Assembly: GCA_021741145.1 (NCBI GenBank)
Contig: JAIOYK010000002.1
Location: 36,170 to 100,169 of the forward strand
Direction of reading: 5' to 3'
Length of the DNA stretch: 64,000 nucleotides
From: Rhodospirillum sp.
GTDB lineage: Bacteria; Pseudomonadota; Alphaproteobacteria; Rhodospirillales; Rhodospirillaceae
In this document: positions 1 to 64,000 of the stretch, in pieces
How positions within the stretch are numbered: position 1 is the first letter of the stretch
How the letters are laid out: each line of letters begins with the position of its first letter
Made by a program: the position numbers and the translations under genes
The notes under the pieces: generated by a model
What the model was told of the DNA's origin: nothing
Seen by the model: the letters and a program-made list of their open reading frames with translations, nothing else
Database searches by the model: none

Positions 1-1
1 C

Positions 2-556
2 GAGCCGAAGAAGGAGGTGTCCAAACCCCCTCCGCCGCCGCCCAAGCCCAAGGTGCCCCAGAAGGTTCTGGAGGCCGAGGCCAAGACGCCCGCGCCGCCG
101 AAGGAGCAGCCCAAGCCCAAGGACGACTTCGATTCCTTGCTGAGCGCGGTGAACGACTTGGAGAAGAAGGTTGAACCGGCGTCGACACCCAGTCAACCCG
201 CGCCGAGCAAGCCGTCGAACACAGGGGGACGGATTTCCGATAAATTGACCATGACCGAAATGGACGCGGTCAGGTATCATTTCGAGCGGTGTTGGGCATT
301 TAATCAGGTCGGTGGATTAGACAGTATGCGTGTCCCTGTGTTCGTTCAAGCGGCGCCCGATGGGCGGATATTATCCGCCGAGGCCCAATTGGATCTCCGA
401 TACGCGGCGGACCCAACCTATCGAGCCTTTGCCGCCAGCGCGGAACGGTCGACGAAGCGGTGCACTCCGATGCCCATTCCCGGTGGGAAATTCGACGTTT
501 TCGCCTCAGGATTTGTCTTGAATTACAATTCCAATGGATTGGACGGGTTCAAATAG
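2..556 (+). CDS. TolA-like energy transducer, C-terminal part (5' end outside window)
   Basis: The frame is open to the left edge of the window (E-P-K-K-E-V before the first GTG at 17), so this is the 3' end of a longer gene. What is visible is a Pro/Lys/Glu-rich linker (about 70 residues) and then a compact C-terminal domain beginning near ISDKLTMTEMDAVRYHFERCW, which resembles the TolA C-terminal domain of alphaproteobacteria. TolA spans the periplasm and links the TolQR motor to TolB/Pal. The last residues diverge from the usual form, and no tolB or pal follows: the next gene is on the opposite strand. It may be a TolA/TonB-like paralogue rather than the canonical tolA. Confidence 0.65.
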   Translation, partial: EPKKEVSKPPPPPPKPKVPQKVLEAEAKTPAPPKEQPKPKDDFDSLLSAVNDLEKKVEPASTPSQPAPSKPSNTGGRISDKLTMTEMDAVRYHFERCWAFNQVGGLDSMRVPVFVQAAPDGRILSAEAQLDLRYAADPTYRAFAASAERSTKRCTPMPIPGGKFDVFASGFVLNYNSNGLDGFK

Positions 557-864
557 TGCATCGACCCAAAAGAAGGCTTTATGCCAAGATGCAAGGGGTA
601 AAACCCATGCCTCTTGTATCGCTGTTGCGCCTACGGTGCCGTTAAGCCTCGGAACCGAGAGACACGGAAGATTTCGTCGTTTGGGACGTGGCCACCACGG
701 GTTTGGGACGTGGCCACCACGGCGGAACGCGGCGTTGAACAGGCCGCTCCCTGGCCGATTCCTCGAGACTCAGAGGCCCAGTTCGCCGAAGGCTTTAGGG
801 CAGGGCTCACCTCATGGGACCCAGGATTTTACGAACGCTCAAGAATGTTGGGAGGTGGCGCGCC
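557..864. other. Intergenic, convergent, no gene recognised
   Basis: Between the end of the TolA-like gene and the end of the minus-strand response regulator. Apart from a perfect 22-bp tandem duplication at 679-722 (listed separately), I see no gene, RNA or clear terminator here. Open frames on the plus strand lack a ribosome binding site and recognisable protein sequence. Confidence 0.5.
679..722. repeat. 22-bp perfect tandem duplication (2 copies)
   Basis: Copy 1 is 679-700 and copy 2 is 701-722. The core, TTTGGGACGTGGCCACCAC, is identical in both. It lies in non-coding DNA and is one of several short perfect tandem duplications in the window. Confidence 0.9.
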
Positions 865-2265
865 TCAATGCCGCCCTTCGTCCCAGGCCAATTTCTTGCG
901 ATAGATGGTGCTGGGGCTGACCCGCAGCAGGGCGGCGGCTCGGGGGATGTTGCCGTCGCAGGCCTCGACGGCCCGCTCGATGGTGCGCTTTTCCACCACC
1001 CAAAGGGGTTCGATGCTCTCCTGGGTGGGTGGGCCGCCCTCCGCCTCGATCATCGGGGCGGCCCGGGTGGTCAGGTCCGCCACCCCTTGGGCGATGTCTT
1101 GTGGCAACATCGGCAGGGTGACCTCGGGTCCCGCGTTCAGCACCACCACATTGCGCAGGACGTTGATCAGTTGGCGCACGTTGCCCGGCCAGTCATAGCC
1201 GGCGATAGCCTGGGCCGCGGCCGCGGAAAAGCCAGCGAAGGCCTTCCCCTCTTCCTGGGCGATGGAGGCCAGGAAATGGTCGGCCAGTTCGATGATATCT
1301 CCGTTGCGTTCCCGCAGGGCGGGCAGTTTCACGGGGATGACATGGAGGCGGTAATAGAGGTCCTCGCGGAACCGTCCGGCGTGGACTTCCGCCAAGGGAT
1401 CCCGGTTGGTGGCGCAGACGATGCGCACATCCACCTTGTGCGGCTTGTCCCCGCCCACCCTTTGTACCGTGCCCGTCTGCAGGAAGCGCAGCAGCTTGGT
1501 TTGCAGATTGAGGTTCATTTCGCAGATTTCGTCGAGGAACAGGGTGCCCTTATTGGCCAGGGCCGCGGCACCCTCCCGGTCGGCGACGGCGCCGGTGAAG
1601 GCTCCCTTCACATGGCCGAAGATCTCGCTTTCCATCAAATCCTTGGGGATCGCGCCGCAGTTCAGGGGGACGAACGGGCCGGATCTCCGGGATCCATTCT
1701 TGTGCAGGGCTTCGGCGGCGAGTTCCTTGCCGGTGCCACTTTCCCCGGTGATGAAGACCGTCGCGGCGCTCGAGGCCGAGGCCTCGATCAGGCGATAGAC
1801 CCGCTGCATCGCCGCGGAGGAGCCGACGAACCCCTGAAAGGCGGCGATACCCAGGTCTTCGCGCAGGGTTTGCACCTCCTGGGACAGACGTTGGTGGTCC
1901 AGGACATTGCGGAGGGTCAGGGTCAGCCGGTCGGGGCTGAAGGGCTTGACCAGGAAATCGTTCGCGCCCGCCTGCATGCAGGCCACGGCCAGGGTGATGG
2001 AGGCGTTGGAGGTGATCATCACCACACCCATGGACAACGCCTCCGCCCGCACCTGACGTAGGATTTCCATGCCGTCCATGTCCGGCAGGCGGATATCCAA
2101 CAGCAAGAGGTCCGGTGGATCCTCGGCCAATCGGACGCGGGCCTCCGCGCCGGTTTCCACATGCTCGACGCGCCAAGGCCCACCCACCAGGTAATCCAAG
2201 TAGGTTCTGGCCTGGATCGGGGTGTCCTCGACGAGCAGGATGGATGGGAGCGATTGATCGGACAT
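865..2265 (-). CDS. Sigma-54-dependent response regulator (NtrC/LuxO family)
   Basis: 466 aa. An N-terminal receiver domain has the phospho-acceptor Asp57 in LLLDIRLPDMDG. It is followed by a central AAA+ domain with Walker A GESGTGKE, the sigma-54-contacting GAFTGA loop and the Walker B segment TLFLDEI. A C-terminal Fis-type helix-turn-helix ends in SPSTIYRKK. The family binds upstream activating sequences and hydrolyses ATP to open sigma-54 promoters. No histidine kinase is adjacent, so it is an orphan. The spacing of domains is complete and the length normal. LuxO-like rather than NtrC itself is my reading from the overall sequence; the target is unknown. Confidence 0.9.
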   Translation of the reverse strand: MSDQSLPSILLVEDTPIQARTYLDYLVGGPWRVEHVETGAEARVRLAEDPPDLLLLDIRLPDMDGMEILRQVRAEALSMGVVMITSNASITLAVACMQAGANDFLVKPFSPDRLTLTLRNVLDHQRLSQEVQTLREDLGIAAFQGFVGSSAAMQRVYRLIEASASSAATVFITGESGTGKELAAEALHKNGSRRSGPFVPLNCGAIPKDLMESEIFGHVKGAFTGAVADREGAAALANKGTLFLDEICEMNLNLQTKLLRFLQTGTVQRVGGDKPHKVDVRIVCATNRDPLAEVHAGRFREDLYYRLHVIPVKLPALRERNGDIIELADHFLASIAQEEGKAFAGFSAAAAQAIAGYDWPGNVRQLINVLRNVVVLNAGPEVTLPMLPQDIAQGVADLTTRAAPMIEAEGGPPTQESIEPLWVVEKRTIERAVEACDGNIPRAAALLRVSPSTIYRKKLAWDEGRH

Positions 2266-2520
2266 GGACGCGTACTTCCTCCGATTGGGTCCCCTATCCG
2301 CGAAGGAGGACCCTTATAATTAAGGATATAGGGCTCCTTGGTCTAACGCCATGCCCTTCAATCGCGAACAAGGGAAAGGGTCGGTTTTTGGAAGGACTCT
2401 AGATGGATGCGACACCTCCCATTGACCATGTGGGGCGCCTGAGGGCATGCTTCCGCCACTCACCGGGAAGGCGCGGTTCATTCAGATCGCCTTCTTTGAT
2501 AACCAGTAAGGAGATTTGCC

Positions 2521-3264
2521 TTGCGACTCCAACTTGCGACTTGGCCGGAAGTCACCGATTACCTGACCACCCGCCGGGGCGTTATTCTGCCCATTGGTTC
2601 GACGGAGCAGCACGGTCCCTCGGCCCTCGTGGGGACCGATGCCATCACCGCGGAAACCGTGGCCTGGGAGGTTGGCGAGGCATTGAATGTTTACGTGGCG
2701 CCGACGATGGCGGTTGGCATGGCCCATCACCACATGGCGTTCGCCGGATCAATGACCCTGCGGCCGTCGACCATGATCGCGATGATCCGGGATTATGTCG
2801 TGTCTCTCTCCGCCCATGGCTTCCGGCGGTTCCTGTTCATTAACGGGCATGGGGGCAATATCCCCACGATCCAATCGGCTTTCTACGAGATCTACGAGGA
2901 ACAGCGGGCCACCCATGGCGCCGACGCGCCGGACATTCAATGTGGTTTGGTCAACTGGTTCAATTCCCCACCGGTGGTGGAGGCGGCCCGGCGCTACTTC
3001 GGGGATGCGGAGGGGGGCCACGCCACGCCCTCCGAAGTGGCGGTGACTTGGCATGCCTATCCGGACCAGATACGCGACGTGCCCCTGGATCCCCCCGTGG
3101 CGCCGGAGGGGCGCTTTACGGATTGGCGCTCCCTGCGGGCCAATTTCCCGGATGGACGCATGGGCTCCAACCCGGCCCTCGCCACTCGGGAACTGGGCAC
3201 CGAGTTCGTGGCTCTGGCGCGCGACCACATCGTGAAGACCCAGGCCGATTTTCTCGCGGGTTGA
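2521..3264 (+). CDS. Creatininase-family metal-dependent amidohydrolase
   Basis: 247 aa. The fold is recognised from PIGSTEQHGP (metal-binding Glu and His), GTDAI (metal-binding Asp), NGHGGN and the late EGGHA glutamate. Members hydrolyse cyclic amides such as creatinine or modify redox cofactor precursors (MftE-like); the substrate cannot be read here. The start is an unusual TTG at 2521, chosen because AAGGAG lies at 2508-2513 and the family N-terminus begins right after it. It is followed after 69 bp by the CoA-binding/MetY fusion gene, so the two may be co-transcribed. Confidence 0.85.
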   Translation: MRLQLATWPEVTDYLTTRRGVILPIGSTEQHGPSALVGTDAITAETVAWEVGEALNVYVAPTMAVGMAHHHMAFAGSMTLRPSTMIAMIRDYVVSLSAHGFRRFLFINGHGGNIPTIQSAFYEIYEEQRATHGADAPDIQCGLVNWFNSPPVVEAARRYFGDAEGGHATPSEVAVTWHAYPDQIRDVPLDPPVAPEGRFTDWRSLRANFPDGRMGSNPALATRELGTEFVALARDHIVKTQADFLAG

Positions 3265-3333
3265 AGCGCGCCTTCCAAAGTCGCGCGGCTTAAACACGTC
3301 ACACAAGAAGACCAACCCAGGGAGGATTATCCC

Positions 3334-5151
3334 ATGTCCACCTCGCCGCTGTCCTATCCCGACGGCCTGATCCGCCGTGTCCTGGGAGAGACCAAAACCA
3401 TCGCCATGGTTGGAGCCTCGGCCAATTGGAACCGGCCGAGTTATTTCGTCATGAAATACCTGCAGGACAAGGGCTACAGGGTGATCCCCATTAATCCGGG
3501 GCAGGTGGGCAAGGAGATCCTGGGGGAGGCCGTCCATGCCTCTCTGGCCGACGTGCCGGGACCCATCGACATGGTCGACATCTTCCGCAATTCCGATTCC
3601 GCGGGGGGTATCGTTGACGAGGCCATCGCGCTCAAGGAGGAGAAGGGCATCCGCGTGGTCTGGATGCAGCTCACCGTGATCAACGAACCGGCGGCCGACC
3701 GGGGCGTGGCCGCGGGGCTGACGGTGATCATGGACCGCTGTCCCAAGATCGAATTCGGTCGCTTGGGGGGCGAGCTGTCCTGGCAGGGGGTGAACACGGG
3801 CATCATCACCAGCAAGGTTCACCGGGCGCCGGGTCGGGAAAAGCCGGGTTCGGCCCGGGCGGACGCGGGGGCTCCACCCGTGGACTACGGTTTCGAGACT
3901 CTGGCCATCCACGCGGGGGCGGCGCCGGATCCGACGACGGGAGCGCGGTCGACGCCCATCTACCAGACCTCCTCCTATGTCTTCGAGGATGCGGACCACG
4001 CGGCGAACCTTTTCAACCTTCACACCTTCGGCCATGTCTATTCCCGCCTGAGCAACCCGACGGTCAGTGTGCTGGAGGAACGGGTGGCCAGCCTCGAAGG
4101 GGGACGGGCCGCGGTCTGCTGCGCCTCGGGCCACGCGGCGCAATTCCTGACCTTTTTCACCCTACTGGAGCCCGGTGACCACTTCGTCGCCTCGCGCAAT
4201 CTGTATGGGGGATCGCTGACCCAGTTCGGTCAATCCTTCAAGAAGCTGGGGTGGCACTGCACCTTCGTTGATCCCGGCGATCCGGCCAATTTCCAGGCCG
4301 CCATCGGACCCAGGACCAAGGCCATTTTCTTGGAACTGCTCGCCAATCCGGGCGGGGTGATCGTGGATGTGGAAAAGGTGGCCGAGGTGGCCCATGGGGC
4401 GGGCATCCCGCTGATCGTGGACAATACCATGGCGACGCCCTATCTCTGCCGCCCCATGGACCACGGGGCCGATCTGGTGGTCCATTCCACCACCAAGTTC
4501 CTGTCCGGCCATGGCAATGCCCTGGGCGGCGCGGTGGTGGAAAGTGGGCGCTTCGACTGGTCGGCCAGCGACAAGTTCCCGAGCCTCTCCCAGCCGGAAC
4601 CCGCTTACCATGGCCTGACTTTCCACGAGACCTTCGGTGACTTCGCTTTTACCACCAAGGCCCGGGCGGTCGCGTTGCGGGACTTCGGTCCGGCCCTCTC
4701 GCCGATGAACGCCTATTTGACCCTGATGGGGATCGAGACCCTGCCCCTGCGCATGGACCGCCATGTGGAGAATGCCCGAACCGTGGCCGCCTTCTTGGCC
4801 GGGCATCCCCAAGTGGCCTGGGTCAGTTACGCGGGATTGGAAAGCAGCCCCTATAAGGCGTTGGCCGAGAAATATCTGCCCAAAGGGCCGGGGTCGGTCT
4901 TTACCTTTGGCGTGACGGGGGGCTACGAGGCGGGTAAGGCCGTGGTGGAGCGGGTCAACCTGATCAGCCACCTGGCCAATATCGGCGATACCCGCAGTTT
5001 GATCCTTCACCCGGCGAGCACCACCCACCGCCAGCTCACCGACGAGCAACGGACCGCGGCCGGGGCGGGGGATGATGTGATCCGCCTTTCGGTGGGTTTG
5101 GAAACCGTGGCCGATCTGATCGCGGATTTGGACCAGGCCCTAAGACAGTAG
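3334..5151 (+). CDS. CoA-binding domain fused to O-acetylhomoserine sulfhydrylase (MetY)
   Basis: 605 aa. Residues 1 to about 150 form a CoA-binding Rossmann domain ([20 protein letters not shown], ending in [11 protein letters not shown]). After a linker of about 35 residues comes a complete Cys/Met-metabolism PLP enzyme (about 185-605) with YSRLSNPT and the PLP-lysine motif [14 protein letters not shown]. The second half matches O-acetylhomoserine aminocarboxypropyltransferase, which makes homocysteine from O-acetylhomoserine and sulfide. The start has GGGAGG upstream (about 3320). The frame is uninterrupted, so the fusion is genuine in this sequence. A regulatory role for the CoA domain, such as sensing acetyl-CoA or CoA, is only inference. 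Confidence 0.9.
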
Positions 5152-5198
5152 GACTTGGGGACGGAGTCTTACCGCATGGGGGAGGGGCACGCCGGATT

Positions 5199-7382
5199 TT
5201 ACCCCCGGACGGTGGCCAGGAAGCTTGCCACGTCCGCGCGCAGGCGGTCCGAGGCCTGTGCCATGGTTCCCGCGGACGTCAGAACGTCGCCGGCGGCGTG
5301 GCCCGTGCGGTCCACGGTTTCTGTGACGCCCGCGATGTTCGTCGAGACCTCCCGCGTTCCCCGTGCGGCTTCCTGAACATTGCGTGCGATTTCCTGGGTC
5401 GCGGCTCCCTGTTCCTCCACGGCGGAGGCGATGGTGGTGGAAATGTCGCGGACTTTGTCGATGACGACGCCAATGTTTTCGATGGCCGTCACCGTTCGCT
5501 TGGTTTCATTCTGGACGCTGGTGACCTGGGCGCCGATGTCCTCGGTCGCCCGGGCGGTCTGGTTGGCCAGGGACTTCACTTCATTGGCCACGACCGCGAA
5601 GCCCTTGCCAGCGTCCCCGGCCCGGGCCGCCTCGATTGTCGCGTTGAGCGCCAACAGATTGGTTTGTTCGGCGATATCGGTGATCAGATTCACGACCTCG
5701 CCGATGCGGTTCGCCGCCTCGGCCAGGGAGCGGACCATTGTGATGGTGTCTTGTGCTTCCATCGACGCATCCGAAGCGATGGTGGCTTCTTCCGTAACCT
5801 GTCGGCTGATTTCGGAAATGGACGAGGAGAGTTGCTCCGCCGCGGCGGCGACGGTTTCCACGTTCCGGGTCGCCGATTGAGCGGCTTGGGACACAATGTT
5901 GGCTTGGTTTCCGGCATCCCGGGTCTCGTCAGCCATGGAACTGGCGGTCGTTTGCATCTGGTTGGCCGAGGACGCGACCTCATCCACCACACCCATGATG
6001 CTGGCCTCGAAGTTGTCGGCGAGTTGGCGGCGCGCGGCGACTCGCTCGTTTGCGGCCCGTGCCTCGGCTTCCCGCTGTTCCACCTGCAAGGCTTCGACTC
6101 GCAGGGCATTGTCCTTGAAGACCCGCACGGTCTCGGACATTTGATTGACCTCGTGGACCTTCCCGCCATCGGGGATGTCGACGGTCATGTCGCCTTGCGC
6201 CAGCTTCTCCATGGCGCGGGTCATCGCGACGATGGGGGTGGCGATGCCGCCGGCGACGAACCACATGACGACAATCGCCCCAACCGCCACGGCCAAGCCG
6301 ACGAGAACGGCCAAGGTGATGGAATCGGAGGATTTCTCGGTCAATTGGGCGCTCAATCGGTCGGCTTCGGCCATGACAACCGATCTGGGAACCTCGATCA
6401 GAACGGACCAGGGCTTTCCCGTTTCGCCCAATTTGATCGGGGCGAAGGTCCGAAGCGTGTCCCCTTGCCAGTCGGAGGATTCGCCGCCGGATTGGACCGT
6501 GGCGAGATCCCGCCGCCAATCGCCGCTCTCCTCCTCATAGCTTTGTCCGATCCGGGAAGAGTCACCGCTGTGGGCCACGACCAGACCCAGGTCGGAGAGG
6601 ATGACCACCTTGTTCCGGCCCTCGAAAAGGCGTGTGCTGACGCCATTCGCAAGATTTTGAACAAAGTCGAGATTGAAGTCCGTACCGGCCACGCCCTTAA
6701 AGACGCCGTTCACGACGATGGGCACCGATAGGGTCGCCAAATATACTTGCTTGCCTTGGACGATGTAGGGGAGAGGTCCGAGGACGCTTTCCTTTCCCGT
6801 TTCCTGGGGGCCGATAAACCATCCCCCTTTCATGACCCCATTTGGATGGAGGTCCTTACTGTCGTATTCAACGAGCGGCTGCATGGCGATCTTCCCGACG
6901 CTGTCGCGGTTCCAATAGGGGATGAACCGGCCCGTCTGATCCGTTCCCGAAGCCGTGTTTCCCTTGAACGCCGTGTCCTTTCCATCCAACGCATCGGGGC
7001 TCCATGCCGTATACGTGCCATTGAAGCCGGGATTCTCCTGGAGAACCCGAAGCAGAATGTCGTTGATTAAAGGACGACGATGACCAACTTCCACGCCTCC
7101 CTGGTCGACCGGGCGAGCAATCATGGCGAAGGCGCCGGCCATGGCCCGGGCATTGACAAGGGCGTTGTCGAATTCGGACCGTAAAAGACCGGCCTGGGTG
7201 TTGGCCAAGTTGGTCATGGCCCCACGGATATCGGTGTCAAGAATCGTGGAGGTGCGTTCAATGACAAGCGCATTGTTCGATTGAGATGAGAGAACTCCAA
7301 AGATCTCGATAATCGCCACGGCGGAGATGAGGCACAATCCAGCATAAAAGGCGGTCTTGGCCTTTATGGTTTTGATATACAT
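5199..7382 (-). CDS. Methyl-accepting chemotaxis protein with periplasmic Cache sensor
   Basis: 727 aa from the ATG at 7382, which has GGAG eight bases upstream; the longer open frame back to 7505 is AT-rich leader. Order: TM1 (about 8-30), a double-Cache-type ligand-binding region (about 60-340), TM2 (about 355-380, ending [12 protein letters not shown]), HAMP, a methylation/coiled-coil region and the highly conserved signalling hairpin tip ([20 protein letters not shown]). It would couple an unknown small-molecule ligand to CheA/CheW and the flagellar motor. I see no C-terminal CheR-docking pentapeptide. Confidence 0.92.
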
Positions 7383-7772
7383 TCTTAATCTCCATGGCGT
7401 CCAATGAGATATGGAGGCTGTCCGCAAGCACGCCTTGGATCTGTATATATTCCAAATACTGTATAAAGTAAATAAGTATAAAGAATGTACTGCCTGTAAG
7501 GCCATGGTCTTTTTTGGTGATAATTACATCTAATGAGAGTATTATTTTATTTAATCTATCTTTTATAGTTTTTTGGAACCCCGTCCCTCCAACTTGATGC
7601 CTGTGAGGGTCATGTCGGGTCTCCGGTCAATCCGCGTGTCGTCGGGGGGGCACGTCCGGGCGCCGCGCGTCCCCTTCGATCGGGCAGGGGAGGGGAAGGC
7701 GACGCGCCGGGCTCGCCCATGACGTGGTGCGGAGTGTGCCGGGGTTGCTGACCTCAATCTGACGGCGAGGAT
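7383..7772. other. Leader and intergenic region upstream of the chemoreceptor gene
   Basis: Two parts with contrasting composition. About 7383-7570 is AT-rich and probably carries the chemoreceptor promoter; several TATAAT-like words are present but no pair with a clear -35. About 7570-7772 is GC-rich and without a recognisable gene or terminator. Confidence 0.4.
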
Positions 7773-9008
7773 TTAATGTCCGCCGGGTGTTCCACTCCTC
7801 TCCAGGGCGCGCAGGATATCCGCTTCCAGGTCCTCGGGCGTTTCCAGGCCGGCCGACAGGCGAACCAGTCCGTCCGAGATGCCATGGGCTTCCCGCTCCT
7901 CGGGTGGATAGGTGACATGGGTCATGGAGGCCGGGTGCTGCACCAGGGTCTCCGCGTCGCCCAGGCTGACCGCCCGGGTGACCAACTCAAGGGCGTCCAT
8001 GAAGGCGACCCCGCTCGCGTATCCACCGTTCAGTTCGAAGGCCACCATCCCGCCGCACCCCTTGGGCATTTGGCGCCGGGCGAGGGCGCGTTGGGGGGCC
8101 GAGTCCAGGTCGGGATAATGGACCCGATCCACCGCGGGATGACCCTCGAGCAATCGCGCGAGGCGCCGCGCCGTCGCTTGGTGGCGCTCCATGCGAAGCT
8201 CCAAGGTCTTCAGGCCGCGCAGGACAAGGAAGGCGTCGAAGGGGGAGATGACGGCTCCGGTCATGTCCTTCAAGCCGAAAAACCGAAAGGTCTGGAGAAG
8301 GTCCGCCGGTCCGGCGATGATCCCCGCGAGCAGGTCCCCATGGCCTCCCAGGTATTTGGTCGCCGAATGGACAACGATATCCGCGCCCAGGGCGAGGGGC
8401 AGTTGGAGATAAGGGGTGCAATAGGTGTTGTCGACCACCACCTGGGCATCTGGTGCCTTCGCCCGGACCAGGGCGGAGACCGCCGCGATGTCGATCAGGC
8501 GCATGTTGGGGTTGGCCGGGGTCTCGAAATAGACCACCCGGGTCTTTGGTCCAAGGGCCTCTTCCACCGTCTCCAAATTGGTCATGTCCACATGGCGGAC
8601 GGACACTCCGAAGCGGCCCAGACCCTCGGTCAGATAGGCGAACGTACAGCCATAGAGGGTCAAATCGGTGACGACCTCGTCTCCTGGCGTGACCAGACTC
8701 CAAAACGTGGTGGTGATGGCCCCCATGCCCGAAGCCGTGGCCAGGGCGGCCTCCGCCCCCTCGAGGGCGGCCATGCGGGTTTCCAGCAGGGCGACCGTGG
8801 GGTTTCCAACTCGACCATAGATGTACCCCTCCGCCTCGCCGGAAAAGCGGCGGCCCCCCTCCTCGGCGGTGGGGAAAGCATAGGTGGAAGTCAAATGCAG
8901 GGGGGGATTGAGGGCACCATGGTCCTGGTCCAAGGGGTGATAGCCCTCGTGGATGGCCGTGGTGGCGAAGCCTTTGGCTTCCTTTGCTCCTTCGGTCTTG
9001 GTGGTCAT
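7773..9008 (-). CDS. Methionine gamma-lyase (PLP-dependent)
   Basis: 411 aa. Cys/Met-metabolism PLP enzyme with YGRVGNPTV, the PLP-lysine motif VHSATKYLGGHGD and YGCTFAYL. The cysteine in the last motif is the residue typical of methionine gamma-lyases rather than cystathionine lyases or synthases. It would degrade methionine to methanethiol, 2-oxobutyrate and ammonia. The ATG at 9008 is preferred because AAGGAG sits about nine bases upstream and the family N-terminus starts there; the open frame continues upstream without sense. The Lrp-type regulator gene ends 131 bp upstream on the same strand and is a plausible controller. Confidence 0.85.
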   Translation of the reverse strand: MTTKTEGAKEAKGFATTAIHEGYHPLDQDHGALNPPLHLTSTYAFPTAEEGGRRFSGEAEGYIYGRVGNPTVALLETRMAALEGAEAALATASGMGAITTTFWSLVTPGDEVVTDLTLYGCTFAYLTEGLGRFGVSVRHVDMTNLETVEEALGPKTRVVYFETPANPNMRLIDIAAVSALVRAKAPDAQVVVDNTYCTPYLQLPLALGADIVVHSATKYLGGHGDLLAGIIAGPADLLQTFRFFGLKDMTGAVISPFDAFLVLRGLKTLELRMERHQATARRLARLLEGHPAVDRVHYPDLDSAPQRALARRQMPKGCGGMVAFELNGGYASGVAFMDALELVTRAVSLGDAETLVQHPASMTHVTYPPEEREAHGISDGLVRLSAGLETPEDLEADILRALERSGTPGGH

Positions 9009-9139
9009 CGCTCCGCTCCTTCCGCTCATGGGATGTGAGGCATCAGGATAGCGGGAACGCCGGGGTGGGTTCTTGCTAAGGGGAGCGGGTTCCAGGGCGA
9101 AAGAGGTGATTTCCGCTAAAACGCGCCCCGGACGCCGGG

Positions 9140-9625
9140 TCAATCCTTCAGGGGAAAGACGGTGGATTGTTTCACGGTGCTGTAGGCGAAGCGGGTTTCG
9201 ATCCCGGCGATCCCGGGCAGGGTGTGCAATTCGGTGCGGACCAGGGCCTCGTATTCCTTCATGTCCCGCACCACGATCCGCAGCAAATAATCCGTGTCCC
9301 CGGCCAGGATGTGGCAATCCAGGACATTGTCCATGCGGCGGATCTTGTCCTCGAAGGTTCTGGCGTGCCCCTCGGTATGGGGGCTGAGGCGAATACTCAC
9401 GAAGGCGGTCAGCGGCAGGCCGCAGGCCTCCTGATCGACGACCGCTGTGTATCCCTTGATGACCCCTGTCTCCTCCAGGTGGCGTAGGCGGCGGAGGCAG
9501 GGGGAGGGGGAGAGGTTGACCCGTTCGGATAGGTCTTGATTGCTCATCCGCCCGTTTTCCTGAAGGGCCGTGATGATCCGCCTGTCTCGATTGTCCAGGG
9601 TCCGGTTGTTCAAGGAAGGGGCCAC
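9140..9625 (-). CDS. Lrp/AsnC family transcriptional regulator
   Basis: About 161 aa. An N-terminal winged helix-turn-helix (DRRIITALQENGRMSNQDLSE then LSPSPCLRRLRHLEE) is followed by an AsnC ligand-binding (RAM) domain. Such proteins respond to amino acids and often control a neighbouring amino-acid gene, here probably methionine gamma-lyase. The start is uncertain: GTG at 9625 or TTG at 9613 both fit the family N-terminus and avoid overlap with ribH, which ends at 9636. Neither has a strong ribosome binding site. Confidence 0.85.
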   Translation of the reverse strand: MAPSLNNRTLDNRDRRIITALQENGRMSNQDLSERVNLSPSPCLRRLRHLEETGVIKGYTAVVDQEACGLPLTAFVSIRLSPHTEGHARTFEDKIRRMDNVLDCHILAGDTDYLLRIVVRDMKEYEALVRTELHTLPGIAGIETRFAYSTVKQSTVFPLKD

Positions 9626-9635
9626 GGGCGCGGAC

Positions 9636-10040
9636 CTATCGTGTTCGGAGCATGGCCACCATGGCGTCGAAGGCCGCCCGGGCATAGGGGACCACCCGGG
9701 GCGGGATCTGGCTGGGATGGATCTCCGGCCCCAGGATCCCCACGCCCACGGGCTTCATGAACTCCAGTTGCAGGTCGATGATGGCTTTCACCGCGCATTG
9801 GCCCATGACCAGACCATGGGTGGTCTCGCCCTGTTCGATGATGCCCAGGACGACGGCGCCATCGATGTCCTCGCGCAGGAGCAGGCGTTTGAGGGCCAGG
9901 GGCTTTTCCATGGAGCCCGGCACCCAAACCTCCGAGGCGATGGTCAGCCCCGTCTCCCGGGCACCTTCGCGCACGGTTTCCAACATGACTTCCCCTTCCT
10001 TTCGGTGGAAGCTCCCGATGACGACACCAAAGCCAGACAT
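9636..10040 (-). CDS. ribH: 6,7-dimethyl-8-ribityllumazine synthase, divergent type
   Basis: 134 aa. Recognisable lumazine synthase elements are the substrate loop VPGSMEKPLALKRLL and the GETTH segment holding the probable catalytic His. The enzyme condenses 5-amino-6-ribitylaminouracil with dihydroxybutanone phosphate in riboflavin synthesis. The sequence diverges from the common bacterial form (GSFHRKEGEV instead of the usual FN..I motif; GILGPEIHPSQIPPRV near the end) and looks closer to the short archaeal or RibH2 type. The ATG at 10040 is chosen over an upstream TTG at 10061. No other riboflavin gene is nearby. Confidence 0.75.
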   Translation of the reverse strand: MSGFGVVIGSFHRKEGEVMLETVREGARETGLTIASEVWVPGSMEKPLALKRLLLREDIDGAVVLGIIEQGETTHGLVMGQCAVKAIIDLQLEFMKPVGVGILGPEIHPSQIPPRVVPYARAAFDAMVAMLRTR

Positions 10041-10071
10041 ATTAGGAAGACCTTGTTCCAAGGATCAAAAG

Positions 10072-11436
10072 TTACACGTTCAGGAGCAGGAACTCCCGCT
10101 CCCAGCTTGACACCACATGCTGGTAGGCATCCCATTCCGCCCATTTGACGGAGGTGAAAACCCTTACGAAGTCGGCCCCGAACAACTCGTGCAGGGGCTT
10201 GGCCCGACCGAACCGGTCAATGGCGTCTGGCAGGTGGCGGGGCAGGTTGTGGGCTCGGGTATAGGCGCTGCCCGTGATGGGGTTGCTGGGCTCGATTTCC
10301 TCCACCATGCCCAGGTAGCCACAGGCCAGCGAGGCGGCGAAGGCCAGATAGGGGTTCACATCCGCCCCGGACAGGCGGTTCTCCACCCGGCGCCCGGCCT
10401 TGTCCGAATAGGGTACGCGCAGGGAGACGGTCCGGTTGTCGTAGCCCCAGTGCATGTTGATGGGCGCGTCCTGGTCGGGCAGGAAACGGCGATAGCTGTT
10501 CACGTTGGGCGCCAGCATGAGCATGCATTGGGGCAGGTACTTCTGCAGGCCGCCGATGTGCCAACGGAAGAGGTCACTGTCCTCTCCCCCCTTCTTTGAC
10601 AGGATGTTCTTGTTCGTTTCGACGTCCTCGATGCTCTGGTGCAGGTGCATGGCGCTGCCCGGCTGGCCTTCCAGGGGCTTGGCCATGAAAGTGGCGTAGA
10701 CCCCATGTCTCAGGGCCGCCTGGCGCACCGTTCGCTTGAACAGGAAGACCTGGTCGGCCAAATCGAGGGCATCACCATGTTCGAAGTTAATCTCCATCTG
10801 CGCCGATCCAGATTCGTGATGCAGGGTGTCCACATCCAGGTTCTGCTCCTCGGCGTAGTCGTAGACATCCTCGAACAAGGGATCGAATTCGTTCACCGCG
10901 TCGATACCATAGGCTTGGCGACCGATTTCCGCCCGGCCCGAACGGCCAATTGGAGGCTCCAGGGGATAGTCCGGGTCCGCGTTGATGCGCACCAAATAGA
11001 ATTCAAGCTCCGGTGCCACCACGGGGCGCCAGCCCTTCGCCTTGTAGAGGCCGAGCACATTGCGAAGGACCTGCCGGGGGGCGCAATGGACCACCTCGCC
11101 TTCGCGGCTGAAGCAATCGTTGATGACCTGGGCCGTGGGCTCCTTGTACCAGGGCACGCTGCGAACGGTCGAAGGGTCCGGGCGCAGGTAGACATCGGAA
11201 TCCGAAATGTCGATGGGGTCGTCTTCGGGGTATTCGCCGGTCACCGTCTGGGTAAATACGGATTCGGGCAGGCGCAGACCTTGGTCGCGTAGGCCCTTGA
11301 GGAACTTGTGGGCTGGCAGGATCTTGCCCCGGGCGATGCCCGTCAGGTCGGGTACCAGGCATTCCACTTCCGTTATGCCCCGGTCCTTGATCCACCGTTC
11401 CAGGTCTTCGACCGTCGAGGGGTCCGTTTTGCTCAT
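10072..11436 (-). CDS. Glutamine synthetase family protein, gamma-glutamylputrescine synthetase-like
   Basis: 454 aa. A GS beta-grasp domain (about 1-110) is followed by the catalytic domain with PELEFYL, the ESGSAQMEINF metal-binding glutamates, GSAMHLHQS and RVENRLSGADVNPYLAFA. It is clearly distinct from the GlnA at 19303 and matches the PuuA/GlnT-type branch that ligates glutamate to amines. The amine specificity cannot be decided from sequence. The ATG at 11436 has GGAAGA just upstream; the frame reaching 11574 is not credible as protein. No adenylylation motif of the GlnA kind is present. Confidence 0.85.
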   Translation of the reverse strand: MSKTDPSTVEDLERWIKDRGITEVECLVPDLTGIARGKILPAHKFLKGLRDQGLRLPESVFTQTVTGEYPEDDPIDISDSDVYLRPDPSTVRSVPWYKEPTAQVINDCFSREGEVVHCAPRQVLRNVLGLYKAKGWRPVVAPELEFYLVRINADPDYPLEPPIGRSGRAEIGRQAYGIDAVNEFDPLFEDVYDYAEEQNLDVDTLHHESGSAQMEINFEHGDALDLADQVFLFKRTVRQAALRHGVYATFMAKPLEGQPGSAMHLHQSIEDVETNKNILSKKGGEDSDLFRWHIGGLQKYLPQCMLMLAPNVNSYRRFLPDQDAPINMHWGYDNRTVSLRVPYSDKAGRRVENRLSGADVNPYLAFAASLACGYLGMVEEIEPSNPITGSAYTRAHNLPRHLPDAIDRFGRAKPLHELFGADFVRVFTSVKWAEWDAYQHVVSSWEREFLLLNV

Positions 11437-11757
11437 GGGATCTTCCATGTTGTACGATGAAAATAGCGAAGGAGAAGACTCCCCACGCTCGATGAACCGA
11501 CCAAACCGACCTGACCAACGCTCCCCAAGGAAAAGATCGTGGGGGAAGCACGGTTGCATTCGGATGGTCGTCAAGCTTACCTTGACCCCATGAATATGGT
11601 GTCACACCGTTTCCAGACAGTGCCCCATCGTGGGGCGTTCCGCTGACCATGCCCGGAAAGGGCAAGCGGTCGGCTCCGTGCAGTCCAGTCCTCCGACCCA
11701 TTTGGCCTGACCCGTTTTATCCCGAGCCAAGCGAGGTCCCCCAGCTAGGGCTTACCC
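11437..11757. other. Divergent intergenic region, promoters presumed
   Basis: Separates the divergently transcribed GS-like gene and the small membrane protein gene at 11758. No gene, hairpin or clear promoter hexamer pair stands out. Confidence 0.4.
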
Positions 11758-12306
11758 ATGGAACTCGTCACCCTGATCGGTATCACCGTGGCCATCGCCC
11801 TGGTGATCATCCTGGTTGGAGCCCTGGTCAACTATATGTCATCCTTGGTGAAGAGCGCATATCAGATCAAGGTGGAATTACGCAATGACATGGAAACCGC
11901 TCTGAAGGATATGCAGTCGGACATTGATAAGCGGGCCAAATGGCTGAAGCGTGACATGGTGGAGGAAACCAACAAGGTTCGTGAAGGCATGGAAACCGCC
12001 AATGCCAAAAAGATCGAGGAGATCAAGGTCACCTTGACGGCCATTGCCAGCGAGGCTCGGGAGGCTGGGCGCGCGGACATGACGGCCCTGGCGGAGGGGG
12101 TCGCCGCCCTGGTGGTCCGGGTCGAAATCCTCGAACAGGAAGGGAAAGCCCGGAAGGATATGGCCCGGAGGGTCCGCGATAAAAAGGAGGCGGTGGGAGA
12201 GTCCCAATCGCGCGGAAGTGATTCTACGGTCGGAATCGATATGGGATTGGCCACCCTGGAACCCCAGCCCACGGTCGGGGATAAGGCCTCGCCGGACCAC
12301 AAATAG
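11758..12306 (+). CDS. Small membrane-anchored coiled-coil protein, function unknown
   Basis: 182 aa, not recognised. An N-terminal hydrophobic helix (about 4-27, LIGITVAIALVIILVGALV) is followed by a long charged region rich in Lys, Glu and Met (about 35-135), predicted by eye to be coiled coil, and a disordered Ser/Pro-rich tail. The topology suggests a single-pass protein with a cytoplasmic coiled coil. The ATG at 11758 has a weak AGGG upstream. Neighbouring genes give no functional clue. Confidence 0.7.
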   Translation: MELVTLIGITVAIALVIILVGALVNYMSSLVKSAYQIKVELRNDMETALKDMQSDIDKRAKWLKRDMVEETNKVREGMETANAKKIEEIKVTLTAIASEAREAGRADMTALAEGVAALVVRVEILEQEGKARKDMARRVRDKKEAVGESQSRGSDSTVGIDMGLATLEPQPTVGDKASPDHK

Positions 12307-12687
12307 CGGGGGAGCGCTGTCCGAACGGTATGCCGTGCATCTGGTTTGGAGCTGGGTTGTCCCCGAACGGTTTGCCATGGGGTTCCCGCGAAAAGTTTCC
12401 CATCGAATCGACTTTGTCCATGTATGGAGGACGAGTCCGACCGAATACCGAAAAGGGACAGACTGTTCTAGATTTCTACAGGACATTCGTATATATGGTC
12501 CACGAACCCCACAAAATGTGCTGCTCACCTAAAGTGTTTCTCCTATCCCGCGTTTTAGGTCTATACAGGTCCTAGTGGGGGACTGTACGTCCCTTGTGTC
12601 GATCCACGATGCTGATCACGCGTGTCGTGGTTGCAGGAGGCGGCCTTCTGGAAGACCCGGAACGACGGCCCATGGACGGAGAGGTGT
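12307..12687. other. Intergenic region, nothing recognised
   Basis: About 380 bp between two small membrane protein genes on the same strand. Some reading frames are open, but none has both a ribosome binding site and a plausible protein composition. No terminator or promoter is clear. Confidence 0.4.
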
Positions 12688-12960
12688 ATGGCCGCCAAGA
12701 ACTTGAGTTCCAACAAGAACTTGACTTCCAACAAGAACTTGACTTCCGATGACCTCGTGAAGCGCAGGGAGCAGTTCGCCAAATATCGAATCCAACGGCG
12801 CAAGCTAGAAGAGGAGCGGAAGCGAAGGCGGCGACGGGAGCTCATTCGAAATATCAAGCTGTTCTTCATCGTAACCGGTGTGATTATTTCGGCTGTCGCG
12901 GTCTTTGCGCTGTTCAGAGGGGCTTGGAGCATCGTCGATCCGATCATTAATAAGGGCTGA
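12688..12960 (+). CDS. Small single-pass membrane protein with repeat-expanded N-terminus
   Basis: 90 aa, not recognised. It begins MAAK and then repeats of the hexapeptide SNKNLT-like unit (two perfect 18-bp DNA copies at 12708-12743 plus a degenerate flank). A very basic segment (RRKLEEERKRRRRR) and one transmembrane helix (about 57-79) follow, and the C-terminus is short. The ATG at 12688 is preceded by GGAGAG. By the positive-inside rule the basic part is cytoplasmic. Its architecture is like that of the protein at 26833, although the sequences differ. Function unknown. Confidence 0.65.
   Translation: MAAKNLSSNKNLTSNKNLTSDDLVKRREQFAKYRIQRRKLEEERKRRRRRELIRNIKLFFIVTGVIISAVAVFALFRGAWSIVDPIINKG
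12708..12743. repeat. 18-bp in-frame tandem repeat (2 perfect copies)
   Basis: The unit TTCCAACAAGAACTTGAC occurs at 12708-12725 and 12726-12743, with a partial copy on the 5' side. It lies in frame within the small membrane protein gene and encodes the Ser-Asn-Lys-Asn-Leu-Thr repeats. Confidence 0.9.
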
Positions 12961-13117
12961 GCACCAGCGTTTTGGGGAACGACTGGTCTCGGGCGGCTTC
13001 TCTTTCCAATTCTAAACGAATCAGGCTATAACCTAGGTGTGTGCTTGGGTGAGGCGGCTTTGGACAAAGTCGGTTTCCAGGGAACCAGAAGGGACCCCAA
13101 GAGCTGGATGGCGTGAG

Positions 13118-13732
13118 ATGAGTGCCGGTTGGACCGAGAATTGCCGAGTCGGCATCAAAGCGATCGACGAGGACCATAAGGGTCTTTTCGATCTGGTGAA
13201 TGCCATTGATGACCACCAACGGCGTGGGTCCCGCGCCAATCAGGTCAACGCCACCGTCCATGCCCTGAACCTCTATGTCACCGAGCACTTCGAGCGGGAA
13301 GAGCGCTTCATGCGCCGCGCCAAGTTTCCAGGCTACGAGGCGCACCGCCGAATCCACGAGGACTTTCGAGGCCTTGTCAGCGCGCTGATTGCCTTGCACC
13401 AAAAGAATCCCGATGCCGTCGACCTGAGAAAGGTGACAGCCTTTCTGGACAGTTGGATTCGGAACCATATTTTGGTCCAGGATATGGAGTACGTTCCCTA
13501 TCTCAATGGCGAAGCCTCGCCGGAGGAGGGGAAGAATATCGCTAGTCGGTATCAGGACGTATCCCTGAGGGTCCCTGTCGACAAGGTCGATGCGGTCGAG
13601 CGATTCGCGGCTTTGATGCGGAACGGCGGCGATATCGCCCAGGCCCTTGAACAGGCGCTTGTGATCCACGAACGGGATCACCAACGGACACTCATCAAGC
13701 GGGCAGAAAAGCTGTTCTCCATCACCGAATGA
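13118..13732 (+). CDS. Bacteriohemerythrin with C-terminal extension
   Basis: 204 aa. All iron ligands of the hemerythrin four-helix bundle are visible: His20 (DEDH), His57 and Glu61 (HFEREE), His75 and His79 (YEAHRRIH), His116 and Asp121 (NHILVQD). The protein would bind oxygen at a di-iron centre and act as an oxygen store or sensor. The domain fills about 1-130; the remaining 70 residues are an extra, mostly helical tail not typical of the single-domain form. It lies 260 bp upstream of motAB on the same strand. Start chosen at the family N-terminus (MSAGWTE); the ribosome binding site is weak. Confidence 0.88.
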   Translation: MSAGWTENCRVGIKAIDEDHKGLFDLVNAIDDHQRRGSRANQVNATVHALNLYVTEHFEREERFMRRAKFPGYEAHRRIHEDFRGLVSALIALHQKNPDAVDLRKVTAFLDSWIRNHILVQDMEYVPYLNGEASPEEGKNIASRYQDVSLRVPVDKVDAVERFAALMRNGGDIAQALEQALVIHERDHQRTLIKRAEKLFSITE

Positions 13733-13992
13733 GAGGACGTATCGCCGTCCCATCCATCATGGGGTCAAAAAATTCCGCACCCGTTATGAAATTCGCAAGA
13801 CCCTTGGGATTCCGTGGGTTTCCGGACGAATTTGGGGATTTTTGGTGTGGTGTGCATGACAACCAATGGATATATACCCTTGATCCCCTGGGCCGCAGGC
13901 CATAGAACGGATTCAATTCCCGTCGTGGGGATTCGGAGGGGATATCTTTCTGAAATGCTTTGGTGGGGCCCGTCGTTCTTGGAAGCGAAACC

Positions 13993-14784
13993 ATGGATCT
14001 AGGTACGATCATTGGCGTCGTTGCTGGTTTGGTCATCGTCTGCGTGGCCATCCTGCTCGGGTCTGATTTCGGGATCTTCATCAACCTTCCCAGTCTGCTG
14101 ATCGTTTTCGGCGGAACCTTTGCGGTGACCTTGATCAAGTTCAACCTGAAGGACGTTCTGGGCTGCTTTAAGCTGGCGATCAGCATCGCCTTCAAGAACA
14201 GCAAGAGCGACCCCGAATATCTGGTCAATACAGCCATTGAGATGGCCACGGCGGTCCGCAAGAATGGCCTCCGCGCCTTGGAAAACTTCAAGGTCGCGAA
14301 TGATATTTTCCAACGGGGGGCCGGCCTGTGCGCCGATGGCCACGGAGCCGACGTGATCCGGGAAACCCTGACCAAGGAAGTAAACCTGACCATCCTGCGC
14401 CAGGACAAGGCGGAGAAGATGTTCCGTGGCATCGGTGAATCCGCTCCGGCCTTTGGGATGTTGGGAACCCTTGTCGGTCTGGTACAGATGCTGTCGAACA
14501 TGAGCGACGTTAACACCATCGGCCCGGCCATGGCCGTGGCCCTTCTCACCACTTTTTATGGTGCCTTGGTCGCCAATGCCGTGGCGCTGCCCATCGCCGA
14601 TAAGCTCGCGGAGAAGACGGAGAACGACCAAGTCAATCTGGATCTCATTATGAACGCGGTCTTGCAGATCCACGCCAATCAGAACCCCATGGTGCTCGCC
14701 GAGATTCTGCAGATTTACCTGCCCACGGCCGGTGGCGGGAAGGGCGCCAGGGGCGGCGGCAAGGGCAAGAAGAGGGCGGCATAG
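13993..14784 (+). CDS. motA: Flagellar motor stator protein MotA/PomA
   Basis: 263 aa. MotA/TolQ/ExbB family with four transmembrane helices: two near the N-terminus (about 4-45), a cytoplasmic loop, then two in the region starting GESAPAFGMLGTLVGLVQML and ending ALLTTFYGALVANAVALP. The motifs are those of the sodium-type PomA branch. With MotB it forms the ion-driven stator around the flagellar rotor. ATG at 13993 with GGAAG upstream; an earlier in-frame start at 13960 lacks one. The C-terminus is Gly/Lys-rich. Confidence 0.93.
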   Translation: MDLGTIIGVVAGLVIVCVAILLGSDFGIFINLPSLLIVFGGTFAVTLIKFNLKDVLGCFKLAISIAFKNSKSDPEYLVNTAIEMATAVRKNGLRALENFKVANDIFQRGAGLCADGHGADVIRETLTKEVNLTILRQDKAEKMFRGIGESAPAFGMLGTLVGLVQMLSNMSDVNTIGPAMAVALLTTFYGALVANAVALPIADKLAEKTENDQVNLDLIMNAVLQIHANQNPMVLAEILQIYLPTAGGGKGARGGGKGKKRAA

Positions 14785-14787
14785 GCC

Positions 14788-15660
14788 ATGGGCAAGCAAG
14801 CACCGGCCGGTGCGCCGATGTGGATGACAACCTTCGCGGATCTGATGAGTCTGCTTCTGACGTTCTTCATTTTGTTGCTCTCATTCGCCGAGCTGGACAT
14901 TGTCAAGTATCGGCAACTCGCCGGTGCCCTGTCCGAAGCCTTTGGCGTGGCCAAGGAAGACAAAATGACCGGTATGATCGAAGTGGATGGCGTGCTGGGC
15001 CGGAAACAGTCCATGAACATGGACCCGACAAAGGAATCCATGCCCATTTTCAGCGAACTCCGCCCCGAGGTGGAAGCGAATGCGGAAGGGGAAGGGAAGG
15101 AGGCGTCCGCTGCCGGGCAGATGCCTACCCTCAGTAAGGAAGAATTAGAGAAACAGGCTGAAGTGCTCAAGCAGCGAAAAACACGTGAACTGTATGAAAA
15201 GCTGACGTCCGAACTGAAGGAGGAGGTGGCCGGATCCGGCATTCAGATCCAGCGCCTAGGCGGGGAAGTGGTGATTTCCTTCCCCTCGGATATTTCCTTT
15301 CCTTCGGGCAGTAGCGCGCTGACTTCCCAATTTGACCAGATCATCGATCGGATCATTCCCGCCCTGAAATCAGCGGATGGGGAGATCTTCGTCTCCGGGC
15401 ATACGGATGATGTTCCGCTGGCTGGCGGGGGGCAATATCAGTCGAACTGGGACCTATCCGCGGCGCGTGCGACGGGGGTGGTCCACAGAATCCTGGAACA
15501 TGGGATCGATCCCAAGAAAATTACCGTCCAGGGCTATGGTGACAGTCGCCCTATCGGGGACAATGGAACCGTGGAGGGGCGGTCTAAAAACCGGCGGGTG
15601 GAAATCTCCATCGTCGCCATCGAGCCCAAGCTCGACCCCATGGGCAACGAGGTTCAATAG
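14788..15660 (+). CDS. motB: Flagellar motor stator protein MotB/PomB
   Basis: 290 aa. One N-terminal transmembrane helix carries the ion-binding Asp18 in MTTFADLMSLLLTFFILLLS. After a periplasmic linker with a charged coiled region comes an OmpA-like peptidoglycan-binding domain (about 165-280: GHTDDVP, NWDLSAARA, GYGDSRPI, KNRRVEI). The sequence around the Asp resembles PomB, so sodium drive is possible but not proven. It starts three bases after motA ends and is clearly co-transcribed. Confidence 0.93.
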   Translation: MGKQAPAGAPMWMTTFADLMSLLLTFFILLLSFAELDIVKYRQLAGALSEAFGVAKEDKMTGMIEVDGVLGRKQSMNMDPTKESMPIFSELRPEVEANAEGEGKEASAAGQMPTLSKEELEKQAEVLKQRKTRELYEKLTSELKEEVAGSGIQIQRLGGEVVISFPSDISFPSGSSALTSQFDQIIDRIIPALKSADGEIFVSGHTDDVPLAGGGQYQSNWDLSAARATGVVHRILEHGIDPKKITVQGYGDSRPIGDNGTVEGRSKNRRVEISIVAIEPKLDPMGNEVQ

Positions 15661-15826
15661 GACTCCCCAGTTGATCGATGGGGCGGTCAAGTCTGTATTA
15701 TTTTTGGACCGAAATAATCCACTAGCTCAAGGTCGGTATTTTCCGGCATACTCCGCTCGTACAATGGGTAGCCTGGGCAGGGGGTCCTCGCCCCATTGCC
15801 CCATAGTCCGAGGAGGAGTTTCATTC

Positions 15827-16150
15827 ATGCGTGTGTTTCCCCTGGTCGCCGTTACCGCCACCGCCTTGGTTTTGGCGACGTCGCCGGTGTTGGCCGAGGA
15901 TCTGGATTTTCTTCTCACGAATAAGTCCGGTGCGGCCATCACGGCTTTCCATGTTTCCCACGCCGGTACGGATCAGTGGGAAGAAAACCTGATGGAGGGT
16001 TCCTACCTGCCTGACGGGAATGAAATCACCGTTCATATCGGTGATGGCCGGGACGTCTGCGTCTATGACATCCGCACTGAATTCGACGACGGCGATGTCT
16101 TCGAGGATTATGGCCTCGATCTCTGCGAATTGGGTGGCTATTCCTTCTGA
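15827..16150 (+). CDS. Small secreted protein of unknown function
   Basis: 107 aa. A cleavable signal peptide (about 1-23, ending SPVLAEDL) precedes a small, acidic, probably all-beta domain with two cysteines (DVCVYDI and DLCELGG), which may form a disulfide. A strong AGGAGG lies eight to nine bases before the ATG. The segment LDFLLTNKSGAAITAFHVS resembles a widespread family of small periplasmic proteins with no known function. Predicted location is periplasm or outside. Confidence 0.8.
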   Translation: MRVFPLVAVTATALVLATSPVLAEDLDFLLTNKSGAAITAFHVSHAGTDQWEENLMEGSYLPDGNEITVHIGDGRDVCVYDIRTEFDDGDVFEDYGLDLCELGGYSF

Positions 16151-16186
16151 TATGGTCCCAATATACGATTGAGATAGGGGGGCTTT

Positions 16187-16212
16187 TCATTCCCTCGTCT
16201 CATTCCCTCGTG
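16187..16212. repeat. 13-bp tandem duplication (2 copies, last base differs)
   Basis: TCATTCCCTCGTC at 16187-16199 is followed directly by the same 13-mer with a changed last base at 16200-16212. Non-coding, just after the small secreted protein gene. Confidence 0.85.
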
Positions 16213-16303
16213 CATCCCGATCAGACAAGGCCTCGCGGAACGGCAAGCCCGAATGTGATCGCGACCTTATGAGCGCAAACCTTCAATCACGCCCTCACCG
16301 AAT

Positions 16304-16335
16304 CTGTTGGCATGACTCGCAAGTCGTGCCAACAG
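16304..16335. repeat. 14-bp inverted repeat (hairpin) between convergent genes
   Basis: Arms 16304-16317 and 16322-16335 pair over 14 positions with one G-U and a four-base loop. There is only a weak pyrimidine tract on the plus side and none on the minus side, so it is not a classical terminator on either strand. It may still end transcription of the converging genes. Confidence 0.6.
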
Positions 16336-16357
16336 GCTTCTCTTCGGACATGCGCGC

Positions 16358-16843
16358 CTATTCACTGCGCCAGGGCATGATGGGTACGCTGCTGACGGAG
16401 TGCTTTGGGCTGCCTTCGATAAGTTTGTCGCTGATAACCAAGTAGATCAGAACGTTGCGCTTCTTGTCCAAGAAGCGGCGCACGGACAACTTTTTGAACA
16501 GGATGGATCGGCGTTCGGAGAAGACTGTCTCGCCGGGGTCGAAATCCTCCAGGATGTCGATGGGACCAACCTGTCGGCAGGCGATGGAGCTGTCCGACGG
16601 ATCCTCCGCCAATCCGACCATGCCCGACAGCCCGCCGGTGCGCGGCCGGGTCAAGTGGCAGGTGACCCCCGAAACCTTGGGATCGTCGAAGGCTTCAATG
16701 CAAATCTTGTGGTCCGGACCCAGCATCTTGAACACCGTTGAAACACAGCCGATTTCCTCCGCCGCCGCGTCCGGGGCCATGGCCAGGGGAGTCAGGGTGA
16801 GGCTGGCCAGAATGCCAAGGGTCTTTCCGGTCAATCGTACCAT
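16358..16843 (-). CDS. creA: CreA family periplasmic protein
   Basis: 161 aa. A signal peptide (about 1-28, ending PDAAAEEI) precedes a CreA domain: EIGCVSTVFKMLGPDHKICIEAFDDPKV, then GVTCHLTRPRTGG and SIACRQVGP, with four conserved cysteines. CreA is conserved in proteobacteria, but its role is unknown. ATG at 16843 has GAAGGAAG upstream; the upstream extension to 16900 is unlikely. The gene stands alone, transcribed away from the tRNA region. Confidence 0.88.
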   Translation of the reverse strand: MVRLTGKTLGILASLTLTPLAMAPDAAAEEIGCVSTVFKMLGPDHKICIEAFDDPKVSGVTCHLTRPRTGGLSGMVGLAEDPSDSSIACRQVGPIDILEDFDPGETVFSERRSILFKKLSVRRFLDKKRNVLIYLVISDKLIEGSPKHSVSSVPIMPWRSE

Positions 16844-16953
16844 GTCGTTTCTTCCTTCGCCGCTTGCAACCCACCCCGGCGGCGGGACGCGCGCGGGCAA
16901 AGGGTGTTCGTGGGGCGCGTCGGTGGCAAGGGAAAAAGGCGTGACGAGATGTG

Positions 16954-16987
16954 AAAAAGGGCCCCCGGTAAATACCGGGGGCCCTTT
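16954..16987 (-). terminator. Rho-independent terminator after tRNA-His
   Basis: A GC-rich stem of at least 12 bp (GGGCCCCCGGT paired with ACCGGGGGCCC) is followed, on the minus strand, by a run of T. It lies about 30 bp past the 3' end of the tRNA gene. Confidence 0.9.
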
Positions 16988-17017
16988 CTACCGACACCGG
17001 TCGCTGGAACCGGAAAT

Positions 17018-17095
17018 TGGGGCGAGTGATCGGATTTGAACCGACGGCCTCATGGACCACAACCACGCGCTCTAACCAACTGAGCTACACCCGCC
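17018..17095 (-). tRNA. tRNA-His (anticodon GTG)
   Basis: Read on the minus strand, a complete cloverleaf is seen: 7-bp acceptor stem (one G-U), D stem GCTC/GAGC, anticodon stem CGTGG/CCATG with loop TTGTGGT giving anticodon GTG, and T arm with TTCGAAT. The extra 5' G(-1) facing C73, a hallmark of tRNA-His, is encoded, as is the 3' CCA. Confidence 0.95.
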
Positions 17096-17113
17096 ATCGT
17101 CGGAGGCGCAGTG

Positions 17114-17141
17114 TTTAAACCAGGTTTGGACCCCGCGTCAA
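17114..17141 (-). promoter_or_regulatory. Candidate sigma-70 promoter of tRNA-His
   Basis: On the minus strand TTGACG, a 17-bp spacer and TTAAAC lie about 18 bp before the tRNA 5' end. The -35 is good, the -10 weak. It overlaps the last codons of the aminotransferase gene. Confidence 0.45.
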
Positions 17142-18322
17142 GCACCGATACGCGGGAATTCCTTTTGGCCGAAATGGCGGGTCAGGCGTTCGATGGCCCC
17201 GTCCAGGGCGTCGTCCATTTTGGCGAAGCAGAAGCGGGCGAAATGATCGGGTCCGCTCCCCTGGTAGAAGGCGCTGACCGGCACCGCGGTGACCCCCGCC
17301 TCGATGGTAATATGGCGGCAGAACGCCACGTCGGTGCCCGTAAACCCCAGGGGCCGGAAATCGGTCGTCAGGAAGTAGGTGCCCGCGCAATCCAGGACAT
17401 CGAACCCCACCCGACCGAGGCCGGTGGCGAGACGGTCCCTGCGGGCGGCCATGTCCTTGGCGAGACCGGCGAAATAGGCCTCCTCCTTGGCCAGTCCCTC
17501 GGCGACGGCGGCCTGCAGGGGGATGGGGGTGGTGAAGGTGATGAACTGATGGGTCTTGGCGATGGGGGCGAGCAGGGCCGGGGCGGCGACGACATAGCCC
17601 ACTTTCCAGTTCGTGATGGAAAAGGTCTTGCCCGCCGACCCAATCCGCGCCACCCGGTCGCGCATGCCCGGCAATCCCATCATCGAAACATGGGGGCGAC
17701 CATCGAAGACCAGATGTTCGTAAACTTCGTCGCAAATGGCATAGGCGTCATGGCGGATCACCAGGTCGGCGATGAAGGTCAGTTCCTCCTCGGTGAAAAC
17801 CTTGGCGCAGGGATTCATGGGGGAATTGACCAGGATCACCTTGGTTCTGTCGGAGAAGGCGGCCGCGAGAGATTCCCTTGGCAGGTCCCAATTGGGGGGC
17901 TCCAGACGCACCAGCTTGGGAATGCCTCCGGCCCGGCGGACGATGGGCAGATAGCTGTCATAGAGGGGCTCGATCAGCACGACCTCGTCTCCGGGTTCGA
18001 TCAGGCCGAATAGGCAATCAGCCAGGGCTTCCGTCGCGCCGGACGTCACCATTACCTCCGTCGCCCAATCCACGTCCAATCCTTGGAAGCGTCGGTCGTG
18101 GGTGGCGATGGCCTGGCGTAACTCGGGCAGGCCCATCATGGGCGGATATTGGTGCGGTCCGGTCAAAAGAGAACGGGACGCCGCGGCGATCACGTCGGCG
18201 GGCTCCAAGCCCTCGGGGAACCCTTGGCCCAGATTGATCGCGCCGTGTTCCTGGGCCAATTGGGACATGACCGTAAAAATGGTCGTTCCCAGTCCGGAAA
18301 AAATGCTGTTCGCCGGTTTCAT
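17138..18322 (-). CDS. Class I/II pyridoxal-phosphate aminotransferase
   Basis: 394 aa. Fold type I aminotransferase with INLGQGFPEG near the N-terminus, the NSPMNPCAKVF segment, AICDEVYEHLVFDG and the PLP lysine in SAGKTFSITNWKVGY. The GQGFP signature and overall pattern resemble the methionine/kynurenine aminotransferase (YbdL-like) group; the exact amino donor is uncertain. Single gene, transcribed towards the tRNA and divergent from glnB. A purine-rich AGAGAGAG precedes the ATG. Confidence 0.85.
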   Translation of the reverse strand: MKPANSIFSGLGTTIFTVMSQLAQEHGAINLGQGFPEGLEPADVIAAASRSLLTGPHQYPPMMGLPELRQAIATHDRRFQGLDVDWATEVMVTSGATEALADCLFGLIEPGDEVVLIEPLYDSYLPIVRRAGGIPKLVRLEPPNWDLPRESLAAAFSDRTKVILVNSPMNPCAKVFTEEELTFIADLVIRHDAYAICDEVYEHLVFDGRPHVSMMGLPGMRDRVARIGSAGKTFSITNWKVGYVVAAPALLAPIAKTHQFITFTTPIPLQAAVAEGLAKEEAYFAGLAKDMAARRDRLATGLGRVGFDVLDCAGTYFLTTDFRPLGFTGTDVAFCRHITIEAGVTAVPVSAFYQGSGPDHFARFCFAKMDDALDGAIERLTRHFGQKEFPRIGA

Positions 18323-19042
<720 letters not shown>

Positions 19043-19302
19043 CGCGATTCGAGGAGAGGAGGGTCCGGTTTTCCGGTTCCTCAAATCGCTCAAGGACTTC
19101 AGGAGCCGGTTCCGGTTCCCAATCAGGCACGGCCACCGGCCGACCCACGCTTCACGGCATGACCATTTTCAGGGGGCATCCGTGGGCTGGCGAAGGTGGC
19201 ACCGGACCAGTCAAATGGGCCGGTTCATACCCGGCGTCGGGTCGGTTTGATCCGGGCGCCGATCTCCGACAGGCTTATTCAACCAAGTGGGAAAGCAAGG
19301 TC

Positions 19303-20712
19303 ATGTCCGACGTTAAGACCATCATGGAAATGATTAAGGAAAACGACGTCAAATTCGTCGATTTCCGCTTCACCGATCCGAAGGGCAAGTGGCAGCACAC
19401 CGCCCAGTACGTGACCACCATCGATGATGAGACCCTGACCGAGGGGATCATGTTCGACGGTTCGTCCATCGCGGGTTGGAAAGAGATCAACGAATCCGAC
19501 ATGATCCTGAAGCCGGACCTCGCGTCCGCGGTCATGGATCCGTTCGCGGCCCAGCCGCAGCTGATTCTGTTCTGCGACGTGATCGAGCCCGCCACCGGTC
19601 AACTCTATGATCGCTGCCCGCGGTCGATCGCCAAGCGCGCCCTGGCCCACATGGCGGCCACCGGCGTCGGTGACACGGCCTACTTCGGTCCCGAAGCCGA
19701 ATTCTTCGTCTTCGATGACGTGCGTTTCGAAGTCACGATGAACAAGGTCTCCTACGAGTTTGAATCCGAAGAAGGCCCCTACGTTTCCGGCAAGCTCTTC
19801 GACGAGGGCAACTACGGCCACCGTCCGGATGTCAAGGGCGGCTACTTCCCGGTCCCGCCGGTGGATAGCGCCACCGACCTGCGCGCCGAGATGCTGACCA
19901 CCATGGCCGAAATGGGCATGCCCGTGGAAAAGCATCACCACGAGGTGGCCCCGTCGCAGCATGAGCTGGGTGTGAAATTCAACACCCTGATCGAATCCGC
20001 CGACGACATGCAGAAGTACAAGTACGTCGTCCACATGGTGGCCCACGCCTATGGCAAGACCGCCACGTTCATGCCGAAGCCCCTCGCGGGGGACAATGGC
20101 TCGGGCATGCACGTCCACCAGTCCATCTGGAAAGACGGTAAGCCCCTGTTCGCCGGGTCCGGATACGCCGACCTGTCCGACATGGCGCTCTACTACATTG
20201 GCGGCATCATTAAGCACGCCAAGGCCCTGAACGCCTTCACCAACCCGTCCACCAACTCCTACAAGCGTCTGATACCCGGTTTCGAGGCTCCGGTGCTGCT
20301 GGCCTACTCCGCCCGCAACCGCTCCGCCTCTTGCCGTATCCCCTACGTCGCCAGCCCCAAGGGCAAGCGCGTCGAGGTCCGTTTCCCGGATCCGACCGCC
20401 AACCCCTACTTGGCGTTCGCGGCCATGTTGATGGCTGGCTTGGACGGCATCGAGAACAAAATCCACCCGGGCGATCCGATGGATAAGAACCTGTACGACC
20501 TGCCCCCCGAGGAGTTGGCCAACGTTCCGACCGTCGCCGGGTCCCTCCGGGAAGCTCTGCAGTCCCTGGACGCCGACCGGTCCTTCCTGACCAAGGGTGG
20601 TGTGTTCTCCGACGACATGATCGACTCCTACATGGCCTTGAAGTGGGACGAAGTGTATAACTTCGAGCATTCTCCCCACCCCATCGAATACAAGATGTAC
20701 TATTCCTGCTAA
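19303..20712 (+). CDS. glnA: Glutamine synthetase type I
   Basis: 469 aa, the standard GSI length. Beta-grasp domain with [10 protein letters not shown], catalytic motifs [23 protein letters not shown] and [12 protein letters not shown], and [17 protein letters not shown]. Tyr398 in NLYDLPPEE is the probable adenylylation site used by GlnE. It converts glutamate, ammonia and ATP to glutamine. Chosen start ATG at 19303; an open frame continues upstream to 19159 without family similarity. Ends 107 bp before a strong terminator. Confidence 0.97.
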
Positions 20713-20818
20713 GAGGGTCCACTTGCGCGAAGGCTGCTTCGGCGGTTTTCACGGCTCCGTTATCGAGCGGCGTCCGGACGTAAGGTGGTCGCTCGGGATG
20801 GGAAGCAAGACAGGGAAG

Positions 20819-20846
20819 AGGCCCCGATTGTTCGGGGCCTTTTTCG
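20819..20846 (+). terminator. Rho-independent terminator of glnBA
   Basis: Perfect 9-bp stem AGGCCCCGA/TCGGGGCCT with a TTGT loop, followed by TTTTT. It separates glnA from the downstream sigma-54 promoter. Confidence 0.92.
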
Positions 20847-20976
20847 TTGGGGCGTTCTCGTGGGGAGGATCCTCATTTGGCATCGCGCTTCACGACTGTT
20901 CGCGATTCGCAAAAGGGTTTGAGGGCATCGGAATTTTTCAGGTATTGGAATCATTGTAAGAAATTTTTCGATTGGT

Positions 20977-20993
20977 TTGGCACGACGGATGCT
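20977..20993 (+). promoter_or_regulatory. Second sigma-54 promoter, downstream of glnA
   Basis: TTGGCACGACGGATGCT carries a perfect -24 box (TTGGCACG) with GG at 20979-20980 and GC at 20991-20992, exactly ten bases apart. It is nearly identical to the glnB promoter. There is no plus-strand gene downstream before a terminator at 21164, and the next genes are on the minus strand. Confidence 0.78.
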
Positions 20994-21003
20994 CATGTTT
21001 GCA

Positions 21004-21164
21004 AACCCTCCTCCTCCTCCCGATCAATCAAGGAGGGCTTCTCGGAGGCGTTGGACTTGGGTCCGTCGGAGGTATCAAACCGCACTTCCCCGCGGCGAAC
21101 CGGTGGGTTTTATTCAGCGCCTTGCGAATAGGGGCGATCCGTCAAGGACCGCCCCTATTTTTTC
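21004..21164 (+). ncRNA. Candidate sigma-54-dependent small RNA with anti-Shine-Dalgarno tract
   Basis: The interval runs from the expected start (about 12 bases after the GC of the sigma-54 promoter) to a rho-independent terminator, giving an RNA of about 160 nt. Near its 5' end is a CCTCC-rich tract (21006-21021) complementary to ribosome binding sites; it can pair internally with AGGAGGG at 21031-21037. No ATG lies in the interval. A TTG-started frame of 26 codons (21051-21131, GGAGG two bases upstream) is the only coding alternative and looks weak. The RNA itself is inferred from promoter plus terminator, not recognised as a known family. Confidence 0.5.
21127..21164 (+). terminator. Rho-independent terminator of the candidate small RNA
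   Basis: A 14-position stem (one A-C mismatch) with arms 21127-21140 and 21146-21159 and loop GTCAA, followed by a run of six T. The orientation is plus strand. Confidence 0.85.
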
Positions 21165-21188
21165 CTTTAGACATTTGGATTCGGCTTT

Positions 21189-21317
21189 TTAGTGGGAGAT
21201 GGATCCCAGGGCCGATAGCACTGCCATGCCAAGGGCACTGCCCAGCAGCAGAATGGCGGGCTTGACGATGGTCGACGCCATGGTATTTCCAGCGCGCTCA
21301 TAGACAATAAATCGCAT
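21189..21317 (-). CDS. 42-residue single-pass membrane peptide
   Basis: The frame starts MRFIVYERAGNTM and continues with one hydrophobic helix (residues about 18-38, IVKPAILLLGSALGMAVLSA). The ATG is preceded by a strong AGGAG at good distance, which is why I call it coding despite its size. It faces the candidate small RNA tail to tail. I do not recognise the family; it could be a small subunit or regulator of a membrane complex. Confidence 0.55.
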   Translation of the reverse strand: MRFIVYERAGNTMASTIVKPAILLLGSALGMAVLSALGSISH

Positions 21318-21478
21318 GGCCGTATTCTCCTGATCCGGATGCTCCGCCTCTTCACAAGGGGACAATCATTCCGTGGATCTTGATTTGACCCGGTTATTCG
21401 GGCGGAGCTATGGCCGGTTGCGTGCGTAATAAGGCGTTTTAGCGATTTTTCCCGCGCACGGCGGTTGTCGGATGGATT

Positions 21479-21886
21479 TTATCCGGCGTGGCGGCTGCTC
21501 TGAAACAAATTCATGGTGAAGCAAAGAACACCACCGGTCACGGCGAGTGACCCCACAACCACCAAAGGTTCGCTGTCCTCGAATCCCAGGTTCAGGGCGG
21601 CCAATGCCACCATCATTACCGGCAACCCCAACCCATGCAGCCAGAGGTGCGCCGTACAAAGGACGCGCTGCGTCAGGCTTGGCATGACGGCATAGATCAG
21701 GCCTGTCAGCCCAAGAGAAGCCCATCCCAGGAGATTGATATGGGTGTGGACGGGGCGGAGCTGGAAGTCATGACTGGCCGCCATGCCAAGACCCAAGGCC
21801 AAGCCAAGGCAGAGGTATAAGCTGGCCATCAGAAGGCAAATCAGGGCGGGCCGGGGAAGCGGGTCACGGTGCGGGATGGGGGACAT
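21479..21886 (-). CDS. Four-helix membrane protein with HTHIN motif
   Basis: 135 aa with four hydrophobic helices (about 13-36, 48-67, 78-97, 108-126). The motif RPVHTHINLLGW at the second helix is typical of small membrane proteins related to the cytochrome oxidase subunit I / NnrS type, where the histidines can bind haem or metal. No catalytic function can be assigned. GAAGAAGG precedes the ATG. It is divergent from the MarR gene, and the operator between them could control it. Confidence 0.75.
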   Translation of the reverse strand: MSPIPHRDPLPRPALICLLMASLYLCLGLALGLGMAASHDFQLRPVHTHINLLGWASLGLTGLIYAVMPSLTQRVLCTAHLWLHGLGLPVMMVALAALNLGFEDSEPLVVVGSLAVTGGVLCFTMNLFQSSRHAG

Positions 21887-21915
21887 GCGGGGACCTTCTT
21901 CAATGGGGTTCAGTT

Positions 21916-21932
21916 AGACAGATAAACTGTCT
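21916..21932. promoter_or_regulatory. Palindromic operator, probable MarR site
   Basis: AGACAG-ATAAA-CTGTCT is a perfect 6-bp inverted repeat with a 5-bp spacer. A further AGACAG half-site lies at about 21937-21942. It sits in the 86-bp gap between the divergent HTHIN protein and MarR genes, where an autoregulating MarR dimer would bind. Confidence 0.6.
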
Positions 21933-21972
21933 TAAATAGACAGAAAGCATGCCTATATGTCAAGCTGTCCCC

Positions 21973-22434
21973 ATGAAAAGTGGAAGTTATCCTGATCGGC
22001 ACCGTACCCTGGGTGCCTTGTTGCGAGCGCCCTGGCGGGTGCTTGAGGGGCGCGTTTACGGCGCAATGGCGGAGCGGGGGTTCCCGGAGGTTCGCCCGGC
22101 CCATGGCGTGGTCTTCCGCCATATCGAGGCCGATGGATCGCGGGTTTCCGACCTCGCGGATCGCGCGGGTATGGCCAAGCAAAGCATGGCCTACCTTGTT
22201 TCTCATCTGGAGGAGCATGGCTATTTGCGTGTTGGTCCGGATCCCTTGGACGGTCGGGCCAAGCGGGTCATTTTAACGGAGCGCGGAGAGGCGGTCCTCA
22301 AGGCAGCCCATGACCTTAGCCGGTCCATCGAGGCTGAATGGGCCTTGGCTATCGGCGCGGGACCCATGGAGACCCTGAAACGGGATCTGGGGCGCCTATG
22401 GGATTACCTGGAGGCCGAGGATCACCAAAGCTGA
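21973..22434 (+). CDS. MarR family transcriptional regulator
   Basis: 153 aa. Winged helix-turn-helix with VSDLADRAGMAKQSMAYLVS (recognition helix) and the wing DPLDGRAKRVILTERG. The likely effector is unknown. The start is taken as ATG 21973; ATG 21949 is also possible, and neither has a clear ribosome binding site. The 3' end overlaps the convergent CHAP gene by 13 bp. A perfect palindrome lies upstream. Confidence 0.85.
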   Translation: MKSGSYPDRHRTLGALLRAPWRVLEGRVYGAMAERGFPEVRPAHGVVFRHIEADGSRVSDLADRAGMAKQSMAYLVSHLEEHGYLRVGPDPLDGRAKRVILTERGEAVLKAAHDLSRSIEAEWALAIGAGPMETLKRDLGRLWDYLEAEDHQS

Positions 22435-23114
22435 AGGGAGCGGACCGCGGTGATTTGCTTTTGCCCTTCTGTTGGGCGGCTATAGGGGGCCGCGGCCGTG
22501 CGCGGCGTGGTCCGGATGGCGCCGGTCTCGGGTAGGGACCGGGCCTCCTCCTGGTGGTCGGGCGTGATCGACGCGATCCGCGTGTCCGAATGGATAAAGC
22601 CCAGGGCCGAGTAAACCCGTCCGTAGCCGTTGACCTCCGGGTGCATGAAGCGCACTTGGCTCCAATCGTTGGCTTGAGAGACGTCTTGCGCGGGCATGTT
22701 TTCGTAAATCCGACCCCGGGTCTTGTCGTCCCATCCCCAATTGGCATGGCTAACGCGGATAACCCGGGGACCTTCAATACCGGTGACCACGGCCACGTGA
22801 CCCGATCGCAGGCGGCTGTCCGGCCGCAGGGTGAGCACGGCTCCCAGGCGGGGCGTATTGTCCCGCGCATAGCGCCCCTCGGCCTGGGTCCACCAGGTGT
22901 CCGCGTCCCCCTGGATACGGACACCGGAGATCGCGCGGGCATAGGGTACGCACCAAACGAAGCTTTCATCGCCCGTATAGCGGGGCACACTCATGGAACC
23001 GGGCGTGGTTGTCGCGCCTCGCCCCCCACCGCAGCCCGCGAGGACCAATAGGGTGAGCAGCGCCAGGGCGAGCCGCGCGCGCGCCAAGGGGGGGTGGAAA
23101 GACGTCACGGTCAT
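22422..23114 (-). CDS. CHAP-domain lipoprotein, probable cell-wall amidase/endopeptidase
   Basis: 230 aa. The N-terminus is a lipoprotein signal with lipobox LVLAGC (Cys28). The CHAP fold is recognised by the catalytic Cys55 in FVWCVPYAR, His106 in SGHVAVV and the SHANWG segment (Asn125). CHAP enzymes cut peptidoglycan peptides or amide links. The C-terminal 50 residues are low-complexity. Membrane-anchored in the periplasm. Confidence 0.85.
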   Translation of the reverse strand: MTVTSFHPPLARARLALALLTLLVLAGCGGGRGATTTPGSMSVPRYTGDESFVWCVPYARAISGVRIQGDADTWWTQAEGRYARDNTPRLGAVLTLRPDSRLRSGHVAVVTGIEGPRVIRVSHANWGWDDKTRGRIYENMPAQDVSQANDWSQVRFMHPEVNGYGRVYSALGFIHSDTRIASITPDHQEEARSLPETGAIRTTPRTAAAPYSRPTEGQKQITAVRSLQLW

Positions 23115-23155
23115 CGGTCCCAGCCTCTGGTGAGGGGCACCTGGGCGCGGGTGGA

Positions 23156-23953
23156 TCAGCGCCCGGTCCAGGTGGGAAGGCGCTTGCCCAGGAAGGCGTC
23201 GATGCCTTCCTCGGCGTCACGGGCCATCATGTTGCGGGTCATCACTTCGCTGGCATAGGCGTAGGCGTCCTCCAGCGGCATCTCCAACTGGCGGTAAAAG
23301 GCTTCCTTGCCAATGGCGAGGGTCAGAGGGGATTTGCTGGCGATGGTTTCGGCCAATTCGGTGACCGTGGCGTCCAGGGCATCGGCGGCGACAACGGTAT
23401 TGACCAAGCCATGAGCCAGGGCGTCCTCGGCGGAAATGGGGTGACCGGTCAACAGCATTTCCATCGCTTTCTTGCGGGGCACGTTTCGCGAGAGAGCAAC
23501 CATGGGGGTGGAGCAAAACAGGCCAATATTCACCCCGGGCGTGGCGAAGCGGGCGCTCTCGGCGGCCACGGCCAGATCGCAGGACGCGACCAATTGGCAG
23601 CCCGCGGCGGTGGCCATGGCGTGCACCTTGGCGATGACCGGCTTTGGCAGCCGGACAAGGCTTGTCATCAGCACCGAACACTGCTTGAAGAGGGCATCAT
23701 AGGCGTCCCGACCCGGATTGGCGCGGACCTCCTTCAAGTCGTGCCCGGCGCAAAAGGCCGGTCCGCTGGCGGCCAGGACAACCACTTTCACGGCGTCATC
23801 GTCCCGTGCCCGATCCAGGGCTTCCTGGAGAACGGCCATGAGCCCCATGGACAGGGCATTGCGGGCCTTGGGGCGGTTCAAGGTGAGGGTTCGCACGCCT
23901 CCGGCATCGGTGGTCAGGAGGATGGGGGCGTCGGGCTTGGCCTTGTCGTTCAT
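23156..23953 (-). CDS. Enoyl-CoA hydratase/isomerase family protein
   Basis: 265 aa. Crotonase fold with the oxyanion-hole segments FCAGHDLKEV and AAGCQLVASCDLAVA. The residue usually holding the first catalytic Glu (after AAGCQLVA) is not at the standard position, so hydratase activity is not assured; it resembles the ECHDC3-like branch. A GGAGG lies seven bases before the ATG. It is 41 bp from the CHAP gene on the same strand. Confidence 0.85.
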   Translation of the reverse strand: MNDKAKPDAPILLTTDAGGVRTLTLNRPKARNALSMGLMAVLQEALDRARDDDAVKVVVLAASGPAFCAGHDLKEVRANPGRDAYDALFKQCSVLMTSLVRLPKPVIAKVHAMATAAGCQLVASCDLAVAAESARFATPGVNIGLFCSTPMVALSRNVPRKKAMEMLLTGHPISAEDALAHGLVNTVVAADALDATVTELAETIASKSPLTLAIGKEAFYRQLEMPLEDAYAYASEVMTRNMMARDAEEGIDAFLGKRLPTWTGR

Positions 23954-24185
23954 CTGTCCTCCCCGAGGGCACGCCCCGTCTAGAGCGGGAGCTGGAACCG
24001 GATGTTGTTTTCGCGATTGTTTAGGAAGTCGCCACGAGTTATTGATTCACATGGGATAATGGCAAAATACGATATGCTTGGCAAGGGAAAGTGCCAGCGA
24101 GTCGCCTTCCTCAATTTTGGGGGGTGAGGGTGGAATGGAATGTGTATGGAATGGGACTGAAATGGCAAGGGAAAGGAAACAAGGG

Positions 24186-24614
24186 ATGTCGCGCATCGGT
24201 CTTACGGAATTTTCTGAAATCCTCGATGCGGAGCTGCCCATCGCGGCCATGCTCGGCATTCGGACGGAGGATATTCAGGCTGGATATGCTCTGCTGCGCA
24301 TGCCCTATCGCCCGGACCTGACCCGCCCGGGGGGCACGATCTCCGGTCCGGCGATGATGGCCCTGGCCGACGTGGCCATGTATGCGGTCGTTCTTAGTTT
24401 GGTGGGTCGGGTGGAATTGGCGGTGACCACCAACCTGTCCATCAATTTCCTGCGTAAGCCTCCGACCCACGACATTCTGGCGGAAGGCCATGTCTTAAAA
24501 GAGGGAAAGCGTTTGGTGGTCGCGGAGGTGGAACTGTTCAGTGCCCGGGATGATGGGTCACGGGATTTGGTGGCCCATGTGACGGGCACCTATTCGGTGC
24601 CCCCCCTGGCATGA
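24186..24614 (+). CDS. PaaI-type hotdog-fold thioesterase
   Basis: 142 aa. Single hotdog domain with RPGGTISGPAMMALADVAMYA, where the family's general-base/oxyanion region lies, and VTTNLSINFLRKPP. It hydrolyses acyl- or phenylacyl-CoA; the substrate is unknown. The ATG at 24186 fits the family length; longer frames begin upstream. Divergent from the crotonase gene, so the pair may act on related CoA esters. Confidence 0.85.
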   Translation: MSRIGLTEFSEILDAELPIAAMLGIRTEDIQAGYALLRMPYRPDLTRPGGTISGPAMMALADVAMYAVVLSLVGRVELAVTTNLSINFLRKPPTHDILAEGHVLKEGKRLVVAEVELFSARDDGSRDLVAHVTGTYSVPPLA

Positions 24615-24701
24615 CGATGGGGGAGTTAATGATGGAAACAAAGGTGGGGGCAAATAGGCCGGGCCGCGGGTGTTGCATGCGCCGGGATCGGCGCGGATGT
24701 T

Positions 24702-24932
24702 CTACTCCCCTTCTGGATTAAGTAACTCCGGCCGGACCACGGTGAAACTGTCCGGTGAGTCGCCGACCATTTGCAGCGCTATCTTACCCGAGCGGGTGTT
24801 GACAACCATTTCAACGACCCAGGTGGCGTCATCAATTTTCAGGGGTCCGCCCATGGCGATGCCCGTGACGTCGATGACGTCCAAGCTGAGGCTGTGGTCA
24901 TCCTTGAAAGAGATGGATGCGACCGTTTTCAC
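24702..24932 (-). CDS. Small conserved-looking cytoplasmic protein, unknown
   Basis: 76 aa without signal or membrane segment, acidic, with a pattern of alternating hydrophobic residues suggesting a small beta-rich domain. A perfect AGGAGG lies at suitable distance before the ATG, and codon use matches the neighbours. Not recognised. Confidence 0.65.
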   Translation of the reverse strand: MKTVASISFKDDHSLSLDVIDVTGIAMGGPLKIDDATWVVEMVVNTRSGKIALQMVGDSPDSFTVVRPELLNPEGE

Positions 24933-25273
24933 GGTAAATCCTCCTGTGTTTCGAACGCTTTGCCAGTCAATCTCCTTCCGACCCAGGGGTCAAGGTCTTT
25001 CCCGTCGGATGGCTAAAAGGGCGCGCTTTCAGAGAGTTAAAAATGGGGTACATAAATACCCCTAACCTAGTGCGTTGTTTTTAAAAGAATATGCTTGGTT
25101 GACAGGTCATTTTTTCCTGGCATACTCCGCCGCCACGCCACAAAGGTCGCCGCATGGAGTGTTTTCCGCTCGAACCGGCCTTGACGGGTGACTTACATGA
25201 ACCGCCGAAAGGGGTTTGGCGCCGGAACACCCGGTGGTATGCCTCTCTTGGCCGGAAGGAAAAGAACAGACCA
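24933..25273. other. Intergenic region upstream of rplM
   Basis: Contains a divergent promoter region, AT-rich at 25030-25120, and the rplM promoter listed separately. An open frame upstream of rplM (from 25154) lacks similarity to L13 and is not counted. No leader structure resembling a known L13 regulatory site was seen. Confidence 0.4.
25099..25126 (+). promoter_or_regulatory. Sigma-70 promoter of rplM-rpsI
   Basis: Consensus -35 TTGACA (25099-25104), 16-bp spacer, and CATACT as -10 (25121-25126). About 148 bp before the rplM ATG. Confidence 0.65.
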
Positions 25274-25738
25274 ATGAAGACCTATTCCGCGAAGCCCCAC
25301 GAGGTGGAAAGGAAATGGTACGTGATCGACGCTGAAGGTGTCGTTCTCGGTCGTCTCGCCGTGATCATCGCCGATCTGCTGCGCGGGAAGAACAAGACCA
25401 TTTTCACTCCGCATGTGGATACTGGTGACCACGTGATCATCATCAACGCTGAAAAAGTGAAGATGACGGGCAACAAGGCCGCCAACGAGCGCTTTTTCTG
25501 GCACACCGGTCACCCGGGCGGCATCAAGAGCCGGACCATGGGCCAGATCCGGGATGGCGCCCATCCCGAGCGCCTGATCGAGAAGGCCGTGGAGCGCATG
25601 ATGCCCCGTGGTCCCCTTGCCCGCGCGCAGTTCAAGAAGCTGCGCGTCTATGGCGGTTCGGAACATCCCCACGATGCCCAGGCCCCCGAAGTGCTGGACG
25701 TGGCCGCCCTGAACCCGAAGAACAAGAGGAGCGCCTAA
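25274..25738 (+). CDS. rplM: 50S ribosomal protein L13
   Basis: 154 aa. Full-length L13 with [20 protein letters not shown] at the start, [15 protein letters not shown] and [25 protein letters not shown] precedes the ATG. Three bases separate it from rpsI, the usual pair. Confidence 0.97.
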
Positions 25739-25741
25739 TCC

Positions 25742-26221
25742 ATGGCCGAGGAAATCAAATCCTTCGAGGACCTGAAGGACGCCACCGCCACGGTCGCGGA
25801 CGCTCCCCAGAAGCGGGAGCCCAAGCGGGACGCCCAGGGTCGCTCCTATGCCACGGGTCGCCGGAAGGACGCGGTCGCCCGCGTCTGGATTAAGCCTGGT
25901 ACGGGTCGGATCATCGTCAACGGCCGGGAACTTGAATCCTATTTCCCCCGTCCGGTGCTGCGCATGGTGATCAATCAGCCCTTCGTGGTGACCAACACGG
26001 TGAACCAGTTCGACGTGGAATGCACGGTGAAGGGTGGCGGTCTGACCGGTCAGTCGGGCGCCCTGCGTCACGGCCTGAGCCGCGCGCTGACCTATTTTGA
26101 TCCGGACATGCGGCGGGCCCTGAAGGCCGTCGGCTTCCTGACCCGTGACCCCCGCACCGTCGAGCGGAAGAAGTACGGTCGCGCCAAGGCCCGTCGGAGC
26201 TTCCAGTTCTCCAAGCGCTAA
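25742..26221 (+). CDS. rpsI: 30S ribosomal protein S9
   Basis: 159 aa. An N-terminal extension of about 35 residues precedes the S9 core ([20 protein letters not shown]) and the typical C-terminus [18 protein letters not shown]. Such an extension is common in alphaproteobacteria. Followed by a strong terminator. Confidence 0.97.
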
Positions 26222-26259
26222 TCGGTGCCGTCATCGTTCTCCCTTTTGGGGGAGAATGG

Positions 26260-26291
26260 AAAACCCCGGATCAAAAGATCCGGGGTTTTTT
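26260..26291 (+). terminator. Rho-independent terminator of rplM-rpsI
   Basis: Perfect 12-bp stem AAACCCCGGATC/GATCCGGGGTTT with an AAAA loop and further T residues, 40 bp after rpsI. Confidence 0.93.
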
Positions 26292-26598
26292 CTTGGTTCT
26301 CGTGCGTTGCCCCATGAGGGGCGGGTCCGGGATAAAGGGGCGGTCTCTGTCGTCATCCGTCATGGGCGGCGACCGGCTCCAGGTCGGGCCATTCCTCCCC
26401 CCCCAGCACGTTGGTTGGATGATAGAGACACCGGTGGTCATGGACCACGTGTAAAATATTATTGGAATACTATTAATTCAAAGAATGTGTTGGGTACGTT
26501 GGAAAGTATATTTGAGTGACGCACTGCATCAACTCCGTAAAACTCCCGCGCATTGATATGGCCTGCCTTGTTTGGAAGGTTTGGAGGGAGCCAGGGCA
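26292..26598. other. Intergenic region, nothing recognised
   Basis: GC-rich up to about 26450, then an AT-rich stretch to about 26530. There is a small palindrome, GTGGTC-ATG-GACCAC, near 26434-26448. No gene or RNA is recognised. Confidence 0.35.
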
Positions 26599-26739
26599 AT
26601 GATTGGCCATCTGGCGGCGGTCTATTTGGAGGGAATTATCGCCAATATCGAGCTGCCGGACGGGATTTTGAGGGGGAGAGGAGACCGGGGGACATTGGGG
26701 TATAGTCTTGCCGCGATGATGCGTCGGGAGTACCCTTAA
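26599..26739 (+). CDS. Possible 46-residue peptide
   Basis: A short frame from ATG 26599 (MIGHLAAVYLEG...) to TAA 26737-26739, with GGAGG about 11 bases upstream. No signal, membrane helix or family is apparent. Weak call; it may be chance. Confidence 0.2.
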   Translation: MIGHLAAVYLEGIIANIELPDGILRGRGDRGTLGYSLAAMMRREYP

Positions 26740-26832
26740 TGGCGAGGGTGGTCCGATAAAATGCGCCCGTGGCGTGGGTCTGATCGTTGCCCCTCGCCAG
26801 AGCGGGCCATCTTGAATGGTGGAGGTGGACTC

Positions 26833-27168
26833 ATGGCCGGCTCTTTCAAGGAAACCCGCTCATCCAAGGGACTCAGCTCTTCCAAGGGACTCAGCTCTTC
26901 CAAGGGACTCAGCTCTTCCAGGGGACTCAACTCTTCCAGGGGACCCAGCTCTTCCAAGGGACCCCGTTCTTCCAGGGGAAATCGTGGTCGGCGCTCTTCC
27001 CATGTTTTCCGGGATGTGAGCATTATTTTGGCCGTGTGCGGCCTGTTCACCGCGATTGCCTTGACCTTCGGACGGAGTTCTGGCGACGCCTGGACGGAGA
27101 CCTTGCGGACCTTCTCCGGCCCATCGGCTGGTGCTTCCCCAGCGGGCAAGGTGACGAACAGGAAGTGA
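26833..27168 (+). CDS. Small single-pass membrane protein with seven N-terminal repeats
   Basis: 111 aa, not recognised. The N-terminal third is a run of hexapeptides of the type SSKGLS / SSRGPS encoded by a seven-copy 18-bp DNA tandem repeat. A basic stretch (RGNRGRRSSH), one transmembrane helix (about 66-82, VSIILAVCGLFTAIALTF) and a short polar tail follow. GGAGG lies just before the ATG. The plan (repeats, basic patch, single helix) matches that of the protein at 12688 without shared sequence. Function unknown; cytoplasmic N-terminus expected. Confidence 0.65.
   Translation: MAGSFKETRSSKGLSSSKGLSSSKGLSSSRGLNSSRGPSSSKGPRSSRGNRGRRSSHVFRDVSIILAVCGLFTAIALTFGRSSGDAWTETLRTFSGPSAGASPAGKVTNRK
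26863..26988. repeat. 18-bp in-frame tandem repeat, 7 copies
   Basis: Units start at 26863, 26881, 26899, 26917, 26935, 26953 and 26971. The first copies follow TCCAAGGGACTCAGCTCT; the later ones carry substitutions that are mostly A/G or C/T. The array is entirely inside a coding frame. Confidence 0.93.
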
Positions 27169-27268
27169 TGCCTGGAGTCGTGGAGGGATCGCTTTGGCGG
27201 TTTCGGGCTCGCGAGGGGTTTCCTTGTTGTACCTTCCGGGTGGTATCTTCCGGAACGGGGAGGGCTGC

Positions 27269-28267
27269 TTATTCCCCCCGAGGGGTCTCCCTTGCTCCGA
27301 GGATCCTTGGGAGCCGCCCATCACTGGCGATAAGGCTCAAGCCGATCAGGGCCATGCCGCCAAACTGTGTGATTGTAAAATGCTCTCCAAGGAATAGGAT
27401 TCCCATGAGGACGGCGGAGATTGGGATCAAAAAGGTGACCAAAGCGAGGTTGGTTGCTCCGGCACGGCCAAGGATCCTGAAATAGATTACGTATGCCAAG
27501 GCGGTCGACAGGGAGGCGAGGCCTAGGATCGCGGCGCAACTGTTCAATCCGGGAAGGGGAAGGGTCCAAGGGCGTTCCACCACCAGGGCCATGGGGACCA
27601 AGACCAAGCTTGAGGCGGAAACCTGCCCGGCCGCCGTCACCATGGGATCCACGCCCAGAGTTTTGAACCGCCGTCCAAACACGCTAGCGATAGCATAGGA
27701 GAGGGCGGCTCCTAGCACCGCCAGTTGCGCGGGAACGTTGCTTTTGGACGCTTGGCCCCAGGTCGTGAACAGGTCGCCGCCCATCAGAACCACCACGCCC
27801 AGAAAGCCTAGGGCGAGTGCCAAGGCCTTGCCCTTGCTAAACCGCTCGTCGGCCAGGAAAAGACCGGCCATGACAATTGTAAACAGGGGCGTCGTCGCGT
27901 TGAGGATGGCCGCCGTGCCCGAGGGGATCGTGCCCTGACTCCAGACAATCAACGTAAAAGGCACGACATTGTTGAGGAGACCCATACCAAGGAAGGCAGC
28001 CAGGAGTCCGCTACGACGGGGAATGGGACGGCCAAGGGCAAGGACGCACCCCCACAGGATTCCCGCGGCGAGTCCAACGCGGAGGGCCACAATGGTTAAT
28101 GTCGGCAGGTCTCGAACCGCGATTCCCACGAAGAAGAAGGAGCTACCCCAGAGCACGGACAGGGCGAAGAGAAGGCCCCAATCCATGGAACCCATGGACG
28201 GAAAAGGGGAAACCGCTTGGGATTTTGCACGCATGATCGGCTCCAGACTGGGAATGGCTGGGGCCAT
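27269..28267 (-). CDS. EamA/DMT-family inner-membrane exporter
   Basis: 332 aa with ten hydrophobic helices in two EamA repeats; LSVLWGSSFFFVG opens the first repeat. Such proteins export amino acids or other metabolites; the substrate is unknown. GGAAAGGG precedes the ATG at 28267; ATG 28234 would also fit. Convergent with the repeat-bearing membrane protein. Confidence 0.87.
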   Translation of the reverse strand: MAPAIPSLEPIMRAKSQAVSPFPSMGSMDWGLLFALSVLWGSSFFFVGIAVRDLPTLTIVALRVGLAAGILWGCVLALGRPIPRRSGLLAAFLGMGLLNNVVPFTLIVWSQGTIPSGTAAILNATTPLFTIVMAGLFLADERFSKGKALALALGFLGVVVLMGGDLFTTWGQASKSNVPAQLAVLGAALSYAIASVFGRRFKTLGVDPMVTAAGQVSASSLVLVPMALVVERPWTLPLPGLNSCAAILGLASLSTALAYVIYFRILGRAGATNLALVTFLIPISAVLMGILFLGEHFTITQFGGMALIGLSLIASDGRLPRILGARETPRGE

Positions 28268-28638
28268 GAGTATGCCCTTTCCCGGTCTGTAGCCACCCGG
28301 TTCTTGCTGTTCTGGCGGGGTGTCCCAGGGGGCGAATTCCTCGCGGTGAACGGGTTCGGGGTCTGGGTGATCGGAATGGGCAATTCGTTTGTGGGGCGGG
28401 GGCGGGGGCGGTTGTGGTGTTGGTCGCGGTGGTCTGGCGCGCGGCGCTCATATCGCCGCGGAACGCGATTGAGATCGAGGCGACCAGGACGGCGAATTGA
28501 CGCGTGAAAGGGTCGCCTTCCATATTTCAGACAAAGAGTATTGCTAGACGAACCTTCTTTTTACACCCACTTTGTGGACAAAGGCGGGGGATGGCGTTAT
28601 CCCGCCAGACCCAAGTGATATAACAAGGGGTTCATCTC
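28268..28638. other. Divergent intergenic region before degP
   Basis: Holds the presumed promoters of the EamA gene (minus) and the degP operon (plus). An AT-rich segment lies near 28530-28590. The minus-strand open frames here are Pro/Arg/Thr-rich and not credible proteins. Confidence 0.35.
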
Positions 28639-30137
<1,499 letters not shown>

Positions 30138-30141
<4 letters not shown>

Positions 30142-31487
30142 GCGGAAAGGCCAGCGGGCGAGGGCTCTTCGACGCCCCCGGGGGAGAAACCCTCCACACC
30201 GAGGGGGCGGATCGCCCCCTCGCCGACCGTTTGCGCCCCCAGGCCGTGGCCCAGGTCGTCGGCCAGGAGCATCTGGTCGGGCCAGAGGGGCCGTTGGGGC
30301 GCATGACCGCGGCCGGACGGATGGCCTCGATCATCCTTTGGGGTCCGCCAGGCTGTGGCAAGACCACCATCGCCCGCCTACTGGCCCTTGGCACGGACCT
30401 GCATTTCGAACCTCTGTCGGCCATCTTCTCGGGCGTGGCGGAATTGCGCAAGGTTTTCGCCGCGGCCCGGGATCGCCGGACTCTGGGCCAGGGAACCCTG
30501 TTGTTCATCGACGAGATCCACCGTTTCAACCGGGCCCAACAGGACGGATTTCTGCCCTACGTGGAGGATGGGACGGTCGTTCTCGTGGGGGCGACGACGG
30601 AAAACCCCTCCTTCGAGCTGAATGCCGCCCTCCTGTCCCGCTGTCAGGTGATGGTGCTCCGCCGTTTGGACGACGGGGCGCTCGATGAGTTGCTGACCCG
30701 GGCCGAGGCGGAGCTGGGCCGTCCTTTGCCGCTGACGCCGGATGCGCGGGAGGCTTTGCGCGCCATGGCGGACGGAGATGGGCGGTTCTTGCTGAATTTG
30801 GCCGAGCAGGTCTTCGCCCTGCCCGCGGAGCCCCTTCTGGATCCGACGGCCCTGGTGCGGATCGTCCAACGCCGCGCGCCCCAGTACGACAAGGACCGAG
30901 AGGGACATTACAACCTGATCAGCGCCCTCCACAAATCCCTGCGGGGGTCCGATACGGACGCCGCGCTCTATTGGATGGGGCGGATGATGGCCGGGGGGGA
31001 GGATCCCGCCTTCCTGCTGCGCCGCCTGACCCGGTTCGCCGTGGAGGACATCGGTCTCGCCGATCCGGATGCCCTGCGCCACGCCATCGCCGCCTGGGAA
31101 GCCTATGACCGCCTGGGCTCGCCGGAGGGGGAACTGGCCATCGCCAATCTGGTCATCTACCTGGGCACCGCGCCTAAGTCCAACGCCGCCTATACGGCCT
31201 TCAAGGCGGCCATGAGCGCGGCGAAAAAGACCGGTTCGTTGATGCCGCCCGCCCATATTCTGAATGCGCCCACGTCGATGATGAAGGACTTGGGATACGG
31301 GAAAGGCTACAACTACGACCATGACGCTCCCGATGGCTTCAGCGGCCAGGACTATTTCCCGGAGGGAATGGGGCGCCAGACCTTTTATGATCCGCCCGAG
31401 CGGGGATTCGAGCGCGAGGTGCGCAAGCGCCTGGCATGGTGGGACAAATTGCGCCGCGAGAGGCGGACCAAGGATGGGGGCGCGTAA
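30138..31487 (+). CDS. rarA: Replication-associated recombination protein RarA (MgsA)
   Basis: 449 aa. AAA+ ATPase with Walker A GPPGCGKTT, Walker B LLFIDEIHRFN, sensor GATTENPSFELN, then the MgsA C-terminal tetramerisation region (APKSNAAYTAFKAAMSAA, YPEGYNY-like and DYFPEGMGRQTFYDP). It acts at stalled forks. Translationally coupled to degP. Confidence 0.95.
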
Positions 31488-31493
31488 AGGCCG

Positions 31494-31880
31494 ATGTCGG
31501 GACGGATGTTGTTGGCCGTCGCCCTGGGGGGCGCCCTGGGAAGCGTGGGGCGCTACGTGACGGTGGTGATGGTGACGCGCTTGTTCGGTCACGGTTTCCC
31601 CGCGGGAACCGTGGTGGTGAATATCCTTGGGAGTTTCGCCATGGGACTGCTGGTGGAGGGCCTGGCCCTGCGCTGGCAGGTGGGGCCGGAGGTCCGCGCC
31701 CTGATCACCGTGGGGGTTCTGGGTGGCTTCACCACGTTTTCGACCTTTTCCTTGGATATCGTCGCTCTCTTCCAGCGGGGAACCCCGGGCATGGCGGGCC
31801 TGTATCTTGCGTTGAGCGTGGCCGGGGGCGTCATGGCCCTGGTCGCGGGTATGTCCTTTGGACGGATGGTGTTTTCATGA
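31494..31880 (+). CDS. crcB: Fluoride exporter FluC/CrcB
   Basis: 128 aa with four hydrophobic helices and the signature GGFTTFSTFS, whose phenylalanines line the fluoride pore; NILGSFAMG is also present. Dual-topology dimer that exports fluoride. No fluoride riboswitch is expected inside this operon and none was seen. It overlaps the next start (ATGA). Confidence 0.93.
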   Translation: MSGRMLLAVALGGALGSVGRYVTVVMVTRLFGHGFPAGTVVVNILGSFAMGLLVEGLALRWQVGPEVRALITVGVLGGFTTFSTFSLDIVALFQRGTPGMAGLYLALSVAGGVMALVAGMSFGRMVFS

Positions 31881-32863
31881 GTGTTGAATTGATCGCCGTC
31901 ACCGACGACGACGAAGGCTCCCGCCTGGATCGCTGGTTCAAGCGCCGTTGGCCAACCCTGACCCAGGGCCGCCTGGAGAAGCTGTTGCGCACCGGTCAGG
32001 TGCGGGTGGATGGCAAACGGGCCAAAAGCAACCAACGGCTGGAGACCGGGCAGGAGGTGCGAGTGCCGCCCCTGGGTGACGCCGCCAGCGAACCCGCCCC
32101 CAAACCCGAACCCCGACCCGTGGCCGCGCACGAGGCCAAGGCCCTGCGCGAGGCCATCCTCCACCAGGACAAGCATGTGATTGTTCTGAACAAGGAGGCC
32201 GGATTGGCTGTTCAGGGGGGAACGGGCATGACCCGCCACCTGGATGCCCTGCTCGATGCCCTGGCCGAGCGGGGGGAGCGCCCCCGACTGGTTCACCGCC
32301 TGGACAAGGACACAAGCGGTGTGCTCGTCCTCGCCCGCACCCAGGACGCGGCGCGGAAGCTGACGGCGGCCTTCCGCTCCCGGGATGCCTTGAAGATCTA
32401 TTGGGCGCTGGTGGTGGGCGAGCCCCCCCTGACCGAGGGAACCATCAAGGGCGCGCTCGCCAAGGCTTCCACCGGGCGGGGCGAACGCATGGAGATCAAC
32501 GAAGAGGAGGGCAAACGCGCCGTCACTGATTTCCGTGTGATCGATCAGGCGTTCAGGACTTGTGCCTGGTTGGACCTGCGGCCCCGCACCGGGCGAACCC
32601 ATCAGTTGCGCGTCCACTGTCTGGAAATGGGCACGCCGATTCTGGGCGATGGGAAATACGGGGGCGCCGACGCCTATCTGGACGGCACGGAATTGGCCAA
32701 GTCCATGCATCTGCATGCCCGGGCCTTACGCATTCCCCATCCCGGTGGCGGGGTCCTTTCAGTGATCGCCCCGCCACCCCGCCATTTCCTCGATAGCCTG
32801 AAGACTCTCGGTTTCTCCTTGTCCGACGCCCTCGACCCCTTCGAGGGATGGGCGGAGGATTGA
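31877..32863 (+). CDS. rluC: 23S rRNA pseudouridine synthase, RluC type
   Basis: 328 aa. An N-terminal S4 RNA-binding domain (SRLDRWFKRRWP...GQVRVDGKR) precedes the RluA-family catalytic domain with the active Asp in HRLDKDTSGVLVLA, and RTGRTHQLRVH. It probably modifies 23S rRNA positions 955/2504/2580. The start at 31877 overlaps the crcB stop. Confidence 0.92.
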   Translation: MSVELIAVTDDDEGSRLDRWFKRRWPTLTQGRLEKLLRTGQVRVDGKRAKSNQRLETGQEVRVPPLGDAASEPAPKPEPRPVAAHEAKALREAILHQDKHVIVLNKEAGLAVQGGTGMTRHLDALLDALAERGERPRLVHRLDKDTSGVLVLARTQDAARKLTAAFRSRDALKIYWALVVGEPPLTEGTIKGALAKASTGRGERMEINEEEGKRAVTDFRVIDQAFRTCAWLDLRPRTGRTHQLRVHCLEMGTPILGDGKYGGADAYLDGTELAKSMHLHARALRIPHPGGGVLSVIAPPPRHFLDSLKTLGFSLSDALDPFEGWAED

Positions 32864-32908
32864 GCGTCCGCCGCATTCAATCCCCTTCGGACTCCTGGAA
32901 AGGACCCC

Positions 32909-33595
32909 ATGAGCGCGCCCCTTCAACTGGCCATTTTCGATGTCGACGGCACCCTGGTGGACAGCCAGCACAATATCGTGGCCTCCATGACCGACGCCTT
33001 CCTGGAAAACGGGCTGGCGGAACCGCCCCCCGCGGCGGTGCGGTCGATCATCGGCCTCTCCCTGATCGAGGCGGTGGAGGGCATCCTGCCCGAGGCCGAG
33101 CCGGAGCTGATCAACCGTGTCGCCCAGGCCTATAAGGACGCCTTCTTCCGCCGTCGGGTCGGGCCTGATTTCACCGAAGCCCTGTTCCCCGGCGTGGTCG
33201 AGATCTTCGATGCCCTGGAGGCCCGGGGCGTGCTGCTGGCGCTGGCCACGGGGAAATCCCGTCGGGGCGTGGAGTCCTTCGTCGAGCGCCATGGTTTCGA
33301 GAGGCGGTTCGTCGCCACCCGCTGCGCCGACGATGGCCCGGGAAAGCCCGACCCCTGGATGGTGCTCGACGCCGTGGCCTCCATTGGGGGGAATCCGGGA
33401 TCGACGGCGATGATCGGGGATACGACTTATGATATGGAAATGGCCGCGCGCTCGGGAGCCCTGGGCGTTGGGGTCGCTTGGGGGTACCATGACGCTCCGG
33501 CTTTAATGGCCGCGGGCGCGCGGTTGGTGGTGGATCGGTTCGATCAGGTAACGGATTATCTGGCTGGCCAATGGCAAGGGGAGACCGAGGCATGA
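32909..33595 (+). CDS. HAD-family hydrolase, phosphoglycolate-phosphatase-like
   Basis: 228 aa. All four HAD motifs are present: FDVDGTLVDSQ with the nucleophile Asp, ATGKS, the KPDP lysine, and MIGDTTYDMEMA. The helical cap is of the C1 type. Substrate unknown; the sequence resembles the Gph-like proteins always found after rluC in related genomes. The stop overlaps the AsmA start. Confidence 0.9.
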   Translation: MSAPLQLAIFDVDGTLVDSQHNIVASMTDAFLENGLAEPPPAAVRSIIGLSLIEAVEGILPEAEPELINRVAQAYKDAFFRRRVGPDFTEALFPGVVEIFDALEARGVLLALATGKSRRGVESFVERHGFERRFVATRCADDGPGKPDPWMVLDAVASIGGNPGSTAMIGDTTYDMEMAARSGALGVGVAWGYHDAPALMAAGARLVVDRFDQVTDYLAGQWQGETEA

Positions 33596-35769
33596 CTTTC
33601 GGGAAAATATTGAAAATTGTCGGCCTTTTGGTCGTCGCACTGATCGTGGGGCTGGTGGCCGCGGTGATGTCTCTGGACGTCAACAGCCATAAGCAGGCTC
33701 TGACCGCGGAAATAAGCCAGATGGCCGGGCGGGAATTGACCATTTCCGGGGACTTGGGATTGTCCCTTGGTTGGAACCCGGCCTTGACCGCGGCGGGGAT
33801 CACCTTCGCCAACGCCGATTGGGCGGGCAAGGAACCCATGTTCGCCGCGGACCAACTGGAAGCTCGGGTGGCCCTTGTTCCCCTGTTGACCGGAGACTTG
33901 GTGATCCAGAAGGTTCTGCTGGACGGGGCTCGGATCCAGTTGGCCACCAATAAGCAAGGCGTCGGAAACTGGGTGCTCCCCACCCTCAATTCCAGCAAGT
34001 CTTCCACCGAGGAGGCCGTGGACCGAGCCGAAAAGACGGATGGCGATCCGCCGCGTATGGACGTGCGGAGGATCGAGTTGACCAATATTCTCCTCACCTA
34101 TAAGGACGGTCAGTCAGAGGATCCGCCGGTTTCCGTGGAGCTCAAGCGTCTGGCCCTCGAATCCCATGAGGCCGACGACAACCTGAGTGTCCAGGTCGAG
34201 GGCAAGGTCATGGATCAGGCCCTGACCCTGGCCGGTCAAATGGGGAGCCTGCCGACGATCCTATCCGGCGGCGACGTGCCCATCAGCTTCCATCTGGCGA
34301 TGGCGGATTCCGACGGACGGGAGACCATGGACGGGACAATCGATGGTCATCTGATCAACCCTCTGAACCAACTGGGCCTGGACCTGCGCTTCGCCGCCCA
34401 TGCCCCGGATCTGTCCCACCTGTCCGAGGGGGCCTTGCTGTCCCAGCGGTTGGATGTCACGGGGCATCTCGCCCAGGATGGCGAGGCGTGGCTGTTGCAG
34501 GACATTGCCCTGCGCATCGGCCAGAGCGCCATGAACGGGTCCTTGCGTCTGGATCCCACCGTGGAGCCGGTGGCACTGACCGGCTCGCTTGATTTTCCCC
34601 TGCTCGCCCTTATCGAATTCATCCCTGAACCGCGGAAGGACGCCGATAAGGCCCCGGGGGGAGCGACGGTCATTCCCGATACGCCCATCGACCTGACGGC
34701 CCTGCGGAGTCTACCGCTCTCCATTGCCCTGCCCATCACGGCCGAGCGGGTGGTCCTGCCCAGCAAGCTGTCCCTTGACAAAGTCGCCTTGGAGATCAAG
34801 GCCAAACCGGGTGTCGCCGGACCGATCACCTTCTCGACCCAGTTGGCCAATGGTGTCATCGATGGCCAAGCGACCGTCACCGTCCAGGAGGATGGGGCCA
34901 CGGGGCTCGTGCTGAACGCCAAGGGCAAGGGCGTGGTTGTCGGCGACCTGCTGGATCTCGTCGGGGATGGCTCCTCGCCTCTTACCGGGGGCGCTACGGA
35001 TTTGACCTTGTCCCTGAAGGGGAGTGGAACCTCTCCCCATTCCATCGCCGCCAGCTTGAACGGACAGATCCTGATTAGCATGGGCAAAGGCGAGGTCGAT
35101 AGCGCCTTGGTCGACCTGATGGGAGGCGATGTGGTCAGCCAGGTTTCCGACCTGATCAACCCCTTCGGGCGGTCCAACCGGAAGACAGCCCTGCGTTGCG
35201 TCGTGGTGAACACCCCCGTCAAGGATGGCGTGATCACCTGGGACCGTCAGGTGGCCGTGGAGACGGATCGCATGACCGTCGCCAGTGTCGGGACGGTCGC
35301 CCTGGGAACCGAGACCCTGGATGTGGGCGTCAAGCCGCGTCCCCGGGAGGGCATCGGCCTCGAAGCCGGTATTGGCAAGGTGACCCAACTGTTCCGGGTC
35401 ACCGGCACCTTCGCCAAGCCGGAGGTGGACGTGGACTTGGGGTCCGCCGTGGTGGAGGCGGCTGGCACCGCGACCAAACTCGGCGCCGCCGTGGCCACCC
35501 TTGGGGGAACCGTGGCCCTGGAAGATATGGCCAACAGCCTGCTGGGCGTGGAGGAGACCGATACGGCCCCTTGTGAAACCGCCCTGGGCAACAAGCCGCC
35601 GCCCAAGGCCAGCACATCGACCGGAACCACCACGTCCACAGGTGGAGCCGTGGACGCAGTCAAGGGGTTGGTCGATGGTGTCACCGGGAGCGAGGGCTCG
35701 GTCGGAGATGCCGCCAAGGGCGCCGCCGACGCCGTGAAGGAAGGGTTGGGGAGTCTGTTCGGAAAATAG
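33592..35769 (+). CDS. AsmA family protein
   Basis: 725 aa. An N-terminal signal anchor (about 5-27) is followed by an AsmA N-terminal domain and a long beta-rich region; the C-terminal part (about 490-640) has the AsmA_2-like pattern, and the tail is Thr/Gly/Ala-rich. AsmA/TamB-like proteins bridge the periplasm and are linked to lipid transport to the outer membrane. Coupled to the HAD gene by ATGA. Its stop lies within the first copy of a 17-bp duplication. Confidence 0.85.
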   Translation: MTFGKILKIVGLLVVALIVGLVAAVMSLDVNSHKQALTAEISQMAGRELTISGDLGLSLGWNPALTAAGITFANADWAGKEPMFAADQLEARVALVPLLTGDLVIQKVLLDGARIQLATNKQGVGNWVLPTLNSSKSSTEEAVDRAEKTDGDPPRMDVRRIELTNILLTYKDGQSEDPPVSVELKRLALESHEADDNLSVQVEGKVMDQALTLAGQMGSLPTILSGGDVPISFHLAMADSDGRETMDGTIDGHLINPLNQLGLDLRFAAHAPDLSHLSEGALLSQRLDVTGHLAQDGEAWLLQDIALRIGQSAMNGSLRLDPTVEPVALTGSLDFPLLALIEFIPEPRKDADKAPGGATVIPDTPIDLTALRSLPLSIALPITAERVVLPSKLSLDKVALEIKAKPGVAGPITFSTQLANGVIDGQATVTVQEDGATGLVLNAKGKGVVVGDLLDLVGDGSSPLTGGATDLTLSLKGSGTSPHSIAASLNGQILISMGKGEVDSALVDLMGGDVVSQVSDLINPFGRSNRKTALRCVVVNTPVKDGVITWDRQVAVETDRMTVASVGTVALGTETLDVGVKPRPREGIGLEAGIGKVTQLFRVTGTFAKPEVDVDLGSAVVEAAGTATKLGAAVATLGGTVALEDMANSLLGVEETDTAPCETALGNKPPPKASTSTGTTTSTGGAVDAVKGLVDGVTGSEGSVGDAAKGAADAVKEGLGSLFGK

Positions 35770-35794
35770 GGCGGGTCGGAAAATAGGGCGGGTC
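35761..35794. repeat. 17-bp perfect tandem duplication across the AsmA stop codon
   Basis: GGAAAATAGGGCGGGTC at 35761-35777 is repeated at 35778-35794. The TAG stop is inside the first copy, so the duplication does not change the protein. Confidence 0.92.
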
Positions 35795-35835
35795 GCGGCC
35801 AAGCGGGGTCACTTCGTCCCCTCGTTTGGCCGCGA
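35793..35835. repeat. Inverted repeat (13-bp stem)
   Basis: Arms TCGCGGCCAAGCG (35793-35805) and 35823-35835 pair with one G-U. There is no T tract on either side, so this is not a classical terminator. Confidence 0.7.
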
Positions 35836-35881
35836 AATCGCCCTCTGGAAAGGTGTGTATATGAGTATTCTTCCGATCGGG

Positions 35882-35914
35882 AAAAGTTGTTGTGCTGGAA
35901 GCACACCAACTTTT
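35882..35914 (+). terminator. Rho-independent terminator of the degP-asmA run
   Basis: Stem of 14 pairs with one T/C mismatch: AAAAGTTG-T-TGTGCT, loop GGA, AGCACA-C-CAACTTTT, ending in T residues. The 3' part of this hairpin is the unit that is copied in the following tandem array. Confidence 0.8.
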
Positions 35915-35982
35915 TGTGCTGGAAGCACACCAACTTTTTGTGCTGGAAGCACACCAACTTTTTGTGCTGGAAGCACGCCAAG
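35891..35982. repeat. 24-bp tandem array, 4 copies (last partial), each with a mini-hairpin
   Basis: Units start at 35891, 35915, 35939 and 35963. Each contains TGTGCT-GGA-AGCACA, a 6-bp stem with a 3-base loop, then CCAACTTTT. The last copy has a substitution (AGCACG) and then diverges. Both strands happen to stay open as reading frames through the array, but there is no sign of a real gene. No spacers, so not CRISPR. Confidence 0.93.
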
Positions 35983-36072
35983 GGTGTGAGGTGATTCAGT
36001 CCGATCGGACCATGCGGTCTTGCACCGGTTCTTCCTCTTTGTTTTCAGTTCTCATGGAGCCATTGTCCTTTC

Positions 36073-36873
36073 ATGTCGCCGCCGAAGAAGCAAAAGCCCC
36101 CAATCACCGTGCCCACCAAGATCGTGGACAAGCCCCTATCCGCTCAGACCCGGAAACGGTTCTATAAGGCGGTGGCGGTGGCGACCGAAGGGGAGGGGTT
36201 TGGTCCGATCCTGGATGGGCGTTCGGTCCGGACTCCGGGGAAGCGCCCCCTTCTGGTTCCTAGTCGCCCTCTGGCCGACGCCATGGCGGCGGAATGGGAG
36301 GCCCAGGGAGAGACCATCGAACCTGCGACCATGCCCCTGACGCAACTCGCCAATACGGCCTTGGATCGGGTGGCGGATGCCCGCGACATCCTAACCGACG
36401 AGTTGGTCCGCTATGCCGGTTCGGATCTGCTGTGCTACCGGGTCGCCTCTCCCGAGACCCTCGTGGTACGCCAGGATGCCGGGTGGGGTCCGGTGCTCGA
36501 TTGGCTAACGGATCGTCACGGCGTGAGCCTCGCGGTGACCGTGGGACTGATGCCCATCGAACAGCCCGACGCGGCCCTCGCGACCCTGCGCCGGGTTCTC
36601 GATGGGCTGGATCCCTGGACTTTCACGGTGGTTCAGGGGGTGACGGCCAACTGTGGTTCGCTCGTCCTCGCCCTGGCGCTTGTCGATGGGCGGCTGAGCG
36701 CCGCGGACATCCTGGTGCTGGCCACCATGGACGAAATCCACCAGATGGAGCTGTGGGGAGAGGACCGCGAGGCGCTGGAACGCTTGGCGCGCATGGGCGC
36801 GGACCTGGAACACGCCAGCCGCTTCCTGTCGCTTGTGTCAGAGGCGGGATCCGCGGCCAAGGTATTCGGATAA
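36073..36873 (+). CDS. F1F0 ATP synthase assembly factor ATP12
   Basis: 266 aa. ATP12 family: KRFYKAVAVATEGEGFGPILDGRSVRTPGKRPL at the N-terminal domain, then PLTQLANTALDRV and a helical C-terminal domain with MDEIHQMELWGED. In mitochondria and alphaproteobacteria it chaperones the F1 alpha subunit. Its presence supports the class assignment. The ATG at 36073 has no strong ribosome binding site. Confidence 0.92.
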   Translation: MSPPKKQKPPITVPTKIVDKPLSAQTRKRFYKAVAVATEGEGFGPILDGRSVRTPGKRPLLVPSRPLADAMAAEWEAQGETIEPATMPLTQLANTALDRVADARDILTDELVRYAGSDLLCYRVASPETLVVRQDAGWGPVLDWLTDRHGVSLAVTVGLMPIEQPDAALATLRRVLDGLDPWTFTVVQGVTANCGSLVLALALVDGRLSAADILVLATMDEIHQMELWGEDREALERLARMGADLEHASRFLSLVSEAGSAAKVFG

Positions 36874-37046
36874 TCCCATGGGAGCATATTGATTTCATGC
36901 GGTTTCATCTGGACAGGACGTGGATCCACATCTAGGACTGCCCAACCCGGGGCGACTTTCCGTCGAACGGACTGGGGCGTGAGCGCTTCTCGTGTCGCGC
37001 CGGAAGTGGGTGAAGGATGTTCATTGAAATGAGGACAGTTCGTGCC

Positions 37047-37523
37047 ATGACCGAAGGGCGTTTCGCCGCACGGCGCTTTTCCGCCATCTTCCGCGGTGTC
37101 GCGGGTGTGCTGGTTGTGGCTTTGCCGCTCGCCGTGCCGCTCGCCGTGAGTGGATGCGACCGGGATACGGCGATCGCCGTCGACATGATTGGGGCGCCCC
37201 AGGTCATTCCCGGAATTCCGCTTGCTTCCTGCCAAGTCACCGTGACCGTCACCAATGGCTTGGACGAGGGGCTGAGCGAGCTTCAGTTGTCCTATGGGTA
37301 CATGGCCGATAGGCAAAACAAGGAGCAACTGATCGCGCTGACGGTCTACGACGTCGCCCCGAAGGGAACAATGAGGATTCAGGACGTGATCGTCGAGAAC
37401 GACTGCAAGGGGATCAATCCGCTGGGTCAGCCCATCATTTCCGTCTGCCTGACCAAAGGCGGCGTGGACTGCCGAAGCCAAACCATTCTGTCCCAGGATG
37501 GCGTGGCCGTGGCCTATAAATAG
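37047..37523 (+). CDS. Putative lipoprotein, unknown function
   Basis: 158 aa from ATG 37047 (ATG 37017 is also possible). The signal region ends in the lipobox LAVSGC. It contains a PLAVPLAV duplication from a 12-bp repeat (37124-37147). The mature domain has several cysteines (ASCQVTVTVTN, NDCKG, SVCLTKGGVDCR) and alternating strand patterns, suggesting a disulfide-bonded beta-sandwich on the membrane. Not recognised. Confidence 0.7.
   Translation: MTEGRFAARRFSAIFRGVAGVLVVALPLAVPLAVSGCDRDTAIAVDMIGAPQVIPGIPLASCQVTVTVTNGLDEGLSELQLSYGYMADRQNKEQLIALTVYDVAPKGTMRIQDVIVENDCKGINPLGQPIISVCLTKGGVDCRSQTILSQDGVAVAYK
37124..37147. repeat. 12-bp perfect tandem duplication in a signal peptide
   Basis: GCCGCTCGCCGT occurs twice in a row, in frame, doubling Pro-Leu-Ala-Val in the hydrophobic core of the lipoprotein signal sequence. 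Confidence 0.9.
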
Positions 37524-37541
37524 GACCCGGTTAAGGCGGAG

Positions 37542-38153
37542 TCAGGAGGAGGAATCCAGCTTCTTCCCTTCCAAGTCGGCCCCTTCTTTGTTGGCCCCCT
37601 CTTTGTCGAATGGCGCCTCCTCGATCTGGTGCCGCAGGATCAGAGGGATCTGAAGGGCGCTGAAGACCAAGGTCAGGGGCATGATCCCCCAGACCTTGAA
37701 AGCGACCCAGGTATCGGAATCGAAATTCCGCCAGACGATTTCATTGAGGCCCGCGAGCACCAGGAAATAGGCGCCCCAGCGCAGGGTCAGGGACCGCCAT
37801 CCCGCGTCATCCAGAACCATGGCGGATTCAAGCACCAGTTTCAGGAACAGGCGTTCGGTCGCCAAGCCCACGAACAGGATGGCGGAGAAGAGCAGGTTGA
37901 CAATGGTGGGCTTGATCTTAATGAAGGTGTCGTCGCCCAACATGACGGTCAATCCACCGAAGACCACCACGAACACTCCGCCCACCAGGGGCATCACGGG
38001 AACCTTGCGGCTCAGGGTCCAGGACAGGCCGAGGGCCGCCACGGTGGTGGCGACGAAAATGGCGGTGGCGGTGATCAGGTTCGTCGTCGCATTGGCGATG
38101 AAGAAAACGATCAGCGGCCCCGCTTCCAGGGCCAGTTTCATGGCTTGGTTCAT
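37542..38153 (-). CDS. yciB: Inner membrane-spanning protein YciB / septation protein A
   Basis: 203 aa with five to six hydrophobic helices. IspZ/YciB family signatures are LALEAGPLIVFFIAN at the start, KPTIVNLLFSAILFVG and LTLRWGAYFLVLAGLNEIVWRNFDSDTWVAFKVWG. It affects cell-envelope synthesis and division. The C-terminal tail (DKEGANKEGADLEGKK) is an imperfect repeat. Divergent from the acylphosphatase gene. Confidence 0.92.
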   Translation of the reverse strand: MNQAMKLALEAGPLIVFFIANATTNLITATAIFVATTVAALGLSWTLSRKVPVMPLVGGVFVVVFGGLTVMLGDDTFIKIKPTIVNLLFSAILFVGLATERLFLKLVLESAMVLDDAGWRSLTLRWGAYFLVLAGLNEIVWRNFDSDTWVAFKVWGIMPLTLVFSALQIPLILRHQIEEAPFDKEGANKEGADLEGKKLDSSS

Positions 38154-38204
38154 GGCCTGGGTATATAGTCTCTCCGGCGGGACGAGGAAAGGGAAGGTTT
38201 ACCC

Positions 38205-38480
38205 ATGAAGACCGTTTTGGCGCGTATCGTCGGCCGAGTTCAAGGCGTTTGGTACCGGGGCTGGACGGTGGAACGGGCGAGGGAGCATGGCCTGTCGGGT
38301 TGGGTGCGCAACCGGTCGGACGGTACCGTGGAAGCCTTATTCCATGGGGAGGACGGTGCCGTGGACCAGATGCTGACCGATTGCCGCCGCGGACCGTCCG
38401 CCGCCCGGGTGGACAATATCGTCACCGAGACCCACGCCCCACCCAGGGGAGAGACTTTCACGCAACTGGCGACCCTATAA
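38205..38480 (+). CDS. Acylphosphatase
   Basis: 91 aa. Acylphosphatase signature ARIVGRVQGVWYRGWTVERA (catalytic Arg) and GWVRNRSDGTVEALFHGE (catalytic Asn). It hydrolyses acyl phosphates. The last 6 bp overlap the converging gene. Confidence 0.93.
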   Translation: MKTVLARIVGRVQGVWYRGWTVERAREHGLSGWVRNRSDGTVEALFHGEDGAVDQMLTDCRRGPSAARVDNIVTETHAPPRGETFTQLATL

Positions 38481-39614
38481 GGGGTGCTCTCGGCCAAACA
38501 GAATTGAGTCGAGGGCATCCAGTTCATCCAGGGAGAGGTTAAGGATATGGCCGCCGGTCAAGGCCGCGGCGTTCTCGGCCAGTTCCTGATGGATGGCCAA
38601 GATATGTCCCCGCTCCGCATGGAGGCCCAGACTGGTCACTCCCTGGAGCGCGGGGATGTAGGACAGCCCCCCATAGGTGCCCACGAATCGGCTTGCGTTG
38701 CCAGCCACCTGGGTTTGCAGGGCCAGGTTCCGGCTGGGGTCGCCCAAGATGGGCAAGGTCAGGATGTTCTCGCCCTCGATGCTCAGGTCGCCGTGGTCGT
38801 CGAGGGTCAGGCCCGTGTTGAGCAGGACCACCGGTTCGGTCTTGGCCAAGCGGTGGACCAGGGCTGTTACCCGGGCCCGGATCTCTGGTCTGTCCGGGAG
38901 GGAGGGGCGGAAGTAGAAGCGAACCGCCGTGTAGCGGGGTGGCAGCAGGGCCGCCATCTCCGGGTCTAGGGGAGGGCGGGGCAGGGGGGCGGGGACCAGA
39001 TGGGGGAGGATCGCGCTGGCCGAGGCCCGACCGTTCCAGGCGGGCCAAAACAGGGTGAACATCAGCGCCGGGTGGAAGATGGCGACGTTTTCCAGGGACC
39101 GCTCCTTGGTGATGCGGTCGATCAGGGCCTGTTCCCGATCATCAAGAAAGGCTTGCTTCTGGCCTCCGCCCGCGGCCTTCCAGCGGGCTTCGTTGAGCGC
39201 GGAGAAGGCCTCGGGCGTTACCATGTCGAAGAGTTCCACCGGAGCCCCACCGCAGAGCTCCTGATACCAGATCCCGGCGCCGCCGCGGGTCACGGGGATC
39301 AGCCGCGCCGGATCCAGGCCATGGCGCTCGATGGCCCAGCGCAGGAACGGCAGCCAGTAGATCACCTCGTAGCCGACCTCCGACAGCCAAGGGCCGACCA
39401 GGATGGGACCGTCATGGGCGGCCAGACGCTTCAGTTCCATGTCCACGTAATCCCGTCCGGCGGCGAGGGGATCATCCCCCTCCGTCCCGCGGGACGCGGC
39501 CAGCAGTCGGGGCAGGACATGGGCACGGATGGCGGCCTTCAGGCCAAGAACGTCCAAGGTACGCGCGGCGAGGCGATAGCCGCTCCGTACCAGGGTTTTG
39601 GATAGTCCGCTCAC
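38475..39614 (-). CDS. Glycosyltransferase-like protein of a surface-glycan region, unknown
   Basis: 379 aa, no signal. The segment PILVGPWLSEVGYEVIYWLPFLRW is a pattern I associate with uncharacterised glycan-locus proteins. The second half (VGTYGGLSYIPALQGVTSLGL) looks like the nucleotide-sugar side of a GT-B fold, similar to GT9-type enzymes. First gene of the glycan region at this side. Specific activity unknown. Confidence 0.6.
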   Translation of the reverse strand: MSGLSKTLVRSGYRLAARTLDVLGLKAAIRAHVLPRLLAASRGTEGDDPLAAGRDYVDMELKRLAAHDGPILVGPWLSEVGYEVIYWLPFLRWAIERHGLDPARLIPVTRGGAGIWYQELCGGAPVELFDMVTPEAFSALNEARWKAAGGGQKQAFLDDREQALIDRITKERSLENVAIFHPALMFTLFWPAWNGRASASAILPHLVPAPLPRPPLDPEMAALLPPRYTAVRFYFRPSLPDRPEIRARVTALVHRLAKTEPVVLLNTGLTLDDHGDLSIEGENILTLPILGDPSRNLALQTQVAGNASRFVGTYGGLSYIPALQGVTSLGLHAERGHILAIHQELAENAAALTGGHILNLSLDELDALDSILFGREHPL

Positions 39615-39953
39615 GGTTGGGGTTCCAGGCTTGGGAGAAGGGACAGGAAAACGGGGCGGAGCCTACCCCATCCGAGAGCTCCACCAAACTCCATTCGGTT
39701 CGAATTTATAGAGCCTCTGTCTGCTGTGCGCGTTTCATTTCCATGGAGCTTCAGGATGGTGGCGCGGTGGCCCAAGGAATGTTGAAAGATCGGCTTAATA
39801 TTTTAATGGGGACCGATAAGCACCACTGCCAGTACATATTTTTAAAGAAAGAAAACACTATTGAAAATGTGTTTTTCTAATAATACAGTTAATGAGGACG
39901 TTGAGTGGTATTGTATCAAAAAAAATGTGGAATTTGATTCTGGAGAATGAGAA
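39615..39953. other. Left part of an AT-rich island
   Basis: From about 39690 the composition changes sharply to AT-rich. There is a weak hairpin, AGAAAACAC/GTGTTTTTCT, near 39850-39878. An open frame (39617-39880) crosses the composition boundary and is not credible. Confidence 0.45.
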
Positions 39954-40403
39954 ATGGCGAAAATTTGCTACAGCTGTGGGGGAACAAACTCCGATGATGC
40001 ATTTAATTGTGGTGCTTGCCTTAGTCCGCTAGGAGGTGGAAATAGTACTTATATACCAGATAGCAATCCGTATTCAAATAATGGAAAGCCTAAGTATCGG
40101 AATGAAAAGCAAAATAAAAAAGTAGTTGAAAAACATAGTCCAAAAAAGGCCAATAAAGTTAAGACGATTGAAGAAAAAGAACGAGAGTTATCTGTAATTA
40201 TTTTTATTGTTTGCTTCGTTGGTGCGGCTTTTTTGGAAAATTATGTGATATCGGATGGTGAAAAGACAAATTGGGTAGCAGTAATTGGTTGTGGAATTGT
40301 CGGTGGAATGATAGGGATAAAATTTAAAAAGATCATCTCATGGATAATAACTCTTGGATTAATTGGTGGGACTGCGTTTGCTATTTTTTTGTTGGGAAAA
40401 TAG
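39954..40403 (+). CDS. Zinc-ribbon membrane protein in an AT-rich island
   Basis: 149 aa. An N-terminal zinc ribbon CYSCGGTNSDDAFNCGACLSP (two CxxC pairs) leads into a Lys/Asn-rich linker and two or three hydrophobic helices (about 80-148). Codon use is strongly AT-biased, unlike every neighbour, which points to recent acquisition. GGAG precedes the ATG. Zinc-ribbon membrane proteins of this kind are widespread but uncharacterised. Confidence 0.8.
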   Translation: MAKICYSCGGTNSDDAFNCGACLSPLGGGNSTYIPDSNPYSNNGKPKYRNEKQNKKVVEKHSPKKANKVKTIEEKERELSVIIFIVCFVGAAFLENYVISDGEKTNWVAVIGCGIVGGMIGIKFKKIISWIITLGLIGGTAFAIFLLGK

Positions 40404-40562
40404 AATAAAAGAATATATGAAATTGTTGAGAAAATTAACTTAAGACGAATTTATTTTCATAATTTCGATCGAAGGGAACGTCATGGTGTGTCGGAACCCC
40501 GATTTAGGCGAATTGGATTTCCATGTTTTCCGTGATGATCATTGAACCGGTTTCGTTCCGCG

Positions 40563-42110
40563 CTACTTCCGCTTCCAGTCGACGGTGTAGAGGTCGAACC
40601 GACGGTCCTTGAGGTTTTGCACCGTTCCGGACTCCCGAGCCGCGTTCAGGTCGTCCAGTCTCAGGTCGGCGAAGGCGACCATTTCCACGTTCGGCGTCGT
40701 GTCCGCGGCGATTCCATCCCGGGCGAAAGGCATGTCGCAGGGAGTCAGGATGCAACTTTGGGCATATTGGATGTCCATGTTTTCCACGTTGGGCAGGTTA
40801 CCAACGTTCCCGGCCATGACGACATAGGCCTGATTTTCCACCGCCCGGGCCTGGCAGCAATAGCGGACCCGCAGGTAGCTTTGCCGCTCGTCCGTGCAGA
40901 AGGGCACGAAGAGCATGCGCGCCCCCTGGTCGACCAAGTGACGGGCCAGTTCGGGAAACTCGCTGTCATAGCAGATCATCACGCCGATGGGACCGCAATC
41001 GGTCATGATGGTGTCGCTCGTGTCGCCTCCCTCGATCCGCCACCAGTACCGTTCGTTGGGGGTGGGATGAATCTTCACTTGGCTGTGGATGGAGCCGTCG
41101 CGCAGGCAGACATAGCAAATGTTCTGGATCGTCCCGTCCTCCACCAGCGTGGGATGGGAGCCGCCAATGATGTTGATGTTGTAGCTGACGGCGAGGTCGG
41201 ACAGCAGTTTCTTCAGGGGCTCGGTGTAGCTTGTCAGTTGGGCGATGGCTTCGTTGGCCGGAATGGGGTCGTTCTCGATGGACAGGAGTTGCAGGGTGAA
41301 GAGTTCTGGAAAGACCACGAAGTCCGCCTTGTAGTCCGCCACCACATCGACGAAGTATTCGACGTTCTTGCCAAATTCCACGAACGAGCCCACCCGGCGT
41401 TGCTGGTATTGGACGATGGAGACCCGCACGGTGTTTGGTTCCCGCGCCGGACGGCGACGGCCAGCGACCTCGGGTTCGACGAAGGCTGGATCGCGCCAGA
41501 CCAGATGGGCGGCGCAACCCATGCTTTCCTTGTCCGAAGGCAGGTAATTCTTCAGAATACCGTGGAGTTCGAAGCCGTTGCGAAGTTGGAAGGAAAGCAC
41601 GGGATCGCGTAGGCGCTTTTCCGTCACGGCCTCCACATAGCCTTCCGCGCCCCCCACCTTGCTGGCCCGGCGGCTCAGGCCCGGCAGACGCCCACCGAAG
41701 ACGATTCCGCGCAGACCAAGGGATTCGCACAGGGATTTACGGGCCTTGTAAAGCCGTTGGCCGAGGCGCAGGCCTCGATTGTCCGGGTCGACGAAGACTT
41801 CCATACCATAGAGCCAATCGCCTTCGGGGTCGTGGCGGCTGGCGAATCCGCCGCCGGTGATCTCCGTCCAGGTGTGGGGGGCGAGGGCGATGGCGCCGTC
41901 CACCCGGAAGGTGGCGCAATAGCCGACGATGGCCCCTTCCAGTACGGCGACGAATTGGCCTTGCGGGAAGTTCTGGAGCTGTCCCCGCAATTGGGCGGTC
42001 GAATAGGCCCCTAGATCCGCGTAGACCTTGGCGCAGAGCGTTCGTATGGCGGGAATGTCGGATAGGGTGGCGTGGCGGACAATCAGGCGGGGCGTTGCTT
42101 CGGAGGTCAT
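40563..42110 (-). CDS. GNAT acetyltransferase fused to carbon-nitrogen hydrolase (nitrilase)
   Basis: 515 aa. An N-terminal GNAT domain (about 8-190, with VDPDNRGLRLGQRLYKARKS) is followed by a nitrilase-superfamily domain (about 228-510). The Glu-Lys-Cys triad is visible: FPELF, VKIHPTPNE and VMICYDSEFPE. This combination is known in bacteria (YhcX-like), but the substrate is unknown; an amide or N-acyl compound is likely. AAAGGA precedes the ATG. Confidence 0.9.
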   Translation of the reverse strand: MTSEATPRLIVRHATLSDIPAIRTLCAKVYADLGAYSTAQLRGQLQNFPQGQFVAVLEGAIVGYCATFRVDGAIALAPHTWTEITGGGFASRHDPEGDWLYGMEVFVDPDNRGLRLGQRLYKARKSLCESLGLRGIVFGGRLPGLSRRASKVGGAEGYVEAVTEKRLRDPVLSFQLRNGFELHGILKNYLPSDKESMGCAAHLVWRDPAFVEPEVAGRRRPAREPNTVRVSIVQYQQRRVGSFVEFGKNVEYFVDVVADYKADFVVFPELFTLQLLSIENDPIPANEAIAQLTSYTEPLKKLLSDLAVSYNINIIGGSHPTLVEDGTIQNICYVCLRDGSIHSQVKIHPTPNERYWWRIEGGDTSDTIMTDCGPIGVMICYDSEFPELARHLVDQGARMLFVPFCTDERQSYLRVRYCCQARAVENQAYVVMAGNVGNLPNVENMDIQYAQSCILTPCDMPFARDGIAADTTPNVEMVAFADLRLDDLNAARESGTVQNLKDRRFDLYTVDWKRK

Positions 42111-42176
42111 GGGAATCCTTTGCCAATTGGTCCTTATGGCAATGCGAAGGGCGGAAAAAGGTTCCGCGGATCCACT

Positions 42177-43490
42177 CTACAATCGCCAGAGGGTGACACC
42201 TTCCGGTGTCGTGTCGCGGTCCAGGGTCCCCTTGATGTCCGCGACGAACCCTTGCCCGCCGCGCAGGCAACCGGTGATCAGGGACCATCCCCGGGCTACG
42301 AATTCCGCGTGGGAGACGGCCAGGACCACCGCGTCCGCCGGGAGAAGATCGGCCTCCCGGGTCGGTACGAGGCCATATTCACGCTGGCATTCGGTGGGGT
42401 CGGCCTGGGGATCCACGACCTGGACCCGAGCGCCGAAACTTTCCAGCTCGGCGATGATGTCCACGACCCGGGTGTTGCGAATGTCCGGCACGTTCTCCTT
42501 GAAGGTCAATCCTAGGATTGTAACAACGGGTTGGCCCCCATCCCCGGCCCGGCGCATCAGGTGGCGGGCCACGTCCCGGGCCACGAAGGCACCCATGCCG
42601 TCGTTGATACGGCGACCCGACAGGATCACCTCGGCGTTGTAGCCAGCCTTCTGGGCCCGATGGGTCAGGTAATAGGGATCCACGCCGATGCAATGCCCGC
42701 CCACGAGGCCGGGGGTGAAGGGCAGGAAGTTCCATTTGGTTCCCGCGGCCGCCAACACGTCCCGGGTGTCCACTCCCAGGCGGTGGAAGATCAGCGAGAG
42801 TTCGTTCATCAGGGCGATATTCAGGTCCCGCTGGGTGTTCTCGATGACCTTTGCCGCCTCGGCGGCTTTCAGGCTGGGGGCCTTGTGCACGCCCGCGGTG
42901 ACCACCGAGCCATAGACCGCGGCGACGGTGTCCAGGGTGGCCGAGTCGGAGCCGGACACCACCTTGCGGATCGTCTCGAACCGGTGCTCCTTGTCTCCGG
43001 GATTGATCCGCTCCGGGCTGTAGCCCACCGTGAAGTCGGTTCCAAAGGTCAGGCCGCTTTCCGCTTCCAAAAGGGGAACACAGTCCTCCTCCGTCGCGCC
43101 GGGATAGACGGTCGATTCATAGACGACGATATCCCCTGCTTTCAAAACCTTGCCCAGGGTTCGCGTCGCGGCAAGCAAGGGACGCAAATCGGGAAGGCGG
43201 GCCTCGTCGATGGGAGTCGGAACGGTGACGATGTGGAAATTCGCCCGGGCCAGATCCGCTGGGTCGGTTGTCAGGGCCAGACGGGCCGCGGTCAAGTCCT
43301 CGGTGGTTACTTCGTTGGTGCGGTCCCGGCCCTCGGCCAGCTCCGCCACCCGCCCGGCGTTGATGTCGAAGGCGATGACGGTTTCGCCGGTCCTGCCGAA
43401 GGCCACGGCCACGGGAAGGCCAACATAGCCCAGGCCGATGACGGAGACGACGCGGCCGTGGGAGGAAGAGGTCGAGGAAATCGGGCTCAT
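42177..43490 (-). CDS. UDP-N-acetyl-hexosamine / nucleotide-sugar 6-dehydrogenase
   Basis: 437 aa. Rossmann start VVSVIGLGYVGLPVAVAF, then the catalytic segment PGLVGGHCIGVDPYYLTHRA with the nucleophilic Cys, and the C-terminal UDP-binding domain. It matches the WecC/TviB-like group that oxidises UDP-N-acetylhexosamine to the uronic acid. The ATG at 43490 is chosen because the NAD-binding motif follows soon after. It would feed an acidic sugar to the glycan. Confidence 0.9.
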   Translation of the reverse strand: MSPISSTSSSHGRVVSVIGLGYVGLPVAVAFGRTGETVIAFDINAGRVAELAEGRDRTNEVTTEDLTAARLALTTDPADLARANFHIVTVPTPIDEARLPDLRPLLAATRTLGKVLKAGDIVVYESTVYPGATEEDCVPLLEAESGLTFGTDFTVGYSPERINPGDKEHRFETIRKVVSGSDSATLDTVAAVYGSVVTAGVHKAPSLKAAEAAKVIENTQRDLNIALMNELSLIFHRLGVDTRDVLAAAGTKWNFLPFTPGLVGGHCIGVDPYYLTHRAQKAGYNAEVILSGRRINDGMGAFVARDVARHLMRRAGDGGQPVVTILGLTFKENVPDIRNTRVVDIIAELESFGARVQVVDPQADPTECQREYGLVPTREADLLPADAVVLAVSHAEFVARGWSLITGCLRGGQGFVADIKGTLDRDTTPEGVTLWRL

Positions 43491-43595
43491 GGCTCGGTCC
43501 GGTCTAGGGCGGGATGGGGGCGGGCGGGTCTCGGGTTGTACCGCCATTTCCTAGGCCGCTTCAAGGGCGGAGACAGCCGCGGCATTGAGCCTCTT

Positions 43596-45050
43596 CTACC
43601 GAATTAAGGGACTTTCCCCCTGATCGCAGGGCAGGGGGCGCGCCAACCGGACGATGGCGTCCGCCGAAGCGCTTCCGCCGCTTTTACCGAGCGGCCAGAT
43701 GTAGCGCGCGACGAAGCGGGCGCGGGCCTCCCGATTCGGATCCGCGCCCACCGTTTTGATACGCGCTAGACTTTCCACCAAACGGTCCAGGTTGTCGGTC
43801 AGGTCAACGGCTCCCGTTTCGGCCATTCTCTGAAAATGGGGGGCATCCAAGTGCGTATCGGAATAGGTGTCCGTCCGTGGACTGAGGCAAGGGCGGTCGA
43901 GGATCACCGTGTCGAGCATGCCCGAGGTGTTTACCCCGACCACGGCATAGGCACCGCGGATGCACCGGTACAAGTGGTCCATGGCGGCCCTGTCCCCAGG
44001 GATGACACTGTCTTGGATGATGAGCCCCGCGCGACCGGTCAGGTCCTCCACCATTGTTCGGTTGGCCGGATGGGGCCGAACGAGGATCCGTGTGTCCTTC
44101 AGGGCGGGATGGGCATCCAGGGCGTCACGAAGCGCCAGCACCAGCCAGGACTCGTTGGTGGCGATGTTCTTGGAAGAGCCCATGTACAGCAGCATTGGGT
44201 GCGCCGGATTCAGTCCCAGGCTGGCGATTAAGCTTTCCGGGGGCTCGGCGCGGTCTCGGTAGTCCAGCCATTTGTCCAGGAAGGGCGACCCAACCGCCAG
44301 GGCCTGTCCCTTGGGGATGCCATGGATGGACTCGGCTTCGGCGACATGTTGGTCATGCCAGCAAAGCACCAAATCGGGCTGGAAGGGGATCAATCCCTTG
44401 GTTGTCAGATTGTCCCAACTCAACACCGCGACCACGGAGGGAATGCCCAGGTCTCTGGCCACGCGGATCAGGTGAGCCTCCCGGAAGCCTTTCTCCATCG
44501 TATAGTTGCGGTTGCAAGGCGAGGCGACGATGACATCGGGGTTCAGGTTCTTCACCCAGGCCAGCAGTCCTGGGTGGGCGGGCAGGGCATTTTCCCGGGC
44601 CGCGAGGGAACGGCGAAACGGGCCACTGGCCACGAGCCAGCGCCAGGGGGCCTTGGTCACGCGGCTTCGCCAGGGTTCGGGCAGGGTCTGTCGGCACCGT
44701 TCCGTGTAATAGTTGTCCGGCCCCAGGCGGGCGGCGTAACTGGCGTAGTTGCGCAGGGCGTGGATGCTTCTTTGCCGAAAAGAGTATTCCTGGTCCGTCG
44801 GGACACGGGTCGCCTTGAGAAAGGTCCTGTCGCCGTGGATGGTTAGATTCGGGTGGCGTTCGACAAACGCGCGGAAATCCTGGAATGCTGGTTCGTCGGG
44901 TAGGGCGGAGGCCTTGTGGATCACGCCCTTGCTTTTGGCGCGCATGATCAAGAAGTGGACTTGGTGTCCCGCTTGTGCCAACGCGCGAACCGTGGACTCG
45001 TGGTACGGGAATGTATCCGGATTGCTGATGGCGAAGAGGATGGATGGCAT
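43596..45050 (-). CDS. GT-B-like glycan protein, WDNLT(N/T)KG paralogue 1
   Basis: 484 aa from the ATG at 45050, which fits the N-terminus of its paralogue (MPSILFAISNPDTFPYHESTVRALAQAGH). The shared motif is AVLSWDNLTTKGLIPFQPD; later come YMGSS, ILVRPHPAN, and GVNTSGMLDTVILDRP. The layout resembles a GT-B fold (as in UDP-GlcNAc 2-epimerase or CDP-glycerol transferases). No biochemical role is known to me. Stands alone on the minus strand, divergent from paralogue 2. Confidence 0.65.
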   Translation of the reverse strand: MPSILFAISNPDTFPYHESTVRALAQAGHQVHFLIMRAKSKGVIHKASALPDEPAFQDFRAFVERHPNLTIHGDRTFLKATRVPTDQEYSFRQRSIHALRNYASYAARLGPDNYYTERCRQTLPEPWRSRVTKAPWRWLVASGPFRRSLAARENALPAHPGLLAWVKNLNPDVIVASPCNRNYTMEKGFREAHLIRVARDLGIPSVVAVLSWDNLTTKGLIPFQPDLVLCWHDQHVAEAESIHGIPKGQALAVGSPFLDKWLDYRDRAEPPESLIASLGLNPAHPMLLYMGSSKNIATNESWLVLALRDALDAHPALKDTRILVRPHPANRTMVEDLTGRAGLIIQDSVIPGDRAAMDHLYRCIRGAYAVVGVNTSGMLDTVILDRPCLSPRTDTYSDTHLDAPHFQRMAETGAVDLTDNLDRLVESLARIKTVGADPNREARARFVARYIWPLGKSGGSASADAIVRLARPLPCDQGESPLIR

Positions 45051-45574
45051 GGCGTCTCGGGATGGAGTTGGAGCCACGTCCGGCCCCAACGCGACCCACT
45101 GGACGGACATGGCACAAGGGAAGGGGTGCCCCGAAGAACGGACACCGTGAGTAAACCGAGGCTCGTCGGGATGTCAAGTCGATCACCCGGCGGGGGGCCG
45201 GGCGGCCGCCGTTGCTTCAGGGGAACAGGGACTTGTCCGGTCGTCCGGTGGCGCGGCCTTGGGGCCATGCTTTGCGAACCGGGAATGGGGGGCGGACGGC
45301 GCCCACTGCCCCGCTGTGTTCAACAAGCACGTCACGGCATGACAAAGGGTTGGCCCCTGAGATCGTATACAGCTTTTAGGATCCTGTCGTGGAAAGCCCA
45401 CGTTTTCGTGTTGCCAGTGGGGAAGCCGTTGATTACAACGGACGCGCGGTTCCAGCCGTTTTTTTCGTTCTTTCGGCGGTGCCGAGATCCTGGCCCTATG
45501 CCGCTTTTTTCATCATGGTCACGGTGATGGAGGGGTCGGGCACGATAGCTTTTTAGTGTGTTTGAACCAATCCG
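45051..45574. other. Divergent control region between two glycan transcription units
   Basis: 524 bp between the starts of paralogues 1 and 2. Promoters for both directions are expected. I see no gene, no strong promoter pair and only small hairpins (for instance CGTGG/CCACG near 45390). Confidence 0.4.
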
Positions 45575-47113
45575 ATGAAGATTCTCTTCTCCGCCCGCCA
45601 TCCCAGTTACCTTCGGAACTTTACCACGGTCATCGAGTCCTTGGCCGCCAAAGGCCATGAGATATTCTTCGTCTTCGACGAAAATGGTCGGCTGGGAGAG
45701 GATAGCCTGTTTCACGACTTCCTTCGTCAATATGAAACCGTGGACGGAATCTTCGTCCAGAAGATCTTCAAACGCACCTCCTGGCGCATCAAGGTCGAGG
45801 AAGTCAGGACAAGCCTTGACTATCTGCGGTATTTCGATCCCGAGTACGCCGATGCCCATAAGCTGCGGGCGCGGGTCGAAAAGGACGTCTTGCCGGCTTT
45901 GCGGACAGCGCGAGCAAAGGCTTGGCTCGCCAAGGCCGGGAACCTCAAATGGGCCAAACGATTGGCCCGGATCGTGGAATGGAGCCTGCCGACTCAGCCT
46001 GTCGTGGGAGCCATTCTCGACAAGGTAAAGCCGGATATGATCGTCGTCACGCCATTGGTTTCGGCCGGGGGTGACCAGGTGGAATGGCTGCGCGAAGGGT
46101 TTCGCCGAAACCTTCCGGTCGTGTTGGGTGTGACGAGTTGGGATAACCTGACCAACAAGGGATGGGTGCGGATCCCACCGACCAAGACCTTGCTTTGGAA
46201 CGATGCCCAGCGCGGGGAAGCCATTCGACATCATTTTCTGGCTCCGGATAGTATCGAAGTGTGCGGTGCTTGGAGCTACGCGCATTGGTTCACGTGGAAG
46301 CCGTCCTGTTCTCGCGCGGATTTCATGGCGAAAGTCGGATTGCCCAAGGACACACGCTACCTGCTTTATGTCGGTTCTTCGCCTTTCATTGCTCCCAACG
46401 AGTATGAGTTCTTCCGCGAATATGCCCGTGCCTTGCTGGCCGACCCGCGTTTGACGGGGGTGCGTATCCTGGTCCGACCCCATCCGCAGAACGCGGCCCA
46501 GTGGAAGGATTTGGAGGATATTGACGGGGTCACGCTGTTCCCGAGGGATGGGGCCAATCCCATCGACGAGGGCCTGAAGAACGATTATTTCGACACGGTA
46601 TCCAACGCCGAGGCGGTGATGGGAATCAACACCAGCGCCATGATCGAGGCGGGCATCCAAGACAAGCCCGTTTTCACGGTTTGCGACGCCCGCTTCGCCG
46701 ACACCCAGGGGGGCACCCTTCATTTCCACCACTTGACCAACATCAATGGTGGGTTGTTGTACGTGGCCGATACGATCGAGGAGGGCATGGATCGTTTGGC
46801 CGAAGTCCTGGCCCTGTCACCGGAGGAACGGGGGGCGCGCAGTCGCCGTTTCATCGCCGCCTTTGTCCGGGCCCCCGGGGGAGGGGATCCGGTGGCGTGT
46901 TTCGTCGACGCCCTTGAAGCCATCCCCTTGCACTCGGGTCGACGGACCTGGGGATGGTCCTTGGCCGGTACCGTGGTCCGGTGGCTGTATATGCGCCGCT
47001 TCCTAGGAATGCGGCCTGACAAGTTGAGCCTCGGGAAACGGATTGAAGCCATGCCCATGTCCGAACGGGAAGTCCTGAAAGGGGCCTCCCTCGCCGAACC
47101 GCATCAGGAATAG
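45575..47113 (+). CDS. GT-B-like glycan protein, WDNLTNKG paralogue 2
   Basis: 512 aa. N-terminus MKILFSARHPSYLRNFTTV, then VTSWDNLTNKGWVRIPPTKT, YVGSSPFIAPNEYEF, ILVRPHPQN and MGINTSAMIEAGIQDKPVFTV. These motifs recur in the same order in the genes at 43596 and 53567. It probably uses a nucleotide-activated donor; the donor is unknown. First of a plus-strand three-gene unit with a methyltransferase and a GT2. Confidence 0.65.
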   Translation: MKILFSARHPSYLRNFTTVIESLAAKGHEIFFVFDENGRLGEDSLFHDFLRQYETVDGIFVQKIFKRTSWRIKVEEVRTSLDYLRYFDPEYADAHKLRARVEKDVLPALRTARAKAWLAKAGNLKWAKRLARIVEWSLPTQPVVGAILDKVKPDMIVVTPLVSAGGDQVEWLREGFRRNLPVVLGVTSWDNLTNKGWVRIPPTKTLLWNDAQRGEAIRHHFLAPDSIEVCGAWSYAHWFTWKPSCSRADFMAKVGLPKDTRYLLYVGSSPFIAPNEYEFFREYARALLADPRLTGVRILVRPHPQNAAQWKDLEDIDGVTLFPRDGANPIDEGLKNDYFDTVSNAEAVMGINTSAMIEAGIQDKPVFTVCDARFADTQGGTLHFHHLTNINGGLLYVADTIEEGMDRLAEVLALSPEERGARSRRFIAAFVRAPGGGDPVACFVDALEAIPLHSGRRTWGWSLAGTVVRWLYMRRFLGMRPDKLSLGKRIEAMPMSEREVLKGASLAEPHQE

Positions 47114-47121
47114 AACAGGTC

Positions 47122-48243
47122 ATGCTCACCTCCTCGGAAATCCTCTCTCTGGTCGAGACCCGGAAAACCCTTCCGGCCTATCGGAACTATCAGATCGTTC
47201 GCGACGCCGTCCTGAAAATGCGTGAGCCGCCCCTGGAAGCGGTGCCCGAAACGGCCCGTCCCAGTGCTTATTGGACAGAGGAATTATCGCGATTCCTATA
47301 TATGTTTGATGCCTCCCCCCTGATCGTGGATCAGTTGCGCCACCACAGTTACCACATCACCGGGATCCAGGTTTACGCCTATCGAAGCGGCGCCGCCGCG
47401 GCGGCGCTTTTCGCCGAGAAGCTGGAGGCCCTGCGCGGCTTGGACGAGAGGGGCCTATTCGTTCCCGAGGCCAGGGACATGGGGGGGTTCGGCCATGAAA
47501 TCGACGGTGATCTGGTCAATATCGATACCCTGAAGTACTACGAATCCATGATCGCCATGGATCGGGGAGGCGCCTTGGCTCGCTTCCGGGATCCGAGTGC
47601 CCGACGCGTGGCCATGGAAATTGGGTCCGGTTGGGGCGGATTGGCGCATGTCTTCAAGGCCCTGTTTCCCAATACCACCTATATCTGCGTGGATTTGGCC
47701 GAATTGTTCCTGTTTTCGGCCACCTATCTGATGACCCGCTTTCCGGACGCCAAGGTGGCGTTCCTGGGGGGCGACGGCGCGGGTCTCGATGGGGATTGGC
47801 GCGAATACGACTTCATTTTCGTGCCGAATACCTTGGTCCAGGACATCCCGGACATCCCTCTAGATCTGATGTTGAACACGGTTTCCTTCCAGGAAATGAC
47901 CACGACTCAGGTAACCGAATACGTGGCCTTGGCCGATCGGTTGAAGGCGCCGCTGCTGTATAGCTTGAATCGGAAGAGGTCCGTCTATTCCAAGGAATTG
48001 ACGGACGTCCACGAGATCATTGGCGAAAAGTACGATGTCAACATTATACCGATGTTGGATGTCCCATACACCAAGATGTTCGATAGTCTGCGCAAAAAGG
48101 AGAGGTCCTCCAAGAAGAAGGAGGACAAGGCTCGGACCAAACCCAAGACGCCCTCCGAGGCTGTGTCGGTCGATGTTAAGCCGGAGAAAGAGGACATGAG
48201 CTATAAACATGTCGTCGGCTGGCGGAAGGCGGGGACACGATGA
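47122..48243 (+). CDS. Putative sugar O-methyltransferase
   Basis: 373 aa. A Rossmann methyltransferase domain is recognised from VAMEIGSGWGGLAHVFKALFP and TTYICVDLAELFLFSATYLM. It resembles the putative sugar O-methyltransferase family found in capsule and O-antigen loci. The C-terminus has a Lys/Glu-rich stretch (KKERSSKKKEDKART) before VVGWRKAGTR. It overlaps the next start by ATGA. Confidence 0.8.
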   Translation: MLTSSEILSLVETRKTLPAYRNYQIVRDAVLKMREPPLEAVPETARPSAYWTEELSRFLYMFDASPLIVDQLRHHSYHITGIQVYAYRSGAAAAALFAEKLEALRGLDERGLFVPEARDMGGFGHEIDGDLVNIDTLKYYESMIAMDRGGALARFRDPSARRVAMEIGSGWGGLAHVFKALFPNTTYICVDLAELFLFSATYLMTRFPDAKVAFLGGDGAGLDGDWREYDFIFVPNTLVQDIPDIPLDLMLNTVSFQEMTTTQVTEYVALADRLKAPLLYSLNRKRSVYSKELTDVHEIIGEKYDVNIIPMLDVPYTKMFDSLRKKERSSKKKEDKARTKPKTPSEAVSVDVKPEKEDMSYKHVVGWRKAGTR

Positions 48244-49262
48244 CTTCCCCCCGTGTCGTATTTGGCATTCCCACCTATAACCATGCCCATCAGATGGAAC
48301 GGACGATGCGCTCCCTCTTGGGTCAGTCGTTTACGGACTTCCGGGTGGTTGTCTGCGATGACTGCTCCTCTGACGCGACCCGCGACATGCTGTCGGCCTT
48401 CGCCGCCGAGGATCCCAGGCTTGTTCTGGAATTCAATGACGTTCGCCATGGGTACACGGCCAATGCCCGTAAGGCCATGGGGATCGCCGGAGAGCGCTTC
48501 CCCCGGGCGGAATTCTTTGCCTGGGGCAGTGACCACGACCTTTGGCATCCGGACTGGCTGGCCTGCATGGTCCGGGCATTGGATATGAAACCCGAGGCGT
48601 CCGCCGCTTGGTCGTGGTTTCATCGCATTGATGAAAATGACAAGATCGTCACCTCCAAACCCCTTGTCCTGGGAGGTGGGGCCTCCGACGATCCCCTGGA
48701 GCGCATTCGCTATTCCGCCCATGACCTGGCGGCGGGGACGTGCATACACGGCCTCTTTCGGCGGCGGGTGCTGGATCGAATCGGTGGTCTCCGCTTCGTC
48801 TTGGTGCCGGATCGCCTGCTGTTGGCCGAGGCATCGGTGTTCGGCCCCTTTGTCCAGGTTCCAGAATATCTGTGGTACCGCCGCTATTTCGGCCTGGTGA
48901 GTCGCGAGCGGCAGCGGCGGTCATCCTTCCCGGATGGGGCGCCCTGGTACAGCTTCCTGCCCCTCACCCTACAGCACGCCGCCGTTCTTTACCGTGACTT
49001 GGTCCTGCGGAAGATCGCCGAACCCGAGTTGTCCAGGTCGCAGGCCTTTCAAGCCATCAAAACCTATGTGGGGGAGCGGCGTCGGCGTCTGAACGCCCGA
49101 GAGGATCGAAAGGAAGAGGTTCGGCGTAAGAAACTTCATAAGAAAAAGAAGCTGGAAGAAAAGAAGCGCCGGGCAAAGGAACAAGCTTCCGGCAAGCGCT
49201 CCTTCCGGACCGGGTGGAAGAATCTGAACAAGAAGGTCAAACGACGCCTCGGGCTCCTTTAG
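48240..49262 (+). CDS. Glycosyltransferase family 2 with basic C-terminal tail
   Basis: 340 aa. GT-A fold: VVFGIPTYNHAHQMERTMRSLL, VVCDDCSSD, then AWGSDHD as the metal-binding DxD-like site. The last 60 residues are an extremely basic, probably coiled tail (KEEVRRKKLHKKKKLEEKKRR), which may hold the enzyme to the membrane or a partner. Coupled to the methyltransferase. Confidence 0.87.
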   Translation: MTSPRVVFGIPTYNHAHQMERTMRSLLGQSFTDFRVVVCDDCSSDATRDMLSAFAAEDPRLVLEFNDVRHGYTANARKAMGIAGERFPRAEFFAWGSDHDLWHPDWLACMVRALDMKPEASAAWSWFHRIDENDKIVTSKPLVLGGGASDDPLERIRYSAHDLAAGTCIHGLFRRRVLDRIGGLRFVLVPDRLLLAEASVFGPFVQVPEYLWYRRYFGLVSRERQRRSSFPDGAPWYSFLPLTLQHAAVLYRDLVLRKIAEPELSRSQAFQAIKTYVGERRRRLNAREDRKEEVRRKKLHKKKKLEEKKRRAKEQASGKRSFRTGWKNLNKKVKRRLGLL

Positions 49263-49387
49263 GGAAAGAGAATTTCAGGGCGAAGGCGTGCCCGATATTT
49301 TGTGTTTCCCATATGCTGCGAGAAGACCATTCACATTCCAAAATCACGTATTCTTGGCGGGATGGCTTATCCGCGCGGTTTCCCCGC

Positions 49388-50176
49388 TTACAACGGGGCA
49401 ATGATCGTTTTTACAAAGACATTAACCACATTATCCGTGAGGATCATGTTCTTGATCTGGCCGAGAGTCGCCCAATAGAAGCGACTGTCGTCGGTTACGA
49501 AGGAGGCGGGATCGCGTAGCAGGCGGACGCAGTTCAGGTTCGATTTCAGCCAGAAACGCCCTCCTTCCTCGTTGTGTTGGGCAAAGTAGATGACGTCTGT
49601 CAGGGTGTCGTCCATGAAATAGTTGGTGATCGGTGGCAGGGCACCCCCGTGAGCTTGCTTTAGATTGCTCATCGTTGATTGCATGGTCGGCGACAACTGA
49701 ATGATGCCGATGTTTCCCGGCTCCGCCTTGGCGTGGAGAAGGAATTCGACAATACCTTTATTGTACCGGGCCAAAAGACCCAAAACTCCACCTTCCCTTT
49801 GGTTGTAGATGGGCTGTTCCCAACGAACAACCTCTCGGGTTCCGGCTCCCCGAACACGGATGGCCTGGATACGGAAGAACTCCCCCGTTCGGTGTGAAAC
49901 GTCACCGGTGACTGGGTCAATCCGCCAATCCTTCGCTTGATTGATCGGTATCAATTCCGCTTCCATATGGGTTTCCGCCCGCTTGGCGTTCAGCCAAGAA
50001 AGAACCGCCGCGGGATCCGTGGTCTCACGCTTCGCGCTCTCCGCCAGGGCGACCCGGAAGGCCGCCAGGCCCGATTGCGTCGCCTTCGGCAGATTGATAT
50101 GCGGAGGTGGGGACATATCCATCGCATTGCGGCTGGGAATGTCTTCCCAGGTCGGGGTTTTCGAGGTCTGGGTCAT
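49388..50176 (-). CDS. NDP-hexose 2,3-dehydratase family protein, single-domain
   Basis: 262 aa. Family motifs are VSHRTGEFFRIQAIRVR, WEQPIYNQREGGVLGLLAR, KAEPGNIGIIQLSPTMQST and NYFMDDTL. In antibiotic producers this enzyme (as OleV) removes water from NDP-4-keto-6-deoxyhexose to begin 2-deoxygenation and is built of two such halves; here only one half is present. Overlaps the upstream reductase gene by four bases. Confidence 0.82.
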   Translation of the reverse strand: MTQTSKTPTWEDIPSRNAMDMSPPPHINLPKATQSGLAAFRVALAESAKRETTDPAAVLSWLNAKRAETHMEAELIPINQAKDWRIDPVTGDVSHRTGEFFRIQAIRVRGAGTREVVRWEQPIYNQREGGVLGLLARYNKGIVEFLLHAKAEPGNIGIIQLSPTMQSTMSNLKQAHGGALPPITNYFMDDTLTDVIYFAQHNEEGGRFWLKSNLNCVRLLRDPASFVTDDSRFYWATLGQIKNMILTDNVVNVFVKTIIAPL

Positions 50177-51141
50177 GTTGGGCCTCCGTTGCCAAGGGCG
50201 GCCCGTCGGAGGCGGTCAAGGAACCGAGCGTCCGCCTTCATGGCCGTGGTGAAGTGGGACCAGTCTCCGGCGGCGATTGCGCCCAGGACCGATGTGAAGA
50301 AACGCGCGAAGGTGTCATCCGGTGCCAGGGCGAGAGTCCGTGGCCTGTTCGCTTCGCGCAGGTCAATGGCGCAAGCCAAGGTCGGTGGGGGAGAATAGGC
50401 CCGGTCCAGCAGGGCCGTCCAGCCCGGTCCATTGATCCAGAGCTGGTTGACGTATTCCCCATCGAAGCCGAATTGCCCCGAGTAACTGGTGCCGTCGGCG
50501 AAGGCACAGAGCATGCCGAAGCCCGTATCCACCCCCGAAAGGGGATGGCTGGAGGTCCGGCTGGCCCAGATCCGGTTCGGAGCCTCGGTCTTCAGCACCC
50601 GGCAGACCCCCGCGGCGTAAGGTCCCTGGTCATAGAGGGAACCTCCCCCTTGGGCCGGGTCATAGCGGTAGGAAGTTTCTTCCGGTGGAGGAATGATAAA
50701 CGTGGCGTGGGCGCGTCCAACGGGGCGTTCGGTCAACAATTGGGCCAGGGCATCGTAGCGGCGGTGATAGGAAAAAACCGTGGATTCCGCCAGGCAAAGT
50801 CCGCGCTTGGCGGCCAAATCCAACAAATCGCCCAATTCACCGAGGGAGAGGAAGGCGGGCTTGTCGACAATCACATGGCGGCCGCTTTCAAGAGCCCGCC
50901 GGGCCAGGGGGGCATGGTCGTGATTGGCGGTGGAAATGTAGACGAGTTCCGCTTCACTGCTCTCCAGGGCCGCGTCGAAGCCAAGCCAGAGGCGCCCGGG
51001 TGCCAGGACGGTGTCCAGGTCCGAGGGGGCGAGGGGGCGTCGGCTGGCCAGGTCGACGGTGATGCCGTCTAGTCCGGCCAAGGAAGGGACCACCCTGCGC
51101 CGGGCGATGGAGGAATAGCCCAGGACAAGCGCGTGAGTCAT
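50173..51141 (-). CDS. Gfo/Idh/MocA oxidoreductase, probable NDP-hexose 3-ketoreductase
   Basis: 322 aa. N-terminal NAD(P)-binding fold (LVLGYSSIARRRVVPSL), the catalytic lysine in HVIVDKPAF (Asp replaces the usual Glu), and GGSLYDQGPYAAGVCR in the C-terminal domain. The family partner of the 2,3-dehydratase (as OleW) reduces the 3-keto group to complete a 2-deoxysugar. The adjacency and coupling support this reading. GGGAGAGGG lies before the ATG. Confidence 0.82.
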   Translation of the reverse strand: MTHALVLGYSSIARRRVVPSLAGLDGITVDLASRRPLAPSDLDTVLAPGRLWLGFDAALESSEAELVYISTANHDHAPLARRALESGRHVIVDKPAFLSLGELGDLLDLAAKRGLCLAESTVFSYHRRYDALAQLLTERPVGRAHATFIIPPPEETSYRYDPAQGGGSLYDQGPYAAGVCRVLKTEAPNRIWASRTSSHPLSGVDTGFGMLCAFADGTSYSGQFGFDGEYVNQLWINGPGWTALLDRAYSPPPTLACAIDLREANRPRTLALAPDDTFARFFTSVLGAIAAGDWSHFTTAMKADARFLDRLRRAALGNGGPT

Positions 51142-52295
51142 GTGCCCTCTCCCAACAGGATTGTCTCAAGGGTCTCGCAGGCGGTCCGCCAATCATAGTC
51201 GCGTCGGGCCGCTATCGGTGTCACCGGTTCCGTGGCCATCGCCGTTCGGATGGCGGCCTCCGCCTCGGTTAGGTTTCCGGGGGCGTATCCATGCACATTG
51301 GGATAGTCCAGAAACGGAGCATTGCACGGAACACGAGGCAGGACCACATGGCGTCCAGCCACCATGGCGTCCGCGGTGGCCGTGCACAGGACCTCCGATG
51401 TGGAAGGGTTGATCATCACTCGGTGATTCGGCAGCAATTGCCAGGGGCTGGGCGCCAATCCGGTGAAGGTGAGGGGGGCCTCCTTGGCCCGTGCCTCCGC
51501 TTCTATGGCCGCCCTGTCCGGTCCATCCCCATGAACCGTGACCGGTAGGGCCATGCGGCGCGACACTTCGATCAGGTCGGCGAAGCCCTTTTCCCAAACC
51601 ATGCGGGCCAGGAAATAGGCGCCCCCGGTCTCGGGGGGCGGGGGAGGAACGTCGAAATAAGGGGGCAGGACTCCCGTCACCCGTGCCTTCCTGATCGGAC
51701 GATCCAAGTCGTCCAGGGTAACGGCGGGGGATAGGGGGATCAATTCGTCAACCCGGGTGCGGAGCCGCTGCTTGTTCAGCCCCAGTACGAAGTGCTTTCC
51801 CAGGATGGCGCCGTTCCGCTCCAGGTAATCCAGGTAGTTGGTCATGACGATGCCGATGATTCGCCTTGCCGGAACGCGGCGTCTGCTCCGGACAAAGGGA
51901 AACCAGCACAGATGCTCAGGCTCGGCCATGAGAATGGCACGGGCGTCGGTGGCCAGGGAGAAGACATCGGTCAGGGGCACGATGCTGCGCGCGAGGGCGG
52001 CATAGTAACCGGGATAATACCGGACGGGTGGTAGGGGCGGACAGCCTAGGCGCGCGGCTTCCTCCCGCAGCCAAGCCCTATGCGCGGGGCGGTCGGGAAA
52101 GCGGATGGAGCCAAAGATATGTTTCTGACCGCTCGGGCTGATCCAGGGGATTCCAAGGACCACCCGGTGCCCCCGCTCCGCCAGGCCGCAGGCATGCCAA
52201 AGGGACAGGTAGGCCGGTCCGGTCCGCCAAGGCAGAGTCGCCGTGCTGAGAACGGCGATGTCGATCTTGTCATCGGAAGAAACCTGAACCCGCAC
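51138..52295 (-). CDS. Glycosyltransferase resembling plant digalactosyldiacylglycerol synthase
   Basis: 385 aa. GT4-type GT-B fold. Several segments recall DGD1/DGD2: PWISPSGQKHIFG, AEPEHLCWFPF, IIGIVMTNYLDYLER, GAYFLARMVWEKGFADLI and VMINPSTSEVLCTATADAM (nucleotide-sugar site). The enzyme may add a hexose to a lipid or lipid-linked glycan. Start GTG at 52295 with GAGGTC upstream. First gene of a coupled three-gene unit with the ketoreductase and dehydratase. Confidence 0.75.
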   Translation of the reverse strand: MRVQVSSDDKIDIAVLSTATLPWRTGPAYLSLWHACGLAERGHRVVLGIPWISPSGQKHIFGSIRFPDRPAHRAWLREEAARLGCPPLPPVRYYPGYYAALARSIVPLTDVFSLATDARAILMAEPEHLCWFPFVRSRRRVPARRIIGIVMTNYLDYLERNGAILGKHFVLGLNKQRLRTRVDELIPLSPAVTLDDLDRPIRKARVTGVLPPYFDVPPPPPETGGAYFLARMVWEKGFADLIEVSRRMALPVTVHGDGPDRAAIEAEARAKEAPLTFTGLAPSPWQLLPNHRVMINPSTSEVLCTATADAMVAGRHVVLPRVPCNAPFLDYPNVHGYAPGNLTEAEAAIRTAMATEPVTPIAARRDYDWRTACETLETILLGEGT

Positions 52296-52504
52296 GGCTG
52301 GTTTGACCTCTGGATTTGGGGATCAAAAGCTAAGTCAAAGTCGATGATATTCTTTTGCCGGAACGAGAAGCGTTTTTAATTACTGGCTCGCTAGGGGTGT
52401 GATCTAATATTTCTTGTTTAATAATAGTATCTTATGCGGTCGGTCGGGAAAAGGAAAATTATGGTCGCGGTCATCGTGTCGTGGTTTTGGGTGTTTGGGA
52501 CCGG

Positions 52505-52540
52505 GAAAAAAGATCCCCCGCCACGGGATCGTGACGGGGG
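52505..52540 (-). terminator. Rho-independent terminator of the minus-strand glycan operon
   Basis: On the minus strand, an 11-bp stem CCCCCGTCACG/CGTGGCGGGGG (one G-U) with a 4-base loop, then ATC and six T. It lies 28 bp after the last FkbM gene. Confidence 0.88.
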
Positions 52541-52568
52541 CGTTTGTTCGGTCCTGTCGAACCGAGAC

Positions 52569-53501
52569 TCAGACCTCGACGAGGGCGAGCCCGTGTTCCT
52601 GGGCCAGGGCCTTCAGGTCCTTGGGGGTCCGTTCGGTCTCGGCCATGGGATCGGCGTTGTCCATCTGGGGACGGAAGGCTTGTTCCGCGGGCAGGGCTTT
52701 AATCTCGGGGCGCAGGTCGTTCCGCAGGAAGAAGGCGTTGGTCCCGGTGGGATCACAGGCCACCAAGCGGTAGCCCCGTTCGGCGCAGAGCTTTTCCCAG
52801 GCCTTCAGGGACACGCCATGAAAGCCCTTCGGGGCCTTGGACAGATCGGTGTCCGGGGCGATGGTTAGGGATTCGGTACCCCCGTAGTGGGAATTGTATT
52901 CCAGGCACATGACTCGTGGGGAGCAGGCGGTCATTCCCTTCAGAACCCAATAGTCGAAGCTGTCGATATCCAGCGAGAAGAAGTCCACTTCGCCGGCTAA
53001 TCCATTCCTCTGGATCAAGGTATCGACATTTTCTGGAGTAACTTCTAGGTGTTCGAAGGAGCATTTGGGGTTGATGCCAAATTTCCGGCGCGCCCGATCA
53101 ATATTATTCTTGGAGTAGTCGACCATGACGCCGCGCCAGCCGAATTCGTTGCACAGCATGCCCGAATTGCCGCCCGAACCGCCGGAGCCGATTTCGACAA
53201 AGGTGCGATTGACAATTCCGACGGTCCGCAGCAAACCCAGGACAATACCGTCTTCCTCGTTCTGGGAGTAGAGCTTGAAGCGGTTCGCGGTCGCCGCGGC
53301 CGGGTAATCCTCGGCCAGGAAGTCCTCTAGATAGGCGTGGCGGAGCAGGGCATTGATCTTGCCGGTGAAATGACCGCGCCATTTGTTTTCCATGGCAACC
53401 AGGGATTCAAGCTCGGTCAAACGCTTGTTGATATGCTTTAGGTCCCGGGACAGCTCGTGCATGCCCAGCATTTCCCGGAGTTTGTTGGCGATCTTGCCCA
53501 T
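52569..53501 (-). CDS. FkbM-like methyltransferase
   Basis: 310 aa. A coiled N-terminus (about 1-40) precedes a SAM-dependent methyltransferase core: FVEIGSGGSGGNSGMLCNEFGW and VDFFSLDIDSFDYWVLKGM, typical of the FkbM type that methylates hydroxyl groups on sugars. Last gene of the cluster entering from the right edge. GAGGATCC precedes the ATG. Confidence 0.82.
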   Translation of the reverse strand: MGKIANKLREMLGMHELSRDLKHINKRLTELESLVAMENKWRGHFTGKINALLRHAYLEDFLAEDYPAAATANRFKLYSQNEEDGIVLGLLRTVGIVNRTFVEIGSGGSGGNSGMLCNEFGWRGVMVDYSKNNIDRARRKFGINPKCSFEHLEVTPENVDTLIQRNGLAGEVDFFSLDIDSFDYWVLKGMTACSPRVMCLEYNSHYGGTESLTIAPDTDLSKAPKGFHGVSLKAWEKLCAERGYRLVACDPTGTNAFFLRNDLRPEIKALPAEQAFRPQMDNADPMAETERTPKDLKALAQEHGLALVEV

Positions 53502-53566
53502 GTGGGATCCTCGGTTGCCCTGGTGTTACGCGGGGAGGGAGCGTGGTGTCGGGACCGTCCGCCGCC

Positions 53567-55960
53567 TTATTCGGAAATGGTTGTTTTCAGCGGGGATGAT
53601 TTCATGATTTCGGCGACCACATCGGGATTTCTGGCGAAGAAAGCGTCCGCGGTTCGTTGCCGCGTACCCTTGTCGAATTCCTTGGCCAGCATCAGACCGG
53701 CCTCTTCCAGAAGGGCGATGATGCCCGGACGGAGTTTGTTATCATCCAACTCCACCATGACGGTCTGGAGGGCCGGATTGGCAAGGACCGTCTTGGCGCC
53801 CTTCAAGATCTCAAGTTCCGGCCCATCCACGTCCAATTTAATGTGAGTCGGTTGGGGGAGGCCGAACTGGTTGATCAGACTGTCCAGGGTCACGGTCAGC
53901 ATGGTCTGTTCGTAGGCCGCCTTGGTTTCCTTCAGGTCCTTGGACTCAAGGCCCTGGGCGCCGACGGCGTGGCGTGCCGCGCCGGATTCGGTGCTGCGGT
54001 ATTTGAAGATCGTATTGCCGATTTCGCTGAACAACAAGGTGGAGATCGGGGTGATTTCGGTCTCGCACTTATTGTGCAGGATGTTGCGGCAGAGGGCGGA
54101 GAAGGTGCTGAAACCGGGTTCGAAGGCGAAGACCCGGATGCCCTTGCCGTGGTAGCGGGCCGCCAGCAGGGAATAGGCCCCGACGTTGGCCCCGATGTCG
54201 TAGAGAACGTCCCGCGGCGTCACCACATTTTCCAACCAGTGGACGGTCCAAGGCTCTTTCATGACCGAACGGGTCCGGGTCACCGCCTCCTTCGGCGAGG
54301 TGGCCAGGATGTTGAACGGCGCCTTGTCGTAGTCCACGGGCATGCTGAGCGCCAGCAGGTCAATGCCATCCTTTCGCAACGCTCGGGCCAGTTTGAACAT
54401 CAGGCGCCGGACCACCTTGTGCAGGAAGGTGAAGAGCATCGACCGGCCGTGGGCCCGCAGCCAGGCCAGGCCCGCGATGGGTGACATCATCCACCCCAGA
54501 ATTTTCAGGGGCAGGCACCGGTCCCGGGCTTGGATGGGCAACTCGGCGCAATCGGTGACGGCCTGGGCGACCAGTGGCGTGGCGGGGACATCCAACCCGT
54601 TGGGCCGCAGGAAGGACGTGACAAAGGCCTCGACCTCCGGATCCATGTCGCCCCCGGTCTTTGCCCTGGTCAATTCCGCTTCCAGGTGGGAGAGGTGTTC
54701 GGGGAAGGTCGCGGCCTTGCGCAGGATGCCACCCTCGACCAGATAGCGGAAATGCAGGGTGCCTTCCTGGGTCTTGGCGTAGGTGGGATCACTGACGGAG
54801 AAGCTGCGTTTGCCCTGAATGGACGCTTCGATCAGGGCGCTGGTGTTGATGCCGACCACCGCCGTGCAATGGTGAATGGCGTCGAAGTATTCGGCTTGGG
54901 CATCCTCGTTCACCGGCATGCCACCGCTGCGGGGGTGGATGGCGACCCGGCCCCAGGCATCCACGTCCAGATCCTCGAAGGGGACCTGATGCATGGGGTG
55001 GGGGCGGATCAGCACATTGGCCTCGGCCACCGCGGCGATGTCGCTGCTCCGCAGGGTGTCCAACCAGCGGCGGACAAACTCCGCTTCGTTCCGCGCGATG
55101 AAGATGGAGGAGCCGCAATAGAGGATGGTTGGCTTGCTGGCGTCAAAGCCGAACCGGGCGCAGAAAGTCGGGTAATCGGTGGTTGGGGTCCGGGCGAACC
55201 ATTGGTCGTAAAGCTGAGCTCCCGTCGCGACGACCGAAGCCTCCGGCAGACCGTGCATGGTCACCGCTTCTTCCTTCTGGAAGCTGTTCCAGAGGACAAC
55301 CTTGTCCGGAGGCGTGAGCACCAAACCCTTGTTGGTCAGATTGTCCCAGCTTGCCACCAGCAGGCAACTTGGAATGCCGACCGCCTTGGCTGCCCGCAGC
55401 CAGGAGACCTGTTCCGAGCCCAGATCGACGATGGGCGAGACCACCAGAACGTCGGGCTTGCTCTCGCGCAACTCGGCCATGATCGCCCTGTCGGGAGGGA
55501 CGGCCCGGTCGAGGAGGCGGAACAGTTTGGTGAACAGAGCCACCGCGGGGCCGGATGTCATGCCGGGGATCTTGAAGAGGGCGCGGACCAGCTTGGGCAC
55601 CCGCTTCTCCGCGCGCTCGGCCAGGGCTGGGGCGTTGCGGTACTCTGGTCGCTGATAACGCATGAAGTTGCGCAGGGAGTGCAGGACGCTTTCCAGGGTG
55701 GCCCAGGTGTCCTCCCGTTCCTGGGTGATACCCAGGGTCACGCCGGGGAATTCCTCGGCCAGGTTGTCGGCGCGGATCAACAGTTCCTTGGGGACCTTAC
55801 GGTCGTGAATGCTCGTGGTCAGGTGGATGGTATGTCCCTGTTCGGCCAGCAGCCGAATGGCGCCTTCAAAATTCCGCAGGTACATGAGGTTGCGGAGAAG
55901 AATACGAATGGATTTCTGGGACACGGCCTGAACTCGCGCATTGGAGGAATATACCGACAC
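53567..55960 (-). CDS. Fusion of WDNLTNKG GT-B-like protein (paralogue 3) and FkbM methyltransferase
   Basis: 797 aa from a GTG at 55960 (AGGAAG just upstream); the open frame runs further to 56077 and would overlap the upstream gene. The N-terminal half (about 1-480) has the same order of motifs as paralogues 1 and 2: LLRNLMYLRNFEGAI, ASWDNLTNKGLVLTPPD, YCGSS, LIRPHPMH, GINTSALIEASIQGKR. The second half (about 520-797) is an FkbM methyltransferase with YDIGANVGAYSLLAARY and HIKLDVDGPELEILKGA. It would transfer and methylate a sugar or modify its own product. Confidence 0.75.
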   Translation of the reverse strand: MSVYSSNARVQAVSQKSIRILLRNLMYLRNFEGAIRLLAEQGHTIHLTTSIHDRKVPKELLIRADNLAEEFPGVTLGITQEREDTWATLESVLHSLRNFMRYQRPEYRNAPALAERAEKRVPKLVRALFKIPGMTSGPAVALFTKLFRLLDRAVPPDRAIMAELRESKPDVLVVSPIVDLGSEQVSWLRAAKAVGIPSCLLVASWDNLTNKGLVLTPPDKVVLWNSFQKEEAVTMHGLPEASVVATGAQLYDQWFARTPTTDYPTFCARFGFDASKPTILYCGSSIFIARNEAEFVRRWLDTLRSSDIAAVAEANVLIRPHPMHQVPFEDLDVDAWGRVAIHPRSGGMPVNEDAQAEYFDAIHHCTAVVGINTSALIEASIQGKRSFSVSDPTYAKTQEGTLHFRYLVEGGILRKAATFPEHLSHLEAELTRAKTGGDMDPEVEAFVTSFLRPNGLDVPATPLVAQAVTDCAELPIQARDRCLPLKILGWMMSPIAGLAWLRAHGRSMLFTFLHKVVRRLMFKLARALRKDGIDLLALSMPVDYDKAPFNILATSPKEAVTRTRSVMKEPWTVHWLENVVTPRDVLYDIGANVGAYSLLAARYHGKGIRVFAFEPGFSTFSALCRNILHNKCETEITPISTLLFSEIGNTIFKYRSTESGAARHAVGAQGLESKDLKETKAAYEQTMLTVTLDSLINQFGLPQPTHIKLDVDGPELEILKGAKTVLANPALQTVMVELDDNKLRPGIIALLEEAGLMLAKEFDKGTRQRTADAFFARNPDVVAEIMKSSPLKTTISE

Positions 55961-56018
55961 CGCTTCCTGGGGATCCCTGGAAGGCGGGACGGGGCGAAAC
56001 ACGCCGCCGCGGTAGGTT

Positions 56019-57191
56019 TTAGAGGGTTCCCGTCGGGGCCGCAACCATGTGCTGGCGGTCTTGGACCGGCTTATCAAGCAGGGCGAGAATGGCTTGCGCG
56101 CTGTTCTTCCAGGTGAAGACGTCTCGCCCCAGGCGGATCATCTCAAGGGAGCAGGACCGATAGCGGTCCGGATCGGTGAGAAGGGCCGTGGTGGCGTCGG
56201 CCAGGCCAGACGCGGACAGGTCCTGGGAGACGGTACCCGCGGCACCGAATTCCAACTGTTCGGGAAGGGCGCCCACGGGGGTGGCGATGGCCGGAATTCC
56301 CCGTTGATAACAGAGGGGAATGAGGCCGGACTGACTGGCTTCCCGATAGGGTAGGATGACCGCGTCACACCAGTCCAGCAGGTCGGAGACCGCGCTTTCC
56401 GGAATCCACTCGTTGCGCAGGATGATGCCCTCGGATTCGGCCCGGTCACGGAGGTCCGTCGGCAGGCAGCCACCGCCCACCATGCGCAACTCCGCGCCGG
56501 GCAGGGCCGCGCGAATGGCCGGGAAGGCGTCAACCAACAGGTCCAGGCCCTTGTAGGCGATCATTCGACCAAAAAACAGGAGGCGTGGTGGACGTTTGGT
56601 GGGCAGGCTTCGGATCGGAATGAGGCTCCCCAGGGAGGGTCCCATGGGCCCCATGGGGGCAACTCCCAGGGGGCGACCCTGGACGATCCCAAGGGTCTCC
56701 AACCGTTCGGCGACATGTCGGGTCGGGGCGAGGATGCGGTCGGCCTGGGCGATTTCGGCGGATCCAAGGACGCGACGGCTCCAGGTGTCCTCTCCCGGGT
56801 GCAGGGTCGCGTCATGAATCATCAAGGTATAGCCGATGCCCGCCTGTTTCAGGGCGGGGAGGGTGGCGGCGTTCCACAGATGGGTCATGGGGCAAATCAC
56901 ATCGGTGATCCCCTTGGCCCGTAGGAAGGACAGAAAGCCGGGAATCAGGAAGGGCAGACGCGCCAAACCCGTGGCGAATCCCAGACGGGAGGTATAGGTG
57001 GTCACATGGTGCCCCGGTAGCCCAAGCGCCGTGGTTTCGATAAACAGGTCCGATTGGCGGGACAGGGACAGATGAGTTCGCACGCCAGGCAGGGCCGCGA
57101 AGGCCTGGGCCAGCCCCAGGGTTACCAGGGGGCCACCGCCTCGCCGTCCCCAGTGCCAAAGGAGGATGCGCCGTTCGCTCTCGCCGCTCAT
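56019..57191 (-). CDS. Glycosyltransferase family 4
   Basis: 390 aa. GT-B fold with RPPRLLFFGRMIAYKGLDLLVDAF, ILPYREASQSGLIPLCYQRGIPAIATPVG (donor site; EAS for the usual EG..G). A PMGPMGP duplication lies in the linker. ATG overlaps the stop of the upstream capsule-type gene (ATGA), so translation is coupled. Confidence 0.9.
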   Translation of the reverse strand: MSGESERRILLWHWGRRGGGPLVTLGLAQAFAALPGVRTHLSLSRQSDLFIETTALGLPGHHVTTYTSRLGFATGLARLPFLIPGFLSFLRAKGITDVICPMTHLWNAATLPALKQAGIGYTLMIHDATLHPGEDTWSRRVLGSAEIAQADRILAPTRHVAERLETLGIVQGRPLGVAPMGPMGPSLGSLIPIRSLPTKRPPRLLFFGRMIAYKGLDLLVDAFPAIRAALPGAELRMVGGGCLPTDLRDRAESEGIILRNEWIPESAVSDLLDWCDAVILPYREASQSGLIPLCYQRGIPAIATPVGALPEQLEFGAAGTVSQDLSASGLADATTALLTDPDRYRSCSLEMIRLGRDVFTWKNSAQAILALLDKPVQDRQHMVAAPTGTL

Positions 57192-58972
57192 GGGGGGGGA
57201 GCGGACCCAAGGTCGGAGCGGGCCGCTTCAGGGGCGCCGTCCCCATCGACCTGCTCGTCCCTATAAATGAAGGGGGTCCCCGTCAGGATGCCGTTCCGAA
57301 TCACATCAAGTCCCATGTCCACTCCCGGGCGGAGACTGTCCACCCCATTGGAGGGGGCGATGGCGAAGGGAGGCCATCCGTCCCGCGGTGCCAGGGTATC
57401 CAAGGGGATCATCCGACGGAAGAAGAAATGATAGGCATATTTGCGCGCCCGCTGTCTGGTCGCGTCATCCATGGGATGACCGAGGGGCAGGCTGTCGAGC
57501 AGGGTGCGGTAATCCTCGGCGGACTTGGCGTCGTGGGTGAAGCCCTTGCCCCGGGTCCAGGCCTCGCCCGCGACGATCACGGGGATGCCCATGGCGGTCA
57601 GTTCGACACCGGTCTTGGTATTGTAGATGATGACCGAGTCCGCCTGGGCCATGGCCGCGTAGGTGCTGACCGAACTTTCTGGGGGGATCAGGAAGACGTT
57701 GGCGGGCAGGCCCTTTGGAAAGCGCTGGGCCAGTTCGTCCACCACCTTGTGGCGGCTGGGGAGGGCGCCGTGGATTTCCGCCGGATGGACGCGGATGAGA
57801 AGTTGAAGGTCCGGACGGTGGGCGAAGGCCTCGACGGTTTCGGCGATCCAGGCCATCATGTCGGGGAAGGCATTGGCCGGATAGTGGAGTTGGGCATCCC
57901 AGTTCACGCTGGTCAGCAGACCGATCACCGGCTTGGAGAAATCCACTCCGGTTTCCCGGGCGATGTCCGTGAGGTCGAACCGGGGCCGTTCGTGGAACCA
58001 AATCCAGTCCTTTGCTCCTGTCCATCGGCTTTTCAGGTAGTCCATGAGGCGCGCTTCCCGGGCCTCGTCCCACGGGAGGTCCTCCCAGGCCGCCGTGGGT
58101 TCGGTCATCATGGTGTGGTGATAGGTGTCGTCATGACTGAAGATCACCCGCCCCTTGCGGTAAGCCAGATTCCAGGTCGAGACTCGGGCGCCCTGGCGCC
58201 GCGCGGATTCGGCCAAGGTGCCCTGGGGCACGTAGATGCCGTGGTGCAGGACGACGGTCTCGTACCCCTCTCGTCCGATCAGGCGGTCTCCGGCCCGGTC
58301 GGCGAGTAGGGCGGCTTCCAGGAAGCTTTTGGCCACGTCCAGTCCCTTGGGTTCCCCCTCCAGACTACCTCGGGCGTAGTAGCGAAGGGCTCCGGCGTGG
58401 GCGTTGTCGCCCAGGGGACGCCCGTCCTCTCCCTTGAAGGCCTTCAGCTCGGCCAGGGTCAGGGGGGCCGCTGTTTCCTTCGCCCAGGCCTTGTCTTGTT
58501 CGGTCACGTCCGCGCCCAGGCGGCGCACGGGGATGCCGAGGGGCTCGTAGACGGCCCGGGCCGGGTCGAAGCAATGGGGACAGAAGGTCCTGGACGGTCC
58601 CTTTCTCAGGAACCGGTCCTGGTTGGGATAGAGGGTGATGTCGCAGGCCATGCAGGCGGGCAGGATGCCGTCACAAAGCAGGACATCAACCCGCGCGCCC
58701 GACAGGGTGAGGGCGACGGCCACAAGGCTGTCCAAGGCATTCATGGCCATATGGCCACCCACGGTGGTGGCGATCAGTACCCTGGGACCGCCGTCCCGGT
58801 CGGCCTGTTCGCGGGCCGCGCGGACCTTATCCAGGTCGGCGCCGAGAATGGCTGTCCAGTCCGGCTGACCGCCGTTGCGGGCTTGGTGCCCGATCCGGGC
58901 GAAGCGCAGTCCTTGGAGGAGCGGGGTCCTTCGGACCCAGCGTTTAAGGGCGGCCTTGGAAACCATGGACAT
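57188..58972 (-). CDS. Capsule-type polysaccharide biosynthesis protein with Cys cluster
   Basis: 594 aa from ATG 58972; the longer frame to 59122 is not credible. A cysteine-rich segment, LPACMACDITLYPNQ followed by TFCPHC, probably binds zinc near residue 110-140. Later parts (LLIRVHPAEIHG, FLIPPESSVSTYAAMAQADSVIIYNT, GIPVIVAGEAWTRGKG) match capsule synthesis/Kdo-transferase-like GT-B domains. Acceptor and donor unknown. Confidence 0.7.
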   Translation of the reverse strand: MSMVSKAALKRWVRRTPLLQGLRFARIGHQARNGGQPDWTAILGADLDKVRAAREQADRDGGPRVLIATTVGGHMAMNALDSLVAVALTLSGARVDVLLCDGILPACMACDITLYPNQDRFLRKGPSRTFCPHCFDPARAVYEPLGIPVRRLGADVTEQDKAWAKETAAPLTLAELKAFKGEDGRPLGDNAHAGALRYYARGSLEGEPKGLDVAKSFLEAALLADRAGDRLIGREGYETVVLHHGIYVPQGTLAESARRQGARVSTWNLAYRKGRVIFSHDDTYHHTMMTEPTAAWEDLPWDEAREARLMDYLKSRWTGAKDWIWFHERPRFDLTDIARETGVDFSKPVIGLLTSVNWDAQLHYPANAFPDMMAWIAETVEAFAHRPDLQLLIRVHPAEIHGALPSRHKVVDELAQRFPKGLPANVFLIPPESSVSTYAAMAQADSVIIYNTKTGVELTAMGIPVIVAGEAWTRGKGFTHDAKSAEDYRTLLDSLPLGHPMDDATRQRARKYAYHFFFRRMIPLDTLAPRDGWPPFAIAPSNGVDSLRPGVDMGLDVIRNGILTGTPFIYRDEQVDGDGAPEAARSDLGSAPPP

Positions 58973-59036
58973 CCTGTCCGTACAATGAATGCGGGAAAGA
59001 CGCGACTCGCCCTCGGGGCGAGCCGCGCGATGAACC

Positions 59037-60947
59037 TTAGCCCTTGAGGAAGTCGGCGATGGATTTCGAGATGCCCGCCGGGTCGAAGCCGTGGTGGGCC
59101 AGAACCTCGTCATGACCACCACCCGCGGGGACTCCTTCGATCCCCAGGCGTTTGGCGGGCTTCGCGATCCCGGCCTCGGCCATGGCGGTCAGGACGGTGT
59201 GACCCATGCCACCATCAAGATAGTGGTTGTCGAGTGTCACCACGGCCTTGGCCGAGGCGGTGATCTCCTTCAGCCAAGCGGTGTCGACCTCGGTTACCCA
59301 GGGCAGGTTGACCAACGAGACATGGATTCCCTTTTCCTTCAGGTCCTGGACGGCATGCCAAGCCTGGGTCAGGAAGATGGAGCCATAGGCGAAGAGCACG
59401 GCGTCGTCGCCGGAGGTCAGGGCCACGCCCTTGCCCTTCTCCAGGCGGTAGGAGTCCGGCAGCTCGAAGGGCACGGGCCAGGGCACGGATTCAAGGCGCA
59501 GGAAGGCCGGGCCGTTGTGCGTGTTGAGCACGTAATCGGTGGCCATCTCCACCTCGGCTTCCGTCGAGGGCGCGATCTGCACCATACCCGGAATGCCGCG
59601 CATGGTGGCGATGTCGCGCACGGCTTGATGGCTGTGTCCGGGACCGGCGGGGATCATGCCGGACAGGCCGCCCACATAAACAATGTGGCTGTGTTCCGTG
59701 GCGTTGTTGTAGATCTGTTCGTTGGGGCGCGAGGTCAGGAAGCAGGAGAAGCTGTTGACCACCGGCAGCAGGCCGTTGCGCGCCATGCCGCCAGCCTGAC
59801 TGACCATGTCCTGCTCGGCGATGCCGCACTCCAGGAAGCGGGCCGGGATCTCGTCCTTGAAGGGGATCAGGCCCATGTCCAGCATCAGGTCCGCGTCCAG
59901 CGCGACGATCTTGTCGTTGCCCTTGGCGTTCTCGATCAACTTGCGGGAATAGGCCGCGATCTGCTTGGTCACATGACCCGGGCCGGGACGCTTGGGAGCT
60001 TCCACCACTTCCAGGGTCAAGGCCGCGGCGTTGACACCGGCCAGCAGCCTGTTGGCCGTGTCGATCAGCTCCTGGGCGCCGGTCTGGTAAGTATTGGCGT
60101 CGGGCGCGCCGGAGTGGAAGCGGTAGATGGCCGCGTCGGATTCCATGGCGGTATGTTCCATGGTGCGGACGCCTTTGCCCTTGATGGTGTCGGCGATCAG
60201 CACCTTGGGTTTGTCGGTAATGGTGGCGAATGTCTTGAAGACTTCGGAGACCTTCTCGATGTCGTTGCCGTCACACCGGGCCACTTCCCAACCGAAGGAG
60301 GCGAACTTGGCGTCCAGGTCGCCCAAGTCCGAAACGTTCTTCACGAAGGTATCGGATTGGAGCTTGTTGTGGTCGACGATGACCGTCAGCTCGCCCATCT
60401 TGTGGTTGGCCGCCGAGACGAGGCTTTCCCAGATCTGACCTTCCTGTAATTCGCCGTCGCCCAGCAGGACGAAGACCTTGCGCTTCTCGCCCTTCTGGCG
60501 GTGGGCAAAGATCATGCCCTTGGCCTTGGAGACGCCCATACCGAGCGAGCCGGTGTTGGTGATGATGCCGGGGAAGCCCACGTCCGGGTGGCCGGGCAGG
60601 CCGCCCATGCGACGCAGCTTGTGCAGGGCGTCTTCGGGGATCTGGCCCATGCCGATGCGAATGGAGTAATAGCCCGGGGCGTCATGGCCCTTGGAGGAGA
60701 AGAACAGGTCGTCGGGACCCAATTCCTCCAGGAACAGCCAGGACAGGATATCCATGGAAGAGAAGCTGCCCCCCAGGTGGCCGGACCCCGCCCGGGCGAC
60801 CATGTAGAGGGTGTTCAGGCGGCTGACCGTCGCGAAGATCGCCGCGCGTTTGCGGGGGTCGCAATCGAGGTTGGCGACGCGCTGGGCCTCGGCGTGGGAG
60901 GCGTGGTACAGGGTGCCGTCAATGGTGTTCGTAATCTGCTCGCCCAC
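59037..60947 (-). CDS. Transketolase-type TPP enzyme in a glycan cluster
   Basis: 636 aa from a GTG at 60947 that has AAGGAG at proper spacing; the frame continues upstream to 61370 without sense. N-terminal TPP domain (GSGHLGGSFSSMDIL, GDGELQEGQIWES) and pyrimidine domain with the catalytic Glu in ECGIAEQDMV, then the C-terminal transketolase domain. It moves a two-carbon unit between sugars. Placed between the CMP-sugar synthetase and glycosyltransferases, it may build or branch a special sugar rather than serve central metabolism. Confidence 0.85.
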   Translation of the reverse strand: MGEQITNTIDGTLYHASHAEAQRVANLDCDPRKRAAIFATVSRLNTLYMVARAGSGHLGGSFSSMDILSWLFLEELGPDDLFFSSKGHDAPGYYSIRIGMGQIPEDALHKLRRMGGLPGHPDVGFPGIITNTGSLGMGVSKAKGMIFAHRQKGEKRKVFVLLGDGELQEGQIWESLVSAANHKMGELTVIVDHNKLQSDTFVKNVSDLGDLDAKFASFGWEVARCDGNDIEKVSEVFKTFATITDKPKVLIADTIKGKGVRTMEHTAMESDAAIYRFHSGAPDANTYQTGAQELIDTANRLLAGVNAAALTLEVVEAPKRPGPGHVTKQIAAYSRKLIENAKGNDKIVALDADLMLDMGLIPFKDEIPARFLECGIAEQDMVSQAGGMARNGLLPVVNSFSCFLTSRPNEQIYNNATEHSHIVYVGGLSGMIPAGPGHSHQAVRDIATMRGIPGMVQIAPSTEAEVEMATDYVLNTHNGPAFLRLESVPWPVPFELPDSYRLEKGKGVALTSGDDAVLFAYGSIFLTQAWHAVQDLKEKGIHVSLVNLPWVTEVDTAWLKEITASAKAVVTLDNHYLDGGMGHTVLTAMAEAGIAKPAKRLGIEGVPAGGGHDEVLAHHGFDPAGISKSIADFLKG

Positions 60948-61021
60948 GGCTGAAGCTCCTTCGTGGTCATCGCTCTCCCAGGGCTTGGGGGCGGTCGGAA
61001 TGGGGGGATGGGGGACCCGAT

Positions 61022-61792
61022 TTACAGGGCGCTCTCGTCCAGGGGATAGGGATCGACGGTGATTTCTGGCAAGCGGGCCTTGCCGGTGCGAACCAACTCC
61101 TCGGCCTCCCACATGTCTTTCGGCTTGTTGATGTCCGCGCCCTCCGCCCCCTCGGTCAGGAAGGGAATGACGACCTCGCCCGCGATGGTCGGGCGGTCGC
61201 ATAGGGCCACCCGGGACCAAGCAATCTCCAGGCTCGCGTTCTGCACATAGACCTCGGGCAGGGTGGGGTATTGGCTGGAATGCCAGGGCTGTTCCGCCGG
61301 GCCGAAGGGCAGCAGAGGGTGCATGACGTCGTCGCGGATCACCCACATCTTGCAGGGATGCTCGCCACATTTTTCCACCGCGCGCAGGGAATCACAGCCC
61401 CGGTGGGCGGTGAACTGGTCCCAAGCCCGCTTGATTGTCTCGGGCAGACGGAAGGGGCTGGTGGGCCGCAGGATCGAGAAGGCGTCATAGGGTGTGCCGT
61501 CGTCGCGCAGGCGCTCGAGCGTGTATTTGACGAACGCGATGTCCGGGCTGGTCGACTGGGCGTAGTCCGCGGGCCGTAGGAAGGGGACTTCCGCCCCGTA
61601 ATGCCGGGAGATGTCGGCATAGAGCTCGGAATCCGTGGAGACCTGAACGCTTTCGAAGACACCGCTGTCCACCGCGGCGCGGATGGAATAGGCAATGACC
61701 GGATGGCCGTTCAGTTTGCGGATATTCTTGTGCTTGACCCGCACGGACCCGGATCGGGCGGGGATCAGCGCGACGGCGGTGGGTTTGCCCAT
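61022..61792 (-). CDS. Acylneuraminate cytidylyltransferase family (CMP-sugar synthetase)
   Basis: 256 aa. NeuA-type start ALIPARSGSVRVKHKNIRKLNGHPVIAYSI (CTP binding), SILRPTSPFRLPETI and the C-terminal ADINKPKDMWEAE. It activates an acidic or keto sugar as its CMP derivative. No NeuB-type synthase is visible in the window, so the sugar substrate is unknown. AAGGAG precedes the ATG. Confidence 0.9.
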   Translation of the reverse strand: MGKPTAVALIPARSGSVRVKHKNIRKLNGHPVIAYSIRAAVDSGVFESVQVSTDSELYADISRHYGAEVPFLRPADYAQSTSPDIAFVKYTLERLRDDGTPYDAFSILRPTSPFRLPETIKRAWDQFTAHRGCDSLRAVEKCGEHPCKMWVIRDDVMHPLLPFGPAEQPWHSSQYPTLPEVYVQNASLEIAWSRVALCDRPTIAGEVVIPFLTEGAEGADINKPKDMWEAEELVRTGKARLPEITVDPYPLDESAL

Positions 61793-61813
61793 GGCGCGTG
61801 CTCCTTGATGCCC

Positions 61814-63289
61814 TTAAAGGCGGTCGGGGGTGATGTTCAGGTAAACGTCCTTCAATTCCGTATAGACGTCCAGCGCCTCGGTTCCCGGTTCGCGGGTACC
61901 GTTGCCGGACGCCTTCACGCCGCCGAAGGGCATGTGGGGTTCGGAGCCGAAGGTGCCGCCGTTGACCACGGTCGCGCCCGCCTGGACGCCATAGGTAAAT
62001 TGCATGGCCCGGTCAAAGGACTTGGTATGGATACAGGCGGTCAGGCCATAGGGGCTGTCGTTCGCCAAGATCAAGGCCGCGTCGAAGTCGGACACCTTAT
62101 AGACCACGCAGACCGGACCGAACAGCTCGGTCCGGGAAATCTCGGCCTGGGGGTCGACGCCATCAAGGACGGTCGGCTGCATGTAGAAGCCGGTCGCCGG
62201 AACGCCTTCGGTGGCCTGCTCGCCGCCCACCAGCACCCGGGCACCCGCCGCCTTGGCCCGGGCCACGCAGCTCACCATGGTATCCAACTGACGCTTGTTG
62301 ATCACCGGACCCAGATTGCCGCCGTCGGTGATGCCCAAGGTCTGGGCCTTGGTCGCGGCCACGAGTTTTTCCACGAAGGTGTCGTACACGCTTGCAAAGA
62401 CGATGATGCGGGAGCCCGAGGCACAGCGTTGACCGGCGTTGGAATAGGCCGAGGCGCAGGTCCAGGTCACCGCGGCGTCCAGGTCGGCGTCGTCGCAGAC
62501 CACCAGCGGATTTTTGCCGCCCAGCTCCAGGGAAACCTTCTTGAGCTGACGCCCGCAAGTTTCGGCGATCATGCGCCCGACCCGGGTGGAACCGGTGAAG
62601 CTGACCACGTCCACGTCCTCGTGGTCAACCAGGGCCTGACCGGCTTCGGCGCCCAGTCCGTGCACCAGATTCAGGACACCGGCGGGAAGACCAGCCTCTT
62701 CACAGATCTTTGCCATGAACCAGGAGGAGATCGGCGTGTCTTCGGCGGTCTTCAGGACCACGGCGTTGCCGCAAATCAACGCCGGAAAAACTTTCCAGGC
62801 GAAGTTCGGCGCCGGAGTGTTGGCCGCGATGATCAGACCGGCCACGCCGCAGGGTTGGCGGACGGTCATGGCATATTTGTTTGGTACGCCGCTGGTCATG
62901 GTGCGACCGAACAGACGCTGACCCTCTCCGGCGAAGAAGCGGGCGCATTGGATAGCGCCACCGGCCTCGCCCCGGGCATCGGGCATGCGCTTGCCCGCTT
63001 CCAGAGCGACGATTTTGGCCAAGTCCTCGGTCCGCTCCTCCAGGAGGTTGCAGATTTGGTGCAGGATATGACCGCGACGCACCGCGGGGGTGGCGGCCCA
63101 ATCCTTCTGGGCTGCCCGGGCCGCGGCGACCGCGTCGGCCACGTCCACGGCTTGGGAGCGGGTGAGGTGGGCGATCTCGGACCCGTCGTGGGGATTGAGG
63201 ACCGGCACCAGGCCGCCGCCCTTGGCCAGGACCTCCTTGCCTCCGATGAGGTTGGGGATTTCCTGGGGATAGAGCGCGCTGCTCGGCAT
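61814..63289 (-). CDS. NAD(P)-dependent aldehyde dehydrogenase
   Basis: 491 aa, full length. Cofactor motif SFTGSTRVG, catalytic Glu in SLELGGKNP and Cys in NAGQRCASGSR. It oxidises an aldehyde to an acid. Between an SDR and a CMP-sugar synthetase, it could form the carboxyl group of an unusual sugar acid. AAGGAG at good distance before the ATG. Confidence 0.92.
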   Translation of the reverse strand: MPSSALYPQEIPNLIGGKEVLAKGGGLVPVLNPHDGSEIAHLTRSQAVDVADAVAAARAAQKDWAATPAVRRGHILHQICNLLEERTEDLAKIVALEAGKRMPDARGEAGGAIQCARFFAGEGQRLFGRTMTSGVPNKYAMTVRQPCGVAGLIIAANTPAPNFAWKVFPALICGNAVVLKTAEDTPISSWFMAKICEEAGLPAGVLNLVHGLGAEAGQALVDHEDVDVVSFTGSTRVGRMIAETCGRQLKKVSLELGGKNPLVVCDDADLDAAVTWTCASAYSNAGQRCASGSRIIVFASVYDTFVEKLVAATKAQTLGITDGGNLGPVINKRQLDTMVSCVARAKAAGARVLVGGEQATEGVPATGFYMQPTVLDGVDPQAEISRTELFGPVCVVYKVSDFDAALILANDSPYGLTACIHTKSFDRAMQFTYGVQAGATVVNGGTFGSEPHMPFGGVKASGNGTREPGTEALDVYTELKDVYLNITPDRL

Positions 63290-63348
63290 CGGTCGTCTCC
63301 TTGGGCCAGATATGTCGTATACCGGTGGTCTATTTGGGTGATTGGGGT

Positions 63349-64000
63349 CTAGAGGGCGGTGAAGCCGCCGTCAATGACCATGTTGGATCCGGTCATATAG
63401 GACGCGGCATCGGACAACAGGAAAACCACCGGGCCGTTGTATTCGGTCTCGTCCGCCATGCGCCCCAGGGGCACCTTGCGTTCGTAGACGTCCAGGAACT
63501 CCTTGTCCTGGTTGTTGAACACTCCGGCGAAGGTCACGATGTTGACGCGCACCCCCACCCGGCCCCAGTAGCCCGCCAGATAGCGGGTCATGTTGTAGAG
63601 CGCGGATTTGGACGCGGAATAGGCCACGGGCTTAAAGAACACCTCGCCCCTGTCGCGGCGGTACTGGTAAAGGTGCTGGTCGGGTGAAACCACGCCGTAG
63701 ATGGAGCCCACGTTGACAATGGAGCCGCGACCCGCCTGGGCCATGGCGCCGCCGAACACCTGACAGGCAAGGAAGACACCCTTGGTGTTGACGCTCATCA
63801 CCTTGTCGAAGGACTCTTCGGGATAGGTCTCGAAGGGGCCGTTTTCCTCTGGCGGAGCGCCCGGGGGGCTGTCGAGCGCGGCGTTGTTGACCAAACCGTG
63901 GGGCACTTCCCACTTGGCTTTGATGGCATCCAGCGCGGCTTCAAGGTCGGCCTTGCGGGTAATGTCGGCGGCCAACAACATGAGATTCTCGTGGGTTTCC
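63349..64000 (-). CDS. Short-chain dehydrogenase/reductase, partial (5' end outside window)
   Basis: 217 residues seen. The frame stays open through the right edge (ETHENL before the ATG at 63981), and the N-terminal glycine motif is missing, so the gene begins outside. NNAA (LVNNAALD), the catalytic Tyr/Lys in YSASKSALYN and the C-terminal MVIDGGFTAL are typical of classical SDRs. First visible gene of the minus-strand cluster; probably oxidises or reduces a sugar carbon. Confidence 0.9.
   Translation of the reverse strand, partial: ETHENLMLLAADITRKADLEAALDAIKAKWEVPHGLVNNAALDSPPGAPPEENGPFETYPEESFDKVMSVNTKGVFLACQVFGGAMAQAGRGSIVNVGSIYGVVSPDQHLYQYRRDRGEVFFKPVAYSASKSALYNMTRYLAGYWGRVGVRVNIVTFAGVFNNQDKEFLDVYERKVPLGRMADETEYNGPVVFLLSDAASYMTGSNMVIDGGFTAL

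Follow-up and report, generated by a model that had tools for sequence, protein, structure and literature searches.

A predicted sigma-54-type family of sibling small RNAs in Rhodospirillum and Pararhodospirillum, probably under the control of LuxO-like regulators

What is the short transcription unit that appears to follow glnA in Rhodospirillum sp., and which regulator would switch it on? The window, the whole stretch of 64,000 nucleotides (64 kb) analyzed here, had been read at this place as encoding a nitrogen-status RNA that is activated by NtrC, is encoded with glnBA, and represses translation through a CCTCC tract. Comparison with related genomes points to another answer. The interval 20899-21165 is probably one of seven loci for sibling small RNAs (sRNAs) with predicted lengths of roughly 160-200 nt. 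A LuxO-type protein is their likely activator, so that they would work in the manner of the Qrr RNAs of Vibrio, and they probably repress mRNAs through a C-rich loop. The features of the window on which this reading draws are collected in Table 1.

Table 1. Positions of the predicted RNA locus, its control elements, and the genes compared with it in the window.
Feature	Position	Strand	Basis or remark
LuxO-like sigma-54 activator A, 466 aa	865..2265	-	likely regulator, or one of two
sigma-54 promoter before glnB	18624..18638	+	for comparison; TGCC-N9-GGCA at 18509-18525
glnA	19303..20712	+	neighbor, outside the proposed system
Predicted activator-binding dyad (UAS) TTCGCGATTCGCAAA, LuxO-UAS-like	20899..20913	+	perfect YTYGCRNNNYGCRAR
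sigma-54 promoter TGGCACG-N4-ATGC (-24/-12)	20978..20992	+	such an element at 7 of 7 family loci
Predicted small RNA, about 160 nt	21004..21165	+	inferred start, fold, model R1 (98.3 bits)
CCCTCCTCCTCCTCCC tract, anti-Shine-Dalgarno-like, mostly private to the window copy	21006..21021	+	reading, count, comparison
AGGAGGG, pairs with CCCUCCU at the tract start	21031..21037	+	predicted fold
5' arm of stem P1	21042..21055	+	arm-swap test
5' arm of stem P2	21063..21069	+	
Conserved loop motif AACCGCACTTCCCCGCGGC, predicted target-pairing segment	21078..21096	+	
3' arm of stem P2	21100..21106	+	
3' arm of stem P1	21113..21126	+	
Intrinsic terminator, stem-loop (21128-21157) then six T	21128..21163	+	reading, fold

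The basic layout of the locus is as originally described: a sigma-54 promoter, a predicted transcript (21004 to about 21165) without ATG, and a rho-independent terminator, all behind the glnA terminator (a stem at 20820-20839 followed by five T) that lies between glnA and the RNA locus. Perfect matches to the sigma-54 pattern TGGCAYRNNNNWTGC number two in the 64 kb: the promoter at 20978-20992 and another at 18624, ahead of glnB. Tolerating one mismatch gives eight sites where 7.05 would be expected, and information therefore comes from the perfect sites only. The RNA start is placed near 21004, about 12 nt past the GC of the -12 element. The predicted RNA folds at -65.5 kcal/mol, compared with -56.4 kcal/mol (sd 4.2) for shuffled sequences, which gives a z-score of -2.18, with 5 of 200 shuffles folding as well. 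A simple terminator scan did not return 21128-21163, probably due to a mismatch in the stem, but both the fold and the RNA model R1 described below show the terminator. No conserved small ORF was found inside the RNA. On the opposite strand, a 42-aa ORF for a predicted membrane protein (21189-21317 (-)) faces the window RNA. A 44-aa membrane-type ORF adjoins one R. rubrum copy (copy c); the two share 32% identity at E 6.3, which is not significant.

Seven related predicted sRNA loci with a common promoter, loop motif, and terminator occur in four genomes of Rhodospirillum and Pararhodospirillum: two in the window's own genome (G000, Rhodospirillum sp.), three in G001, which is taken to be R. 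rubrum, and one each in Pararhodospirillum oryzae (G013) and P. photometricum (G030). Several sibling copies are therefore found in two of the four genomes and a single copy in each of the others. BLASTN with window positions 20940-21180 (241 bases) against 61 relatives yields a 40-base match on another contig of the own genome (E 3.2e-4) and a 30-base match in P. photometricum (E 0.005); the second own-genome locus and the P. photometricum locus have a common layout of sigma-54 promoter, 124-128 nt, motif, and terminator. A match in G023 was discarded as an AT-rich chance match. A pattern search for the motif in 73 genomes at the family level finds 30 places, six of which are members of the RNA family, including a tandem pair in R. 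rubrum and one locus in P. oryzae; at the other 24, neither strand shows a promoter.

The RNA model R1, built from six loci, separates these loci from the rest of the order. Among 297 order genomes, scores of 98-135 bits are reached by the six model loci and 50.4 bits by a seventh locus, after which the best match drops to 37.7 bits. The seventh, R. rubrum copy c, lies outside the model and has a TGGCACG-N4-ATGC promoter together with the loop variant ACACCUCCCC. Of the six model loci, the window copy diverges most (98 bits against 118-135), and its 98.3 bits come from a model of which the window sequence is itself part. Weak matches at E up to 0.1 are present in 87 of the 297 genomes; among 30 R1-matched loci examined, the motif is found in family loci only, and two further matches at about 31 bits proved to be terminators only. 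A class-level search of 385 genomes at E up to 1e-4 adds matches of 34.9-39.2 bits in three genomes, and in this sample, for which the matches listed do not include G001, G013, or G030, none exceeds 39.2 bits outside the own genome. A scan for the exact motif in named genomes, a set that may lack close relatives of the window's genome, gives 12 loci, one with a promoter (P. oryzae) and 11 without. The plasmids searched for the RNA gave no match.

At gathering score, the only Rfam family recognized within the window is a tRNA. For six loci searched at E up to 5, no Rfam family lies at or above its gathering score and Qrr is not among the matches; the best sub-threshold match is BcKCsr2 to R. 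rubrum copy b (27.6 bits, gathering 40, E 0.0092). With six relatives of like layout, the view of the locus as a predicted sigma-54-driven, terminator-bounded non-coding RNA is strengthened, and the existence of such an RNA family, taken alone and judged from sequence, is highly probable.

All seven loci carry the sigma-54 promoter, which in P. oryzae reads TGGTACA-N4-GTGC and is less near consensus, and the terminator ends in at least five T in six copies and in four T in copy c. The nearly invariant segment across the seven copies is AACCGCAC(AC)YUCCCCGCSGC, which is enclosed by stem P2, with a further stem, P1, outside it. Within it, AACCGCACTTCCCCGC is identical in six of the seven copies, and copy c has a two-base insertion and a T-to-C change. 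The loop middle ACUUCCCC is mostly unpaired in most predicted ensembles (0.6-0.9 in the window copy), with three of its bases at only 0.3-0.5 unpaired in the ensemble predicted for copy a. The sequence of P1 varies among members. Because the MAFFT alignment places P1 of the window copy out of step with the other copies, this stem was assessed by swapping arms between copies; native arms pair at a mean of -25.4 kcal/mol versus -21.1 kcal/mol for swapped arms, and 10 of 5040 assignments are at least as good as the native one.

The CCTCC tract, originally proposed as the key element, does not share this conservation: it is not kept across the seven copies, and the conserved element is instead the AACCGCACUUCCCCGC loop. 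In the window, the tract is above chance, with two overlapping matches to CCTCCTCCTCC there and none elsewhere against 0.10 expected. The 5' end is GAUCUCUGUUCCUU-like in three copies, CUCUCCUCCU in R. rubrum copy c, and CCCUCCUCCUCCUCCC in the window copy, and consists of unrelated sequence in P. oryzae and P. photometricum. The CCUCCUCCC motif is found in the window copy alone and is not conserved family-wide, copy c having CUCUCCUCCU. The accompanying suggestion that AGGAGGG masks the tract appears to hold in part. In the predicted fold, AGGAGGG pairs with the first CCCUCCU, but its pairing is limited to that stretch and the remaining CCUCCUCCC sits in an 18-nt loop, so that masking would be partial.

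The place behind glnA is likewise peculiar to one genome. When the regions downstream of glnA are compared in 12 genomes, the RNA unit is present in the own genome alone, and the 11 others have no such unit within 637-700 nt after glnA (637 nt covered in P. oryzae), which does not bear out the description of the RNA as encoded with glnBA. A loose sigma-54-like match without the motif lies 9 nt after glnA in G012. Other copies have other neighbors. A threonine ammonia-lyase gene adjoins both the second own-genome copy and the R. rubrum a/b pair, which on the strength of this common neighbor look orthologous. The P. photometricum copy sits after a gene for a YfbR-like hydrolase, and the P. oryzae copy, by eye, after a similar gene.

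Control by NtrC was assessed with the sequence TGCC-N9-GGCA and with the enteric NtrC consensus. Each of the four genomes has TGCC-N9-GGCA upstream of glnB, R. rubrum two of them; its location and its resemblance to the enteric sequence make it likely the NtrC site of these genera; the sigma-54 pattern before glnB is matched only in the own genome. Perfect TGCC-N9-GGCA occurs at none of the seven RNA promoters. With one mismatch it is found at two of them and also in 19% of 3000 random windows, a background level. Enteric-type NtrC sites at the RNA promoters are at background as well. What most of these promoters carry instead is a LuxO-like dyad. On these sites, the proposed nitrogen control is not supported, and a LuxO-type regulator is a likelier switch for the window locus than a shortage of nitrogen.

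The dyad YTYGCRNNNYGCRAR is perfect at five of the seven family promoters, located at -79 to -146, and has one mismatch at copy c and three, a background level, at R. rubrum copy a. The window holds one perfect match (20899-20913) and, with one mismatch allowed, six matches versus 8.5 expected. The 2.3 Mb of R. rubrum sequence scanned, 53% of the chromosome, contains eight perfect sites. Among the 131 sigma-54-like sites in this sequence, a perfect dyad accompanies one, which is RNA copy b, and a one-mismatch dyad three, namely copy c and two others whose -12 elements are poor. In 2000 random R. rubrum windows, a perfect dyad is found in 1 and a dyad with one mismatch in 24, numbers that are descriptive, the pattern having been derived from the family promoters themselves. 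The rarity of YTYGCRNNNYGCRAR, together with a palindrome at the usual enhancer distance, would be hard to get by chance. The dyad resembles the published LuxO enhancer (UAS), which is given as TTGCAWWWTGCAA in the accessible text of the source (PMC10162802). The best mismatches of the family dyads to this Vibrio consensus range from 1 to 3; the dyad is TTGCAGACTGCAA in P. photometricum and TTGCGAATTGCAA in P. oryzae, and those of the Rhodospirillum copies have three mismatches.

Candidate readers of this dyad are at hand. Each of the four RNA-bearing genomes encodes two LuxO-like sigma-54 activators, A and B, and an Hfq gene. The best full-length match of A in NCBIfam is LuxO (601 bits; next AtoC, 382), and among PDB sequences it is LuxO 5ep0 (445 bits; next protein, 305). 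Since A misses the NCBIfam LuxO equivalog cut-off (601 versus 800 bits), it is termed LuxO-like and not called LuxO. Taken separately, the final 62 residues of A score 69.2 bits to LuxO, with the next family at 20.5. The comparison of DNA-binding ends covers nine ends from 48 sigma-54 activators (15 in the own genome, 14 in R. rubrum, 8 in P. oryzae, and 11 in P. photometricum), for 38 of which a protein sequence was extracted. In the own genome and R. rubrum, the ends of A (69.2 and 69.3 bits) and B (36.1 and 37 bits) rank LuxO first, and as a control the NtrC, FlbD, and NifA ends of R. rubrum rank their own families first.

The two regulators differ in distribution. LuxO-like proteins (E up to 1e-110 to A) are present in 91 of the 297 order genomes. 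Many further relatives exist: of 8000 candidates scored, 5380 reach E up to 1e-130, and some, among the matches listed, are named 'repressor protein LuxO' by their sources. LuxO homologues are reported in most Proteobacteria, according to the accessible part of one paper (PMC524169). Orthologues of B (75-100% identity, at least 746 bits) coincide with the RNA, occurring in the same four of 297 genomes and no others; the next best genome gives 495 bits, located at that genome's A match. The co-occurrence of B and the RNA is confounded by shared descent, which could alone explain it. Hpt matches, 11-18 per RNA-bearing genome and some of them on short frames, make a LuxU-like relay possible. In R. 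rubrum, a hybrid histidine kinase with a receiver and an Hpt match (L148:3524-6328 (-)) is encoded within about 10 kb of B (L147:15742-17178), and an ABC-type substrate-binding protein (L148:819-1862 (-)) is also encoded near B. A layout of kinase and substrate-binding protein is reminiscent of LuxP/LuxQ; here the link is one of proximity only.

The promoters, the dyad, the conserved loop, the stems, the terminators, the family itself, and the two LuxO-like activators and Hfq of each genome form the sequence-level basis for a Qrr-like reading. A signal would lead to phosphorylation of a LuxO-like protein, which would bind the YTYGCRNNNYGCRAR dyad and open the sigma-54 promoter. Probably together with Hfq, the RNA would then pair through its exposed AACCGCACUUCCCC loop with ribosome-binding regions, and in the window copy the CCUCCUCCC segment would also pair with such regions. 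This pairing would repress translation; repression by a C-rich segment, mainly the conserved loop, is plausible. A target scan of 2.3 Mb of R. rubrum returned 316 sites of at least 10 pairs near possible starts, a noisy outcome taken as GC-rich chance. Pairing with the leaders of luxO-like genes (28 comparisons, 100 shuffles each) follows no pattern common between genomes: the 5' segment of the window copy with its own A leader is beaten by 0 shuffles, two other pairings by 2, one by 4, one by 5, and the other 23 by 7 to 86.

The same family could be driven by another enhancer-binding protein that reads a TTGC/GCAA-like dyad, with the LuxO-like proteins serving other genes. This is rather unlikely, although some points speak for it: each genome has 8-15 candidate sigma-54 activators, the Rhodospirillum dyads carry C at position 3, unlike the Vibrio UAS, and A occurs in many genomes without the RNA (91 of 297 genomes versus four), which is a point against a LuxO-type activator. 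The family ranking of the DNA-binding ends argues the other way, since those of A and B from two genomes rank LuxO first (69 and 36-37 bits) and the NtrC, FlbD, NifA, and FhlA-like ends rank other families first; one more end also ranks LuxO first, at only 20.6 bits and level with other families. The question of the activator also bears on the nitrogen-status RNA of the original prediction, activated by NtrC and acting through the CCTCC tract. Its place behind glnBA, its sigma-54 promoter, and a tract above chance would all fit, yet TGCC-N9-GGCA is found before glnB in 4/4 genomes and in perfect form at 0/7 RNA promoters, six of the seven copies lie away from glnA, and the tract is not conserved, all of which makes this account improbable.

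A further account concerns what the RNA does. Rather than pair with mRNA, it might titrate a protein or another RNA as a sponge, and the CCU repeats at the divergent 5' end of the window copy may mark a specialized or decaying sibling. The window copy is indeed the most divergent model locus (98 versus 118-135 bits), the conserved loop could be a protein site, and the target searches found no target. There is little likelihood in this account all the same: the loop is C-rich in 7/7 copies with its middle largely unpaired in most predicted ensembles, the copy c loop ACACCUCCCC is still anti-Shine-Dalgarno-like, and the window copy retains a perfect promoter and dyad. Activation by a LuxO-like protein and repression through the C-rich loop remain the preferred reading.

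Four known types of RNA invite comparison. The Qrr family, which is included in Rfam, is alike in its sigma-54 promoter, a LuxO-like activator with a LuxO-type DNA-binding end, a similar upstream dyad, more than one sibling copy per genome (true here of two genomes out of four), a terminator, and the presence of Hfq. It differs in that the present RNAs match no Rfam family at gathering score, have the dyad YTYGCRNNNYGCRAR rather than the exact TTGCAWWWTGCAA, keep a C-rich loop as their conserved segment, and are hosted by alphaproteobacteria. NrsZ, a sigma-54/NtrC-dependent sRNA of Pseudomonas, is alike as a non-coding RNA (predicted for the window locus) with a sigma-54 promoter; the window family has no NtrC-type site, no Rfam match at gathering score, and a different context. 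The CCUCCUCCC-motif RNAs of alphaproteobacteria recall the window copy, which has CCUCCUCCC in a predicted 5' hairpin loop, but the motif is not kept in the window RNA family, whose window promoter is of the sigma-54 type, whereas known CCUCCUCCC-motif RNAs use other promoters. An sRNA from the glnA 3' UTR, presumably GlnZ, is like the window RNA found downstream of glnA; the window RNA has its own promoter behind the glnA terminator and is not conserved at glnA. Release of an sRNA from the glnA 3' UTR is described in the accessible text of PMC9731577, and the Qrr family is described as conserved in Vibrio in that of PMC12559287.

In the accessible parts of the open-access literature, among the matches listed for LuxO in Rhodospirillum, alphaproteobacteria, or Azospirillum, for Qrr outside Vibrio, for R. 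rubrum sRNAs, and for NrsZ, no such system is described, and among the matches listed no output is named for the LuxO-like regulators of Rhodospirillales. The RNA family offers an output for these regulators, which are common in the order (91/297 genomes). If the reading is true, Qrr logic is no peculiarity of Vibrio, and the gene behind glnA is a signaling RNA rather than a nitrogen RNA. A more tentative proposal, for which the case falls somewhat short of even, is that purple alphaproteobacteria possess a complete LuxO-to-sigma-54-to-sibling-sRNA switch outside Vibrionaceae, that the dedicated paralogue B arose together with the RNA family, and that the other genomes with LuxO-like proteins may control further sigma-54 sRNAs, which would make Qrr-type logic general.

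R. rubrum, a laboratory organism, offers a testable set of promoter, dyad, RNA, and regulator pair. Genes for an FhlA-like sigma-54 activator and a Cache-type sensor kinase lie 1-4 kb from its copy c (G001:C2:397404-400444; L144, L145, L065). After the terminator region of copy c, two more near-copies of the hairpin unit can be made out by eye (L065 about 5327-5453, G001).
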